Shown one piece after another: positions 1-64,000 of a stretch of DNA of 64,000 nt. The translations under genes and the position numbers were made by a program. Where the stretch lies: positions 1 through 64,000 of the forward strand of contig JAETUG010000010.1 in NCBI GenBank assembly GCA_021768705.1, in the 5' to 3' direction. Below the pieces are notes generated by a model. That model was not told the DNA's origin, searched no databases, and saw only the letters and a program-made list of their open reading frames with translations. The first letter of the stretch is position 1. Each line of letters begins with the position of its first letter. This DNA comes from Bacillota bacterium. GTDB taxonomy: Bacteria > Bacillota > Clostridia > Lachnospirales > Anaerotignaceae.

Positions 1-111
<111 letters not shown>

Positions 112-159
112 TGGAGTATTGGTTGTGACAATACGCTATTCTATTTTGAGAGTTTATAG

Positions 160-183
160 TACTTTCAGAAGTGCGTTTTTTAA
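160..183 (+). terminator. Weak rho-independent terminator-like hairpin after 16S
   Basis: GTACTT-TCAG-AAGTGC followed by TTTTTT. Confidence 0.45.
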
Positions 184-204
184 CTAAAATAATTTAACTA
201 CTGT

Positions 205-285
205 GGGTGGATTCCCGAGCGGCCAAAGGGGGCAGACTGTAAATCTGTTGCGATAGCTTCGAAGGTTCGAATCCTTCTCCGCCCA
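205..285 (+). tRNA. tRNA-Tyr (GTA)
   Basis: Acceptor GGGTGGA/TCCGCCC, loop CTGTAAAT with GTA anticodon, long variable arm, GGTTCGAATCC T-arm. Confidence 0.95.
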
Positions 286-294
286 GAAAAAATG

Positions 295-325
295 AGGACA
301 GGCGTTTTGCCTGTTCTTTTTTTTG
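295..325 (+). terminator. Rho-independent terminator after tRNA-Tyr
   Basis: AGGACAGGC-GTTTT-GCCTGTTCT followed by T-run. Confidence 0.85.
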
Positions 326-483
326 CGAAAAATAGTTTTACTGTATAAATAGAATCAGTATAGATAACAAGGAATATCAATAAAAAATTATAATCGATAA
401 AAATATAGTATTTTGATAGGAAATGTGGTATTATAGGAAAACAGAAGCAGATCAGAAAGAGAAAAATGGAAAGGGTGAGCGGA

Positions 484-840
484 ATGAAGAAGAAATGGAT
501 CGCATTGGGAACAACTTTGGTACTGGCGGCTGCGCTGGCAATGCCTGCTATGGCTGCCAATGGCATTCGGGAAATAAAAGCCAGTCTGCGTCCCGATATT
601 ACCATTGCGGACAGTTCTAAGGGCAGTGCAGATATTGGTTTGGAAAAAGCCAAAAAAATTGCGCTGGAGGATGCTGGCCTGAAGGAAAGAAAAGTTATTT
701 TTGTAACGGCAAAAGCAGATTTTGACGATGGCAGAAAAGAATATGAAGTAGAATTTTACTGCGATGGTACGGAATATGACTACGAAATTGACGCAGCCAC
801 AGGCAAGATTTTGAAAGCGGAAAAAGACATTGACGATTGA
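484..840 (+). CDS. Secreted PepSY-domain protein
   Basis: Signal peptide MKKKWIALGTTLVLAAALAMPAMA then a PepSY-like repeat (GLEKAKKIALEDAGL...YEVEFYCDGTEYDYEIDAATGKIL); ATG at 484 preferred. Confidence 0.8.
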   Translation: MKKKWIALGTTLVLAAALAMPAMAANGIREIKASLRPDITIADSSKGSADIGLEKAKKIALEDAGLKERKVIFVTAKADFDDGRKEYEVEFYCDGTEYDYEIDAATGKILKAEKDIDD

Positions 841-871
841 GAAAGAAAAGAATAGAGAGCAAGCATTTTGG

Positions 872-896
872 ACCCCTCCTTGGAGGGGTTTCTTTA
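872..896 (+). terminator. Rho-independent terminator
   Basis: ACCCCTCC-TTGGAGGGGT followed by TTCTTT. Confidence 0.8.
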
Positions 897-902
897 TAAT
901 TA

Positions 903-955
903 TTGACATACCTTGAGAATCTAGGTATAATATAAATACATAGAAGTTCTAGGTA
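903..955 (+). promoter_or_regulatory. Sigma-A type promoter with embedded palindromes (candidate PadR operator)
   Basis: TTGACA (903-908), 17-nt spacer, TATAAT (926-931); TACCT-N9-AGGTA (909-927) fills the spacer; TAGAA-G-TTCTA at 941-951. Confidence 0.75.
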
Positions 956-972
956 TTGAAAGGGGTGAAGCT

Positions 973-1710
973 ATGGCATCAGCATTATGGGGCAAATTTG
1001 CCAGTGAGGTTTTAAAAGAAGTCAAATTCAAGTACGATCATAATGCCATTCGGCAGGAATTGGTGGAGCACATGGAGGAGTTGTATGAGGATTTGCAGAC
1101 GGAGGGTATGGACGCCCATGTAGCAGAGGTGATGGCGGTGGAGTATATGGGAAATGCCGCTGAGATCGGGAAAGCCCTCAATGAGGAGCATAGCCCACTG
1201 CTGGGGTGGATCTGGAGAGCAAGCCGTTGGGCGGTCGTGGCGGTGTTTTTGGTGTGTATGGTCTGGTATGGAGGTGGAACGATACGGGCGATTGCAGCAG
1301 GAGTTTCTGCGGAATTTAAAGGAAGGGTGGTCAGTCCGTTGGCTTACTCTTTAGAAGTAGATCAAACGGTGGAATGGTACGATGCAAAGCTGCATTTTGA
1401 CGAGGTATTATACTATGAAGATGAGGTTTTGGAGATTCGGATGAGTTACTTAAACTGGAACGAAAAGTGGAAGCCGGATAGAGGAAACCATATCACTAGA
1501 TTTCAGTTGTATTTTGCCTATGAAGACGCAGAGGGAAACGTAATTATGAAGGAAGGAGGATTGGAAAATAAGTTGGGTGCGGGGGTTTATTATAAAGATC
1601 AGCTATTCCTAACGGATTTTCCCAAAAATGCAAAAAAGTTATATATTTGCTATGACAAATTTGGACGGGATTACATAGAGATCGATCTTTCGGAAGGGGG
1701 AGAAAGATGA
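973..1710 (+). CDS. HAAS/permease-prefix-like membrane protein (copy A1)
   Basis: N-terminal helical domain (KFKYDHNAIRQELVEHMEELYEDL...AEIGKAL), one TM, extracytoplasmic C-terminus; paralogous to the 2827-3546 product. Confidence 0.75.
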   Translation: MASALWGKFASEVLKEVKFKYDHNAIRQELVEHMEELYEDLQTEGMDAHVAEVMAVEYMGNAAEIGKALNEEHSPLLGWIWRASRWAVVAVFLVCMVWYGGGTIRAIAAGVSAEFKGRVVSPLAYSLEVDQTVEWYDAKLHFDEVLYYEDEVLEIRMSYLNWNEKWKPDRGNHITRFQLYFAYEDAEGNVIMKEGGLENKLGAGVYYKDQLFLTDFPKNAKKLYICYDKFGRDYIEIDLSEGGER

Positions 1711-2468
1711 AGAAAATAATCAATGCCAAGCGAAGAAGGCTAGAAATTATTTTTTGCGTGTTAGTGATTCTTTTTATGGTATTTCTGACGATGAAGGCAA
1801 ACCAACTATATATCGATCCGGAAAAGGCAGCTTTTGCGGCGCAGAGATTGGAAGGATACGACCCCTTTGAGAAGATTCTTCTGCAACAAGATTCTGTGAG
1901 AGATAATCGGAGATATTATGTGGGTTTAGGAAATCAGAAGGAGGATGCCCCATTTACCGCTATGATAGATGAATATGAAGGGAGGATTGGGAAAGAAGTC
2001 AAAAGTTTTCCTGTATATTATGATAAAGAGGGATATCTGATTATTGTGGAGCTGACAAAAGGTTTGCTTTGGCACGCAGAAGAGGTTCGCACAGAGTATT
2101 TTCGCTTTGTACCTATCAATGCTTATTATCAGGAGGACATGCAGATGCTTCTGGGGTTATGTTTACATCCGGAGATTACGGAAGTGACGATGAAATGGGG
2201 GCATTGGATGGAGGATGAAAATGGAAAATGGGTCACCTATGATATGGGAAAGGGGACATATCCCATTGGCGAGGACGGGTTCTTTTATCAGGAGGTAGAC
2301 ACAAGTAAACGGCTGCAATATGAAGATGGCAGTATTGAGAGCCTAATACAGACAACATATTTAGAAGGTCGGGACAAGGATGGAAATATTCTGTATCGAA
2401 ACGGCATTGATGATGAAGGGAATCGCTGGATCGGTGATTATGATTTTGGAATGGAAAAAGCAGATTAA
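1707..2468 (+). CDS. Membrane-anchored protein of unknown function (copy B1)
   Basis: Single N-terminal TM; shares LGLC.HPEITEV and YLEGRDKDGNILYRNG with the 3533-4165 product; 4-nt overlap with upstream gene. Confidence 0.7.
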   Translation: MKKIINAKRRRLEIIFCVLVILFMVFLTMKANQLYIDPEKAAFAAQRLEGYDPFEKILLQQDSVRDNRRYYVGLGNQKEDAPFTAMIDEYEGRIGKEVKSFPVYYDKEGYLIIVELTKGLLWHAEEVRTEYFRFVPINAYYQEDMQMLLGLCLHPEITEVTMKWGHWMEDENGKWVTYDMGKGTYPIGEDGFFYQEVDTSKRLQYEDGSIESLIQTTYLEGRDKDGNILYRNGIDDEGNRWIGDYDFGMEKAD

Positions 2469-2480
2469 GGAGGAAAGGCT

Positions 2481-2813
2481 ATGGATAAAAATTTGATCGG
2501 GGGCAGCACAGTTTTGATGTTGTTGGCTTTATTGGAAGAAAAGGACTGCTACGGCTATGAAATTATCAAGGAATTGAAGGAACGAAGCCAAAATGTATTC
2601 CAATTCAAGGAGGGGACGTTGTATCCTGTCCTGCACAGAATGGAAAATCAGGGGTATGTGAAGTCCTACAGAGCCAAGGCGGAAAGCGGCAAGGAACGGA
2701 AATATTATCGCATTACGGCGGCGGGAAAAGCCCAGTTGGCGGAGGAAAAGAAACAGTGGGAGGTTTTCAGCGGCTCCGTGGATCGGGTCATTGGAGCAAG
2801 GAGCTTCGCCTGA
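2481..2813 (+). CDS. PadR family transcriptional regulator
   Basis: GYEIIKELKERS...FKEGTLYPVLHRMENQGYV...ERKYYRIT winged-helix signature. Confidence 0.93.
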   Translation: MDKNLIGGSTVLMLLALLEEKDCYGYEIIKELKERSQNVFQFKEGTLYPVLHRMENQGYVKSYRAKAESGKERKYYRITAAGKAQLAEEKKQWEVFSGSVDRVIGARSFA

Positions 2814-2826
2814 GAGGGGGACAGGT

Positions 2827-3546
2827 ATGGAAGAGAAAAAATGGGAGGATTATATTGCGGAAGTGCTTTCCTTCGTGAAATTCAAATACGACCATCAGGC
2901 GATCCGCAGGGAATTGACGGAACACATGGAGGATCTACGGGAGGATTTGATGGCGGAAGGCATGGACGAAGCTGCGGCGGCATATATGACAGTGGTTTAT
3001 ATGGGGGATGCGGCGGAGATCGGAAAAGCCTTGGACAAGGAGCATGGGGCAGTGCTGGGGTGGATATGGAGAATTTCAAGGGCATTGGTGGTTTTGCTGG
3101 TATTTGCAACATTTACACCCTTGTGGAACACTTTGAGCAGCGCAGTAGGAAATTTTTTTGAAAGCTATGAACCCCAATCGGAAAGTGCTGAGGTCTGGCA
3201 TATAGAGTTGGATAGGGAATACCGAGACTACGATTATACGTTGCTTTTGGAGGATTTGTACTATTATAAAGATGGTACGTTGACGGTGGTGTATCGGACG
3301 AAATATAATCCCTTTGATAAAACCATTATTTGGGGTGCGACGATGACAGCGAGTGCTTTTGACGAAAGTGGGGAAAAGGCTTTTCAAGGCGGAAGTGCCT
3401 ACAAAAGTGGAGGCTATAACGGTATAGGCTGGAATAATCTGAAGGGAGTGTCGCAGGATGCCAAGTGGCTTGAAATTTATTTTGGTGATCTGACGGTGAC
3501 AGTGGATTTGGAAACGGGGGAGGTGACGGACCATGGGAAAACGTAA
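2827..3546 (+). CDS. HAAS/permease-prefix-like membrane protein (copy A2)
   Basis: KFKYDHQAIRRELTEHMEDLREDLMAEGMD...AEIGKALDKEH, paralogous to 973-1710; follows PadR directly; ATG at 2827. Confidence 0.75.
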   Translation: MEEKKWEDYIAEVLSFVKFKYDHQAIRRELTEHMEDLREDLMAEGMDEAAAAYMTVVYMGDAAEIGKALDKEHGAVLGWIWRISRALVVLLVFATFTPLWNTLSSAVGNFFESYEPQSESAEVWHIELDREYRDYDYTLLLEDLYYYKDGTLTVVYRTKYNPFDKTIIWGATMTASAFDESGEKAFQGGSAYKSGGYNGIGWNNLKGVSQDAKWLEIYFGDLTVTVDLETGEVTDHGKT

Positions 3547-4165
3547 ATGGCAGACAGTAGTATTTATTCTATTGATCGGGTTGCTTTCCTTTGCTTATAT
3601 TCGTCTGAACGATCTGTTTTTCAGCCCGGAGGAGGTTTTTTGGTCCTGCGAAAGGGGATTACAAAGCGGTCCGTCAGAAGAGATTCTATTAGAATATGAA
3701 TCTGCGGATGGCGGATTGATTTTGGTTGGCAGGCAAAAGGACGGGCTGTTTGTTGTGCCTGTGGAACGTAGCCATTTTTTTCTGTGGAAGATGCAGAAAA
3801 CTATAGATGGGGAGTATTATTGTGATGGGGATGTGGACGGATACTATAGAAGTGACGGGGTGGTACTGGGATTGTGTAAAAATCCGGAGATTACAGAGGT
3901 TTCTTTTATTTTGGGAGAATGGTCTGAATTGAGCTGGAAAGAATACACCTGTAAGGTGGAGGATAATGGGCTGATCTGGTATGACACAAAGGTGCAGGAT
4001 ATTGAGAAGTATGTAAACTACTGGGAAGGCAGAAATGCTGACGGAGAAGTGATTTACCGAGAAGGTGATGCCAATTTGGCTGAATCTTTACGAAAGGGCA
4101 ACATTCGACCTGGGAACCGAACGGTAACAAAGCCCTTTATCACTGCGCCGGTGCGGCAGGAATAA
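3533..4165 (+). CDS. Membrane-anchored protein of unknown function (copy B2)
   Basis: N-terminal TM; LGLCKNPEITEV and YWEGRNADGEVIYREG shared with copy B1. Confidence 0.7.
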   Translation: MGKRKWQTVVFILLIGLLSFAYIRLNDLFFSPEEVFWSCERGLQSGPSEEILLEYESADGGLILVGRQKDGLFVVPVERSHFFLWKMQKTIDGEYYCDGDVDGYYRSDGVVLGLCKNPEITEVSFILGEWSELSWKEYTCKVEDNGLIWYDTKVQDIEKYVNYWEGRNADGEVIYREGDANLAESLRKGNIRPGNRTVTKPFITAPVRQE

Positions 4166-4172
4166 GGGGATA

Positions 4173-4207
4173 TTTTCCCGCTTCAAGGGGAAGCGGGAAA
4201 ACTTTTT
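4173..4207 (+). terminator. Rho-independent terminator of the PadR/HAAS operon
   Basis: TTTTCCCGCTTC-AAGG-GGAAGCGGGAAAA then CTTTTT. Confidence 0.88.
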
Positions 4208-4228
4208 CGGAAAAATTGAAAAAAGTTG

Positions 4229-4257
4229 TTGACAAAGTTTGCACCATTTGGTATCAT
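4229..4257 (+). promoter_or_regulatory. tRNA cluster promoter
   Basis: TTGACA, 17-nt spacer, TATCAT upstream of tRNA-Leu. Confidence 0.7.
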
Positions 4258-4286
4258 AATCAAGCGGCTGAAACAACGCAAGATTT

Positions 4287-4370
4287 GCCCGAGTGGCGGA
4301 ATTGGCAGACGCACAGGACTTAAAATCCTGCGGGGTAAAACCCGTACCGGTTCGATCCCGGTCTCGGGCA
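4287..4370 (+). tRNA. tRNA-Leu (TAA)
   Basis: Acceptor GCCCGAG/CTCGGGC, anticodon loop CTTAAAA, long variable arm. Confidence 0.95.
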
Positions 4371-4393
4371 GCTTCATAAAAAATAGATATTAT

Positions 4394-4469
4394 GCCCAGA
4401 TAGCTCAGTTGGTAGAGCAGTGGACTGAAAATCCACGTGTCACTGGTTCGATTCCGGTTCTGGGCACCA
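4394..4469 (+). tRNA. tRNA-Phe (GAA), CCA encoded
   Basis: Acceptor GCCCAGA/TCTGGGC, GAA anticodon, encoded ACCA. Confidence 0.95.
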
Positions 4470-4474
4470 CATAT

Positions 4475-4546
4475 GCGCGAGTGGCTCAGTGGTAGAGCAT
4501 CGCCTTGCCAAGGCGAGGGTCGCGAGTTCGAATCTCGTCTCGCGCT
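4475..4546 (+). tRNA. tRNA-Gly (GCC) copy 1
   Basis: Acceptor GCGCGAG/CTCGCGC, anticodon loop TTGCCAA. Confidence 0.95.
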
Positions 4547-4584
4547 TTTCTTCTTCAAAGAAGAGCAAACAATTAAAAAAGGTG

Positions 4585-4613
4585 TTGACAATCAGACAGA
4601 AGTTTGATAAGAT
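4585..4613 (+). promoter_or_regulatory. Internal promoter for tRNA-Gly copies 2-3
   Basis: TTGACA, 17-nt spacer, TAAGAT. Confidence 0.65.
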
Positions 4614-4634
4614 ACATCCCGTCGAAAAAAATAT

Positions 4635-4706
4635 GCGCGAGTGGCTCAGTGGTAGAGCATCGCCTTGCCAAGGCGAGGGTCGCGAGTTCGAATCTCGTCT
4701 CGCGCT
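4635..4706 (+). tRNA. tRNA-Gly (GCC) copy 2
   Basis: Identical to copy 1. Confidence 0.95.
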
Positions 4707-4732
4707 TCTTTTTCGACAAAACAACATAGTGT

Positions 4733-4804
4733 GCGCGAGTGGCTCAGTGGTAGAGCATCGCCTTGCCAAGGCGAGGGTCGCGAGTTCGAATCTCGTCTCG
4801 CGCT
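4733..4804 (+). tRNA. tRNA-Gly (GCC) copy 3
   Basis: Identical to copy 1. Confidence 0.95.
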
Positions 4805-4810
4805 TGAAAG

Positions 4811-4844
4811 AATCGGTTTTGAAAAGTTCAAGACCGATTTTTTT
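4811..4844 (+). terminator. Rho-independent terminator of tRNA cluster
   Basis: AATCGGTTTTGAA-AAG-TTCAAGACCGATT then TTTTT. Confidence 0.85.
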
Positions 4845-4908
4845 GCATATACAGAGAAAAGCTGATGAAAGACTTTGGCAGATCGGACTGCAGGCAGGAC
4901 AAGCGGAC

Positions 4909-4975
4909 AAAGGCATTTCAAGCAGGGGTTGCGTAGCAAACACATGAGTATAGCGCAGCCATACGAATGGCTTTT
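4909..4975. repeat. Intergenic hairpin repeat, copy E1
   Basis: GCATTTCA...ATGAGTATAGCGCAGCCATACGAATGGCTTTT; similar to 50935-51019. Confidence 0.5.
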
Positions 4976-5011
4976 CTCAATATAAAACAAAAGAAAAAAG
5001 GAGTGGATGCC

Positions 5012-5293
5012 ATGATCGTAGGGAGTTGTGAGGTCACCTTTCGGGCAGATTGGGTCTCCAGTCTGAAGGAGAAGCGGATGGTAGTAAAAAGTCTGGTGGA
5101 AAAGACGAGACATAAATTTAACGTTTCCGTGGCAGAGGTGGACAGGCAGGATGAGCATAAAATCATTGTCATCGGCTTTGCCTGTGTCACGAATGAAAGA
5201 CGCCATGCCGACAGCATGATACAGCATATTTTGGATTTTATGGAGAAAAATACGGAGGCAGAACTCCTTTCTGCGGAATATGAGGTTTTTTAG
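5012..5293 (+). CDS. DUF503 family protein (YlxP-like)
   Basis: MIVGSCEVTFRADWVSSLKEKRMVVKSLVEKTRHKFNVSVAEVD; RBS AAGGAG upstream of ATG 5012 (the ORF-track start at 4967 lies in repeat E1). Confidence 0.88.
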   Translation: MIVGSCEVTFRADWVSSLKEKRMVVKSLVEKTRHKFNVSVAEVDRQDEHKIIVIGFACVTNERRHADSMIQHILDFMEKNTEAELLSAEYEVF

Positions 5294-5474
5294 CCATGTT
5301 TTTTGCTGAAAACCTGCGGAAATTTTGCATTTACCTGTAGATTTTCAAAAATCAGTGTGTTATAATCAACTGTGATTGTGCAGTTTTAGTGTACTGTATT
5401 TCAACATGGCAGCACCATAGAAAATAAGACAAGGTTGTCATAAAACGAATATTTTTAAGGAGGAGCTTCTTACA

Positions 5475-6767
5475 ATGAACGCAACATTATTGAACAAAGA
5501 AAAAACAGCAGTAAAATTTTCCTTTGAAGTAACTGCAGAAGTACTGGAACAGGGTATGGCATTCGCTTACAACAAACATAAAAACAATCTGTCCCTGCCC
5601 GGCTTCAGAAAAGGCAAAGTGCCCAGAAAACTGATCGAAGCGCAGTACGGCGAAGCATTTTTCTACGAAGATGCGATCAACCACATCTTCCCCGAAGAAT
5701 ACATGACAGCAGTAAAAGAGTTGGGTCTGGAAGTTGTATCTACACCTACACTGGACATCGAATACATCGAATCCGGCAAAGGCGCAAAATTCATCGTTGA
5801 CGTAACAGTAAAACCCGAAGTAACATTGGGTCAGTACAAAGGCCTGGAAGTAGAAAAGGTTTCTGCTGAAGTAACAGATACAGACGTTATGATGGAACTG
5901 GAAAAAGTACAGAGACAGAACGCAAGAAAAGTTGAAGTGACAGACAGAGCAGCACAGATGGGCGACGTTGCAAACATCGACTACCTGGGTTCCGTTGACG
6001 GCGTACCTTTCGACGGCGGCAAAGCAGAAGGCCATGACCTGGAACTGGGTTCTCATTCCTTCATCGAAGGCTTTGAAGAACAGATCGTAGGCCACAACAT
6101 CGGTGAAGAATTCGATATCAACGTAACATTCCCCGAAGCTTACCATGCACCTGAGCTGGCTGGCAAAGCTGCTGTATTCGCAATCAAGCTGAATGCCATC
6201 ACAGCAAAGGAACTGCCCGAACTGAACGATGCATTTGCAGAAGATGTATCCGAATTCTCCACACTGGATGAATACAAAGCAGATATTCTGGCTAAACTGG
6301 CAACAGAAAAAACAGAAAAAGCAAGACAGCTGCAGGGCGACAAACTGCTGGATGCAGCAGTAGCAAACTGTACAATGGAAGTTCCTCAGGTTATGTACGA
6401 TAACAAGATCGACAGCATGATGAGAGAATTCGAAGAAAACATCGTTCGTCAGGGTCTGTCCATGGAAATCTACTATCAGTACATGGGCACAAACGAAGAA
6501 ACAATGAGAGAAACTTTCAAAGATACATCCATGAAGAGCGTTGACGCAAGACTGATGCTGGAAACAATCGCGAAAGCTGAAAACCTGGTGATCTCCGATG
6601 AAGATCTGGATGCAGAAGTTTGCAGATACGGCGAAAGCTATGGTGTAGACGGCAAAACAATGCTGGAAATGATCCAGGATGAAGATAAAGAAGCTCTGAG
6701 ACAGGATATGCTGGTAAGAGCAGCGATGAAAGTGATCGAAGACACAGCTATCATCAAAGAAGCTTAA
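5475..6767 (+). CDS. tig: Trigger factor
   Basis: Ribosome-binding motif LPGFRKGKVPRKLIE, FKBP-like domain and C-terminal chaperone domain; adjacent to clpPX. Confidence 0.97.
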   Translation: MNATLLNKEKTAVKFSFEVTAEVLEQGMAFAYNKHKNNLSLPGFRKGKVPRKLIEAQYGEAFFYEDAINHIFPEEYMTAVKELGLEVVSTPTLDIEYIESGKGAKFIVDVTVKPEVTLGQYKGLEVEKVSAEVTDTDVMMELEKVQRQNARKVEVTDRAAQMGDVANIDYLGSVDGVPFDGGKAEGHDLELGSHSFIEGFEEQIVGHNIGEEFDINVTFPEAYHAPELAGKAAVFAIKLNAITAKELPELNDAFAEDVSEFSTLDEYKADILAKLATEKTEKARQLQGDKLLDAAVANCTMEVPQVMYDNKIDSMMREFEENIVRQGLSMEIYYQYMGTNEETMRETFKDTSMKSVDARLMLETIAKAENLVISDEDLDAEVCRYGESYGVDGKTMLEMIQDEDKEALRQDMLVRAAMKVIEDTAIIKEA

Positions 6768-6826
6768 TCAGCGGTGAAGCCGCTCACTTGGAGACGGGAG
6801 CTCTGAGTTGAAATATCGTAAGTCAG

Positions 6827-6850
6827 ATAGGCACAGGAAACTGTGCCTAT
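6827..6850 (+). other. Perfect intergenic hairpin between tig and clpP
   Basis: ATAGGCACAG-GAAA-CTGTGCCTAT, 10-bp stem, no T-run. Confidence 0.7.
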
Positions 6851-6891
6851 TTAGATAATATAAGACCCAAAATAGATTGGAGGGAATCATA

Positions 6892-7491
6892 ATGAGTTTA
6901 GTACCTATGGTCGTAGAACAGTCCAACCGTGGTGAACGTTCTTATGATATTTATTCCAGATTGCTGAAAGACAGAATCATTTTCCTGGGGGAAGAAGTCA
7001 ACGACGTGACAGCGAGCCTTGTGGTAGCGCAGCTGTTGTTCTTGGCGGCGGAAGACCCCGATAAGGATATCAACCTGTACATTAACAGCCCCGGCGGTTC
7101 TGTAACAGCTGGTATGGCGATTTACGATACCATGCAGTATATCAAGCCCGATGTATCTACTATCTGTATCGGTATGGCGGCAAGTATGGGGGCTTTCCTG
7201 CTGGCAGGCGGTGCAAAAGGCAAGAGATATGCTCTGCCCAATGCGGAAGTGATGATCCATCAGCCCAGCGGCGGCGCAAGAGGGCAGGCAACGGATATCC
7301 GTATCCATGCAGAAAATATTTTGCGTACCAAGAAAAAACTGAACGAGATTCTGGCTGAAAATACAGGCCGTTCTTATGAAGAAATCGAAAGAGATACGGA
7401 ACGGGACAACTTTATGAGTGCTGAGGAAGCAAAGGCTTATGGTCTGATCGACGATGTCATCACAAAACCTCAGACAAAGGAGAGAGGATAA
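6892..7491 (+). CDS. clpP: ATP-dependent Clp protease proteolytic subunit
   Basis: [44 protein letters not shown] 6892 after GGAGG. Confidence 0.98.
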
Positions 7492-8787
7492 ATGGCAGGT
7501 AAAACGGAAGATATGAATAAACTGCGGTGTTCCTTCTGTGGTAAAACACAGGATCAGGTGAAAAAACTGATTGCGGGACCCAATGTATATATCTGCGATG
7601 AATGCATCGACCTTTGCGCGGACATCATCGATGAAGAATACGATGTTCTGGCAAACAAGGATGAAGAACTGAACGTTCCCAAGCCTAAGGAGATCAAAGA
7701 AACCCTGGATGAATATGTCATTGGTCAGGATCGGGCAAAGCAGGCTTTGGCTGTTGCCGTTTATAATCATTACAAACGGATTTATATGGATGCGAAAGCA
7801 GAGGATGTGGAACTGCAGAAAAGCAATATCCTGCTGGTAGGTCCTACAGGTACCGGTAAAACGCTGCTGGCCCAGACACTGGCGAAGGTACTGAATGTAC
7901 CCTTTGCGATTGCAGATGCCACATCCCTGACGGAAGCAGGCTATGTTGGTGAAGATGTGGAAAATATCCTGCTGAAGCTGATCCAGGCGGCAGATTATGA
8001 TATCGAGCGGGCAGAGAGAGGCATTATCTATATCGATGAGATCGATAAGATCACAAAGAAAAGTGAAAACGTATCCATTACAAGAGATGTCAGCGGCGAA
8101 GGCGTACAGCAGGCATTGCTGAAGATTCTGGAAGGGACAGTGGCGAGCGTACCTCCTCAGGGCGGCAGAAAACACCCCCATCAGGAATTCATCCAGATCG
8201 ATACCACAAATATCCTGTTTATCTGCGGCGGTGCCTTTGGCGGCATTGAAAAGATCATTCAGAACCGTATGGGTCACAAGGTCATCGGTTTTGGCGCAGA
8301 GGTACAGAGCAAGCTGGATAAAACAAACGATGAACTGCTGCAGAGCCTGATGCCTCAGGATCTGCTGAAATATGGCCTGATTCCTGAATTTATCGGTCGT
8401 CTGCCTGTGGTAGTGACGTTGGATAATCTGGACGAGGATGCCTTTGTGCATATTTTGACAGAGCCTAAGAATGCCTTGACAAAGCAGTATGAATATCTTT
8501 TCGCTTTGGATGATGTCATTCTGGAATTCAAGGAAGAAGCCCTGAGAGCCATCGCAAGAAAAGCTATGGAACGGGAAACCGGTGCCCGTGGTCTGCGCTC
8601 CATCGTAGAGGAATTTATCAACCCCATTATGTATGAGATTCCTACAGAAACGACAGTGGAACGCTGTATCATCACAGAAGCTGTTGTGGGTGGAAAAGAA
8701 AAACCCGAATATGTTTATAATGAAAACAGACAGCCTCTGCAGCGGATGCGGAAACGCAAAAGCAGCAAAACGGGAGTTTCTGCTTAA
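7492..8787 (+). CDS. clpX: ATP-dependent Clp protease ATP-binding subunit ClpX
   Basis: N-terminal zinc finger CSFCGK...CDECIDLC, Walker A GPTGTGKT, Walker [10 protein letters not shown]. Confidence 0.98.
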
Positions 8788-8859
8788 AAAAGATATTTGT
8801 TTGAATGAATCGATTTTACGCCACACTCTGAGGGGTTCGGATCGTAATAGAGAAAGAAA

Positions 8860-8907
8860 AAGTGTCGGAAATACTGCAAAGCAGTATTCTGACGCTTTCT
8901 TTTTTTG
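8860..8907 (+). terminator. Rho-independent terminator after clpX
   Basis: AGTGTCGGAAATACTGC-AAA-GCAGTATTCTGACGCTTTCT then TTTTTT. Confidence 0.8.
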
Positions 8908-9050
8908 TCCGGAAGCGACTGCTTTTGGGGAAAAACGCACAATGAACAGCGGTAAAATTTTATAGTGTATGGAAAATTGTACACGTCCTGTGGAATCACT
9001 GGAATATCTGACGAAAACACAAAAAATGTTAAAAAAATCGCAAAAAAGCG

Positions 9051-9079
9051 TTGACTACATAAGGGGAGAGGGATATAAT
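9051..9079 (+). promoter_or_regulatory. Promoter of threonine dehydratase gene
   Basis: TTGACT, 17-nt spacer, TATAAT. Confidence 0.7.
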
Positions 9080-9173
9080 TTACCTGTATTTGAGAGGGGG
9101 ACAAAAAGAAACAAATGTCCTTGAAATAGAAACAATATAAAAGAAAAAGATATATAAATAGGAGGAAGAAAAA

Positions 9174-10364
9174 ATGCTGACACTGGAAATGATTCAGGAT
9201 GCAAAAAAAGTACTGGAAGGCGTAGCAAGAACAACACCTCTGTTCGAATCCGCTTTCATCAACCCCAATGCAAACGTATTTATCAAATGTGAAAATATGC
9301 AGGTTACAGGCTCCTTCAAACTGAGAGGCGCTTATGTAAAAACAGCTAGCCTGACAGAAGAAGAAGCTTCCAAAGGCGTAATCGCTTGCTCCGCTGGTAA
9401 CCATGCACAGGGCGTTGCTCTGGCAGCTCAGAAAAAAGGCATCAAAGCAACCATCTGCATGCCCGCTGGCGCACCTCTGGCAAAAGTAGAAGCTACAAAG
9501 AGCTATGGCGCAGAAGTTGTTCTGGTTCCCGGCGTATACGATGACGCAGCTGCAAAAGCTGTAGAACTGCAGAAAGAACATGGCTACACATTCCTGCACC
9601 CCTTCAACGATGAATATGTAATGGCAGGTCAGGGTACAGTTGGTCTGGAAATCCTGGACAAACTGCCCGATGCAGAAGTTGTTCTGGTTCCCATCGGCGG
9701 CGGCGGTCTGATCTCCGGTGTTGCTTGTGCAATCAAGAGCATCAACCCCAACTGCAAAGTATACGGTGTACAGGCAGCAGGTGCTCCTTCCATGAAACAG
9801 TCCATGGAACATAAGAAAATTGAAAAACTGGCTAGCGTTGCAACAATGGCTGACGGTATCGCTGTAAAAGAACCCGGCGACCTGACATTTGAAAACTGCC
9901 TGAAATATGTTGACGGTGTTGTAACAGTAACAGAAGCTGAAATCGCTTCCGCTATTCTGATGCTGCTGGAAAAACACAAAATGGTAGCAGAAGGTGCTGG
10001 TGCTGTTTCCGTAGCAGCAGCTATGACAAACAAAGTAGACATTGCCGGCAAGAATGTTGTTTGTGTCGTATCCGGTGGTAACGTAGACGTTAACGTTCTG
10101 GACAGAATCATCGACAAAGGCCTGCAGGAAAATGGCAGAATCGCTGAATTCTCTGTAATGATGGCTGATAAACCCGGTCAGCTGATCCAGCTGCTGCAGA
10201 TCATCGCAGAAACAGGCGCAAACATTCTGGATGTAAACCACGACAGAAGAGCAAAAGGCGTAGCAGTAAGCAACGTAGTAGTAAACGTAACAGTAGAAAC
10301 AAGAAACAAAGCACACTACGAAGAAATGATGGCAGCTCTGAAAGCAAACGGCTACACAATCTGA
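9174..10364 (+). CDS. ilvA: Threonine ammonia-lyase (PLP-dependent, C-terminal ACT domain)
   Basis: KCENMQVTGSFKLRGA PLP-Lys motif, SAGNHAQGVA, GGGGLISG, C-terminal ACT region. Confidence 0.92.
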   Translation: MLTLEMIQDAKKVLEGVARTTPLFESAFINPNANVFIKCENMQVTGSFKLRGAYVKTASLTEEEASKGVIACSAGNHAQGVALAAQKKGIKATICMPAGAPLAKVEATKSYGAEVVLVPGVYDDAAAKAVELQKEHGYTFLHPFNDEYVMAGQGTVGLEILDKLPDAEVVLVPIGGGGLISGVACAIKSINPNCKVYGVQAAGAPSMKQSMEHKKIEKLASVATMADGIAVKEPGDLTFENCLKYVDGVVTVTEAEIASAILMLLEKHKMVAEGAGAVSVAAAMTNKVDIAGKNVVCVVSGGNVDVNVLDRIIDKGLQENGRIAEFSVMMADKPGQLIQLLQIIAETGANILDVNHDRRAKGVAVSNVVVNVTVETRNKAHYEEMMAALKANGYTI

Positions 10365-10381
10365 TTTTTATAAATGATATG

Positions 10382-10413
10382 AAAACCATCCTCGTTTGAG
10401 GGTGGTTTTTTGT
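10382..10413 (+). terminator. Rho-independent terminator
   Basis: AAAACCATCCTC-GTTT-GAGGGTGGTTTTTT. Confidence 0.85.
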
Positions 10414-10460
10414 TGCAAGAAAAGCGGAAATATAGTATCCTACCTCTTGAGGTGAAAAAG

Positions 10461-11360
10461 ATGGAAAAAACAAAAGATAAACGGACAGTCGGCATCTGCT
10501 ATACCCTTGCGGGTGGGATGTGTTGGGGGCTTTCCGGCTGCTTTGGGCAATATTTATTTCAGGAAAAGGGCATCACAGCAGAATGGCTGGTAACGGTGCG
10601 TCTGGTTCTTGCAGGCATACTGCTGATTTTGCTGGGGCTGCTTTTGACGAAAAAGAAAATGGGGGATGTTTGGAAAGAATCTGCGGATAAAAAACGATTG
10701 CTGATCTTTGCTATCGGCGGTATGCTGACTTGTCAGTATACGTATTTTGCCGCCATCCAACATTCCAATGCAGGCACGGCAACGGTACTGCAGTCTTTAG
10801 CACCTGTGATCATTTTGGGCATCGTTTGCATGAAGGAAAAACGACTTCCCCGAAAGTTAGAAACGGGAGCCATATTTTGTGCGCTTTTTGGGGTATTTCT
10901 GCTGAGCACTCATGGGGATATCCACAGTATGAGTATTACAATATTGGCACTGCTTTTCGGTTTGGGGGCGGCAGCCAGTGCAGCAGCCTATAACCTGCTT
11001 TCCGGAGATCTGCTGCGGAAATACGGCGTATATGCCGTAGTTGGCTATGCCATGTTTATAGCCGGGTTGGCTATGGTCATCTTCGTGCGTCCCTGGAGAT
11101 ATGCCGTGGTCTATGATATGGAAACGATTTTGGCAACGGCAGGGGTCGTTGTCATCGGCACGGCTGTGGCGTTTTCTTTGTATTTGAAGGGGGTCAGCCT
11201 TGTAGGGCCTTTCATGGGCAGCCTGCTGGGGATGGTCGAGCCTATTACGGCGGTTATCGTTTCCCTGGTGTTCCTCGGCGCAGCCTTCCAGATGATGGAT
11301 TTGGCTGGGTTTGTGCTGATTCTGGGCACGGTAGTGGCTTTGTCGCTGCGGTCGAAATAA
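10461..11360 (+). CDS. DMT/EamA family transporter
   Basis: About 10 TM segments, two EamA-type repeats; RBS GAGGTG before ATG 10461. Confidence 0.85.
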   Translation: MEKTKDKRTVGICYTLAGGMCWGLSGCFGQYLFQEKGITAEWLVTVRLVLAGILLILLGLLLTKKKMGDVWKESADKKRLLIFAIGGMLTCQYTYFAAIQHSNAGTATVLQSLAPVIILGIVCMKEKRLPRKLETGAIFCALFGVFLLSTHGDIHSMSITILALLFGLGAAASAAAYNLLSGDLLRKYGVYAVVGYAMFIAGLAMVIFVRPWRYAVVYDMETILATAGVVVIGTAVAFSLYLKGVSLVGPFMGSLLGMVEPITAVIVSLVFLGAAFQMMDLAGFVLILGTVVALSLRSK

Positions 11361-11372
11361 TGAAGCTTATAG

Positions 11373-11402
11373 ATACCTTGGTTTTTACGGAAACCAAGGT
11401 AT
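11373..11402. terminator. Stem-loop terminator-like
   Basis: ATACCTTGGTTT...AAACCAAGGTAT. Confidence 0.55.
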
Positions 11403-11483
11403 ATTTGCCTGAAAAAGTATTTTATGGTATGATAAAAGTCTAGAAATTTTATCTTATGATATGAAATAGATGAGGTGAGAAAT

Positions 11484-14324
11484 TTGGCGGAACAAAAGAA
11501 TAATAAAAGAACTGCCAAAACCACTGGAAAAGCACCGACGGTGAAAAAGACGACTTCCACTGCAAAGACCGGTGCAAAAAGCGGTGGGAAAAGTGGAGCA
11601 AAAAAGGCAGAACCTGCTGCGAAAAAAGAGACGACAAAGGTGACGGCACAGCCGGCTCGTTTTGGGGACAGCATATTGGATGAGATCATCCTGCTGTTGA
11701 TCATTGTGGTGTCTATTGTGGTATTCGTGAGCCTTTTGACAGATAAAATGGGCATCATCGGCGGCCTGATCAGCAGCTTTTTCAAGGGCATTCTTGGCTT
11801 CGGAGGCATTTTGTTGCCTGTATTTGTGATTGTTTACTGCATCTGGATGTTGGCCGATGAGGAAAAGAGATATCCTCTGGTGCGAGCCTTTGGTGGGGCA
11901 CTGTTTTTATTGACGGTAGCTTCGGCGGCGCAGATCATCAACCCTGTGAAAGCGGCGGAAGGCGTTGGGTTCCTGAAACGCTGCGGCACGCTGTATGGGG
12001 AAGGGGCTTTTAGCAACGGTGGTTTATTTGGCGGTCTGCTGGGCGGTGCATTGTATCGTGCCCTGGATGTGCTGGGCAGTGCCATTATCCTGTTGGCATT
12101 GGGGATCATTTCCATCGTGATGGCAACGGGCAAATCCTTCTTCCATGCCATTGGGGATGCCAATGCCCATCGGAAGGTGAGAAGAAAGGTTAAGAACGAA
12201 AAGATCAAAAATAAAGCGGAGCGGATCCGTCAGCAAGAGATGATCGAAGCGGAACGGCTGGCGAAGAAAGAAGAACGCCGTAAAAAAATGTCCCGTGAGG
12301 ATTTCAATATTGAACTGCAGGAGGGTGAGGACGAGAAAACGCCTTATGTGCAGGAAACGGTATTCCGTAAAAAGCCTATGATATTGGAACCCCAAAAGAG
12401 GGAGCCTATTTTCGATTTCGTAAAAGAAAATAAAGAGGAAGCAGAACTGAAAAAAGATGCAGTGAAGGCGGCAGCCTCCCAAATGGCGGCTTCCACTCTA
12501 CGAGAAACGGTAAAAACCAAGGTGGGAGATATCATTCCCGGGACAAAGGCGAAAGAGCCGGTGATCCTGCCGGAGAAGCAGGAAGAACCGGTGGTGCAGG
12601 GCGTTGGTCTGGAAGATGGGGATGCGCTGATTGAAGAAATCTTCGCAGAAAAGCCGCAAACAGACGACAGTCCTATTATCGATATCCTGCCCGAAGAAGA
12701 TATGGGCAAGGAGATCGAACCTGCAGAGGAGGTCCCTATTGTTGCGGAAGAAATGATGGAAAAAACACCTGCGGAAAAGACGGCAGAAGAAACGGAAGCG
12801 GAAACAGAAGCGGCGGAAGCGAAAGAGGAGAAGGAAACAGAGGAAATCCCTGCAGAGCCTGTGGAAGAAGAAAAACCTTATATCTATCCTCCTATTGAGC
12901 TGCTGGGAAAAGATCCTCAGACAGGCAGCGGCGGCAACCGCTCCGAAATGATCGAAAATGCAAGAAAACTGGAAACTACATTAAAGAGCTTTGGCGTGGA
13001 TGCCAAGGTCATCCAGATCAGCAAAGGCCCTACGGTGACAAGATATGAGCTTTCTCCCAGCCAGGGGGTAAAGGTCAGCAAGATCGTCAATTTGGCGGAT
13101 GATATTGCCCTGAATCTGGCTGCCAGTGGCATCCGTATCGAAGCGCCTATCCCCGGTAAAGCAGCGGTAGGGATCGAAGTGCCCAATAAGGAGACTCAGT
13201 CTGTTTATATGCGAACTTTGCTGGAAAGTGATGCCTTTCAAGAGCATCCTTCCAAGCTGGCATTCGCATTGGGGCAGGATATCGCAGGCAATCCTGTGGT
13301 GACGGATATCGCCAAAATGCCCCATTTGCTTATCGCCGGCGCTACGGGCAGCGGGAAAAGCGTATGTATCAATACTCTAATTACGAGTATTTTGTATAAA
13401 GCAGACCCCAAGGAGGTCAAGCTGCTTTTGGTTGACCCGAAGGTAGTTGAACTGAGCGTATATAACGGGATTCCCCATCTGCTGATCCCTGTTGTGACAG
13501 ACCCCAAAAAGGCATCCTCTGCCCTGAACTGGGCGGTACGGGAAATGCTGCAGCGGTATAATGATTTTGCCGCCCATGGTGTGCGAGATATCAAGGGCTT
13601 CAATAAAATGATGGAAGAAAAGGGCGACGAAAAGGGCAAAATGCCCCAGATTGTTATCATCATCGATGAATTGGCAGACCTGATGATGGCGGCACCCGGG
13701 GAAGTAGAAGATGCGATTTGCAGACTGGCGCAGATGGCCCGTGCGGCAGGGATGCACCTGATCATCGCTACCCAGCGTCCTTCCGTGGATGTCATCACCG
13801 GTGTCATCAAGGCAAATATCCCTTCCAGACTGGCCTTTGCCGTATCCTCCGGTATCGATTCCAGAACCATTCTGGATATGGTGGGGGCGGAAAAACTGCT
13901 GGGCAAGGGCGATATGCTGTTCTACCCCTCCGGGCAGAGCAAGCCTTCCCGTCTGCAGGGGGCTTTCGTTACCGATCAGGAGGTAGAGGCGATCGTAGAT
14001 TTCCTGAAGAAGAGCAGCAAGCCTTATTATACCCAGGAGACCATCGACCAGATCACCTCCGCAGGAAAAGCCGGCGGCGGTGCTGTGGAGGATTCCGATG
14101 AATTTTTCGGTCAGGCGGTGGATCTGATTTTGGAAAAGGAAAAGGCATCCGTTTCCATGCTGCAGCGGCAGTTCCGCATTGGCTATAACCGTGCGGCAAG
14201 GCTGATGGATGATTTGGAACGGCATGGCATCGTTGGCCCGGAAGAGGGAAGCAAGCCCAGAAAAGTCCTCATTACAAAAAGTGAGTGGGAAGAAATGACC
14301 GGTTCTGTTCCGGAAGAAATTTAA
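11484..14324 (+). CDS. ftsK: DNA translocase FtsK/SpoIIIE
   Basis: 4-TM N-terminus, acidic linker, Walker [13 protein letters not shown], Walker [14 protein letters not shown]-terminal gamma domain; likely TTG start at 11484 (GTG 11475 possible). Confidence 0.95.
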
Positions 14325-14332
14325 ACAAGGAA

Positions 14333-14367
14333 AAGTCTGAATGAAAAAAACATTCAGGCTTTTTTTG
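14333..14367 (+). terminator. Rho-independent terminator after ftsK
   Basis: AGTCTGAATG-AAAAAAA-CATTCAGGCT then TTTTTT. Confidence 0.85.
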
Positions 14368-14410
14368 TGAAATGCACGTTGACAAAATGGGACAAGTATA
14401 GTACCATCAA

Positions 14411-14486
14411 CGTAGGGTCATATGACTGACGGAAGTGGAAGGAACCACATGGGAGTATGACAATTCGAATGCCGACCGTCTGGGCG
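14411..14486 (+). promoter_or_regulatory. ZTP/ZMP riboswitch (pfl motif) aptamer
   Basis: GGGTCATATGACTGACGGAAGTGG..ACCACATGGGAGTATGAC and downstream conserved CCGACCGTCTGGGC; sits directly upstream of fhs-folD. Confidence 0.9.
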
Positions 14487-14517
14487 ATGATGCTTGGATC
14501 GTGTGCGGCTTTTTTTG
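14471..14517 (+). terminator. Expression-platform terminator overlapping aptamer 3' end
   Basis: GCCGAC...GTGTGCGGC followed by TTTTTTT, mutually exclusive with the CCG-CTGGGC pseudoknot strand. Confidence 0.65.
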
Positions 14518-14602
14518 CGTAGCAGAAAAAGCACTGATGCAAGTAGAAAGGTAACCAGTTATGTAAATGGTGAAGATTCATCAACGGAGAGGAGTTTTTT
14601 GA

Positions 14603-16276
14603 ATGTTTAAGACAGACTTACAGATCGCACAGGAATGCAAAATGGAACATATCCTGAAAGTTGCTGAAAAAGCAGGCATCCCCGAAGAATTTGTGGATTG
14701 CTATGGGAAATACAAAGGTAAAATCAGCGACAAATACTACAACGAAATCAAAGACAACCCCGACGCAAAACTGATCCTGGTAACAGCTGTAAACCCCACA
14801 CCCGCCGGCGAAGGCAAAACAACAGTTACCATCGGTCTGACAGAGGCACTGCAGAAAATGGGCAAAAATGCTATCACCTGTCTGCGTGAACCCTCTTTGG
14901 GCCCCTGCATGGGCGTAAAGGGCGGCGCTGCCGGCGGCGGTTATGCACAGGTAGTTCCCATGGAAGATATCAATCTGCATTTTACAGGCGACCTGCATGC
15001 TATTACAACAGCAAACAATCTGTTGGCTTCTATGGTAGACAACCATATTCAGCAGGGCAACGAACTGAACATCGACCCCAGAAAGATTGTATGGAAACGC
15101 TGTGTTGACCTGAACGACAGACAGCTGAGAAATGTAATTTCCGGTTTGGGCGGCAAGGTAAACGGCGTACCCAGAGAGGATGCGTTCCAGATCACAGTAG
15201 CTTCTGAAATTATGGCTATTTTCTGCCTGGCAAACGACCTGAAACAGCTGAAAGAAATGCTGGGTCAGATCATCATTGGCTATACTTATGACGATGAACC
15301 CGTAACTGCAAAAATGATCGGTGCTGACGGCGCAATGACAGTTCTGTTGAAAGATGCCCTGCAGCCCAACGTGGTGCAGACACTGGAAAACACACTGGCG
15401 ATCATCCATGGCGGTCCCTTCGCAAATATCGCTCACGGCTGCAACTCCGTAAAAGCAACAAAAACAGCAATGAAGATTGCAGATTATGTTGTAACAGAAG
15501 CAGGCTTCGGCGCAGACCTGGGTGCTGAAAAATTCTTTGATATCAAATGCCGTAAGGCTGGTTTGAAACCTGATGCAGTTGTGCTGGTAGCAACAGTGCG
15601 TGCGCTGAAATACAACGGCGGCGTTCCCAAAGCTGACCTGAGCAATGAAAACCTGGATGCATTGGCAAAAGGCTTCGTAAACCTGGAAAAACACATTGAA
15701 AATATCCAGAAATATGGTGTGCCCGTTGTGGTAACACTGAACCATTTCGTAGCAGATACAGACGCAGAAGTTGCTTATGTAAAAGAACGCTGTGAAGCAA
15801 TGGGCGCAACTTTTGCAGTTGCAAGAGTTTGGGCAGAAGGCGGCGAAGGCGGCAAGGCTCTGGCTGAAAAGGTTCTGGAAACACTGGAAACAAAGAAAAG
15901 CAATTTCCACTACCTGTATGAAGACGATCTGACAATCGTTGAAAAAGTTAACAAAGTATGTAAAGAAATCTATGGTGCAGGCACAGTAAACTTCTCTGCG
16001 GCAGCAAAGAAAACACTGGCGCAGATCGACAAGCTGGGCTTCAACCATTTCCCTGTATGTATCGCAAAAACACAGTACTCCCTGTCTGATGACCCCAAGG
16101 TATTGGGTCGTCCCGAAGGCTTTGAAGTAACTGTAAAAGAAATCCGCATTTCTGCGGGCGCAGGCTTTATCGTAGTGCTGTTGGGCGATGTTATGACAAT
16201 GCCCGGTCTGCCCAAGAAACCTGCGGCACTGAATATCGACATTGACGAGGACGGCAACATCGTTGGGCTGTTCTGA
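14603..16276 (+). CDS. fhs: Formate--tetrahydrofolate ligase
   Basis: [15 protein letters not shown]-loop, [22 protein letters not shown]. Confidence 0.98.
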
Positions 16277-16297
16277 TAAACAAAGGAGTAAAATGAG

Positions 16298-17155
16298 ATG
16301 AAAGCACAATTGATTGATGGCAAAGGGATCTCTGCACAGATCAAGGCAGAAGCGGCAGAAGAAGCAGCAGAACTGAAGGCAAAGGGCATCGAACCCTGCT
16401 TGGCTGTTGTATTGGTTGGGGATGATTCCGCTTCTCAGGTATATGTGAACAATAAGAAAAAGGCGTGCGCAGCTGTAGGTATTAAGTCCGTTTCTCATGT
16501 GTTGTCTGGGGAGACAACAGAGGAGGAGCTGCTGCAGCTAGTCGGCGAGTTGAACGCAGACCAGAGCATTCACGGTATTCTGGTACAGATGCCTGTGCCC
16601 AAACAGATCGATGACAGAAAAGTCATCCTTGCCATCGACCCGAAGAAGGATGTGGATTGTTTCCATCCCGTAAACGTGGGCTATCTCCACACAGGCGGGA
16701 AGGGCTTTCTGCCTTGTACTCCTGCGGGCATCATTGAATTGATCAAACGCAGCGGTCATACCATCGAAGGGAAAAATTGTGTTGTGATCGGAAGAAGCAA
16801 TATCGTTGGGAAGCCTGTGGCAATGCTGTTGATGCAGGAGAACGGGACTGTTACCATTTGCCATTCCAAAACAAAAGATCTGGCGGGTATCTGTCGGGGG
16901 GCGGATATTATCGTCAGCGCAACGGGCAAGGTAAACACAGTAACGGCGGATATGGTAAAGGAAGGCGCGGTCATCATTGACGTCGGGATGAACCGCAATG
17001 AAGCAGGCAAACTATGCGGCGATGTGGATTTTGAGAACGTGAAGGAAGTGGCAGGCACCATCACACCTGTGCCGGGGGGCGTAGGGCCGATGACCATTGC
17101 CATGCTGATGAAAAATTGTATCACAGCCGCAAAAATACAAAACGGATTGATGTAA
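16298..17155 (+). CDS. folD: Methylenetetrahydrofolate dehydrogenase / cyclohydrolase
   Basis: SIHGILVQMPVPKQID, VVIGRSNIVGKPVAMLL, TPVPGGVGPMTIAMLM. Confidence 0.98.
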   Translation: MKAQLIDGKGISAQIKAEAAEEAAELKAKGIEPCLAVVLVGDDSASQVYVNNKKKACAAVGIKSVSHVLSGETTEEELLQLVGELNADQSIHGILVQMPVPKQIDDRKVILAIDPKKDVDCFHPVNVGYLHTGGKGFLPCTPAGIIELIKRSGHTIEGKNCVVIGRSNIVGKPVAMLLMQENGTVTICHSKTKDLAGICRGADIIVSATGKVNTVTADMVKEGAVIIDVGMNRNEAGKLCGDVDFENVKEVAGTITPVPGGVGPMTIAMLMKNCITAAKIQNGLM

Positions 17156-17161
17156 GACAAA

Positions 17162-17190
17162 TACCCTTGATTTCGGAAGAAGTCAAGGGT
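17162..17190 (+). terminator. Stem-loop terminator after folD
   Basis: ATACCCTTGA-N12-TCAAGGGTAT. Confidence 0.65.
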
Positions 17191-17286
17191 ATACTTTTAT
17201 CAAGAAAAGCGAGAACACAGGTATGGAAAATGGTATATAGGTAGCGTTGATAGGTATTTTTGACCTGTAGGGGGGTTAGCATAGGT

Positions 17287-17553
17287 ATGAAGAAAGAGGG
17301 AAAATGGTACAGAAAGGTCGTCGTTTTGGTCGTTGTGGTCCTTTTGGCAGAGGGATGTCTGTTTCGAGTACAGGCAGTAACAGATGCTATCAAAATCGAA
17401 AAAGAAGAAGTGGCCATTTGCAGGATAGAGGTCGATGAGAAAGCAGACGGGCACCTGCAGCGGTCTGCAGTAGAAGTTGCGGAGAAGGAAGACATGGAAG
17501 CATTGTTGGAAAAACTGGGGGAAACCATACAGAACTATGAAAGGCAAAAATAA
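17287..17553 (+). CDS. Hypothetical small exported/membrane-anchored protein
   Basis: RBS GGGGG, ATG 17287, N-terminal hydrophobic segment RKVVVLVVVVLLAEGCLF, helical charged C-terminus. Confidence 0.6.
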   Translation: MKKEGKWYRKVVVLVVVVLLAEGCLFRVQAVTDAIKIEKEEVAICRIEVDEKADGHLQRSAVEVAEKEDMEALLEKLGETIQNYERQK

Positions 17554-17557
17554 ACAC

Positions 17558-17590
17558 GAAAGTCCTCTAAAATAGGGGGCTTTTTCTTTT
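17558..17590 (+). terminator. Rho-independent terminator
   Basis: AAAGTCCTCT-AAAAT-AGGGGGCTTT then TTCTTTT. Confidence 0.75.
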
Positions 17591-17707
17591 GGAAGAAAGA
17601 ACCTGAAAAGAATTTTACGGAAATATAGCAATTTGCCTGTTTTTATAGTAAAATTAAAAGATATGAAAAATACAGTTTTTCTTTATGGGAAGGCTTTAAG
17701 GAGGAAT

Positions 17708-19075
17708 ATGATGGGAAAGAAGGTCGCATTCACCTCTTTGGGGTGCGATAAGAATAGAGTGGACAGTGAGGTCATGCTGGGTATCTTACAGAAAAATGGC
17801 TATACTGCTGTGGCAGATGAAGCGGAAGCGGATATCATCGTGGTGAATAGCTGCTGCTTCATCAAGGATGCATTGGAAGAAAGCATTGAGACCATTCTGG
17901 AAATGGCTCAGTATAAAGACCCTGAGGTTGGCAACTGCAAGGGGCTCATTGTGGCAGGCTGTCTGGGGCAGAGATTTGAGAAGGAATTTTTCGATGAACT
18001 GCCGGAGGTAGATGCCATCGTGGGCACGACAGCCTACGAATCCATTGCCGAGGTGGCAGATGAAATTTTGGCAGGCAAGGAGCAAGTGAAGCAGCTGGAA
18101 AGCATTGACTTGGCTATGCAGGATGAAAACGGCAAGTTACGGGTGCTTTCCACAGCACCGTATTTCGCCTATCTGAAAATTTCCGAAGGCTGTGACAACC
18201 ATTGTACCTACTGTGTGATCCCCAAAATGAGAGGGAAACACCGCAGCAGAAAGATGGAAAGCCTGATCGAAGAAGCAACCATGCTGGCACAGCAGGGGGT
18301 AAAGGAGATCGTTATTGTTGCTCAGGATACTTCCATTTATGGCAGAGACCTTTATGGCAAGCCCATGCTCCACGAACTGCTGAAACAGCTGAATGCCATC
18401 GAAGGCATTGCATGGATCAGACTGTTGTACTGCTATCCAGAAACACTGACAGAAGAAACCATCGAGGCTATGGCGGCTTGCGAAAAAGTTTGCCATTACA
18501 TTGATATGCCCATCCAGCATGGCAATGATGCAGTGCTGAAACGCATGGGCAGAAAGAGCAGTCAGGCAATGATTCGGGAAAAAGTGGCAAAGCTTCGGGC
18601 GGCTATGCCTGATATTGCCATCCGAACGACTTTGATCGTTGGATTCCCTGGCGAAAGCGAAGAAGAATTTGCAGATTTGATGCAGTTTGTGCAGGAAATG
18701 AGATTCGAACGTTTGGGTGTGTTCTCCTATTCCCGGGAGGAAGGCACAGCGGCGGCAAGGATGGAAAACCAGATCGATGACGAGTTGAAGGAAGAACGCA
18801 GAGATATCATCATGGATCTGCAGAAATCCATTGCGGCTTCTTTGTGTGAAGCAGAAGTAGGAAAAGAAATGGAAGTGTTGATCGAAGGCAAGCTGCCGGA
18901 AGAAGCCATCTTCTGCGGCAGAACCAGAAGAGATGCTCCCGATATTGATGGGCTGGTGTTCGTTTCTTCTGAGGAAGAACTGTATTCCGGTGATTTTGTA
19001 ACAGTAAGGATTCGCGAAGCAGGCGATTATGATTTGATGGGAGATGTGGTTTATGGAAATGAATCTGCCGAATAA
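17708..19075 (+). CDS. rimO: Ribosomal protein S12 methylthiotransferase RimO
   Basis: UPF0004 N-terminal domain TSLGCDKNRVDSE, radical-SAM CDNHCTYC, TRAM domain. Confidence 0.95.
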   Translation: MMGKKVAFTSLGCDKNRVDSEVMLGILQKNGYTAVADEAEADIIVVNSCCFIKDALEESIETILEMAQYKDPEVGNCKGLIVAGCLGQRFEKEFFDELPEVDAIVGTTAYESIAEVADEILAGKEQVKQLESIDLAMQDENGKLRVLSTAPYFAYLKISEGCDNHCTYCVIPKMRGKHRSRKMESLIEEATMLAQQGVKEIVIVAQDTSIYGRDLYGKPMLHELLKQLNAIEGIAWIRLLYCYPETLTEETIEAMAACEKVCHYIDMPIQHGNDAVLKRMGRKSSQAMIREKVAKLRAAMPDIAIRTTLIVGFPGESEEEFADLMQFVQEMRFERLGVFSYSREEGTAAARMENQIDDELKEERRDIIMDLQKSIAASLCEAEVGKEMEVLIEGKLPEEAIFCGRTRRDAPDIDGLVFVSSEEELYSGDFVTVRIREAGDYDLMGDVVYGNESAE

Positions 19076-19592
19076 GCTGACACTGCTCAGAGTATTCATG
19101 ATTCCGATTTTTTTGCTGGTGCTGTTTTTGGCACCGGAGCCTACCAATAGATATGTGGCAGTGGTTATTTTTATCGTGGCATCCTTGACGGATATGCTGG
19201 ATGGCAAGATCGCCAGAAAGTATAATCTGGTTTCCAATTTCGGAAAATTTATGGATCCTCTGGCGGATAAGCTGCTGGTGATGTCCGCATTGGTTTCCAT
19301 GGTCGCTCTGGAGGATTTGGCGGCATGGGTAGTCATTGTCATTTTGGCGAGAGAATTTGCCATCACCGGGTTTCGCACTCTGGCAATGGAGGCCAATATC
19401 GTTATGGCGGCAAGCTGGTGGGGCAAGGTGAAAACGACCACACAGATGATCATGATTCCTGTGGTTCTGCTGCAGCTGCCCTTTGGCTGTATGCCTGTGG
19501 TGGAAAATATTCTGGTGGCATTGGCGGTATTTTTCACCATCTTCTCCGGTGCGGATTATATTTTGAAAAACAAACAGGTATTGCATGGGTAA
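19053..19592 (+). CDS. pgsA: CDP-diacylglycerol--glycerol-3-phosphate 3-phosphatidyltransferase
   Basis: D-G-x2-A-R motif TDMLDGKIARKYN...GKFMDPLADK; overlaps the end of rimO. Confidence 0.93.
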   Translation: MEMNLPNKLTLLRVFMIPIFLLVLFLAPEPTNRYVAVVIFIVASLTDMLDGKIARKYNLVSNFGKFMDPLADKLLVMSALVSMVALEDLAAWVVIVILAREFAITGFRTLAMEANIVMAASWWGKVKTTTQMIMIPVVLLQLPFGCMPVVENILVALAVFFTIFSGADYILKNKQVLHG

Positions 19593-19596
19593 AATA

Positions 19597-19630
19597 ACGT
19601 TCCCTCTCCTCTTGGAGAGGGACTTTTCTC
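19597..19630 (+). terminator. Stem-loop terminator
   Basis: GTTCCCTCTCC-TCTT-GGAGAGGGAC then TTTTC. Confidence 0.7.
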
Positions 19631-19646
19631 GAAGGAGGGAATTTGA

Positions 19647-20888
19647 ATGAAAGCAGAGATTATGGCAGTTGGTACAGAACTGCTGTTAGGCGATATTTTG
19701 AACACAAACGCCCAATTCTTGGCACAGGAGTTGGCAAATTTGGGCATTGAGGTCTATTATCAGACGGTGGTGGGGGACAACCCCAAACGGCTGAAGGATA
19801 CTATTTTCCACGCCTTTGACCGAGCAGACCTTATCATCACCACAGGGGGACTTGGCCCCACGGAGGATGACCTGACGAAGGAAACGGCGGCGGAATATTT
19901 CGGAGAAAAACTGGTATTGGACGAAAGAGCCTTGGGACGTATCAAAAAATATTTTGACCGTACCGGCAGAACCATGACCCAGAACAACGTGAAACAGGCT
20001 ATGGTGCCCGAAAACAACTGTACGGTTTTGTATAACGACAATGGCACAGCACCCGGTATTATCATGGAGAAGAACGGCAAAATGATCGTGATGCTGCCCG
20101 GCCCACCCAAGGAAACCATTCCTATGTTCCGCAATCAGGTAAAGCCCTATCTGGTGAAAAAACAGGAATTTACCTTTGTTTCCCGTATCCTGCGAGTGGC
20201 AGGCGTAGGGGAAAGCGCTATGGAGGATAGGGTAAAGGACATCATTGATGCCCAGACGAATCCTACTATTGCACCTTATGCCAAGGATGGGGAAGCTATT
20301 CTGCGGATCACGGCAAAGGCCAAGGATGAAGCAGAAGCAAACGAGCTGATCGACCCTGTAGCGGAGCTCCTGAAGGAACGGTTGGGGAATGCCGTTTATG
20401 CGGAAGGTGAAACAGATATGGAAACGGTGGTGGCAGAAATGCTGCTGGAAAGAAAATTGACCGTTGCTGTGGCAGAATCCTGCACTGGGGGTATGATCGC
20501 CTCCCGATTGGTGGAATATCCCGGCATTTCTGCCGCATTGCTGGAAGGTTGTGTAACTTATTCCAACGATGCGAAAATGCACCGATTGGGCGTAAAAGCA
20601 GAGACCTTGGAGAAATACACTGCAGTCAGCGAAGAAACGGCACGGGAAATGGCAGAAGGCATTGCAAAGACCAGCGGTGCTGATATCGGCATTGCTACAA
20701 CAGGCATTGCGGGCCCCGATGGCGGCAGCGAGGAAAAGCCTGTGGGTCTGGTATATATCGGCCTTTCTTACAAGGGAAAAACAGAAGTACAGGAGCATCA
20801 TTTTGTGGGCAAACGGGATAAGATTCGGGAACGTGCCACTTATACAGCTTTGGACTGGCTGAGAAGGGCGATGCTGGATGAAGAATAA
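19647..20888 (+). CDS. cinA: CinA-family competence/damage-inducible protein
   Basis: MoCF-like N-terminus GTELLLGDILNTNAQFLAQEL and CinA C-terminal VAESCTGGMIASRLVEYPG. Confidence 0.95.
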   Translation: MKAEIMAVGTELLLGDILNTNAQFLAQELANLGIEVYYQTVVGDNPKRLKDTIFHAFDRADLIITTGGLGPTEDDLTKETAAEYFGEKLVLDERALGRIKKYFDRTGRTMTQNNVKQAMVPENNCTVLYNDNGTAPGIIMEKNGKMIVMLPGPPKETIPMFRNQVKPYLVKKQEFTFVSRILRVAGVGESAMEDRVKDIIDAQTNPTIAPYAKDGEAILRITAKAKDEAEANELIDPVAELLKERLGNAVYAEGETDMETVVAEMLLERKLTVAVAESCTGGMIASRLVEYPGISAALLEGCVTYSNDAKMHRLGVKAETLEKYTAVSEETAREMAEGIAKTSGADIGIATTGIAGPDGGSEEKPVGLVYIGLSYKGKTEVQEHHFVGKRDKIRERATYTALDWLRRAMLDEE

Positions 20889-21735
20889 GGGGGACTGGAT
20901 GCTACTGCTGGCTGCTTTTATTGGCGGCGGCGGTTTCATCTGTTTAAAATATTTATTGGATTGGGGCTATGACCCCTTTCAGGTGATTTTCGGACGGTTT
21001 CTGATGGCTTCCATTTGTATGTGCATGGTGTATCATAAACGGCTGAAAAAGATCACGAAACGGGAATGGAAGGTAGGCGGTATTTTGGGTGTGCTGTTGG
21101 CGGCCATGTTCCTGCTGATGACAGTGGGGCTGCAATATACCACTCCTTCTGTCAATGCGTTTTTGGTCAATATTCCTGCAGTCATTGTGCCTTTTATCTG
21201 CTGGGGCGTATTCAAGCAGAAGCCCAGCCGAAACTGTTTTATTGCGGCGGCGATGACGCTGGTAGGGGTGTCCTGTTTATCTCTGACGGCAGATTTTCGC
21301 ATTGATTTGGGGGCAGGACTGTCCCTGCTGGCGGCGGTTGCCTTTTCCCTGCAGATGGCGTTTCTTGGAAATATCACCGAGGGGTGTGATGCGGTGCATA
21401 TTGCTGTGGCGGAAAATCTATTTACATTGCTGGTAACGACGGTCATCGTGACGTTTACGGGATGGGATATGCCTCCGCTGACATTGCCTGCCTTTGGGAA
21501 TTTTTTCTTCCTTGGAGCATTCTGCACAGCGGCGTATTTTGCTTTGCAGTCGGCTGGACAACAGATCACTTCCCCCAATAAGGCGGCTATCATCATTACT
21601 TCGGAATCGATTTTCGCAGCGGTGTTTTCTGCTCTTCTGTATGGCGAACGTATGAGCCTGCGTGGGTATTTGGGCTGTATCATTATTTTTGCCGCAATGG
21701 CACTGGCGGAGCAGCCTGCTAAGGAAACAAAATAG
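20878..21735 (+). CDS. DMT/EamA family transporter
   Basis: About 10 TM EamA-type protein; start overlaps cinA end. Confidence 0.85.
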   Translation: MKNKGDWMLLLAAFIGGGGFICLKYLLDWGYDPFQVIFGRFLMASICMCMVYHKRLKKITKREWKVGGILGVLLAAMFLLMTVGLQYTTPSVNAFLVNIPAVIVPFICWGVFKQKPSRNCFIAAAMTLVGVSCLSLTADFRIDLGAGLSLLAAVAFSLQMAFLGNITEGCDAVHIAVAENLFTLLVTTVIVTFTGWDMPPLTLPAFGNFFFLGAFCTAAYFALQSAGQQITSPNKAAIIITSESIFAAVFSALLYGERMSLRGYLGCIIIFAAMALAEQPAKETK

Positions 21736-21738
21736 GTA

Positions 21739-21783
21739 TTGACAAGGCGAACAAAATTGCATAAAATGAGAACAGAGGTTCTC
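21739..21783 (+). promoter_or_regulatory. recA promoter with LexA (SOS) box
   Basis: TTGACA, 17-nt spacer, TAAAAT (21762-21767), then GAGAAC-AGAG-GTTCTC (21768-21783) matching GAAC-N4-GTTC. Confidence 0.85.
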
Positions 21784-21841
21784 GTTGAAAGAAGTCCTGA
21801 AATGAAAAAATATTCCTTATCATTGGAAAGGTGGAAATAAA

Positions 21842-22921
21842 ATGGCAGCAAAATCTCAGAAGCAAGACGAAAAATTTGAAGATAAGCAGAAGGCCTTAGA
21901 TGCAGCCCTGAGCCAGATCGAAAAGCAGTTTGGCAAAGGCGCAGTCATGAAATTGGGGGATGACAGTGCGAGAATGGCGGTGGAAGTGGTTCCATCCGGT
22001 TCCCTGAGCCTGGACTTGGCACTGGGGGTTGGCGGTGTGCCCAAGGGCAGGATCGTGGAAGTATATGGCCCTGAATCCTCCGGTAAAACAACGGTAGCCC
22101 TGCACATGGTTGCGGAAGTACAGAAACGGGGCGGCATTGCTGGTTATGTGGATGCGGAACATGCCATGGACCCTACATATGCAAAGGCTTTGGGGGTAGA
22201 TATTGATAACCTGTATATCTCTCAGCCTGACGATGGCGAACAGGCTTTGGAAATTACGGAAACCATGGTACGCAGCGGTGCCATCGATATTGTTATTGTA
22301 GACTCTGTAGCGGCACTGGTACCCAGGGCGGAGATCGAAGGGGAAATGGGCGATTCCCACATGGGTCTGCAGGCAAGACTGATGAGCCAGGCCCTGAGAA
22401 AACTGACGGGTATTACAAACAAATCCAACTGTACCGTTGTTTTCATTAACCAGCTCCGTGAAAAAATCGGTGTGACCTTTGGTAACCCCGAAACGACCAC
22501 AGGCGGCCGTGCCCTGAAATTTTATTCTTCCATCCGTATGGAGATCAGAAAAGCAGATGTGCTGAAACAGGGGACGGAGATCGTGGGCAACCGCGTAAAG
22601 GTGAAGATCGCCAAAAATAAAGTGGCGCCTCCCTTCAAAACAGCGGAATTCGATATCATCTACGGCAAAGGTATTTCCAGAGAAGGGGATATTCTGGACT
22701 TGGCAGCAGATGTGGATATCGTAAACAAGAGCGGTGCATGGTATGCCTATAAGGAAACACGTATCGGACAGGGACGGGAAAACGCAAAGCAGTTCCTGAG
22801 AGATAATCCGGATATGTGTGCAGAAATCGAAAATCAGGTGCGGGAACATTATGGCCTGGCTGCGTTGGAAGTTCCTGCAGCGGCGGCAGAAGAAGCACCT
22901 GTTGTGGAAACAGAGATCTAA
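21842..22921 (+). CDS. recA: Recombinase RecA
   Basis: [38 protein letters not shown]. Confidence 0.99.
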
Positions 22922-23042
22922 AAAAAGAATTTTTTATCATATCTTAAGAAAAGAATAAAAAAGATGCAACAAAAACCAAAGATTTTTCGTTTATACTATT
23001 ATAGAAGAAAAACATTTCTAGAGAAAAAGGAGATGACAGCGT

Positions 23043-23252
23043 ATGAAACGAATGATCGCAATGGTTTTGGTGGCATTGGGTGTTGTAAATGTTTATCCGG
23101 GAGAGATGCCGGAAAGACAGCAGACATCCGCAAGATTAGAAGGAAAACAGGAGATTCGTCCCGTTGCGGAAGGAACATCGGATGCATGGAATGCGCTGGA
23201 TGTGGCAACAGAAGGGGTCGTATCATGGACAGAAATGGCAGGAAATGTATAA
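23043..23252 (+). CDS. Hypothetical small secreted protein (69 aa)
   Basis: Good RBS (AGGAGATGACAGCGT-ATG), signal-like N-terminus, stand-alone with downstream terminator. Confidence 0.5.
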   Translation: MKRMIAMVLVALGVVNVYPGEMPERQQTSARLEGKQEIRPVAEGTSDAWNALDVATEGVVSWTEMAGNV

Positions 23253-23310
23253 GCAGAATACTTCGCAATAGATAAGGCGATTGCTGAAAAAAATAAAGCA
23301 GCTAATGGAT

Positions 23311-23353
23311 TTGGTATCATACTTACAGAAATAAACTGAAAGTATGATACCAT
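23311..23353. terminator. Bidirectional terminator
   Basis: TGGTATCATACTT...AAGTATGATACCA. Confidence 0.75.
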
Positions 23354-23394
23354 TTTATTTTGCGCAGTTTAACAGGAATTTGGCTTTGGTATAT

Positions 23395-23724
23395 TTAAAA
23401 GACGATTTGCACCAGAAGCATATAGCAGACTGTGCCACCGAAGATACTGAGCATGGTGTTTCTTTTCCAGATATGTAAGAGAGCTGTCAGGGCGGAGGCG
23501 ATCAAAGGAGGAGCAAAGCCTGCCGCAGAGGAAAAGGTGATGCCTTTCAGGCAATACATGACCAACGTTGCCATGATGGCCATGGGGAGCACCCGACCCA
23601 AATAGCGGACGATCTCAGGTACTTCTTTTCCGCGGAAAAGGAGGAAAGGCAGGGCACGCTCCGCAAAGGTGCAAAGGGCGCAGACTGCGATGATGAGGAT
23701 GGATTGTGTTGTAGAAAGTACCAT
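23395..23724 (-). CDS. azlD: Branched-chain amino acid export, AzlD family
   Basis: CTFAERALPFLLFRGKEVPEIVRYLGRVLPMAIMATLVMYCL; adjacent to AzlC. Confidence 0.88.
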   Translation of the reverse strand: MVLSTTQSILIIAVCALCTFAERALPFLLFRGKEVPEIVRYLGRVLPMAIMATLVMYCLKGITFSSAAGFAPPLIASALTALLHIWKRNTMLSIFGGTVCYMLLVQIVF

Positions 23725-24426
23725 TTAGTTTTCCTCCTTTTTTGTATTCTGGGGTTCGATACGGCTTCTCAGAATGGTCAGCAAGGCTACTGTGATGACC
23801 AGAGAAGGCAGGATGAAATTGGAAGGTCCGAAAAGAATGAGACAGACAATGCTGGAAACGAAGGCCAGCAGGGCAGGCAGACGGTTATCTGCGCCGGACA
23901 ACTGCTCGATCAGGATGACGATGAACAAAGCCGTCAGGGCGAAATCGATGCCTGTGGTATCAAAGGGGATCAATGTGCCGATGAGGGCACCAAGAATGCT
24001 TAGGACGACCCAATACAGGATGCACATCAGGGCTGTCAGCACATAGGCCCATTTTTCATCGATATCTTCATCGAAATCGTGAGAGCAGTGAAGGGAATAG
24101 TTTTCATCTGTCAGGGAATAGATGAGGAAATATTTCCAGAAGCCAAAGGAGCGGAATTTTTCGATGAAGGACAGACCGTAGAAAATATGGCGGCTATTGA
24201 GCAGCAGTGCCATGATCGCCACAGTTGCCAGGGAAACGCCACCGGCAAAGAAACTCACCATCAGGTATTGCAGGGAGCCTGCCATAACGAAAAGACTGCA
24301 GGCGCCTGTCCAGAGAAAATTGTAACCTACATTCTGCATCAGAACCCCATAGGCCAGCCCTACGGGAATGAAGCTGATGAAGATGGGGAAGCTGTGCTTA
24401 ACTGCATAGCGTAAGGTTTTTGCCAT
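23725..24426 (-). CDS. azlC: Branched-chain amino acid export, AzlC family
   Basis: FPIFISFIPVGLAYGVLM... LLNSRHIFYGLS...SLTDENYSL. Confidence 0.9.
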   Translation of the reverse strand: MAKTLRYAVKHSFPIFISFIPVGLAYGVLMQNVGYNFLWTGACSLFVMAGSLQYLMVSFFAGGVSLATVAIMALLLNSRHIFYGLSFIEKFRSFGFWKYFLIYSLTDENYSLHCSHDFDEDIDEKWAYVLTALMCILYWVVLSILGALIGTLIPFDTTGIDFALTALFIVILIEQLSGADNRLPALLAFVSSIVCLILFGPSNFILPSLVITVALLTILRSRIEPQNTKKEEN

Positions 24427-24453
24427 AAAAATCGCTCCTTTTGCTTTTGTATT

Positions 24454-25782
24454 TTAGAAATAATGGTAGTATTTGCGGTTCACCGTCAGGAAAAATACGG
24501 CGATGAGAACGGTGATGGCTTCCGCTACGGGAATGGCAAGCCAGATGCCGTCGATGCCGAGGAACCTCGGCAGAATCAGGATACTTCCGGTGACGAAAAC
24601 AAAGGTACGCAGGAAAGAGATCATTGCCGACACCTTCCCATTGGACAATGCCGTAAAGAAGGAGGAGGCAAAGATGTTGATGCCTGCGAAAAGGAAGTTC
24701 CAGACGAAGATTTTATACCCATAGAGCGTGATCGCATAGGTGTTGCTTTCCTGCGGCGTAAAGATGGCGATGGTCGGCACTGCCATCAAATAGGAAAAGC
24801 CGAAGCACACCACAGAGGAGATCAAAATGATGCCGAGGCACATTTTGAAGAGACGTTTCAGCTGTGGAATATTGCGGTTGCCGTAATTGTAGCTGAAGAC
24901 AGGGGCCGCACCGCTGGCAAAGCCCAGATATGCCGAAGAAAACAAGAACTGGGCATACAACACAATGGTAATGGCTGCAACGCCATCTTCCTTCAGCAGT
25001 TCCATCATTGCCAGATTGAACAGAAAGGTGGTCACAGCCATGGCAGCGGAGGTCACCATTTCCGAAGAGCCATTCAGCATGGTGTGGGCAATGATTTTTC
25101 CGTTCCATTTGGGTTTTACAAAATACAGCACTGTCCTTGGCTTAGCAAAATAGAACAATGCAGGGATGCCGCCAATGATAAAGCCGCTGACAGTACCCCA
25201 GGCTGCCCCGGCGATGCCCATATCCATTCGGACGATGAAGATATAGTCGAAAAGGATATTGGAGAGACCTGCTGCGACATTCAGCCATAGCCCCAGATTG
25301 GGTTTTCCTGCGGTGATGAAAAGGGTCTGGAACATGGTCTGGATGACAGAAATGGTGTAAAATGCCATCATCACTCTGCCATACTCCATGCAATAGGGCA
25401 GCAGGTTCTCATCGGCTCCCAAAAAGAGAGAGAGGGGGCGTATAAACAGGAAGCAGAGGACAGAGATCACTAGACTGACTATGATGCCAAAGGTGATAAT
25501 GAGGGTGAAAGCACTGCGGGCTTCCGCTTCTTTTCCTTCACCCAATTTGCGCCCGATGATGGCGGAGCCCCCTGTCCCCAGCATGATGCCCAATCCGATC
25601 AGGATGTTGATGAGGGGAAAGACAATATTGATGGCGGAGAGGGCAGTGGTCCCCACGAAACGGGAAACGAAAATGCCGTCCACGATGGTATAAGTTGCCA
25701 CAAACACCAGCATGATGATGGTGGGTAGGGTGAATTTTATCAGGGACAATAATGTAAATTCTTTTGAGATATCATTTTGCAT
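24454..25782 (-). CDS. MATE family efflux transporter
   Basis: About 12 TM, GTGGSAIIGRKLGEGK motif. Confidence 0.92.
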   Translation of the reverse strand: MQNDISKEFTLLSLIKFTLPTIIMLVFVATYTIVDGIFVSRFVGTTALSAINIVFPLINILIGLGIMLGTGGSAIIGRKLGEGKEAEARSAFTLIITFGIIVSLVISVLCFLFIRPLSLFLGADENLLPYCMEYGRVMMAFYTISVIQTMFQTLFITAGKPNLGLWLNVAAGLSNILFDYIFIVRMDMGIAGAAWGTVSGFIIGGIPALFYFAKPRTVLYFVKPKWNGKIIAHTMLNGSSEMVTSAAMAVTTFLFNLAMMELLKEDGVAAITIVLYAQFLFSSAYLGFASGAAPVFSYNYGNRNIPQLKRLFKMCLGIILISSVVCFGFSYLMAVPTIAIFTPQESNTYAITLYGYKIFVWNFLFAGINIFASSFFTALSNGKVSAMISFLRTFVFVTGSILILPRFLGIDGIWLAIPVAEAITVLIAVFFLTVNRKYYHYF

Positions 25783-25873
25783 AAGACGACCTCATTTTAT
25801 TTAGCGTAGCACGGAGAAAATCCCGATTCGATTTCAAAATGGTATGCCATAGATGGAAAGAATTGAAACGAGA

Positions 25874-27643
25874 TTACTCTGTTTTCATTTGGTTTACCCG
25901 GTTTTCGTCGGGGGTGATATAGATGGTGCGGTTGGTCAAATAGATGACCATACCGGGCTTGGCACCATTGGGTTTCTTGATATTTTTTCGCTGGGTATAA
26001 TCCACAGGCACCATACTGCTGTTTTTTGCCTTGCTGTAGAAGGCTGCCAGATTGGCTGCTTCCTCCATGGTGGCTTCGGGCAGTTCCTTTTGACCATTGG
26101 TGCGGATGATGACATGGGAACCGGGGATATCTTTGGTATGCATCCAGATGTCGGTTGACTCTGCCATACGCAGGGTCAATTCGTCATTTTGCAGATTGCT
26201 TTTGCCTACAAAAATATCATATCCATCGGAAGAAACATAATGCAGAGGCTTGGATTTTTTTGGCTTTTGTGCGCCTTTTTTCTGTACTTGTCTGCGGATG
26301 AAGCCGCTTTCTGCCAGTTCGGTGCGGATTTCGGAAAGGTCTGCATCATCCTTAGCATTTTCCAATGCGTTTAAGACGCTTTCCAGATAGACCAGTTCTT
26401 CCTCATTTTGTTTTTCCTGAATTTCCAGAGCGGCAAGGGTACGCTTTGCCTTGTTATATTTGCTGAAATATTTCTGAGCATTTTCTGCAGGGGTTTTTGC
26501 AGGGTCGATGGCAATTTCGATCTCTGGCATGTCCGATTCATAATAATCGATGGTCTTGAAGGTAGTCACGCCCTGGGGAACAGCATAAATATTTGCAGTC
26601 AGGAGTTCGCCTTTTTTCTTCCACTGGTCCATGCCCTTGGTTTCTCTGCGGGTTTTCAGCTGAATCTCTTTTTTCTTCACACAGCGTTCGATATTGCTCA
26701 TTACCAGTCTGCGCATATCATGGGCTTTCTGGCGGATATGTGCTGCATTGTCCCGTTCCTGATAGAAGCTTTCCAGCAGGGCGGAGACAGAATCGAAAGA
26801 TCTTTTCTGCAGACCGGAGAATTGGGTCATTTCCAGTACGGCAAAATCCACGATACGGTTGTTTTCCTTTTGATAATAGATAGCAGGCTGATAGGTGGCC
26901 GATTTGATCTCTGCCATGGTTTTATCGAAGGCATCGTAAAGCTTTTCGCCTTCTTCAATGGTGGTTTCCTGACAGGAATTAGAGGAATCCAAGCCGGCAC
27001 GAGAGCAGATTTCCCCCGCCATGATAGGGCTGATACCCGTATATGTCTGGTAAATAAATTCCTGTATTTTTCTACCCTCCTGCAGATGCAGGGAAAAGAG
27101 AAAATCGCCCCGTTCCGCTTCCAGCGGATTTTTCTTATCTTGAGAAGGGGGGAAAACATATTCCTTGCCGGGCAAAACTTCCCGGACGGAGCTTTTTTCA
27201 TGGGTGACACGTTTGATGGAGTCGAGAATCTTACCGTTTTCATCGGTTAGGATCAGGTTACTGTGCTTACCCATGATCTCTAAAATTAGGTTCTTTGTGG
27301 TGATATCGCCCATTTCATTGGCGGATTCCACCCGAAGGATGATGATACGTTCGAAATTGGGCTGGCAGATATCCACGATCTTGCCGCCGGCGATATGTTT
27401 TCGCATGACCATGCAGAACAGGGGTGCAGTCATAGGGTTTTCTCTGGTGCTTTCTGTCAGATGGATACGGGGATGGGCAGAGTTTGCAGAAATGATGATT
27501 TTCTTTGCGCCGCTGCCCAGGCCACGGATGGTCATACGAATCTCGTCAGCTACAGGCTGATGGATCTTATCGATACGCCCTCCTACGAGAGCGGGTTTGA
27601 GTTCGGATACGATGGCAGATGTTGTGATGCCGTCCAGTGCCAT
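25874..27643 (-). CDS. rqcH: Rqc2/NFACT family protein RqcH (FbpA-like)
   Basis: MALDGITTSAIVSELKPALVGGRIDKIHQP, NFACT-R STDIWMHTKDIPGSHVIIRT; RBS GGAGG upstream of ATG 27643. Confidence 0.94.
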   Translation of the reverse strand: MALDGITTSAIVSELKPALVGGRIDKIHQPVADEIRMTIRGLGSGAKKIIISANSAHPRIHLTESTRENPMTAPLFCMVMRKHIAGGKIVDICQPNFERIIILRVESANEMGDITTKNLILEIMGKHSNLILTDENGKILDSIKRVTHEKSSVREVLPGKEYVFPPSQDKKNPLEAERGDFLFSLHLQEGRKIQEFIYQTYTGISPIMAGEICSRAGLDSSNSCQETTIEEGEKLYDAFDKTMAEIKSATYQPAIYYQKENNRIVDFAVLEMTQFSGLQKRSFDSVSALLESFYQERDNAAHIRQKAHDMRRLVMSNIERCVKKKEIQLKTRRETKGMDQWKKKGELLTANIYAVPQGVTTFKTIDYYESDMPEIEIAIDPAKTPAENAQKYFSKYNKAKRTLAALEIQEKQNEEELVYLESVLNALENAKDDADLSEIRTELAESGFIRRQVQKKGAQKPKKSKPLHYVSSDGYDIFVGKSNLQNDELTLRMAESTDIWMHTKDIPGSHVIIRTNGQKELPEATMEEAANLAAFYSKAKNSSMVPVDYTQRKNIKKPNGAKPGMVIYLTNRTIYITPDENRVNQMKTE

Positions 27644-27857
27644 AAAGGACACCTCCTTTGATTTTTACATATAATATTTTATTTTAACATATTAAAAATA
27701 TTTTTGCATCTGTTTTGTCAGGGATACAGGAAAAGGATAAATATTAAAATTAGATTAGAAATAGTGAATACAATTTGCTGTTTTTCTTGCTATTTGCCAG
27801 ATACTTCTGTATAATGAAACAACGATTTTGGAACGTGTAACAGAAAGGAATAGAAAC

Positions 27858-28745
27858 ATGAATGCAAGCGTAAGAAGCATGACCGGCTACGGACGCGGCG
27901 AGCATATTGCGGAAGAACGCAAATTCACGGTGGAAATGAAATCCGTGAACCATCGTTACAACGATATGACGATCAAGCTGCCCCGTTCTCTGGCAAGTCT
28001 GGAAGATAAGATCAAAAAAAGAATTATGCGTGATGTATTTCGGGGCAAGACCGACGTTTACATCAGCTTTGAAACATTTTCCGCAGATGATGTGGATGTG
28101 AAACTGAATGAAACACTGGCAGCAGCCTATATCGAAAAACTGAACCTGCTGGAAGAAAAATTTGGCCTGACCGGCGGCAATAAGCTGGAACTGGCAGCAA
28201 AATTCCCTGATGTCATCACAGTGGAAAAAGCGCAGCAGGAAGAAGCTGTCATCTGGGAAGCACTGGCACCTGCATTGGATGAAGCAGTGGAAAAATTCGT
28301 TGCCATGAGAACCGTGGAAGGGGAAAACCTGAAAAAGGATATCCTGCTGAAGGGCGAACGGATCAAAACGCTGGTGGCAGAAGTAAAGGAACGCTCTCCA
28401 CTGGTGGTGGTGGAATATCAGGAAAAGCTGAACAACAGGCTGAAGGAACTGTTGGGCAGTGTGGATGTAGACCCTCAGAGAATTGCCACAGAGGTGGCTG
28501 TTTTTGCAGACAGAGGCTGTGTGGATGAAGAAGTGACCAGACTGGAAAGCCATCTGGTGCAGCTGAAGGATATTCTGGAAGGCGGCGGTCAGGTGGGCAG
28601 AAAGCTGGATTTCCTGATCCAGGAAATGAACAGAGAATCCAACACCATCGCTTCCAAAGCCAACGATATCCAGATCGTAAAAGCCACCATCGAATTGAAA
28701 AGTGAGATCGAAAAGATCAGAGAACAGATTCAGAATTTGGAATAA
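27858..28745 (+). CDS. YicC/YloC family endoribonuclease
   Basis: [10 protein letters not shown]-terminus, [13 protein letters not shown]-terminal DUF1732 [23 protein letters not shown]. Confidence 0.95.
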
Positions 28746-28768
28746 CCCATTATGAGAGAGGATTCGTT

Positions 28769-29026
28769 ATGGATAAATTGCATTTTTTGAACATTGGTTA
28801 TGGCAATGTGGTTTCCGCAAATCGTGTTATCGCCATCATCAGCCCCGATTCCGCCCCTGTGAAGCGAATCATTCAGGATGCCAAGGAAAAGGGAACGCTG
28901 ATCGATGCCACCTATGGCAGAAAGACCCGCTGTGTCATCATCATGGATGATGGGCATATCGTCCTTTCTCCCAATATGCCGGAAACTGTAGGCGGAAGAC
29001 TTTCCGCAGAGCAGAAGGGAATGTAA
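28769..29026 (+). CDS. remA: RemA family protein (DUF370)
   Basis: [26 protein letters not shown]...[17 protein letters not shown]. Confidence 0.92.
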
Positions 29027-29029
29027 ATA

Positions 29030-29638
29030 TTGAAGAAACAGGGTATTTTATTGATTATCTCCGGCCCTTCCGGTTCCGGGAAGGGGACCATCGTAGAACG
29101 TCTTTGCAAGAAGGATGATTTTTCTCTTTCCATTTCTGCAACGACAAGAAAACCCAGAGAATATGAAAAAGACGGGGTGCATTATTTCTTCCATACCCGT
29201 GAAGAATTTGAACAGATGAGAGACCGTAAGGAACTGCTGGAATGGGCAGAATTCTGCGGCAATTATTACGGTACACCCAGAAAATATGTAACAGAGCAGC
29301 TGATGGCGGGCAATAATGTGATCCTGGAGATCGAAGTACAGGGTGCCTTGCAGGTGAAAAAGATCTATCCCGAAGGCGTATTGGTATTTATGGTTCCGCC
29401 CAATCTGGAGGAACTGGGCAACCGCCTGACCAACCGTGGCACAGAGGATAAGGAAACCATCAATATGCGTCTGCGCCGTGCGTTGGAGGAAATGGAACTG
29501 GTGGATGAATATGACTATCTGGTCATCAATGACACCGTAGATCAGGCTACAGAAGACATTCTGACGATCGTAGAAGCAGAAAAAATGAAATGCAGCAGAA
29601 ATAAAGATATCAAAAAGATTTTCAAAGGAGAGATGTAA
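29030..29638 (+). CDS. gmk: Guanylate kinase (TTG start)
   Basis: ISGPSGSGKGTIVERL, SISATTRKPREYEKDGVHYFF. Confidence 0.97.
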   Translation: MKKQGILLIISGPSGSGKGTIVERLCKKDDFSLSISATTRKPREYEKDGVHYFFHTREEFEQMRDRKELLEWAEFCGNYYGTPRKYVTEQLMAGNNVILEIEVQGALQVKKIYPEGVLVFMVPPNLEELGNRLTNRGTEDKETINMRLRRALEEMELVDEYDYLVINDTVDQATEDILTIVEAEKMKCSRNKDIKKIFKGEM

Positions 29639-29639
29639 T

Positions 29640-29942
29640 ATGTTAAGACCTTCTTATTCCGACTTACTGGAAGTTATTACACAGGATGCCGAAGATATTA
29701 CCATCGGCAGCAGATATACCATTGTAATCGCGGCAGCAAAAAGAGCAAGACAGCTGGTTGACCATGCGGAACCTATGATCGACAATGTAAAAGTCGATAA
29801 ACCAGTTTCTATCGCTGTTCATGAAATCTATGAAGGCAAGCTGAAAATCCGTCAGGGTCAGCCTGTGGCAGAAGAAGAAAAAGAAGTTGCACTGGCAGAA
29901 GTGGACTTCGAAAGCATGGCAGAAGAAACGGAAGAAGAATAA
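29640..29942 (+). CDS. rpoZ: RNA polymerase omega subunit
   Basis: MLRPSYSDLLE..., RYTIVIAAAKRARQL; gmk-rpoZ-priA context. Confidence 0.93.
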   Translation: MLRPSYSDLLEVITQDAEDITIGSRYTIVIAAAKRARQLVDHAEPMIDNVKVDKPVSIAVHEIYEGKLKIRQGQPVAEEEKEVALAEVDFESMAEETEEE

Positions 29943-29991
29943 TAGAAAGGGTGTCGCCTGAGCGGCACCTTTCTTTATAGGGAGGTGAGAA

Positions 29992-32436
29992 ATGATGTAT
30001 GCAAAGGTGATCGTGGGGCTGAACCGCCCGGAAATGGATAAGATGTTTGATTATGGTGTGCCGGAGGGGCTGGAGGTGCGCCAGGGGGTTCGGGTCATTG
30101 TGCCCTTTGGCAGCCGAAACAGTAAAACGGAAGGCTATGTCATTTCTCTCTCGGAAGAAACGGATGTACCTGAGGATAAGATCAAATATATCATCGAGGT
30201 GTTGGATGAAGGGAAACCGACTTTTACCCCTGTTCTGCTGGAATTGGCGGAATGGATGCAGCAGAGGTATTTCTGCAGCCTGAACCAGTGCCTGCAGGCC
30301 ATCATGCCTGCGGGGATCCGTACCAAAAGCAGTTGGACAGTAAGCCTGAAAGATTTTGCGGAAGAAATAAAGCTGACACCCAAGGAAAAATCGCTGGTGG
30401 ATTTTATAGGGGAACGGAAAAATGTGCCTCTGGATGAAATTCAGGCAGAGTTTGGTGGAAAAGCGATGGATTTCCTGCGGAAAATGGAGGAAAAAGGTCT
30501 GCTGGAATTGCGGCAGGAACTTCGCCGCAGTGAATATAAAAAAGAGAAGAGATTTTATTCTCTGGATGTGGAAGCCTCTCTTTTAGAGGAGGTGCGAAAG
30601 AAGATCGAAAAAGACCGTCGCTTGGAAGGACAGCGGAAAATCATAGCCTATTTGCAGGATGGGAAAGAAGCCACGGCGGAGGAGATGAAGGAGAAACTGG
30701 GCGTGACGGATTCCCCCATCAAGACCTTGCTGCAGAAGGGCATTTTACTGGAACGAAGGCAGACGGAGCTGCGGAAGGTTTTCGATGCAGAAGATTTCCA
30801 AAGGACAGATGCATTTACTCCTACGGCAGAGCAGGCAGCCGCACTGGCTGCTATCCGTTCTGAAATGGAAAAGGAAGAAAAGCGACCTGTGCTTTTGCAT
30901 GGGGTGACGGGCAGCGGCAAAACGGAAATCTATATGCAGATCATTGCCGATGTGCTGGCGAGGGGGCAGCAGGCCATTGTGCTTGTGCCCGAAATTGCCC
31001 TGACACCGCTGATTCTGGAACGATTTATTTCCCGCTTCGGCGATGCGGTCAGCGTGACCCATAGCCGCCTTTCCATGGGGGAACGGGTAGACCAGTGGAA
31101 AAAGGCACGGGACGGAGAGATTTCCGTCATTATCGGCCCTCGTTCGGCGTTGTTTTTGCCCTTTCAGAACGTGGGGGCAATTATTATGGATGAAGCCCAC
31201 GAAAATAGCTATGTTTCCGATATTACGCCGAAATATGATACAAAAGATGTGGCGGCGGAAGCGGCGAAAAAATATCATGCCCTTTTCCTGATGGGGACGG
31301 CAACCCCCGATCTGGTCAGCTACTATAAAGCAAAAGAAGGGGAATATCTCCTGTTGGAGTTGAAGGAACGCACCGGCGGCGGAACTTTGCCGGAGGTTTT
31401 TGTGACGGATATGCGAAAGGAACTGGCGGAGGGGAACCGTTCGGCATTCAGCAGAGAATTGCAGGAAGCAATTCGGGAAAACCTGCGGAAAGGGGAGCAG
31501 ACCATGCTGTTTTTGAACCGCAGGGGCTATGCCACCTTTGTTTCCTGCCGCAGCTGTGGGCATGTGATGACCTGCCCGGAATGTGACATCACCTATACCT
31601 ACCATGCGAAGGAAAAGGCACTGGTTTGCCATTACTGCGGCAGAAGGGCAGATATTCCCAAGATTTGCCCCGAATGTGGTTCCAAATATATTCGATATTT
31701 TGGCACGGGGACGCAGAAGATCGAAGAAGAAGCGAAAAAGCTTTTTCCAGAAGCTCGCATCCTGCGGATGGATTTGGATACGACCATGACGAAGCACAGC
31801 CATGAAAAGATACTGGAGACCTTCGGCAAGGGCGAAGCGGATATCCTGATTGGGACACAGATGATCGCCAAGGGGCACGATTACCCCAATGTGACGTTGG
31901 TGGGCATCATGGCGGCGGATCTATCTTTGAATGTGGACAGCTATACGGCGGCGGAAACGGGCTTTCGTTTGATGACGCAGGCGGCAGGACGTGCAGGACG
32001 GAGAGGGGACAACGGACGAGTGTTCATCCAGACCTATCAGCCGGAGCATTATGCAGTGAAATATGCCGCGAAACAGGATTTCAAAGGTTTTTATGAAGAG
32101 GAAATATTGATGCGGCAAATGATGGGCTATCCGCCCTTCTCCTCCTTTTTCAGCATCCTCATCGTTGGGGAAGAAAAAGATGCCGTGGAAATTGCGGCCC
32201 AAAAGCTGACGGAAAAGCTGGCAAAGGCTGATGGAGAAGGAATTGCTGCTATTTTAGGGCCTGTGCCTGCGGCATTGCCCAAATTCCGCGGAGACTATCG
32301 GTATCAGTTAATCGTAAAGGCGGCGGAGGAAGAACTTCTGCGAGAACTGGTACTGCCTGTGGTGGAAAGTATGAAGAAAGACAGAAGATTCAAGGTTCGA
32401 TACCAAATTTCTCTAAATCCTACCAATATTGTATAA
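29992..32436 (+). CDS. priA: Primosomal protein N' (PriA helicase)
   Basis: GVTGSGKTEIYMQ, DEAH, zinc cysteines CRSCGHVMTCPEC...CHYCG...CPECG. Confidence 0.97.
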   Translation: MMYAKVIVGLNRPEMDKMFDYGVPEGLEVRQGVRVIVPFGSRNSKTEGYVISLSEETDVPEDKIKYIIEVLDEGKPTFTPVLLELAEWMQQRYFCSLNQCLQAIMPAGIRTKSSWTVSLKDFAEEIKLTPKEKSLVDFIGERKNVPLDEIQAEFGGKAMDFLRKMEEKGLLELRQELRRSEYKKEKRFYSLDVEASLLEEVRKKIEKDRRLEGQRKIIAYLQDGKEATAEEMKEKLGVTDSPIKTLLQKGILLERRQTELRKVFDAEDFQRTDAFTPTAEQAAALAAIRSEMEKEEKRPVLLHGVTGSGKTEIYMQIIADVLARGQQAIVLVPEIALTPLILERFISRFGDAVSVTHSRLSMGERVDQWKKARDGEISVIIGPRSALFLPFQNVGAIIMDEAHENSYVSDITPKYDTKDVAAEAAKKYHALFLMGTATPDLVSYYKAKEGEYLLLELKERTGGGTLPEVFVTDMRKELAEGNRSAFSRELQEAIRENLRKGEQTMLFLNRRGYATFVSCRSCGHVMTCPECDITYTYHAKEKALVCHYCGRRADIPKICPECGSKYIRYFGTGTQKIEEEAKKLFPEARILRMDLDTTMTKHSHEKILETFGKGEADILIGTQMIAKGHDYPNVTLVGIMAADLSLNVDSYTAAETGFRLMTQAAGRAGRRGDNGRVFIQTYQPEHYAVKYAAKQDFKGFYEEEILMRQMMGYPPFSSFFSILIVGEEKDAVEIAAQKLTEKLAKADGEGIAAILGPVPAALPKFRGDYRYQLIVKAAEEELLRELVLPVVESMKKDRRFKVRYQISLNPTNIV

Positions 32437-32592
32437 AGATGAAAAATATGATATACTTTTCGAGAAGAAGCGGAGTACGGCAAAACCTACGGTTTTTCGG
32501 TACATTTGCACCGTAAATGACAGCTGAAATACACCCTGGTGCAGGCAAGCCTGCAAAGCGTGTCTGATCAGCATCTGTTTCTCCGCTTTTAA
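32429..32592 (+). ncRNA. Candidate structured RNA with its own promoter
   Basis: TTGTAT-17-TATACT then AAGCGGAG...CTCCGCTTTT closing stem (about 32467-32592) enclosing GTAC.., ATTT..AAAT and GCTGA..TCAGC arms. Confidence 0.5.
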
Positions 32593-32660
32593 ATAAATTT
32601 ACAGAAAGTTTTTTGTTTGTTCAAATTTTGGAGATAGTATGAAAACAGGAGGAAGAAACA

Positions 32661-33113
32661 ATGGCAATTCGCAATATTCGCATCAGCACAGACGAAGTGT
32701 TGAGAAAAAAATGCAAACCTGTAAAGGAGATTACCCCCAATCTGCTGACACTGCTGGATGATATGGCTGATACCATGTATGAAGCAAACGGCGTTGGTCT
32801 GGCGGCACCTCAGGTGGGTATCCTGAAAAGAGCGGTAGTCATCGATGTGGGCGAAGGTCTGGTAGAACTGATTAATCCCGTCATTCTGGAAACCAGCGGT
32901 TCTCAGATCGATGATGAAGGCTGCCTGAGCGTTCCCGGCAAATATGCCCCCGTGGAAAGACCTTACTATGCAAAGGTGGAGGCCATGGACAGAGAGGGTA
33001 ATAAATTCATCATCGAAGGGGAAGAATTGATGGCACGTGCCCTGTGCCATGAAATCGACCATCTGGACGGCATCCTGTATATTGATAAGGCTCTGCCTGT
33101 GGAAGAAGCGTAA
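32661..33113 (+). CDS. def: Peptide deformylase
   Basis: [29 protein letters not shown]. Confidence 0.98.
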
Positions 33114-33125
33114 GGAGGAAATCCG

Positions 33126-34055
33126 ATGAAAGTGATTTTTATGGGGACACCGGATTTTGCGGTGTATTCCTTGAAAGCCCTGCTGACAAAGCATGAGGTG
33201 GTGGCTGTTGTGACACAGCCCGACAAACCCAAGGGCAGAGGCAAAAAAATGCAGTTCACACCGGTAAAGGAACTGGCACTGGAACATGGGATCGAAGTAC
33301 TGCAGCCGGAAAAGGTGAGAGAACCTGAAATGGTGGAGAAACTGCGCAGCTATGGGGCAGACCTGATCGCTGTAACGGCTTTCGGTCAGCTGCTGCCGGA
33401 ATCTATTTTGAATATGCCGAAATATGGCTGCATCAACGTTCATGGCTCTTTGCTGCCGGAATACAGAGGGGCTGCGCCCATGCAGCGTGCCATCATCGAC
33501 GGCAAAAAGGTAACAGGCATCACTACTATGTTTATGGCGAAGGGTATGGATACCGGTGATATGCTGCTGAAAAAAGAAGTAGAAATCCTGCCTACAGATA
33601 ATTTTGAAACACTCCATGACAAAATGGCAGAAGCAGGGGCAGAACTGCTGCTGCAGACGATCGATGGCTTGGAGACAGGCACCATCCAACGCATTCCTCA
33701 AGATGATGCAAAAGCAACACATGCACCTATGATACACAAAGAAACAGGACATATTGACTGGAGCAGACGGGGACAGCAGATCATCGACCTGATGAGAGGG
33801 CTGCATCCCGGCCCCGGTGCTTATGCGATTTATGAAGATGAGCCTTTGAAGATGTTTTGGGCGGAAACAGCGGAAGGCAATTATCCCGATGCTGCATTCG
33901 GGGAGATCGTGGAAGTGACAAAAAAAGACTTTGCGGTCAAATGCGGCGATGGTGTCCTGCGGATCAAGGAAGTGCAGGCCCGCGGCGGGAAGAAAATGGC
34001 GGCAGACGCATATCTGCGGGGTCATGCAATGCATGAGGGCGTCCTGTTCAAATAA
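33126..34055 (+). CDS. fmt: Methionyl-tRNA formyltransferase
   Basis: FMGTPDFAVYSL, NVHGSLLPEYRGAAPMQRAI. Confidence 0.98.
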   Translation: MKVIFMGTPDFAVYSLKALLTKHEVVAVVTQPDKPKGRGKKMQFTPVKELALEHGIEVLQPEKVREPEMVEKLRSYGADLIAVTAFGQLLPESILNMPKYGCINVHGSLLPEYRGAAPMQRAIIDGKKVTGITTMFMAKGMDTGDMLLKKEVEILPTDNFETLHDKMAEAGAELLLQTIDGLETGTIQRIPQDDAKATHAPMIHKETGHIDWSRRGQQIIDLMRGLHPGPGAYAIYEDEPLKMFWAETAEGNYPDAAFGEIVEVTKKDFAVKCGDGVLRIKEVQARGGKKMAADAYLRGHAMHEGVLFK

Positions 34056-34072
34056 GATAGGAGGAACCAAAT

Positions 34073-34777
34073 ATGTATTACGGTTACGGATACGGTATAG
34101 ATCCCTGGTATTTTCTGGTGCTGCTTGCCTTCCTTTTTTCAATGGTGGCGCAGACGAAAGTATCCGGTACATTCAATAAATATTCAAAGATAAGAAACAG
34201 AAGGGGCTTTACCGGTGCGCAGGTTGCCCAGCAGATGCTGCAGAACGCGGGCATTTACGATGTCAGCGTGCAGCGGGTGGCGGGACATCTGACAGACCAT
34301 TATGACCCCAGAACAAAGACACTGCGTCTGTCTCAGAACGTATACGACAGCGCATCTGTAGCGGCTTTGGGCGTTGCCGCCCATGAAACAGGCCATGCCA
34401 TCCAGCATGATGTGGGCTATGCGCCTCTGGCACTGAGAAGCTTTTTTGTGCCCTTGGCGAATTTCGGCTCCAGACTGGCGATCCCTCTGATTATCATTGG
34501 GCTCCTGTTTGGTGGCGGCGGCAGCACGTTGGTGACACTGGGGATTCTGTTTTTCTCTTTGTCTGTAGCATTTACGATTATTACACTGCCTGTGGAATTC
34601 AACGCATCCACAAGAGCGATCCATATCCTGGAGGATGATGGATTTCTGGACAGTGATGAGATCGGCGGAGCGAAGAAGGTGCTGAGTGCAGCGGCAATGA
34701 CATACGTTGCAGCAGCATTTGCAGCAGTCGCACAGCTCCTGAGACTGATTGCCATCTTTGGCAGAAGAGACGACTAA
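34073..34777 (+). CDS. Zinc metallopeptidase (YugP-like)
   Basis: HETGH zinc motif in VAAHETGHAIQH, several TM segments. Confidence 0.9.
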   Translation: MYYGYGYGIDPWYFLVLLAFLFSMVAQTKVSGTFNKYSKIRNRRGFTGAQVAQQMLQNAGIYDVSVQRVAGHLTDHYDPRTKTLRLSQNVYDSASVAALGVAAHETGHAIQHDVGYAPLALRSFFVPLANFGSRLAIPLIIIGLLFGGGGSTLVTLGILFFSLSVAFTIITLPVEFNASTRAIHILEDDGFLDSDEIGGAKKVLSAAAMTYVAAAFAAVAQLLRLIAIFGRRDD

Positions 34778-34783
34778 AAAAAG

Positions 34784-34821
34784 AAAAGGCTAATCTCTGA
34801 AAATGGGATTAGCCTTTTGGT
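34784..34821 (+). terminator. Rho-independent terminator
   Basis: AAAAGGCTAATCTC-N6-GGGATTAGCCTTTT. Confidence 0.8.
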
Positions 34822-34897
34822 GTTTTTACAGAAACGCATAAAGTACATTTTAATGTAAGGATATCCAATGAAAAATAGGGAAATAGAGCTGAAAAGA

Positions 34898-34926
34898 TTG
34901 AAGAAAGACACTTTTTGTCGTATAAT
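34898..34926 (+). promoter_or_regulatory. Promoter of rsmB operon
   Basis: TTGAAG, 17-nt spacer, TATAAT. Confidence 0.65.
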
Positions 34927-34969
34927 ATTATGTTGAGACAGAATGACTAATACGGAAGGAATTGAAAAG

Positions 34970-36313
34970 ATGATTCAAATCAATCCCAGAGAAATTGTGG
35001 CGGAAGCCCTTATGGAGATCATGACGGAAGAAGCCTATAATAATATGACATTAAGAAGGCTGCTGCGCCAGAATGGTGCTATGCCCCGACAGGACAGAGC
35101 CTTTGTGACAGAGATCGTCAATGGTACCCTCCGCAACCTCATCTATATCGACCATGTGCTGAACACCTTTTCCAAAACGAAAACGGAAAAAATGAAACCA
35201 TGGCTGCGGGCGGTGCTGCGCTCTGCGGTATATCAGATGTATTTTATGGATGTGCCCGATTCCGCAGCTTGCAACGAAGCAGTGAAACTGGCAGGAGCAA
35301 GGGGCTATGGTTCTCTGAAAGGCTTCGTCAATGGTGTTTTGCGGACAGCAGCGAAAAAGAAAAATGAGATTCCCCTGCCGGAAAAAGGTACGGCGGAATA
35401 TCTTTCCGTGGTTTATTCCCACCCTCTGTGGCTGGTGCGGATGTGGATCGCCTATTATGGCTACGGGGAAACAGAAGCCATCTGCGCCTATGATAATCAG
35501 TCTCCTGATGTGACTATTCGTGTGAATACTCTGAAAACAAACAAGGCAGACTTGAAACAGATGCTGGAAGAGGTCGGTGTAGAGGTCAAGGACGGATACG
35601 TTTCCGAAAACGCACTGCATCTGACAAAAACTGCAGACCTGAGCCGACTGGAAGCCTTCCAGAAGGGCTTGTTTCATGTGCAGGATGAAAGCTCTCAACT
35701 GGCGGTAAAGATTTTAGACCCCCAGAAGGGCGAAAGCATTTTGGATATGTGCGCTGCCCCCGGTGGGAAGAGCTTTACCACGGCAGAGACGATGGAGAAC
35801 GAAGGGACATTGATTTCCTGCGATATTTACGAGCATAAGATCGAACTGATGGAAGAAGGGGCGGAACGCCTTGGCATCGGTATCATGGAATGCAGAGTAA
35901 AGGATGGGGCGGAAGCGGAAGAAGAACGGGAATTGTTCGACCGTGTACTGGTGGATGCACCTTGCTCCGGCTTGGGGCTGATGCGGAAGAAACCGGATAT
36001 CCGCCTGAAAAAAGACGGAAACGAAATTGACAGCCTGACAGGGATCCAGAGAAAAATTTTGGAAAATGCCGCAGGCTATGTGAAAAAGGGCGGCATACTG
36101 GTCTATAGCACCTGTACCTTGTGCCGAAAGGAAAACGAAAAGAATTTAGAATGGTTTTTGGAAAACCACCCCGATTTTATGGCTGAGGATATTACAGATT
36201 TTTTGCCGAAGGATTGGAAGGTGGAAACGGCGGAGCAGGGATATCTTACGCTCTTGCCCCATAAAACAAAAACAGATGGCTTTTTCATTTCTAGAATGAG
36301 AAGAAAGGATTAA
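34970..36313 (+). CDS. rsmB: 16S rRNA (cytosine967-C5)-methyltransferase
   Basis: NusB-like N-terminus, DMCAAPGGKSFTTAE, DAPCSGLGLMRKKPD. Confidence 0.95.
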   Translation: MIQINPREIVAEALMEIMTEEAYNNMTLRRLLRQNGAMPRQDRAFVTEIVNGTLRNLIYIDHVLNTFSKTKTEKMKPWLRAVLRSAVYQMYFMDVPDSAACNEAVKLAGARGYGSLKGFVNGVLRTAAKKKNEIPLPEKGTAEYLSVVYSHPLWLVRMWIAYYGYGETEAICAYDNQSPDVTIRVNTLKTNKADLKQMLEEVGVEVKDGYVSENALHLTKTADLSRLEAFQKGLFHVQDESSQLAVKILDPQKGESILDMCAAPGGKSFTTAETMENEGTLISCDIYEHKIELMEEGAERLGIGIMECRVKDGAEAEEERELFDRVLVDAPCSGLGLMRKKPDIRLKKDGNEIDSLTGIQRKILENAAGYVKKGGILVYSTCTLCRKENEKNLEWFLENHPDFMAEDITDFLPKDWKVETAEQGYLTLLPHKTKTDGFFISRMRRKD

Positions 36314-36316
36314 GAT

Positions 36317-37366
36317 ATGGAGAGAATTGATATCAAATCCATGAATATAGAAGAACTGGAACAATTTTTAAAAGAATTGGGCGAGCCCAAATTCCGTGCG
36401 AAGCAGATTTTTGACTGGCTCCATGCCAAGCAGGTGAACAGCTTCGAGGAAATGACGAACCTTTCCAAGAGCCTGCGGGAAAAGCTGGATGAAAAAGCTG
36501 CCATCAACGGTGTAGAGATGGTGCGACGGCTGGTTTCCCAGATCGATGGAACGAGAAAATACCTCTTTGCCCTTTCGGATGGTGCTATTATCGAAAGTGT
36601 ATTGATGAAATATGAGCATGGCAATACGGTCTGCATTTCCACACAGGTGGGCTGCCGTATGGGTTGTAAATTCTGCGCTTCCACCCTGGACGGTGTGGAA
36701 CGGGGACTGACAGCAGGGGAAATGCTTTCCCAGATCTATGCGATCCAGAAGGATTGTGGGGAAAGAGTCCACGGCACAGTGCTGATGGGCAGCGGCGAGC
36801 CGCTGGATAACTATGATAACGTCGTGAAGTTCCTGCGTCTTATCAATGACCCCAAGGGGCAGAATATGGGACAGCGGCATATCACCCTTTCCACCTGTGG
36901 CCTGGTGGAAAAAATCTATGATCTGGCAGAGGAAGACCTTCAGATCACACTGGCAGTTTCACTCCATGCCCCCAATGACGGCATCCGTACCCAGACGATG
37001 CCCATTGCCAAGGTTTACAGTATGGAACGCTTGCTGAAAGCCTGCAGGGATTATGCGGAAAAAACAAAACGCCGCATCACCTTTGAATATGCCTTGATCC
37101 ATGGAGTAAATGATGGTGATGAGCATGCGTGGGAGCTGGTGAAAAAGCTGAGAGATCTGCTTTGCCATGTGAACCTGATCCCCGTGAACGATGTGAAGGA
37201 AAGAAACTATATCAAAAGCAGCAGCGACAGAGTGAAGCACTTTGCTTCCATTTTGAATGATAACGGCATTGAAACTACCGTCAGACGCAAGCTGGGCAGC
37301 GATATCGACGCAGCCTGCGGTCAGCTTCGACGGAGCCATATAAAGGAACAAAAGACGGAAGCTTGA
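36317..37366 (+). CDS. rlmN: 23S rRNA (adenine2503-C2)-methyltransferase
   Basis: Radical-SAM MGCKFCAST, FRAKQIFDWLH, ISTQVGCRMGCKFC. Confidence 0.97.
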   Translation: MERIDIKSMNIEELEQFLKELGEPKFRAKQIFDWLHAKQVNSFEEMTNLSKSLREKLDEKAAINGVEMVRRLVSQIDGTRKYLFALSDGAIIESVLMKYEHGNTVCISTQVGCRMGCKFCASTLDGVERGLTAGEMLSQIYAIQKDCGERVHGTVLMGSGEPLDNYDNVVKFLRLINDPKGQNMGQRHITLSTCGLVEKIYDLAEEDLQITLAVSLHAPNDGIRTQTMPIAKVYSMERLLKACRDYAEKTKRRITFEYALIHGVNDGDEHAWELVKKLRDLLCHVNLIPVNDVKERNYIKSSSDRVKHFASILNDNGIETTVRRKLGSDIDAACGQLRRSHIKEQKTEA

Positions 37367-37402
37367 ATTTTCGAAAACGTTTACCAAGGAGGTGGAGCAG
37401 CG

Positions 37403-38134
37403 TTGAAAGCAGTTGGGGTAAGCGATATTGGAAAATGTCGGAAGAACAACGAAGATGCATATTATATTTCGGCAGGGGATGACCCCGCAGAAAATTTATA
37501 TCTGGTAGCCGACGGAATGGGCGGCTGTAATGCCGGCGAAGTCGCCAGCAGCAGTGCCATCGAAGCATTCTTGGCCTATTTTTGGAAAGAAATGCAGCAT
37601 GCAGACAGCACAGATGTGCTGGATCTGATGACGGGGGCCATGGCGGCTGCCAATAAGGAAGTTTATGATAAATCCAATTCTGCAAGGGAATTTGCGGAAA
37701 TGGGGACGACCATCGTTGCGGCGGCAGTACGGGAAGATAAGGTGTATGTAGCCCATGTGGGAGACAGCAGAGCCTATCTTTTCCATAAAAAAGAAATGCT
37801 GCCCTTAACTACAGACCATTCTTATGTTATGGAATTGGTGAAGATGGGCAACATCACCAAGGAAGAAGCGGCGAGCCACCCCAAGCGGAATGTCATTACC
37901 CGTGCCGTTGGCATCAAAAACTCTGTGGAAGCAGATACGGCGATCCATTCTGTGAAAAAAGGCGATATCGTGATGCTTTGCACAGATGGTCTTTCCGGTA
38001 TGCTGAAGGATGAAGAAATGGCAAAGATTTTGAATAAGCGCACCACCTTGGATCGGAAAGCGGCGATCATGGTGGAAGAAGCCAATAAGCATGGCGGGCA
38101 TGATAATATTTCTCTGATTTTGGTTGAGATATAA
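37403..38134 (+). CDS. PP2C-type serine/threonine phosphatase (Stp1/PrpC)
   Basis: NNEDAYY, LVADGMGGCNAGEVAS, GDSRAYL, GGHDNISLILVEI; precedes PASTA kinase; TTG start. Confidence 0.95.
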   Translation: MKAVGVSDIGKCRKNNEDAYYISAGDDPAENLYLVADGMGGCNAGEVASSSAIEAFLAYFWKEMQHADSTDVLDLMTGAMAAANKEVYDKSNSAREFAEMGTTIVAAAVREDKVYVAHVGDSRAYLFHKKEMLPLTTDHSYVMELVKMGNITKEEAASHPKRNVITRAVGIKNSVEADTAIHSVKKGDIVMLCTDGLSGMLKDEEMAKILNKRTTLDRKAAIMVEEANKHGGHDNISLILVEI

Positions 38135-38152
38135 GTAGGAGGTTAAAAACTA

Positions 38153-40492
38153 ATGTTATTGAATCCGGGTACTGTCCTCAGCGGCAGATACGAAATTTTA
38201 GAAAAGATCGGTTCCGGCGGCATGGCAGTTGTTTATAGAGGCAGAGACAGAAAACTGGATCGTTATGTGACGGTGAAGGTCCTGCGTGAGGAATTTATTG
38301 GTGATGAAGAATTCATCGAGCGGTTCCGCTCCGAAGCCTGTTCTGCGGCAAGATTGTCCCATCCCAATATCGTAAGAGCTTATGACGTGGGCGAAGATGG
38401 GGATATCAACTATATCGTAAATGAATATATCCATGGGGATACCCTGAAAAAGGCCATCAAGGAAAAAGCGCCTTTCGATTCTCGCTCTACCATCAATGTA
38501 GCGATCCAGATCGCTTCCGCATTGAGCCAGGCCCATAAAGCCCACATCGTACATAGAGATATCAAGCCCCAGAATATTCTGGTGGGGACAGACGGTGTGG
38601 TAAAAGTAACAGACTTTGGCATTGCCAGAGCGGCAACAGCATCCACCATGACGACCACAGCCAATGCGGCTGGCTCGGTTCATTATTTCTCACCCGAACA
38701 GGCCAGAGGCGGCTATGTGGATGAAAAGAGCGATATCTATTCCCTGGGGATCACGATGTTTGAAATGATTACAGGCGTGCTGCCTTTCCAGGGGAACAAT
38801 TCCGTCAGCATCGCATTGATGCATATCAATGATGAACTGCCGGATATCCGTCAGTATAATCCAAACTGTACCCTTTCTTTGGAAGGCATCATCAAAAAAG
38901 CGACCATGAAAAAGGCTGATGAACGCTATGCCAGCATCGATCTTCTGCTGGCAGACCTGATTCGTGCCAGAGCAGAACTCACCGGTGCGGCAAAAACAAC
39001 GGGGAAATCTGCGGAAAAGAAAGAGGATGCAGGCATGAAAGCGGCAGCAGTGGGCGCGGCGGCAGGGGCAGCCGGCGTACGCATGTCCAGAAGGGCAGAA
39101 GCGGCAGCCAGACTGATGGAAGCCCAGGAAAGGGCAGAGGCGGAAAAGGCGGCCCAGGCAGCAGTGGAGACACCTCAGGAAACAAAACCCGCTGACCCTA
39201 AGGAGCTGGAATATATCCGCCGCCATAAGGCAGAGCCTGTGGAAGAAATGCAGGAAGAAAAAGAGCCTATGGAGGAGGAAGGAGATGTCCATACCCCTCT
39301 GGTTGGCTTTGAAAAATACAGCAAGAAGCTGAAAATGAAGCAGATTTCCAAAGAGGATGACTACGAAAACGAATACGTGGAAACAGAGCCTGTAAAAACC
39401 AGCAGACGACCCCAACGAGTGCGCAGAAACCCCAGAACAGAAGACGATTACGATAATGAGCATGACAGAAAGGCAGAACGCAAGGTCATCATTGCGGCAG
39501 TCATCACAGCTCTGGTGCTGATCGGTGCTATTTCCGCGGTGGGCATCAAATTTATGGGCGGCGGTTTTGGCGGTTTTATTTCCAGTGAAAAGAATATTGA
39601 AACGCCCCTGTTCCTTGGCATGTCCTATGAAGAAGCTGCAAAGGAAGCCGAAAAAATGGGTATTATTTTGGTGGAAGATGGCGAAGATTACAGCAGCTTC
39701 TACGATAAAGGACAGATTATCTATCAGTCCGTCAACGAAGGCACCATGATTGGCGAAGGCACCAAAATCGGCGTCAAGATCAGTCTGGGGCTGACGGCGG
39801 AGGAAATGCCTGATGTAGAGGGCAAGAGCGAGAACGCAGCCAAGGAAGCCATCATTAGACTGGTGGGCGATGTGGTGCAGATAGAATATGAATATGACCC
39901 CGATGTGGAGGCAATGAAGGTCATCAAACAGGAGCCCGCCCCCGGTACAGAGATCACAGCGAAGAGCCGCATTGTGCTGACCATCAGCAAGGGCGATGAG
40001 GAAGGCGGCAACGTGGTCGTACCCAATGTAGTGAATGATTCTCTGGATAGTGCGAAGGCGTCTTTGCAAGCCGTTGGTCTGGTGGTTGGCAATGTATCCT
40101 ATGCAGCCAGCGACCGTGTGGCTGAGGGCAAGGTTATGACACAGACATTGTCTGCAAATTCCGAAGTACCCAGAGGTAGTGTTGTGAACCTAGTGGTTAG
40201 CACAGGGGCAGATACAACCAATAATACAGATACATCTACACCTTCTACAGGCAACGGCCAGAGCCAGGGTACAAAATACTTCACCATCAACGCACCCTCC
40301 GGCAGCAGCGGTTCTGTCTATGTGCGTGTGGTGAAAGAGGACGCAGATGGGGTATACCCTGTAGTGGACACTTACCGTGACGCTTCTGATTTCCCTTACA
40401 GTGTATCTGTAACAGGGAAGGGCAGCGGTACTGTGACCTGCTTTATCGACAATGTACAGCAGTGGTCTCAGAGTGTAAATTTTTCGGAGTAA
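38153..40492 (+). CDS. prkC: PASTA-domain Ser/Thr protein kinase (PrkC/Stk1 family)
   Basis: IGSGGMAVVYRG, IVHRDIKPQNIL, DFGIARA, one TM, three PASTA repeats, extra C-terminal domain. Confidence 0.96.
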   Translation: MLLNPGTVLSGRYEILEKIGSGGMAVVYRGRDRKLDRYVTVKVLREEFIGDEEFIERFRSEACSAARLSHPNIVRAYDVGEDGDINYIVNEYIHGDTLKKAIKEKAPFDSRSTINVAIQIASALSQAHKAHIVHRDIKPQNILVGTDGVVKVTDFGIARAATASTMTTTANAAGSVHYFSPEQARGGYVDEKSDIYSLGITMFEMITGVLPFQGNNSVSIALMHINDELPDIRQYNPNCTLSLEGIIKKATMKKADERYASIDLLLADLIRARAELTGAAKTTGKSAEKKEDAGMKAAAVGAAAGAAGVRMSRRAEAAARLMEAQERAEAEKAAQAAVETPQETKPADPKELEYIRRHKAEPVEEMQEEKEPMEEEGDVHTPLVGFEKYSKKLKMKQISKEDDYENEYVETEPVKTSRRPQRVRRNPRTEDDYDNEHDRKAERKVIIAAVITALVLIGAISAVGIKFMGGGFGGFISSEKNIETPLFLGMSYEEAAKEAEKMGIILVEDGEDYSSFYDKGQIIYQSVNEGTMIGEGTKIGVKISLGLTAEEMPDVEGKSENAAKEAIIRLVGDVVQIEYEYDPDVEAMKVIKQEPAPGTEITAKSRIVLTISKGDEEGGNVVVPNVVNDSLDSAKASLQAVGLVVGNVSYAASDRVAEGKVMTQTLSANSEVPRGSVVNLVVSTGADTTNNTDTSTPSTGNGQSQGTKYFTINAPSGSSGSVYVRVVKEDADGVYPVVDTYRDASDFPYSVSVTGKGSGTVTCFIDNVQQWSQSVNFSE

Positions 40493-40501
40493 GGTGAAAG
40501 C

Positions 40502-41383
40502 ATGCAGGAAGGCGTAATTTTAAAAGGAATTGGCGGTTTTTATTATATCGATACGGAAACGGGCATTTATGAATGCAGGGCAAGGGGAATCTTCCGAAAG
40601 GAAGGTATCCGCCCTACTGTGGGGGATGCGGTACGCATTTCCGTCCTGGATGAGGAAAACAAAAAGGGCAGTCTGGATGAGATTTTGCCCAGAAGAAATG
40701 AATTGATCCGCCCTCGGGTATCCAATGTAGATCAGGCGGTGATCGTATTTGCGGCGAAAAGCCCTAATATGAATCTGGATCTGCTAGATCGTTTCCTGCT
40801 TCTTGCAGAGGAACAGGAACTGGATATTGTGATTGTGATCAATAAGATTGACAAGGATAAAAAAGAAAGGTATCTGGAAGCAGCGGAGCTGTACCGCAAA
40901 GCAGGCTATCCTGTCATCTGCACCAGCGCAGAAAAGGGCGTGGGCATTGAAGAACTGCGTCATGCGTTGGAGAACAAGATTTCCGTTTTTGCAGGTCCTT
41001 CCGGGGTCGGTAAAAGCAGCCTCATCAATGCGGCATTCCCTGGCTTGCAGTTGAACACAGGGGAGATCAGTGAAAAGATACAGCGGGGCAAGCATACCAC
41101 CCGCCATGCGGAGCTGATCCAGATCACAGAGAAAAGCTATATCGTGGACTCTCCCGGGTTTACCTCCCTGTTCCTGACCCATATCCCCTCGGAAAAACTG
41201 CAGTATCATTTCCGTGAATTTGAACCTTTTGTCCATAAATGCTACTACAATGGCTGTATCCATATCAATGAGCCTGACTGTGCCGTAAAAGCGGAGATCG
41301 GCAAAGCCATCTCCCAGATGAGATATGACAGATATGTGACCATATATAACGAACGTAAGGAAGAAGAAGAGAGGAGACACTAA
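40502..41383 (+). CDS. rsgA: Ribosome small subunit-dependent GTPase
   Basis: OB fold, circularly permuted GTPase NKID...FAGPSGVGKSSLIN...DSPGF, CxH zinc. Confidence 0.96.
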   Translation: MQEGVILKGIGGFYYIDTETGIYECRARGIFRKEGIRPTVGDAVRISVLDEENKKGSLDEILPRRNELIRPRVSNVDQAVIVFAAKSPNMNLDLLDRFLLLAEEQELDIVIVINKIDKDKKERYLEAAELYRKAGYPVICTSAEKGVGIEELRHALENKISVFAGPSGVGKSSLINAAFPGLQLNTGEISEKIQRGKHTTRHAELIQITEKSYIVDSPGFTSLFLTHIPSEKLQYHFREFEPFVHKCYYNGCIHINEPDCAVKAEIGKAISQMRYDRYVTIYNERKEEEERRH

Positions 41384-41385
41384 CC

Positions 41386-42051
41386 ATGAGTATCAAACTT
41401 TCCCCCTCTATGCTTTCCATTGATTTTGGCAAAGTAGAGGAACAGCTGAAACTGATTGAAGACGCAGGCACACCCTATATCCATTTGGATGTCATGGATG
41501 GCGTTTTCGTACCCAATATCTCTTTTGGGATTCCTGTGATCAAAAGTGTCAGAAAATACAGCAACATGGTTTTCGATGCCCACCTGATGATCGTGGATCC
41601 CGAAAAATATATCGAGGATTTCCATAAAGCAGGAGCAGATATCATCACCATCCATGTGGAAGCAGCAAAATATCCCATGGAAGTGATCCACCAGATCAAA
41701 GCAACAGGCTGCAAGGCAGGCATCACCTTGAACCCCAGAACACCTGTGGAAACGATTTTGCCTTATTTGAAAGAAGTGGATGTCATTATGGTTATGACAG
41801 TAGAGCCCGGTTTCGGCGGACAGAGATTCATGGATAGTCAGCTTTCTAAGATCAGACAGCTGGCAGAATGGAGAAAAGAAATGGGGCTGAACTACGATAT
41901 CGAAGTGGACGGCGGCATCACCATCGATAATGTACGGGAAGTATTGGATGCAGGCGCAAACGTGATCGTAGCAGGCTCCGCCGTATTTGGCAAAGAAGAT
42001 ATTGCTGCGGCAGCAAAGGGCTTTATGGATATTTTCAAGGAGTATGAGTAA
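41386..42051 (+). CDS. rpe: Ribulose-phosphate 3-epimerase
   Basis: LSPSMLSIDF, HLDVMDGVFVPNISFG, VEPGFGGQ. Confidence 0.98.
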   Translation: MSIKLSPSMLSIDFGKVEEQLKLIEDAGTPYIHLDVMDGVFVPNISFGIPVIKSVRKYSNMVFDAHLMIVDPEKYIEDFHKAGADIITIHVEAAKYPMEVIHQIKATGCKAGITLNPRTPVETILPYLKEVDVIMVMTVEPGFGGQRFMDSQLSKIRQLAEWRKEMGLNYDIEVDGGITIDNVREVLDAGANVIVAGSAVFGKEDIAAAAKGFMDIFKEYE

Positions 42052-42052
42052 A

Positions 42053-42691
42053 ATGAAAGTGATTATTTTTGCGGGAGCAAAAATCAGTGATTATCGCTTC
42101 TGTGAAAGCTATCTGCAGGGGGCGGATGCAGTTATCTGCTGCGATGCGGGTATGCGGCATGCGAAAGCATTGGGCATCGACCCTGACTATATCGTAGGGG
42201 ATTTCGATTCCACCAGCCTTGAGATTCTGGAATATTATAAGGCGAAAAACATCCCCATACGTCAGTTCCCCACTAGAAAAGATGAAACAGATATGGAGCT
42301 GGGTATCTTTCTGGCATTGGAATTGGGGGCAACCGATCTGGTGCTGTTCGGCGGCATTGGCGATCGCTTCGACCATACCCTTGCCAATGCCCATTACCTG
42401 CTCTCGCTGTTGAAAAAAGGCGTGAGAGCCAGACTGGTGGACGAGAAGAACTGTGTAGAAGTGATTGACCGCCACTTGACTGTGGAAGGAAGAGTGGGCG
42501 ATCTGGTTTCTACCCTTCCTCTTTCCATGGAAGTGAAGGGCATTACCCTGAAGGGCTTTTCTTACCCCCTGACGGATGCGACCCTGACCTTGGATGGCGA
42601 TTATATTGCGGTCAGCAATGTACTGGCAGAGGAAACAGCTACGATTGATATCAAAGAAGGATATCTTTTTGTGATCCGCTCAAAGGATTAA
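42053..42691 (+). CDS. thiN: Thiamine diphosphokinase
   Basis: CCDAGMRHAKALGIDPDYIVGDFDS, FPTRKDETDMELGI, GGIGDRFDHTLAN. Confidence 0.95.
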   Translation: MKVIIFAGAKISDYRFCESYLQGADAVICCDAGMRHAKALGIDPDYIVGDFDSTSLEILEYYKAKNIPIRQFPTRKDETDMELGIFLALELGATDLVLFGGIGDRFDHTLANAHYLLSLLKKGVRARLVDEKNCVEVIDRHLTVEGRVGDLVSTLPLSMEVKGITLKGFSYPLTDATLTLDGDYIAVSNVLAEETATIDIKEGYLFVIRSKD

Positions 42692-42731
42692 AGAAAACCC
42701 CTTTCTATCGAAGGATAGAAGGGGTTTTGTT
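42692..42731 (+). terminator. Rho-independent terminator
   Basis: AAAACCCCTTCTATC-type stem flanking GAAGGATAGAAGGGGTTTTG. Confidence 0.8.
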
Positions 42732-42797
42732 ATATGGATCGTTTTTGCTGCACATTTTTTGAATTGCTGAATAGGAATAAACAAAGGGGGTGTCGGA

Positions 42798-42968
42798 ATG
42801 CGGAGAAGATGCAATGGCGCGCCGATCAGATGGCTGGGCGGGGTAATATTGATCGCCATAGGTGTCGGGATGTTTCTGGCATGCCTGCTTCCGAAGTGTG
42901 TATTTTTGATCGGGGCATTGCTGATCGGGGTGGGGATCTGGCTCATCAGCCAGAACCGACGATGCTAA
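42798..42968 (+). CDS. Small two-TM membrane protein (56 aa), absent from supplied ORF track
   Basis: MRRRCNGAPIRWLGGVILIAIGVGMFLACLLPKCVFLIGALLIGVGIWLISQNRRC*; AAGGGGGTG RBS, downstream terminator. Confidence 0.7.
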   Translation: MRRRCNGAPIRWLGGVILIAIGVGMFLACLLPKCVFLIGALLIGVGIWLISQNRRC

Positions 42969-42989
42969 ATATCCATAAAACGAAAAAAA

Positions 42990-43021
42990 GCCGTTCTTTT
43001 CATGGGAAAAGAATGGCTTTT
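42990..43021. terminator. Terminator between small membrane protein gene and convergent rpmB
   Basis: AAAGCCGTTCTTTTC-ATGG-GAAAAGAATGGCTTTT. Confidence 0.8.
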
Positions 43022-43036
43022 ATCATTCGTTTAGAA

Positions 43037-43240
43037 TTAGATTGCGCGTGTAATCTTGTTGGAACGCATGCATCTTGTGCAAACGTAAATAGATTTGATG
43101 TTACCGTTGTCTTCAACGATTTTCACTTTCTTTACGTTGGGTTTCCATTTTCTATTCGCACGTCTACTAACCTGGGAACGTTCAATGCTGATTCTATGAC
43201 CTGTCATCTGGCCTTTTTCACAAATTGCACATTTAGCCAT
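43037..43240 (-). CDS. rpmB: 50S ribosomal protein L28 (zinc-ribbon form)
   Basis: MAKCAICEKGQMTGHRISIERSQVSRRANRKWKPN...CTRC. Confidence 0.97.
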   Translation of the reverse strand: MAKCAICEKGQMTGHRISIERSQVSRRANRKWKPNVKKVKIVEDNGNIKSIYVCTRCMRSNKITRAI

Positions 43241-43443
43241 TGTCTGCACCTCCTTAAACCTTGCCTATGTGACATAACAAAGATATTCTAGCAGAAAAGT
43301 CAATGATTTGCAAGAAAAATAAGCGAAAAATCTGATTTTTTTTCAAAGGGGAAAAAGTACGGATGATTGTAAGAAAATCGTAAGAAATTTGAAAGAAAGC
43401 GGAAGAGCTTCTATGATAAAATTAAGCAAAGGAGGGAAATGGT

Positions 43444-44406
43444 ATGAAACGGTTTTTATTTTTCTTTATGAGTATGACGCTTGCAATGGGAAGTATTGCC
43501 TTTGGGGCTGAAAAGGAAACGAAGCTGGTTGTAGATGGTGCGGAATGGAATCTGAAAAATCCTTTCTGGAATCGGAATGGGAAAATGATGATCTCTGTGG
43601 AGGATTTTGCCGATATTGTGGATGGCACCTATCAGGATCTGGGTGAAAATGCCCTTTATTTGGAGGCGGGGGCGCAGGAAAGCGCTGGGAAACCTGTTTG
43701 GCTGGATGCTACTTATGATTTTTGGATTGCAAAACAGGAAAGCAATAATATATGGAATGGTCTTGTTCAGGGATATTTGGGCGAGAACGGAAAATGGTAT
43801 GTGCCTGTACGGGATGCAGCCGATGCGGTCAATCTGAAAACGGAATGGAGCAGAGGAGCGGGAGAAGCTGTGATCAATTTGGCAGGAGCGACGATGCCCC
43901 GCCTTTCTATGAATGTTACATACGATGCAGAGGCGGATACCGTAACGGTGACGCTGAGAAATGAAGAGCCTCAGGAATTTATGTTTGGAGATGATTATTT
44001 TCTGCAGAAATGGAATGGGGAAGCGTGGGAGAAGATGCCGTTAGTAGAGGATCGTTGTTATGATGATATAGGCTTTATCCTTCCGGGGTATTGGCAAAAC
44101 AACGGGATGTCGACAAAAACATTCCGTACGGGTTTTTACGGAGAGGATTTAGAAGCAGGAAGATACCGTCTCTGTGTGCCGATTTCCTATACTTCTTTGG
44201 GACGGGAGGCGATAGAGCATTATGCTATTTCCAAGCCTGTCGGCTCTGATCTGGAGACAGAAACGGATAGAAAGGTATTGGGAGCATGGGCGACCTATTT
44301 TCAAACACCCCAGAGCGAGCCTGCATTTTTTGCGAAAACAGCGTCCGCAGAGGAGTGGAGAGCTCGGACAGATTATGTGGTAAGTGGAGAATTTGAGGTA
44401 AAATAA
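43444..44406 (+). CDS. Secreted protein with stalk-like N-terminus and immunoglobulin-like domain
   Basis: Signal peptide MKRFLFFFMSMTLAMGSIAFGA; repeat-like ISVEDFADIVDGTY/VPVRDAADAVNLKTEW; Ig-like MNVTYDAEADTVTVTLRNEEPQEFMFGDDYFLQKWNGEAWEKMP. Confidence 0.65.
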   Translation: MKRFLFFFMSMTLAMGSIAFGAEKETKLVVDGAEWNLKNPFWNRNGKMMISVEDFADIVDGTYQDLGENALYLEAGAQESAGKPVWLDATYDFWIAKQESNNIWNGLVQGYLGENGKWYVPVRDAADAVNLKTEWSRGAGEAVINLAGATMPRLSMNVTYDAEADTVTVTLRNEEPQEFMFGDDYFLQKWNGEAWEKMPLVEDRCYDDIGFILPGYWQNNGMSTKTFRTGFYGEDLEAGRYRLCVPISYTSLGREAIEHYAISKPVGSDLETETDRKVLGAWATYFQTPQSEPAFFAKTASAEEWRARTDYVVSGEFEVK

Positions 44407-44544
44407 GGGAAAAGATGGGGAGCGAAAGCTCCCTTTTCCATTTCAGAAAACATTGTATTTTCCCCACTTTTGCGGTATGATAAAAGAGACAAATTGGGGA
44501 TATTCTATTTATGAAATAAATTTGAGATACAAAGGAGAAATTGC

Positions 44545-45462
44545 ATGTTAGATATTTGTTTACTGGGGACAGGCGGCATGATGCCCATGCCCAGCCGCTT
44601 TCTGACATCGATGCTGGCAAGGCTCAATGGCAGGCTGGCGCTGATTGACTGCGGCGAAGGTACCCAGGTCACCATGAAAATGCTGGGATGGGGCTTCAAG
44701 GCCATCGATGTGATCTGCTTCACCCATTTCCATGCGGATCATATTTCCGGTCTGCCTGGTCTGCTTTTGACCATTGGCAATGCAGGACGGACAGAACCCC
44801 TGACGCTGGTGGGTCCTGTGGGGCTGCAGCGGATCGTGGAAGGGTTGACGCTGATCGCCCCGGAACTGCCTTTCTCAATAGAATATATCGAACTGGATAA
44901 GGATGCGCCGAACCCTGTGCAGGTCGGCTTATTTGAAATCCACCACTGCCCTGCAGACCACATGGTGAAATGCTTCGCTTATCGCATTGATTTGCGCCGC
45001 AAAGGCAAATTCGATGTCAAAAAAGCGGAACAGCTGGGCCTGCCCAAACCCCTTTGGGGCAGACTGCAGAAGGAAGGCATAGTGGAGTATGAAGGCAAAA
45101 CTTACACGGCGGATATGGTGCTGGGGGAAAGCAGAAAAGGCATTTCTGTAGCTTACTGCACAGATAGCCGCCCTGTGGATAGAGTGATGAAATTTGTGGA
45201 AGGCGTACAGCTTTTTATTTGTGAGGGGATGTACGGTGAGGATGAGAAAAAACAGAAGGCGAAAGAAAATAAGCATATGCTGTTTTCTGAGGCAGCCCGA
45301 ATGGCGAAAAATGCCAAGGCGGAACGGCTGTGGCTGACCCACTTCAGTCCTTCTTTGAATGAACCTGAGGAATTTCTGCCTGTGGCACAGGCGATTTTCC
45401 CTGCGGCAGAGCTGGGAGAAGAACGCAAGTGCATCACCATTGAATTTCCCAAGGAAAACTGA
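44545..45462 (+). CDS. rnz: Ribonuclease Z
   Basis: FTHFHADHISGLPGL metallo-beta-lactamase motif, LIDCGEGTQ. Confidence 0.93.
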   Translation: MLDICLLGTGGMMPMPSRFLTSMLARLNGRLALIDCGEGTQVTMKMLGWGFKAIDVICFTHFHADHISGLPGLLLTIGNAGRTEPLTLVGPVGLQRIVEGLTLIAPELPFSIEYIELDKDAPNPVQVGLFEIHHCPADHMVKCFAYRIDLRRKGKFDVKKAEQLGLPKPLWGRLQKEGIVEYEGKTYTADMVLGESRKGISVAYCTDSRPVDRVMKFVEGVQLFICEGMYGEDEKKQKAKENKHMLFSEAARMAKNAKAERLWLTHFSPSLNEPEEFLPVAQAIFPAAELGEERKCITIEFPKEN

Positions 45463-45475
45463 ACGGAGGTAAGCT

Positions 45476-46504
45476 ATGGAGGAAAAGAAAGATATTTATA
45501 TATTGGCCATCGAAAGCTCCTGTGATGAAACAGCGGCGGCGGTGGTGAAAAACGGCAGAGAAGTTCTCTCCAATGTGATTTCTTCCCAGATTGCGCTGCA
45601 TACCCTGTATGGCGGGGTTGTGCCGGAGATCGCATCCAGAAAGCATGTGGAAAACATCGACGGGGTCATCAAAACAGCTCTGGCAGAAGCAGGCATGACT
45701 TTGGAAGAAATGGATGCCATTGGTGTGACCTATGGCCCCGGCCTGGTGGGGGCGCTGTTGGTGGGCCTGGCAGAGGCAAAGGCATTGGCTTATGCGGCGG
45801 GGAAACCCCTGATCGGCGTGCATCACATCGAAGGACATATCTGTGCCAACTATATCGAGAATCAGGATTTTGCACCCCCTTATATGGCGTTGGTGGTTTC
45901 CGGCGGACATTCCCATCTGGTCTATATTTCCGATTATGGCAAATATGAGATTATGGGGCATACCAGAGACGATGCTGCCGGCGAAGCCTATGACAAGGTT
46001 GCCCGTGCCATCGGGATGGGCTATCCCGGCGGCCCGAAGATCGACGCAGCGGCGAAGCTGGGCAATCCCGATGCTGTCAAATTCCCCAGAGTTTTTCTGG
46101 AGGAGGACAGCTATGATTTCAGTTTTAGCGGTCTGAAATCTGCGGTGCTGAACTATGTAAATAAACAGAAAATGATGGGCGAGAAAATCGTCCCTGAAGA
46201 TATCGCTGCCAGCTTCCAGCAGTCTGTGGTGGAGGTTTTGGTGGGCAAGACCATCAAGGCGGCAAAAGCCCATGGCGTGAAAAAGATTGCATTGGCAGGG
46301 GGGGTTGCTTCCAACAGCGCCCTTCGCAGTAAGATGCAGGAGGCATGCGAGAAAGAAGGTTTCTATCTGAGCGTACCTTCTCCCATTTTGTGTACGGATA
46401 ATGCGGCAATGATCGGCTGTGCGGCGTATTATGAATATATCGCAGGGGTGAGAGATGGTTTGGATCTGAATGCCAACCCCAGCCTGAGACTTGGACAGAG
46501 ATAA
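45476..46504 (+). CDS. tsaD: tRNA N6-adenosine threonylcarbamoyltransferase
   Basis: [34 protein letters not shown]. Confidence 0.98.
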
Positions 46505-46533
46505 AAAATGCAGACGCAAAGGAGGAACGGCTT

Positions 46534-46866
46534 ATGGCAAGTATTTTGAGCAGATATGAGAGCATTATGTCTATGAATGTTTGTGGCATGATCGAATTTG
46601 CAGAGGATCCAATGAAAATGGCACGGCATTTGGCTCACCATTTGGAGGATGATCTGTCAAAGACAAGACGTGAGGGTGTTGCACTGATCGCAGAAATCGA
46701 AAAACTGGAAGAGGATATGTCCGTTCCCAATGCGAAGGCCCTTTTGGTAGCCCAAAAGGCAGATTTGATGAAACTCCATGAGCTTCATGAAAAACTCAAC
46801 GAACAGGTGCGTCAGATCACTGCCATGCGAGCGGCGATCTATACTGCTCAGCATAAGAAAAAATAA
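46534..46866 (+). CDS. Short PspA/IM30 N-terminal-like protein
   Basis: SILSRYESIMSMNVCGMIEFAEDPMKMARHLAHHLEDDLSKTRREG resembles PspA helix 1-2; only 110 aa, coiled coil. Confidence 0.55.
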   Translation: MASILSRYESIMSMNVCGMIEFAEDPMKMARHLAHHLEDDLSKTRREGVALIAEIEKLEEDMSVPNAKALLVAQKADLMKLHELHEKLNEQVRQITAMRAAIYTAQHKKK

Positions 46867-46878
46867 GGAGGGTTTCTC

Positions 46879-47400
46879 TTGATTCGTCTGGCAACAAAAC
46901 AGGATTTGAATGAAGTAGAATGTATTTTCCACGAAATTTTGGATAAAGAAGCAGCAACGGTCAGCTACAGCAACTGGATAAAGGGAAAATATCCCACAAA
47001 AGCTCATGCAGAGCTGGCATTAGAACAAGGTACCCTGTATGTGGGTGAGGATGAGAATGGCAGATTATTTGGCTGTGCGAATTTGAATCATCTTCAATTG
47101 GAGGAATATGCGAAGATCCCTTGGCTTTATGAAGCAGAAGGGGATGAGGTATTCGTGATCCACATGCTGTGTATCCGTCCCGATTGTGCAGGACAGGGAC
47201 GTGGCAGGGAATTTGTGGCCTTCTCAGAGGAGCTTGCCAGAGGGAAAGGCTGTAAGGCTGTCCGTATCGATACATACGAAGGCAATACCCCTGCGGCTAC
47301 TTTATATCAGTCCTTGGGGTATCGGCTGGCAGGGAAAACCCTGTTTCATTTCCAGAATGTGATCTGGGAAAATCTGATCTGTTTGGAAAAGAAGCTATAA
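46879..47400 (+). CDS. GNAT family N-acetyltransferase
   Basis: IHMLCIRPDCAGQGRGREFVAF...IDTYEGNTPAATLYQSLGYRLAG. Confidence 0.92.
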   Translation: MIRLATKQDLNEVECIFHEILDKEAATVSYSNWIKGKYPTKAHAELALEQGTLYVGEDENGRLFGCANLNHLQLEEYAKIPWLYEAEGDEVFVIHMLCIRPDCAGQGRGREFVAFSEELARGKGCKAVRIDTYEGNTPAATLYQSLGYRLAGKTLFHFQNVIWENLICLEKKL

Positions 47401-47432
47401 GCGGAAATGAGGCATAGACAGGGGGGATATCT

Positions 47433-47876
47433 ATGACAAGAGGAAGAGATATTTTTTGGAGCCTTTATGCGGCGGTTATCCCTTGGTTCAGTGTGTTAGT
47501 GTTGGGGCGTATGGAAAGATATTTGGAGAAGCTGTACTATAGAAGTTTTTCCTTTTTCGTTTTGTATCTGCTCTTTGCGCTGCTGTTTATCCTATTGGGG
47601 GCGGTTTTGGCAGTGCTGGCGGCGCGCTTTTGCAGCAGGCCAGCAGAAACCAGTAGAGTGCCGATGATTGGCCTCGTGATTGGCTGGGTGTCCTCCATTC
47701 TGATTATCGTAGTATTTCTTGGTTTTCTCCACAGCTATTTGGGTGGTTTGCTTATGCGGTATGGCAGCAGAAGGGATTTCCTTTTCGCAGGCTTCTATAC
47801 AGTGGTTTTGCTGTGGTATTGGAAAACCCATACCTTCCTTTCAAAAGAGGAATTGCAAAAAGAAATCGAAACATAA
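47433..47876 (+). CDS. Hypothetical membrane protein
   Basis: About 4 predicted TM segments, RBS GGGGG. Confidence 0.6.
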   Translation: MTRGRDIFWSLYAAVIPWFSVLVLGRMERYLEKLYYRSFSFFVLYLLFALLFILLGAVLAVLAARFCSRPAETSRVPMIGLVIGWVSSILIIVVFLGFLHSYLGGLLMRYGSRRDFLFAGFYTVVLLWYWKTHTFLSKEELQKEIET

Positions 47877-47902
47877 GAAAGAGAGGCGATTGCCTCTCTT
47901 TT

Positions 47903-48433
47903 TTATGCCGTTTCGCCCATAGCAGCGGATTTTCTTTCTGCAAAGAGTTTTCTGAAGGTAAAGCGTGTGATGGGACCTGCGGCGAATAGGTTCCACAGCA
48001 GTGCCATGGGAAAGTTTTTCAGCACAGTGCCCACCCAGATCGCAGGGAACTGCACAGCAGGGGTGCCGCCCATGATGATGTTGAACAGGATAGCGGCAAC
48101 GGCGCTCATGGTAGGGCACATGATAAGGACAGTACAGCCGGAGATGACCAAGGTACAGAAGAAGGGGTTATCCTTCTTGGGGTCGATGAGCTTCGCCGCC
48201 AAGCCGTAGCCGATGCGGTTGCCCCAGAGATTGGAGAAAATGAAAACGAAGATCCACATGAAAGAAGCTTCTATGAGGGCTTCGTAAAAGACGTGGTTCG
48301 TCATGTTGCTGAAACCGCCGGGCATAGTGCTGTAGCCAAGCTTATGGGCTACATTGAACACCTCCATGCCATAGGCCATGGTGATGGACATGAGGATACC
48401 GAAAATAACTCCTTGAAATTTTGTTTTGGGCAT
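47903..48433 (-). CDS. DUF2798-type membrane protein
   Basis: FQGVIFGILMSITMAYGMEVFN...; four TM. Confidence 0.75.
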   Translation of the reverse strand: MPKTKFQGVIFGILMSITMAYGMEVFNVAHKLGYSTMPGGFSNMTNHVFYEALIEASFMWIFVFIFSNLWGNRIGYGLAAKLIDPKKDNPFFCTLVISGCTVLIMCPTMSAVAAILFNIIMGGTPAVQFPAIWVGTVLKNFPMALLWNLFAAGPITRFTFRKLFAERKSAAMGETA

Positions 48434-48493
48434 ACATAAAACACTCCTTTTCTGTTTTTAAAAATGCGGTTGGTTTTAGACTGCAAAAAAATA

Positions 48494-48516
48494 AGGGAGA
48501 CCACAAGGGTCTCCCT
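48494..48516 (-). terminator. Terminator-like hairpin upstream of DUF2798 gene
   Basis: AGGGAGACC-ACAAG-GGTCTCCCT with minus-strand T-run (TTATTTTTTT). Confidence 0.75.
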
Positions 48517-48531
48517 ATCTTTCTTTTTTTG

Positions 48532-48574
48532 GTGCAGCCCTTGAAAACAACTGGACTTATGCTTTCTGCTGCAC
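48532..48574 (-). ncRNA. Candidate leader/small RNA hairpin preceding the terminator
   Basis: GTGCAGC (48568-48574 on minus) ... GCTGCAC closing stem; TATCAT -10-like at 48582-48587. Confidence 0.4.
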
Positions 48575-48655
48575 GTTGTAAATGATATTTTGTTTCGCTT
48601 TTTCAGCCAAAAAATATTTTATCAGAAAAGAAAAATTTATGTAAGTAAAATTTTT

Positions 48656-49396
48656 TTATTTTTCGTGAACGATCAATTCCAGAACATCAGGTCTTGCATA
48701 ATGACCGCTGCCGTCAAATTCCATGCGGCTGGCAGGCACCTTCTGCATATCCAGATCAGCATAGATGATGGCTTCCTTGTCCCAGACGGGTTCTGTCTCA
48801 TAATGCCCATAGGGGTCGATGATACAGCTGCCGCCACGGCAAACAATATCATTCAGCTTGGCGATCTCATCGGGACAATGGAGGTCATCAGGATACATAT
48901 CCTTGGTGAAATACATATCGCAGTTGATGAAATAGCAATGCCCTTCGATGGCGATATGCTAGATGGTTGCCTGCCATTCGGGATTATCATTGGTATTGGG
49001 GGAAATATACAGGGTCAGTCCTTTATTATAGAGAGCGACACGAGCCAAAGGCATATAGCTTTCCCAGCAGATCATGCTGCCCATGACACCCCAAGGGGTT
49101 TCTGCCACGGGGAAATAATCCTTTTGAGCGTCACCCCAAACCACTCGTTCCGAGCCGGTAGGCTTCAGTTTTTTATGTACGATGATCTCGCCCTCCGGAG
49201 AGAAGAACAGATTGGTGTTATACAAAGTGGCGGTTTCTTCCACTCGCTCCGAAACGCCGATGCTGACCCACGCATGGGCTTCTTTTGCGGCTTCTTGAAT
49301 TAGGTTGATGGCTTTCTCTGTGCTGGCGGCTTTATCAAACAGAACGGGAGCAGCCTGTATCACAGCAATACGGCAGGTGTCTTTTAAGTCTTTCAT
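48656..49396 (-). pseudogene. Nitrilase (carbon-nitrogen hydrolase) pseudogene
   Basis: Two same-frame ORFs (49396-48959 and 48916-48656) separated by TAG at 48959-48961 within EWQATI*HIAIEG; catalytic GSMICWE present; N-terminal FPE (catalytic Glu) segment missing between LIQEAA and KEAHAWVSIGVSE. Confidence 0.8.
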
Positions 49397-49479
49397 AAGA
49401 ATAACCTCCTTCCTTTGTTTTATATTTTTTACATACGTTCAGTATAACATTCTTTCTATATGTATGCAATGGGAAAACA

Positions 49480-50166
49480 TTAGTCCGCAAGGAGGGTATA
49501 TAATTCTTTCAAAGAATGGATCTCATAGTCTACTTTGGCATCGGTGTGGTTTTCTTCACCGTCGGGATTGAACCAACAGGTCTCAATACCGGCATTGTTG
49601 CCGCCTTTGATATCAGAGGTCAGGGAATCCCCAATGATGAGAGCAAGAGTTGGGTCAAAATCCGGGATGCGGGCGAAGCACTGATCGAAAAATGCTTTCT
49701 GGGGTTTTTGGGAACCAAGATATTCGGAAATAAAGACATCTTTCAAATAGGGCTTCAGACCGGAATCCCCAATACGTGTCTCCTGGGTGCTGGCAACGCC
49801 ATTGGTAACGATATAGAGATCATGAGTCTTGCTGAGGGTCTGTATGACTTCAGGAGCTTCTTCGAACACCTCACAGGCATGATCCAGATTGTGGCGATAG
49901 CTGTCCTCAAAGGCAGCACCGTCCCCTGCGTAGCCGAAATGTGCAAAGAGGCGAACGAAACGGGTATAAAGGACGGTTTTTCTGTCGATGATGCCATTCT
50001 CATAATCCTGCCATAGTTTTGCGTTGTTTACCAGATGAAATTGATAAACGGCATCGGTAAAGGGCAGATCATATTCGGCAAAGGTCTTTGCCAATGCCTT
50101 TTTTTCGGATGCGGCAAAATCAAGCAGAGTGCGATCAGCATCAAATAATAAAAATTTCTTTTTCAT
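49480..50166 (-). CDS. YjjG family HAD pyrimidine 5'-nucleotidase
   Basis: LLFDADRTLLDF, VTNGVASTQETRI, LIIGDSLTSDIKGGNNAGIETCW. Confidence 0.93.
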   Translation of the reverse strand: MKKKFLLFDADRTLLDFAASEKKALAKTFAEYDLPFTDAVYQFHLVNNAKLWQDYENGIIDRKTVLYTRFVRLFAHFGYAGDGAAFEDSYRHNLDHACEVFEEAPEVIQTLSKTHDLYIVTNGVASTQETRIGDSGLKPYLKDVFISEYLGSQKPQKAFFDQCFARIPDFDPTLALIIGDSLTSDIKGGNNAGIETCWFNPDGEENHTDAKVDYEIHSLKELYTLLAD

Positions 50167-50907
50167 TTAAATCATACCTCCATCCAGTGTGATGATTTTG
50201 CCTGTTAGGAAATTTGCCCTTTGGCTGGCAAGAAAAACAGCCAGATCGCCCACCTCTTCGGGTTTGCCGAAACGCATGAGAGGAATTTCTTCTGCCAGTG
50301 CCTGCCGTTCTTCTTCAGAGAAGCAAGCGTTCATTTCCGTATCGATGACACCGCAGGAAATGGCATTGACCCGAATGTTGGAGGGCCCCAGTTCCTTTGC
50401 CATGGCTTTGGTAAAGGCATTGATAGCACCCTTTGAGGCGGAATAGACCGCTTCACAGGAAGCACCTACTTCTCCCCACATGGAGGAGATATTGAGGATG
50501 ATTCCATCTTTTTTATGCACCATAGCAGGCACGGCAAGATGGGTGCAGTTGAGGGCAGATTCCAGATTGACAGAAAGGATGCGCTGCCATTGGGCCGGAG
50601 TCATATCGGTGAAAAGACCGATATGGGAAATGCCTGCGTTATTGACTAAAATATCTACAGAGCCAAATTCTTTTTCGATCTCCGCGAAAAGCTCTCTGCA
50701 TGTTTCGTAGTCGGAAACGTCTGCCAAAAGGGCAAGGACGGGGATATGTTCCTTTTCTAATATGGCCTTGGTCTCTTCCAGCTGGGCGATGCTTTTGGAT
50801 GCATTCAGCACCACATTGCACCCGGCATGGCCAAAGGCCAAAGCAATGGCTTTGCCGATGCCCCTGGAAGAGCCGGTGACCAGTACCGTTTTATTTTTTA
50901 AATTCAT
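50167..50907 (-). CDS. SDR family oxidoreductase (FabG-like)
   Basis: VLVTGSSRGIGKAIAL, NNAG, SSMWGEVGASCEAVYSASKGAINAFTK, IITLDGGMI. Confidence 0.95.
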   Translation of the reverse strand: MNLKNKTVLVTGSSRGIGKAIALAFGHAGCNVVLNASKSIAQLEETKAILEKEHIPVLALLADVSDYETCRELFAEIEKEFGSVDILVNNAGISHIGLFTDMTPAQWQRILSVNLESALNCTHLAVPAMVHKKDGIILNISSMWGEVGASCEAVYSASKGAINAFTKAMAKELGPSNIRVNAISCGVIDTEMNACFSEEERQALAEEIPLMRFGKPEEVGDLAVFLASQRANFLTGKIITLDGGMI

Positions 50908-50934
50908 AGTTTCACAGCCTTTCTAAAAGCGGAG

Positions 50935-51019
50935 AAAAGCATTTCAGTTCCTGCACTGATTGTTTTGCTTGCAAGGAGCGCTCAATGAGTAAGGCAAAGC
51001 CTTACGAATGCTTTTTTTT
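50935..51019. repeat. Intergenic hairpin repeat, copy E2
   Basis: AAAAGCATTTCA...ATGAGTAAGGCAAAGCCTTACGAATGCTTTTTTTT; outer AAAGCATT/AATGCTTT stem and GTAAGGC-AAA-GCCTTAC hairpin. Confidence 0.6.
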
Positions 51020-51138
51020 GTATATTATTCTAAAGGAATTTTTAAGAATTTACAAGGTGGGATTTCCGTTGGCTTTTGGGGAATGTTGTGATATAATGGC
51101 TCATTACAAAGGGTATGTATTTGGAAAGGATGAATCAG

Positions 51139-52035
51139 ATGAGAAACGAAATATACAATAGGGAGTGGAGATGGATCGAGCAGCTTTCTGCGGCATTCCA
51201 TGTGTTTTCTGCAAATATCAGCTCTGTGATCAAAGTGATGGCGATCATTTTTTTGCCGATCAGCCTGCTGCAGGTCATTATTGGTGATCGTATGATGTCT
51301 GCCTACACGGTGTTTCAGCAAATCATTCCTGTAGGAAATACGACGGCGCATGTGGATGCGTCTCTTTTGATGGATACCACTTATCAGATATTGATCAATT
51401 ATGGGCTGCTGTATATGGTATCTTTATTTTTGGAGCCTGTAGGCGTGATCGCCATTGCAAAGGTTGTAAAGCAATATATCGATGGGAAAGAGGTTTCCAT
51501 GGGGCAGGCTTTGTCGGAAGCTTTTTCCCTGATGCCTACCATCATTGTAACTGGTATCATTTATGGCGTACTGGTATTTTTGGGCAGTATTGTGATCGTT
51601 CCAGGCGTTTATTTCAGCATTGCATGGGGATTTTATCTCTTCTGTATTGGTTTGAGCGGGAAAAAAGGCTGGGCTGCTCTGAAATATAGTAAAGAGCTTG
51701 TAAAAGGGAAATGGTGGAGAACCTTCGCTTACCTGTGGCTTTTGAGCATCGTTGCAATGCTGTGGAATTCTGTATTCCAACTGATTTATGTCTTTGTACC
51801 AGCAGGCACTGCCAGTGACATCCTGTATCAGTTCCTATGTTATTTCTCCCTGGCTTTTGTTGCTACAGGGGAAACGCTGCTGTTTATCAACCGAGAAGCC
51901 ATTACCTTTGGGGTGCACCCTGCGGTGGATGCCCCTGTGGCAGAAATGCCCGAAGAAAATAGACCTGTGGAATCGGTGGAAGGCACTGTAGAAGGGGAAC
52001 CTGTGGAACAAAATGAAGAAAAGAAAGACGAATGA
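51139..52035 (+). CDS. Multi-pass membrane protein of unknown function
   Basis: About 6 TM segments, acidic C-terminal tail; ATG 51139. Confidence 0.7.
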   Translation: MRNEIYNREWRWIEQLSAAFHVFSANISSVIKVMAIIFLPISLLQVIIGDRMMSAYTVFQQIIPVGNTTAHVDASLLMDTTYQILINYGLLYMVSLFLEPVGVIAIAKVVKQYIDGKEVSMGQALSEAFSLMPTIIVTGIIYGVLVFLGSIVIVPGVYFSIAWGFYLFCIGLSGKKGWAALKYSKELVKGKWWRTFAYLWLLSIVAMLWNSVFQLIYVFVPAGTASDILYQFLCYFSLAFVATGETLLFINREAITFGVHPAVDAPVAEMPEENRPVESVEGTVEGEPVEQNEEKKDE

Positions 52036-52045
52036 TGAATAACGG

Positions 52046-52083
52046 AAAACGCTCCAATGTCATACAACATTGGGGCGTTTTTT
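52046..52083 (+). terminator. Rho-independent terminator
   Basis: AAAACGCTCCAATGT-CATAC-AACATTGGGGCGTTTTTT. Confidence 0.88.
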
Positions 52084-52177
52084 GTCCCGTTTTTGCGAAA
52101 AAGAACTAGGAAAGTTTTTGTTTTTTTGATATACTGAAATGGTAGGCACAAATGTAGTAAGAATAGAGGTGCGGTTT

Positions 52178-54154
52178 ATGTATTCTGGTAATAGCCACTT
52201 TTCGACAGAAGAAATGAAATATTTGAAACTGCTGGCGAATCAGTATAAAGATATCAATAGTGCGGCAACAGAGATCATCAATCTGAAGGCGATCCTGAAC
52301 CTGCCCAAAGGGACGGAACACTTTGTTTCCGATATCCATGGGGAAGCGGATTCCTTCAGCCATGTACTGCGAAATGCTTCCGGTGTTATCAAAAATCAGA
52401 TCAGTGCGATTTTTGGGGAAAGCCTGCGCAGCAGTGAAAAGAAATCTCTGGCGACGCTGATCTATTATCCCGAAAAGAAACTGGAGCAGATGGCGGAAAC
52501 AGAGGAAGAACTGGAAGAATGGTATAAGATCACTCTGCACAGACTGGTAAAGATCTGCAAGGTGGTTTCTTCCAAATATACTCGTTCGAAAGTAAGAAAA
52601 GCACTGCCCAAGGAATTTGCTTATATCATTGAAGAACTGCTGCACGAAAACAGTGCCAGTGTCGATAAAGATATGTACTATACAGAAATCATACATACAA
52701 TCATCGATCTGGGGCAGGCGGATCGTTTCATTATCGCCATGTGCAATCTGATCCAGAGACTGGCTATCGATCAGCTCCATGTCATCGGCGATATCTACGA
52801 CAGAGGTCCTCATGCTGCTCGTATTATGGATATTCTGGCAAATTATCATTCTGTAGACATCCAGTGGGGCAACCACGATATTGCATGGATGGGGGCGGCT
52901 GCCGGCTGTCAGGCGTTGATCTGTAATGTTCTGCGTATTCAGACAAGATATGCCAACCTGGATACCATCGAAGAAGATTACGGCATCAATCTGCTGCCTC
53001 TGGCAACCTTTGCCATGGAAAAATATGCAGATGACCCTTGTGAACAGTTCAAACCCAAGGCAGATGAGGTGCTGAGCGATAAAGACTTCAAATTGATCGC
53101 AAAAATGCATAAGGCGATCTCCATTATGCAGTGGAAGATGGAAGCGCAGATCATCAAGCGTCATCCTGAATTCCATATGGAAAACAGATTGCTGTTGGAT
53201 AAGATCGATTTTGAAAAAGGCACGATTGTGATCGAAGGTGTGGAATATCCTATGAACGATATGAATTTCCCTACCATCGACCCCAAAGACCCTTATGCGC
53301 TGACACCGGAAGAACAGGAAGTGATGGATAAGGTAAAATCTTCCTTTGTCAACAGTGAAAAGCTGCAGCAGCATATTCGTGTGCTGTATCATAAAGGCAG
53401 TATGTATACCATTTTCAATTCCAACCTGCTGTTCCATGGCGGCATCCCTATGAATGAGGATGGCACCCTGAAAACAGTTACCTTCCGCGGCAAGCAGTAC
53501 AGCGGCAAGGAATATCTGGATGCAGTGGAAAGAACCATGCGCGAAGGCTATTTCAATAAGGCTCATACCAATGCAAAGCGTGAATGTATGGATATCATCT
53601 GGTATATGTGGTGCGGCGAGGATTCTCCTCTGTTTGGCAAAAAGAAGATGACAACATTCGAACGTTATTTTATCGACGATAAGGCTACCCATAAAGAAGT
53701 CAGCAATCCTTACTATTCCCTGCGAAATGAAGAAGCAGTATGTAAGCGTGTGCTGGAGGCCTTTGGTCTGGAACCTGATGCGTCCCACATTGTAAATGGT
53801 CATGTTCCTGTTAAGGTAGTGAAGGGGGAAAGTCCCATCAAGGCCAATGGCAGACTGTTCGTGATCGACGGTGGTTTCTCTAAGGCATACCAGAAGGTAA
53901 CAGGTATCGCAGGTTATACCCTGATTTATAACTCTCACGGCATGGTGTTGGTATCCCATGAACCCTTTGTATCTACAGATATTGCTATCGCAGAAGAAAA
54001 AGATATCCTGTCCTCCACTGTTGCACTGCAGTATACACAGGATCGTATCCGTGTCAGAGATACAGATATCGGTAAGAAACTGCAGGAAAGCATCGATGAA
54101 CTGGAAAAACTGTTGTACGCATACCAGAATGGTATCATCAAAGAACAGCAGTGA
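52178..54154 (+). CDS. fbp: Fructose-1,6-bisphosphatase, class III
   Basis: [50 protein letters not shown]. Confidence 0.96.
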
Positions 54155-54342
54155 TCGAATATATAAGAAAGACTCCTCATTGTAGGGGTTTTTCTTTTTT
54201 TGCATTATGAGAAAACATATTTATTTAATATGAATAAAAGGTATTTGTTAATTGGATTATTTTTTAGTATAAATTGACAAATATTTAGAAAGGTGTTATG
54301 CTAAATGCAAGTAAATTGCAATTTTAAAAGGAGGTCTTGTTT

Positions 54343-55866
54343 ATGTCTTATAGTCCTTTATTAGGTTCTTCCTTCAATAGAACAAAACTGCGGGATCCAG
54401 CCCATGTGAGCAGCTTTTCCGGTATGTGTTCTATGTGTACAGCAGATTGCGTAGGTACTTGCGAAATCGGTATTTCCGCTGTACGCGGTGCAGATGCAGT
54501 ATATCCCACTACCACAGGGGATAACCAGGTGGCATCGGAAAAAGTATACCCTATCGATTATTCCCATTTCAATATCAATGGTCGTGTATTTGGTGCAGTG
54601 GGGGCAGAAGCGGATTCTGACAAAGCGACGATCCGTGATGTGAACCTGGAAACAGAGATCGGCACTATCAACCCTGTCAAATTGAAACTGCCAATTGTTT
54701 TGCCTGCTCTGATTAAGCTAAATTGGCAGGATTACTTTGGGGGCGCAGCAATGGCCGGTGTTCTGACTGTGATTGGTGAAGGTTCTGTGACAAAAGACCC
54801 TACATTGAGACTGGAAAACGGCAAAGTGGTACATTGCCCCAAATTGGGAGAATTTTTGGATGCCTTTCGGAAATATTATCGTGGCTATGGTCAGATCATT
54901 TTGCAGGTGAATGTGGATGATGACCGCATTGGTGTGCCGGAATATGCCATCAAGGAATGCGGCTGCGAAGCCATTGAATTCAAATTTGGTCAGTCCGCAA
55001 AGGGGACACAGCCCGTCAACAGACTGGCAACCTTGGAAGCGGCATTGAAAGCCCAGGAACAGGGACTGCTGGTTTTGCCCGATCCTTCTGATCCAGAGGT
55101 ACAGGAAAGATATAATGCAGGCTTTGGGGAAAACTTCCGTTCTTATGCAAGACTGCCTATGTGGGATGAGCATTACCTGGTGCCCCGCATCAACCAGCTG
55201 CGGGAAATGGGTCTGAAAAATGTATATTTCAAGATGGCTGGCTACGACTATGCCGATCTGGAACACGTATTGCGGATTGCAGCGGAAGCTCAGGTGGATA
55301 TGGTGACCTTCGATGGTGCCGGCGGTGGTTCCGGTTACAGCCCCTGCAAGATGATGAACGAATGGTGTCTGCCTACGGTAGTGATGCAGAGCTATCTGAA
55401 CGATATTATGGCAAGACTGGAAAAAGAAGGTGTGACCCTGCCCCATATCGCAGTAACTGGCGGTTTTTCTATGGAAGATCAGGTTTATAAGGCACTGGCA
55501 TTGGGCGCACCTTATATCAGCGCAGTGGGCATTTGCCGTGCATCTATGGCAGCAGCTATGAGTGCCAAAAAGGTGGGCGAGTTGCTGGAAGCAGGTAAGC
55601 TGCCTGTGGAACTGCAGCGGTTTGGTTCCACAAAGGACGAACTGTTCCCTGATTTGAGAGAGCTGCGTAATATTTATGGCGAAGAAGCAAATAACTTTAG
55701 CACAGGGGCGGTAGGTGTTTATTCCTACCTAAACAGGATCGCTTTTGGTCTGAAGCATTTTGCAGCACTGAATCGTAAATTCGATTTGAAATACATAGAG
55801 AAAAATGATATCTTCCCCCTGACCAGAGATGCGAAGGATATCATGGATGGCAAGTGGATGAAATAA
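54343..55866 (+). CDS. FMN-binding glutamate synthase-like protein with N-terminal Cys cluster
   Basis: GltS FMN-domain motifs (DMVTFDGAGGGSGYSP, PHIAVTGGFSMEDQVYKALALGAPYISAVGICRASMAAA); N-terminal CSMCTADCVGTC. Confidence 0.85.
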   Translation: MSYSPLLGSSFNRTKLRDPAHVSSFSGMCSMCTADCVGTCEIGISAVRGADAVYPTTTGDNQVASEKVYPIDYSHFNINGRVFGAVGAEADSDKATIRDVNLETEIGTINPVKLKLPIVLPALIKLNWQDYFGGAAMAGVLTVIGEGSVTKDPTLRLENGKVVHCPKLGEFLDAFRKYYRGYGQIILQVNVDDDRIGVPEYAIKECGCEAIEFKFGQSAKGTQPVNRLATLEAALKAQEQGLLVLPDPSDPEVQERYNAGFGENFRSYARLPMWDEHYLVPRINQLREMGLKNVYFKMAGYDYADLEHVLRIAAEAQVDMVTFDGAGGGSGYSPCKMMNEWCLPTVVMQSYLNDIMARLEKEGVTLPHIAVTGGFSMEDQVYKALALGAPYISAVGICRASMAAAMSAKKVGELLEAGKLPVELQRFGSTKDELFPDLRELRNIYGEEANNFSTGAVGVYSYLNRIAFGLKHFAALNRKFDLKYIEKNDIFPLTRDAKDIMDGKWMK

Positions 55867-55874
55867 GACGGGAA

Positions 55875-55903
55875 AAAAAGAGCCTCAGATGAGGCTCTTT
55901 TTT
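55875..55903. terminator. Bidirectional terminator
   Basis: AAAAAGAGCCTC-AGAT-GAGGCTCTTTTTT. Confidence 0.88.
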
Positions 55904-55908
55904 GATGC

Positions 55909-56352
55909 TCAGTTTAAAATGCTTTCGTAAAACTTGACTGCGCCTTCCAGATCGCCCTGATCGGGATGGCCTTTGGCAATACCGCCGATGAGCTTGAAGG
56001 GACCGTAAGTGTCGAAGCCCAGGCAGCCATATTCCCCCAGAATTTCAGCATCTCTGCCCAGGACAGCCTTGCGGATGGCAGCGGTATATCCTTTTTTCTT
56101 TGCGCCGCAGGTATAGAGGAAAAAGACCTTTTTCTTCAGAGGCAGATTTTGTTCTGCAAATTGCAGAAGCATTTTCTGGAATTTGGAAAAATAAATGCCG
56201 GAAGCAAAGCCGATCAGGTCGTATTCTTCCAGAGAAACGGGGATGGGCTGTGTGATATCCACCAGAGTGACATTGTGCTTTTCCACAATGGCATCCAGCA
56301 GTTTTTTCGTGTTGCCATGATGTGTGGAATAGTATAAGATCGCTGTTTTCAT
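55909..56352 (-). CDS. Flavodoxin family protein
   Basis: MKTAILYYSTHHGNTKKLLDAI FMN phosphate loop, YDLIGFASGIYFSKF. Confidence 0.85.
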   Translation of the reverse strand: MKTAILYYSTHHGNTKKLLDAIVEKHNVTLVDITQPIPVSLEEYDLIGFASGIYFSKFQKMLLQFAEQNLPLKKKVFFLYTCGAKKKGYTAAIRKAVLGRDAEILGEYGCLGFDTYGPFKLIGGIAKGHPDQGDLEGAVKFYESILN

Positions 56353-56411
56353 GGAGATCCTCCTTGCTTTTTGATGGTATATAAAATATACTATATATGA
56401 AAAATAAGAGC

Positions 56412-56436
56412 AAGTACGCAGTTTGGATGTACTTGG
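56412..56436. promoter_or_regulatory. Candidate HxlR operator
   Basis: CAAGTAC-N11-GTACTTG between divergent flavodoxin and hxlR genes. Confidence 0.55.
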
Positions 56437-56462
56437 TATAGAAAAGGATACCGGAGGGACGT

Positions 56463-56831
56463 ATGGAAAAGGATTTGACGGCGGAAGAATATCTGCAAAG
56501 GATATTGCATGACGAAGTGCGGGAGGATTGCCCCATGCGGCGGACATTGGAATTGCTCAGTGGAAAATGGCGGACGCATATCATTTTTGAGCTTTGCAAA
56601 AAGCCATCTTGCCGCTTCGTGGAATTGAAAAAGGCGGTGCCCCGTATCACCAACACCATGCTGACCAATACTTTGCGGGATCTGGAAGGTTTTGGCATCG
56701 TCCATCGGGAACAATTTAATGAAATTCCCCCTAGAGTGGAATATTCCCTGACAGAGAAGGGCAAAGCCCTGTTGCCGGCTTTTTTTGAATTGGCAAAATG
56801 GGGCGAAGCCTATCTGGAACAGGAGCATTGA
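56463..56831 (+). CDS. HxlR family transcriptional regulator
   Basis: CPMRRTLELLSGKWRTHIIFEL...RFVELKKAVPRITNTMLTNTLRDLE. Confidence 0.95.
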   Translation: MEKDLTAEEYLQRILHDEVREDCPMRRTLELLSGKWRTHIIFELCKKPSCRFVELKKAVPRITNTMLTNTLRDLEGFGIVHREQFNEIPPRVEYSLTEKGKALLPAFFELAKWGEAYLEQEH

Positions 56832-56903
56832 GCGTTCCCCCAAAATATGATATACTGATATAATAGGAATCATATGTACAAAACTTTAAATGGAGCTAAC
56901 AAT

Positions 56904-59276
56904 ATGAATGAAAAAGCATTGCATACTTTAGAATATGACAAGATCATACAAAAACTGGTGAGTTATGCGGTTTCTCCTATGGCAAAGGAACGGGCGGCAG
57001 CCCTGCGTCCTTCTTCTGCCATGAGTGATATCATCATTTGGCAGCAGGAAACCACAGAAGCGACCGCTATGATCTTGAAAAAAGGCACACCTTCCTTTGG
57101 TGGGTTTCGGGAAATCCGTCCTCAATTGAAGCGTGCTTCTATGGCAGGGGTTCTTTCCGTTGCAGAATTGATGGCCATTGGTGAATTTGCTTATGTTTGC
57201 CGCAAGGTGAAAAACTACGCCAGAAAAGAAAATAAAATGGAGATTTACGAGAGACTGGATGAGTATTTCGACCTGATCATCCCTCTGGATAAATTGGAGA
57301 ATGAAATCAGCCGTTGTATCCTTTCTGAAACGGAGATTGCCGATGATGCCAGCTCTGGTTTGCGAAGCGTCCGCAAGGAAATCAAAATTTCCAACGAACG
57401 TGTGAAAGACCATCTGAATAGTATCATTTCTTCCTCTGCCTACAGAAATATGCTGCAGGATTTTGTAATCACCATCAGAAATGACAGATATTGCGTGCCT
57501 GTCAAGGCGGAATACAGAAGTTCTTTCCCTGGCATGATTCACGATCAGTCTAATACGGGTTCTACGCTGTTCATGGAGCCTTTGAGCGTCATCCAGCTGA
57601 ACAACAAGATCAAGGAACTGCAGGCGAAGGAAAAAGAGGAGATCGAAAAGATTCTGCTGATGCTGTCTGATCTGGTGACAGCCCACGCCATTGCTATCGA
57701 GGGCAACTTGGAACTGCTGACACAGCTGGATTTTATCTTTGCAAAAGCGGCACTTTCTCTTTCTATGGATGGGACACAGCCCATGTTCAATACAAAGGGT
57801 TATATCAATATCCACAAAGGCAGACATCCTCTGTTGGACCAGAAAACAGTGGTGCCTACGGATATTTATCTGGGTAAGGAGTTCACCACACTGCTGATTA
57901 CCGGCCCAAATACCGGCGGTAAGACGGTAGCACTGAAAACATTGGGCCTATTTTCCCTGATGGGGCAGGCAGGTCTGCATATTCCTGCCTTCGATAATTC
58001 CCAGTTGGCGGTATTTGATAATGTATTTGCAGATATCGGTGACGAACAAAGCATTGAGCAGAGCCTGTCTACCTTCTCCGCCCATATGACGAATATCGTC
58101 CGTATTATGGATGAGGTTACAGATGATTCGCTGGTACTGTTTGATGAATTGGGCGCAGGCACAGACCCTACGGAGGGTGCCGCATTGGCGGTTGCCATCA
58201 TTCAGGCATTGCTGGAACGGAAGATCCGCACAGCGGTAACCACCCATTACAGCGAATTGAAGGTATTTGCCCTGTCTACAGAAGGGGTGGAAAATGCCTG
58301 CTGTGAATTCAGCGTGGAAACCTTAAGACCTACCTATAAACTGCTGATCGGTATTCCGGGGAAAAGTAATGCTTTCGCCATTTCCAAGCGGCTGGGACTG
58401 CAGGATTATATTCTGGACAGTGCGAAAGAATTTATCAGCCAGGATGAAGCCAGATTCGAGGATGTCATCACCGATCTGGAGATCAGCAAGAAATCTGTAA
58501 AATTTGAACAGGAAAGAGCGGAACAGTATCGTCGGGAAGCGGAAGAACTGAAAAAAGAAGTGGAACGGCAGAAAGAAAAAACCAAGGAGCAAAAGGAAAA
58601 GATCCTTGCCAAGGCAAGAGAAGAAGCCAAGCAGATTTATGCTCAGGCTAAGGAAGAAGCCGACAGTATCGTGAAAGAAATGAACAAGCAGGCGAAGGAA
58701 GCCAACAACCGCAACAAGGTTTTGGAGCAGCGACAGAAGCTGAACGAAAAGCTTTCTTCTATGCAGCAGGATTTCCTGAAATCCAAAAAGGTGAAGCCCA
58801 ACCACAAGGCACCTGAAAACCTGAAGCCCGGCGACAGGGTCTATGTCATCTCCTTCGATCAGAATGGCGAAGTGATCTCTGCGCCGGATAAGAATAAAGA
58901 AGTCATGGTGCAGATGGGTATGATGAAAATGAAAGTGTCTCTGGCGGAATTGATGCTGGACGATACTCCCAAGCCTAAGGAAAAACAGAAAAGACAGCAG
59001 CCTGCCAAAGCAAAGCTCTCCAAGAGCCAGTTTATTTCTGCGGAAATCGACTGCCGTGGGCAGCTGGTGGATGAGGCTGTTGCCAATATTGACAAATATA
59101 TCGATGATGCGTACCTGTCCGGCTTGAAACAGGTTGTGATCATCCACGGGAAGGGCACCGGTGCTCTGCGGGCAGGCGTGCAGCAATATCTGAAAATGAA
59201 TTCCCATGTGAAAAGCTTCCGTCCCGGTACCTTTGGGGAAGGGGAAGCAGGCGTTACCGTTGTAGAATTGAAATAA
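56904..59276 (+). CDS. mutS2: Endonuclease MutS2
   Basis: ITGPNTGGKTVALKTLGL, DELGAGTDPTEGAALA, C-terminal Smr domain DCRGQLVDEAV...IIHGKGTGALR. Confidence 0.97.
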   Translation: MNEKALHTLEYDKIIQKLVSYAVSPMAKERAAALRPSSAMSDIIIWQQETTEATAMILKKGTPSFGGFREIRPQLKRASMAGVLSVAELMAIGEFAYVCRKVKNYARKENKMEIYERLDEYFDLIIPLDKLENEISRCILSETEIADDASSGLRSVRKEIKISNERVKDHLNSIISSSAYRNMLQDFVITIRNDRYCVPVKAEYRSSFPGMIHDQSNTGSTLFMEPLSVIQLNNKIKELQAKEKEEIEKILLMLSDLVTAHAIAIEGNLELLTQLDFIFAKAALSLSMDGTQPMFNTKGYINIHKGRHPLLDQKTVVPTDIYLGKEFTTLLITGPNTGGKTVALKTLGLFSLMGQAGLHIPAFDNSQLAVFDNVFADIGDEQSIEQSLSTFSAHMTNIVRIMDEVTDDSLVLFDELGAGTDPTEGAALAVAIIQALLERKIRTAVTTHYSELKVFALSTEGVENACCEFSVETLRPTYKLLIGIPGKSNAFAISKRLGLQDYILDSAKEFISQDEARFEDVITDLEISKKSVKFEQERAEQYRREAEELKKEVERQKEKTKEQKEKILAKAREEAKQIYAQAKEEADSIVKEMNKQAKEANNRNKVLEQRQKLNEKLSSMQQDFLKSKKVKPNHKAPENLKPGDRVYVISFDQNGEVISAPDKNKEVMVQMGMMKMKVSLAELMLDDTPKPKEKQKRQQPAKAKLSKSQFISAEIDCRGQLVDEAVANIDKYIDDAYLSGLKQVVIIHGKGTGALRAGVQQYLKMNSHVKSFRPGTFGEGEAGVTVVELK

Positions 59277-59306
59277 CATTGGTTTGTGAAAAACGAGGTG
59301 AAGAAG

Positions 59307-59993
59307 ATGGGGAAACAAAGAATTCTGATCGTTGATGATGATATGCATATTGCGGAACTGATCTCTCTTTATATGATGAAGGAGGGATTTGAGACGCAGG
59401 AAGTGTATGATGGCAAGGAAGCGGTAAAGGCGGCGGAAAGCTTTGCCCCTGACCTGATCCTGCTTGATCTGATGCTGCCCGGTATGGATGGGTATCAGGT
59501 CTGCACAGAAGTCCGTAAGACCAGTCGTGTGCCCATCATCATGCTGACAGCCAAAGGCGAGACCTTTGATAAGGTGCTGGGGCTGGAATTGGGTGCAGAT
59601 GATTATATTGTGAAGCCCTTTGACCCCAAGGAATTGGTGGCAAGGGTGAAAGCGGTGCTCCGCAGATATGAACCCAAGCAGGATGAGGCAGATAAAAATG
59701 TGCTGAAGTTTGGGAATCTGGAAATCAATCTTTCCAATTATTCTGTGGTGTATCAGGGAAAAAGTCTGGATTTTCCTCCCAAAGAATTTGAACTGCTCAG
59801 CTTTCTGGCGCAGCACCCCAATCGGGTATTTACTAGAGAACAGCTGCTGGATCAAATCTGGGGATATGAATATGTGGGGGATACCAGAACGGTGGATGTG
59901 CATGTAAAGCGTATCCGTGAAAAGCTCAATGGTGAGGATGAATGGGGTATCCGTACCGTTTGGAGCGTTGGATATAAGTTTGGTCAAAAATAA
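59307..59993 (+). CDS. OmpR/PhoB-type response regulator
   Basis: ILIVDDDMHIAELI, LILLDLMLPGMDGYQV, winged helix RVFTREQLLDQIWGYEYVGDTRTVDVHVKRIREKL. Confidence 0.96.
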   Translation: MGKQRILIVDDDMHIAELISLYMMKEGFETQEVYDGKEAVKAAESFAPDLILLDLMLPGMDGYQVCTEVRKTSRVPIIMLTAKGETFDKVLGLELGADDYIVKPFDPKELVARVKAVLRRYEPKQDEADKNVLKFGNLEINLSNYSVVYQGKSLDFPPKEFELLSFLAQHPNRVFTREQLLDQIWGYEYVGDTRTVDVHVKRIREKLNGEDEWGIRTVWSVGYKFGQK

Positions 59994-60001
59994 GTAAATA
60001 A

Positions 60002-60036
60002 AAAAGGGGCGCTGATACAGGCGTCCCTTTTATGTA
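60002..60036. terminator. Bidirectional terminator
   Basis: AAAAAGGGGCGC-TGATACA-GGCGTCCCTTTT. Confidence 0.65.
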
Positions 60037-60045
60037 AGTCTGTAA

Positions 60046-60396
60046 TTATTCTTCTGTTTTTTCTTCGGAAGGTTTGGCTTCAGCAGGTGTTGCGTCCACA
60101 GGATTTTCTGTGGGTACGGCTTCGTTGGCTGTGTCTGCTGCAGGAATTTCTTCCGCCAGGCGGGCCTCTTCTGCCTTGCGGCGGGCCATTGCCTCTTTCC
60201 GCTGGGCTTCTTTGCGCATATTGGACCAGCGCAGCATGAAGCACAGGAGCAGAAGAAACAGGATCAGATAATGAAAGCTATTCATGTTTCCCCAATCGAT
60301 GCGGAAGATGACAAGGACAGCCAGAGCGATGAGGATCAGATCTGTGATCGGGAGCTTCTTTCTTTGGGGGGGTCTGTTCTGCATATTATTTTCCAT
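60046..60396 (-). CDS. Hypothetical membrane protein with charged/acidic tail
   Basis: Two hydrophobic segments, then a charged EAR-rich tail; lies between RR and HK genes on opposite strand; ATG 60396 preferred. Confidence 0.6.
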   Translation of the reverse strand: MENNMQNRPPQRKKLPITDLILIALAVLVIFRIDWGNMNSFHYLILFLLLLCFMLRWSNMRKEAQRKEAMARRKAEEARLAEEIPAADTANEAVPTENPVDATPAEAKPSEEKTEE

Positions 60397-60525
60397 AAGT
60401 AAGTACGAGGCGAAACTGCCTTTCTCCTTTCTGTAATTTTTTGTTTTTTTTAGAAAAAACAACTTTGTAAAACAGTATACCATTCTTTTATGGTTTTGTA
60501 ATGCTTTTTTGATAATTTTGGAGGA

Positions 60526-61950
60526 ATGAAGATGAAAAAAGATTCCATTGTGCGAAAGCAGATGCTGTTATATATGACGACCATCGCTGTTTGCATCTCT
60601 TTGATGGGGGGCGCACTGACGTTGGTGTATACAAATCATTATATGAATGAGAAAAGAGAAGAACTGGTGACCCAGGGGGAAAAGATCGCAGCAGCTTTTT
60701 CGAAGGGCTACCGCACGGGAAATTTGAATAATTTAAGCAATGAGCTGCAGGTTTTGGAAAACTATATGGATGCCGGTATTCTGATGGTCAATCGAGATGG
60801 ACAGGTAATCATTGCTTCACCGGAACTGAATCAGGAAATTTATGAAAAAAAGGTTCTCAGTGAAACGCTTCTGGAAGGCGTTCTGGAGGGAAATGTGGTT
60901 TCGATACAGACGAAAAAAGGGCAGTTTTCTGATATGCCTATGCTGGTAGTAGGCTATCCCCTTTCGGAAGGACAGATTGCCGGATTGTTTATGTGTCGGC
61001 CATTGCCGCAGATCCAGGCTTCCCTGATGGAAATGTATCAGATGAGCATTATCAGCCTCTTCTTTGTTTCTTTGCTGGGCATAATCGTCAGCTATCTGAC
61101 AGCAAAATATGTGGCATTGCCGCTGATGCAGATGAATCGTGCGGCGAAAGTTATTGCGAATGGGAATTTTGAAGAACGGGTCATTGTAAAGGGCAATGAT
61201 GAACTGGGGGAATTGGCGGAAAGCTTCAACCATATGGCAGAGAGCCTGCAGGCACATGAGAAGGTGCAGAAAGATTTCATCGCTAATGTTTCCCACGATC
61301 TTCGTTCTCCTCTGACCAGTATGCAGGGCTTTTTGACAGCCATGCTGGATGGGACAGTGCCGTTGGAAAAACAGGAAAAATATATGAAGATCGTTTTGGA
61401 GGAGACCCAGCGCCTTTCCCGTATGACTCAGAGCATTGTGGAATTGAGCCGTGCCCAGAGCAGTGCGATCTTGCTGGACGAATCTGATTTTGATATCAAC
61501 GACCTGATCCGTGCGAATATTGAGATGTTGGAACCGCAGCTGACGGAGAAAAATGTGCATATCCATGCGATTTATGCGGAAGAAAAAACGCTGGTTCATG
61601 GGGATATGGATAAAATTTCCCGTGTGCTGCAGAATCTGCTGGGAAATGCGGCGAAATTCTCGCCGGAAAATGGCATCATAGAAGTGGAGACTACATTGAA
61701 AGAAAAGAAAAAAGTGCTGATTTCTGTGAAGGATGAAGGACCAGGCATCAGTGCAGAAGATCAGAAATATGTGTTTGATCGCTTTTATAAGACGGATACG
61801 ACCCGCAATAAGGATAAGAACGGCAGCGGCATTGGCCTTGCCATTGTACGGGAATTTCTGCAGGCCCATGGGGAGACAATTACGGTAAAAAGCGAAGAAG
61901 GGAAGGGGGCAACATTTGCTTTCTCTCTGAAATTGTCGGAGGAAGATTGA
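60526..61950 (+). CDS. Sensor histidine kinase
   Basis: HAMP, H-box FIANVSHDLRSPLTSMQGFL, N/G boxes LLGNAAKFSPENG, DEGPGIS, GSGIGLAIVREF. Confidence 0.95.
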   Translation: MKMKKDSIVRKQMLLYMTTIAVCISLMGGALTLVYTNHYMNEKREELVTQGEKIAAAFSKGYRTGNLNNLSNELQVLENYMDAGILMVNRDGQVIIASPELNQEIYEKKVLSETLLEGVLEGNVVSIQTKKGQFSDMPMLVVGYPLSEGQIAGLFMCRPLPQIQASLMEMYQMSIISLFFVSLLGIIVSYLTAKYVALPLMQMNRAAKVIANGNFEERVIVKGNDELGELAESFNHMAESLQAHEKVQKDFIANVSHDLRSPLTSMQGFLTAMLDGTVPLEKQEKYMKIVLEETQRLSRMTQSIVELSRAQSSAILLDESDFDINDLIRANIEMLEPQLTEKNVHIHAIYAEEKTLVHGDMDKISRVLQNLLGNAAKFSPENGIIEVETTLKEKKKVLISVKDEGPGISAEDQKYVFDRFYKTDTTRNKDKNGSGIGLAIVREFLQAHGETITVKSEEGKGATFAFSLKLSEED

Positions 61951-61977
61951 CAAAAAAAACAAAAATATGCAAATAAG

Positions 61978-62014
61978 AAACCGAGACGGATATCAACATG
62001 CGTCTCGGTTTTTT
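61978..62014. terminator. Bidirectional terminator
   Basis: AAACCGAGACG-GATATCAACATG-CGTCTCGGTTTTTT. Confidence 0.88.
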
Positions 62015-62038
62015 ATCTATTGCAATCTGTTCTATTTT

Positions 62039-63976
62039 TTACAGCTTTTCTACTTCATCCATCCAGATGCGGCTATGGGCATCGGTAGGCATACGCCAGT
62101 CGCTTCTGGGAGACAGGCACAGGGCGCCGACCTTGGGGCCATCAGGCAGGCAGGAACGTTTGAACTGCTGAATGAAGAAACGGCGATAGAAGTTTTTCAG
62201 CCATTTCAGCAGAGTTTCTCTGTCATATTCACCATGGAAGGCTTTTTCTGCCAGGAAGAGAACCTTTGCAGGGGAATAGCCGAAGCGAATGATCTGATAG
62301 AGGAAGAAATCGTGGAGCTCATAAGGGCCAACAAGATCCTCTGTTTTTTGATTGATCTTCCCGTTTTCATCGGGAGGCAGCAGTTCGGGGCTGACGGGGG
62401 TATCCAAAACATCCAGCAGAGCAGCGGAGGCTTCTGCATCCACTTCGCCGTTGGTTGCCACCCATTTTACCAGTACCCGTACCAGTGTTTTGGGGATGCC
62501 GCCATTGACACCATACATGGACATATGGTCGCCGTTATAGGTTGCCCAGCCCAGTGCCAATTCGGAAAGATCACCTGTACCAACAACCAGACCATTGTAT
62601 TTGTTTGCCAGATCCATCAAGATCTGTGTACGTTCACGAGCCTGAGAGTTTTCGTAAGTTACGTTATGCAGGTTGATATCATGTTCGATATCCTTGAAGT
62701 GCTGGGTAACGGCTTCGCGGATGGGGATCTCCTTCATGGTGATGCCCAGAGAGCGCATCAGTGTCAGGGCATTCTGATAGGTTCTGTCTGTGGTACCGAA
62801 GCCGGGCATAGTTACACCGATAACATTGCTGCGGTCGATACCCAGATAGTCGCAGGCTTTTGCACAAACCAACAGAGCCAGTGTGGAATCCAGACCGCCG
62901 GAGATACCGATCACCAGAGACTGAGAATGGGTATGTTCCATACGTCTTGCCAGACCTGTTGTCTGGATGCCGAAGATATTTTTGCAGCGAGCATCCAGAT
63001 GATCTTTGGGTGTGAAAGGAGCATTGGACAGAGGTCTGTTCCAGTTTTCCAAAGTGGGTTCTTCCTGCATATCGAAGAAGATCTGACGATAGAATTTCTG
63101 AGCTTCCGCTTTCTGCAGATGGGACATGAATGTGGTATGTTTGCGGCGTTCTGCCATCAGCATTTCCACGTCGATATCTGCATAGATCAGTTGGCTTTCC
63201 CGAGAGAAACATTCTGTTTCTGCAAACAGCGCACCGTTTTCATAAATCATGCTGTGACCGCTGAAAACAGCATCTTGGGTGGATTCACCAATGCCTGCGG
63301 AAGTATAGACATAAGCAGACAGAGTACGGGCGGACTGCTGGGATACCAGCTGCTGACGATAGCCGGGTTTGGAAGCAAGCTCATTGCTTGCAGAAAGATT
63401 CAGGATTAATGTTGCACCGTAGAGACTCAGGTAAGAGCTGGGAGGGATAGGAACCCACAGGTCTTCACAGATTTCCGCACCGATTTTCAGTTCGGGAATG
63501 CCTTCTGCAGCAAAGATCAGGTCTGCGCCGATGGGCACATTCTGCCCTGCGTAGGAGATTGCTTCCGCCAGCAGATCATCTGCGGAAGCAAACCAGCGTT
63601 CCTCATAAAATTCACTGTAGTTGGGGATATGGGTTTTGGGAACGATCCCCAACAGTCTGCCTTTATAGATGGCAACAGCACAGTTAAAATTCTGACTATC
63701 CACAGCGATGGGGGCGCCAAGCAGCAGGAACAGATCCAGTTCCTTTGTGGCTTCTGCGATTTCCTGTACGGCTTTTTCTGCCGCTTTCAGCAGGGGAGCT
63801 TGGAAGAACAGGTCTGCACAGGTATAACCGGTGATAGACAATTCGGGGAAGGACAGCACACGGACTTTTTTGGCGGCAGCTTCTTCCACGACTTTTAAAA
63901 TTTCTTCTTTATTATAGACACAATCGGCAACTTTCAGCTTGGGTACGGCTGCGCCGACTTTTACATAACCAAACAT
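62039..63976 (-). CDS. nadE: NAD+ synthase (glutamine-hydrolysing)
   Basis: N-terminal nitrilase domain (SFPELSITGYTC, KIGAEICEDLWVP) and synthetase VIGISGGLDSTLAL. Confidence 0.96.
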   Translation of the reverse strand: MFGYVKVGAAVPKLKVADCVYNKEEILKVVEEAAAKKVRVLSFPELSITGYTCADLFFQAPLLKAAEKAVQEIAEATKELDLFLLLGAPIAVDSQNFNCAVAIYKGRLLGIVPKTHIPNYSEFYEERWFASADDLLAEAISYAGQNVPIGADLIFAAEGIPELKIGAEICEDLWVPIPPSSYLSLYGATLILNLSASNELASKPGYRQQLVSQQSARTLSAYVYTSAGIGESTQDAVFSGHSMIYENGALFAETECFSRESQLIYADIDVEMLMAERRKHTTFMSHLQKAEAQKFYRQIFFDMQEEPTLENWNRPLSNAPFTPKDHLDARCKNIFGIQTTGLARRMEHTHSQSLVIGISGGLDSTLALLVCAKACDYLGIDRSNVIGVTMPGFGTTDRTYQNALTLMRSLGITMKEIPIREAVTQHFKDIEHDINLHNVTYENSQARERTQILMDLANKYNGLVVGTGDLSELALGWATYNGDHMSMYGVNGGIPKTLVRVLVKWVATNGEVDAEASAALLDVLDTPVSPELLPPDENGKINQKTEDLVGPYELHDFFLYQIIRFGYSPAKVLFLAEKAFHGEYDRETLLKWLKNFYRRFFIQQFKRSCLPDGPKVGALCLSPRSDWRMPTDAHSRIWMDEVEKL

Positions 63977-64000
63977 AGATTCATCTCCTTAGAATTTTCT

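Follow-up and report, generated by a model that had tools for sequence, protein, structure and literature searches.

A PadR operon with two HAAS-like membrane protein pairs, an unnamed exoprotein family and a conserved double operator in Anaerotignaceae

Organisation of the operon and its proteins

The window, by which we mean the whole 64-kb stretch of DNA that was analysed, opens with the 3'-terminal 108 bases of a 16S rRNA gene and a tRNA-Tyr gene. A small gene for a PepSY-domain protein (466-840), which has a separate terminator, comes next and is followed by an operon that extends from promoter to terminator over positions 903-4201. The host bearing this operon is a gut-type bacterium. 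Five genes are encoded on the forward strand, namely A1 (973-1710), B1 (1707-2468), padR (2481-2813), A2 (2827-3546) and B2 (3533-4165), and the junctions from A1 to B2 are a 4-nt overlap, 12 nt, 13 nt and a 14-nt overlap. An intrinsic terminator with a 12-pair stem and a T-run closes the operon (4173-4201, forward strand). The tight packing, the coordinates of all five open reading frames and a terminator at the end had been described in an earlier note made from the sequence alone, and all of them were confirmed. The frame of A2 is open from a TTG at 2791, the ATG at 2827 being the likelier start. A1 and A2, which the same note had taken for relatives, share 43% identity over 157 aa (E 2e-37), with the highest similarity in the N-terminal domain, and B1 and B2 share 24% identity over 226 columns (E 6e-17), showing that both duplications are real.

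The HAAS-like character proposed for the A proteins is supported by profile searches, as NF038403 (permease prefix domain 1, NCBIfam) matches A1 with 34.0 and A2 with 40.2 bits at a cut-off of 30. Perm_prefix_1 is matched by 29 of 30 A proteins, and the Pfam HAAS profile PF22564 is matched in 7 of 18 A relatives (best E 3e-5), its cut-off not being reached by A1 and A2 of the window. Fused to this domain is a sensor/membrane part with one TM helix and a beta-sandwich ectodomain. In the AlphaFold2 model of A2 (pLDDT 86) helices at residues 2-72, with a helix break at residues 60-61, are followed by the membrane helix, which is long (75-110), and by a beta-sandwich of nine strands (122-236). At the site of the HAAS GxP motif the A family carries G[DN][ASP], which is GNA or GDA in the window proteins. 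The extracytoplasmic part resembles DUF5643 (PF18705) in its predicted beta-sandwich and in weak profile matches, which for A1 (E 2.9e-4, 21.2 bits), for the HAAS-less relative of L168 (E 2.1e-6) and for the best-scoring relative (28.1 bits) all lie under the curated Pfam gathering cut-off of 34; unlike DUF5643, it is joined to a HAAS domain in A. A fold match of A to PDB entry 3fbq was also seen (E 8.6e-4, TM-score 0.31).

B1 and B2 are single-pass exoproteins of one family, which the earlier note had not recognised. Neither protein has a match in Pfam, NCBIfam, PADLOC, PHROG or PDB, the latter searched by sequence and by fold, and assignment to a well-characterised family was rejected on these profile, defence, phage and structure searches. 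The AlphaFold2 model of B2 (pLDDT 89) shows a TM helix (3-25), a further helix (32-43) and 12 strands (50-178), and a fold search of PDB with this model gave no match at E<=0.001. Wide alignments of the family reveal the core motif ERGLHYGPSE and a near-invariant Trp. No plasmid-borne B relatives were found, and a defence or phage origin of the module was rejected, with no link in PADLOC or PHROG.

The regulator between the two pairs is matched by PF03551 with 98.3 bits (cut-off 27, E 2.4e-28), belongs with its 110 aa to the small PadR subfamily and is 68-95% identical to the cognate PadRs of the family. Like bcPadR1 and LmrR from PadR subfamily 2 it is a small protein with the recognition helix EGTLYPxLxRxE, apparent autoregulation and a membrane protein as target, whereas their operator is of the ATGT/ACAT type (PMC3506622) and the window promoter carries TACMTAGA-N3-TCTAKGTA twice.

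The double operator

The operon starts with a sigma-A type promoter, TTGACA-17-TATAAT (903-931, forward strand), which agrees with the consensus at 12 of 12 positions. The palindrome that had been noticed in its spacer is indeed present but it is not single, as two imperfect palindromes of 21 bp lie in tandem with a centre-to-centre distance of 28 bp. Operator 1 (ATACCTTGAGAATCTAGGTAT, 908-928) fills the -35/-10 spacer and operator 2 (ATACATAGAAGTTCTAGGTAT, 936-956) is located just 3' of the -10 box, over the expected transcription start. These two are the only operator matches with at most one mismatch in the 64-kb window, where 0.03 would be expected by chance. The genome of the host (1.86 Mb) contains two exact operator sites, both at the module promoter, and two sites with one mismatch, which is no more than a reversed-pattern control yields. 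As this sole promoter-proximal pair lies 5' of A1 and no such operator was found directly upstream of padR, one operator pair (903-956) seems to serve all five genes.

From 62 operators at 31 promoters of padR-A-B operons we derived the consensus ATACMTAGA-N3-TCWAGGTAT. Operator 1 abuts the -35 box, which is TTGACA in 23 of the 31 promoters, and at its other end it overlaps the first two bases of the -10 box (TATAAT in 18 of 31). The operators are spaced 24, 26 or 28 bp apart in 30 of 31 promoters, and this geometry is kept at nearly all examined padR-A-B promoters from Anaerotignaceae to distant Bacillota. Only one operator, at the same promoter position, is found in genomes G347 and G442, and the pair is present again in the Bacilli-like relatives. 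With a score of at least 14 we obtained 29 real operator sites versus none in 141 kb of shuffled sequence. In 12 genomes searched for exact matches every match was located at a module promoter and none elsewhere, the scan using a strict pattern that weaker second targets could escape.

Conservation of the operators at the module promoter and their absence elsewhere in the tested genomes strongly support the autoregulation by PadR predicted in the earlier note. The simplest reading of this operator pattern is that PadR is a dedicated repressor of its own single operon, which is very probably the case. Control of a broader set of envelope genes by PadR was considered and is unsupported, with exact operators only at the own operon in the host genome and in the 12 genomes.

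Distribution and evolution of the A-B pairs

A-B pairs are present in 31 of 58 Anaerotignaceae genomes. The cognate PadR (E<1e-50) was detected in 30 of these 31, the remaining locus being interrupted by a contig end, and none of the 58 genomes has a cognate PadR without A-B, so that the association of PadR with A-B read from this one locus holds for nearly every genome with the pair. The complete order A-B-padR-A-B was seen again in the congener G014; elsewhere the order is padR-A-B, as found in about 30 Anaerotignaceae genomes and in distant Bacillota. All other PadR matches in the 58 genomes are weaker than 1e-42, and those examined precede HAAS domains fused to larger membrane proteins (~350-550 aa), which was FtsW/RodA-like in the one tested. 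Such a PadR-HAAS-FtsW/RodA operon of the LstR-Lmo0421 type is also present in the genome of the window itself (G000:C9:85330, L137), and several of its relatives likewise possess tandem operators around the promoter, but its effector is FtsW/RodA-like and its operators are ATATATAGA..TCTATATAT instead of TACMTAGA..TCTAKGTA in padR-A-B.

Outside Anaerotignaceae a single-copy padR-A-B operon was identified in G091, G347, G383, G442, Bacilliculturomica massiliensis and four Bacilli-like genomes. In samples of the class and of the phylum B was matched in only 8 of 391 and 5 of 399 genomes, respectively (own genome counted). In three further genomes (G191, G425 and G509) B is located 3' of an A ectodomain with a membrane helix but without HAAS, and no cognate PadR is adjacent. 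These loci suggest that the basic unit consists of the A ectodomain and B, to which HAAS-PadR was attached as a switch or from which it has since been lost.

Since LmrR and other small PadR proteins bind drugs directly, the sensor arm might be a part other than HAAS. An amphipathic drug or bacteriocin might enter the cell, bind PadR and open the operon, with A and B as resistance effectors and HAAS as a mere membrane-protein prefix. Such direct sensing of the LmrR or bcPadR1 kind would fit the small size of PadR and the presence of an invariant Trp of its C-terminal helix (W93) in the region of drug binding in LmrR, and a regulon limited to the own operon would suit a dedicated resistance switch. 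In addition, a membrane protein under the control of bcPadR1 increases resistance to the bacteriocin AS-48 (PMC3506622). We nevertheless consider it rather unlikely, as the operon lacks an ABC pump and other classic resistance genes and as HAAS, the best conserved part of A, stays with PadR, while the three HAAS-less A-B pairs have no cognate PadR beside them, a pattern in favour of a link between HAAS and PadR.

In many Anaerotignaceae the operon lies between 16S/tRNA-Tyr and a tRNA-Leu-Phe-Gly cluster, and this shared tRNA-bounded site points to vertical descent. A mobile island was rejected for much of the family, the same flanking tRNA genes being found in many genomes. The number of A-B pairs per locus varies from one to three, plus some extra lone B genes, and the recent clades of the A and B trees are congruent, indicating that pairs are copied and move as units and supporting the earlier proposal that A-B was duplicated as a pair. 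A1-B1 of the window groups with A1-B1 of G014 (support 100/100) on a long branch and A2 groups with the A protein of G009; for a possible origin of A1-B1 from A2-B2 the B tree gives a support of 80/85 and the A tree no resolution. The extra pair 5' of padR was seen only in the window and in G014, and G009 from the same genus has a plain padR-A-B operon. The ancestral order is padR-A-B, with A2, 3' of padR, in the ancestral position.

Median identities among the proteins 3' of padR are 47% for HAAS, 28% for the TM region, 28% for the ectodomain and 30% for B, compared to 68% for PadR. Between the window and G014 PadR is 95%, A1 82% and B1 81% identical, and the HAAS domain of A2 is 84% identical, but its ectodomain only 33% and B2 42%. 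Conserved PadR and HAAS next to diverged ectodomains and B proteins would be expected if PadR holds HAAS and the outside parts follow ligands. The contrast within A2-B2, the one to three pairs and the extra lone B genes could also indicate a diversifying recognition pair directed at a bacteriocin, at a surface ligand of host or phage or at a protein from a neighbour, in which PadR-HAAS would only set the dose and conflict instead of stress sensing would shape the array. This we regard as improbable, because dN/dS is <0.4 wherever it could be estimated, so that the fast divergence of the outer parts is no proof of positive selection, because the locus often behaves vertically at a fixed chromosomal site and because PADLOC and PHROG gave no link.

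A probable HAAS-PadR-type switch with a different sensor

A HAAS-PadR dyad has been proposed as an alternative to two-component systems that replaces the pair of histidine kinase and response regulator (Ravi et al. 2024, mSystems; PMC11237479). The dyad was put forward from genome context alone, its N-terminal HAAS domain has three helices, of which the third is kinked, and a conserved GxP motif, and HAAS is proposed to release or reconfigure PadR upon a membrane signal. Similar to the dyad as described there, the window encodes a standalone PadR beside a membrane protein with a cytoplasmic HAAS. The HAAS fusions named in the accessible text are those with PspC, LiaI-LiaF-TM, Toastrack, FtsX/MacB, FtsW/RodA, VanZ and uncharacterised 2-6 TM domains, whereas here HAAS sits on a single-TM DUF5643-like beta-sandwich, B is a separate exoprotein and padR is flanked by the duplicated pairs. 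We read the padR-A-B module as following the logic of the dyad, with a different sensor and an undescribed partner family B. In the literature that we found neither a mapped operator nor a defined input has been given for the dyad.

A further relative is the LltR operon of Listeria (lmo0599-0600-0601; Hauf et al. 2019), which is autorepressed ~150-fold and encodes PadR, then a DUF1700 (HAAS superfamily) membrane protein and then an exoprotein, with a regulon of almost only itself (PMC6624303). LltR, LstR and LftR all strongly repress their own operons, mostly one or two units each (PMC6624303). In contrast to the window proteins, Lmo0600 is multi-spanning and Lmo0601 is a DUF4097 protein, for which B has no match. 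In Listeria the toxicity of a derepressed PadR operon comes from its DUF1700 protein, Lmo0600, and overproduction of this protein stops growth in the cold (PMC6624303). By analogy the window could hold an accessory membrane operon without a sensing role, in which PadR just keeps a harmful membrane protein low, but we give this very little credence, as HAAS, ectodomain and B are conserved together across Bacillota and have kept their regulator, which would be difficult to account for if the operon brought no inducible benefit.

Our preferred reading, which we consider probable, is that the five genes form a self-contained switch of the HAAS-PadR type, in which the A/B pair is both sensor and effector. 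PadR dimers, which we infer to bind both operators, would occupy the core promoter and the region around +1 and keep the whole operon off, including padR itself. Each A protein would expose its beta-sandwich outside the membrane and keep HAAS on the cytoplasmic side. A signal at the cell envelope would be perceived by the ectodomain, either by itself or jointly with B, whereupon HAAS would capture or remodel PadR and the operon would open. As no second target operon was seen, A and B themselves are likely the output, and more of the pair would act on the outside of the membrane as sensor and effector, with A1-B1 bringing a second ectodomain specificity, diverged from the first, under the control of this switch. 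Contact of HAAS with PadR and of A with B, the nature of the signal, envelope stress as input and a protective function are what we infer for this switch.

It is also possible, although we advance this only tentatively, that the A/B ectodomains are a receptor pair in their own right, also at the HAAS-less and PadR-less loci, which has been coupled to the HAAS-PadR switch and copied and re-tuned for different extracellular ligands at the fixed rRNA/tRNA locus of Anaerotignaceae. If so, the receptor system would be modular, with a changing sensor on a PadR/HAAS core that stays fixed along with its double operator.

In summary, the locus defines an unnamed Bacillota protein family B that is nearly always partnered with A, and this family and the conserved double operator are its most valuable parts. 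The operator code permits target prediction and separates the module from the FtsW-type PadR-HAAS switches of the same cell. With one operon, one double operator without other exact copies in the tested genomes, one putative conserved cytoplasmic contact and fast-evolving outer parts, the locus would be a compact test case for HAAS-PadR systems.

Incomplete and extended versions of the module

Not every copy of A has the cytoplasmic N-terminal domain, as in three of the compared loci (L122:4824-5842, L167:3185-4244 and L168:3390-4279) a gene for the A ectodomain without HAAS is directly followed on its 3' side by B, and a cognate PadR, that is one of the padR-A-B kind, is not adjacent in any of them. 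The B of L168 is spread across two frames. In the distant relative G442 (L136:3882-5009) stop codons break the A gene past HAAS and the membrane part, while padR and B are both intact. Additional B genes that lie beside another B and have no A of their own were found at L033:4016-4692, L034:3434-4757 and L036:4878-6198, one of them with an apparent frameshift.

Genomic surroundings of the operon

Immediately upstream of the window operon lies the gene of an exported PepSY-domain protein (466-840). Relatives, too, often have a PepSY-domain gene beside the module, and the frame that matches it there can be as long as about 500 codons. The window opens in the last part of a 16S rRNA gene, and tRNA-Tyr comes next (1-286), behind which an Rfam search found neither 23S nor 5S; the same search gave the same picture in two complete relatives (L108:1400-3105 and L111:7490-9204). 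Thus, the locus appears to hold a 16S copy with no 23S linked to it, an arrangement that seems to be kept across the family. At 4475-4804 three closely similar tRNA-Gly(gcc) genes form a tandem row with repeated flanks, and their copy number differs between relatives.

Operator spacing and a second PadR-HAAS operon

At padR-A-B promoters the spacing of the putative operators is nearly always even, with 24, 26 or 28 bp (30 of 31 promoters); one Anaerotignum has 25 bp, and so do two distant genomes. The window's own genome carries a second PadR-HAAS operon (G000:C9:85330-85948; L137:2822-4574), in which HAAS is joined to an FtsW/RodA/SpoVE protein. Relatives possess tandem putative operators for this operon, which are of a different sequence (ATATATAGAT..ATCnATATAT), and therefore two orthogonal PadR codes may coexist.
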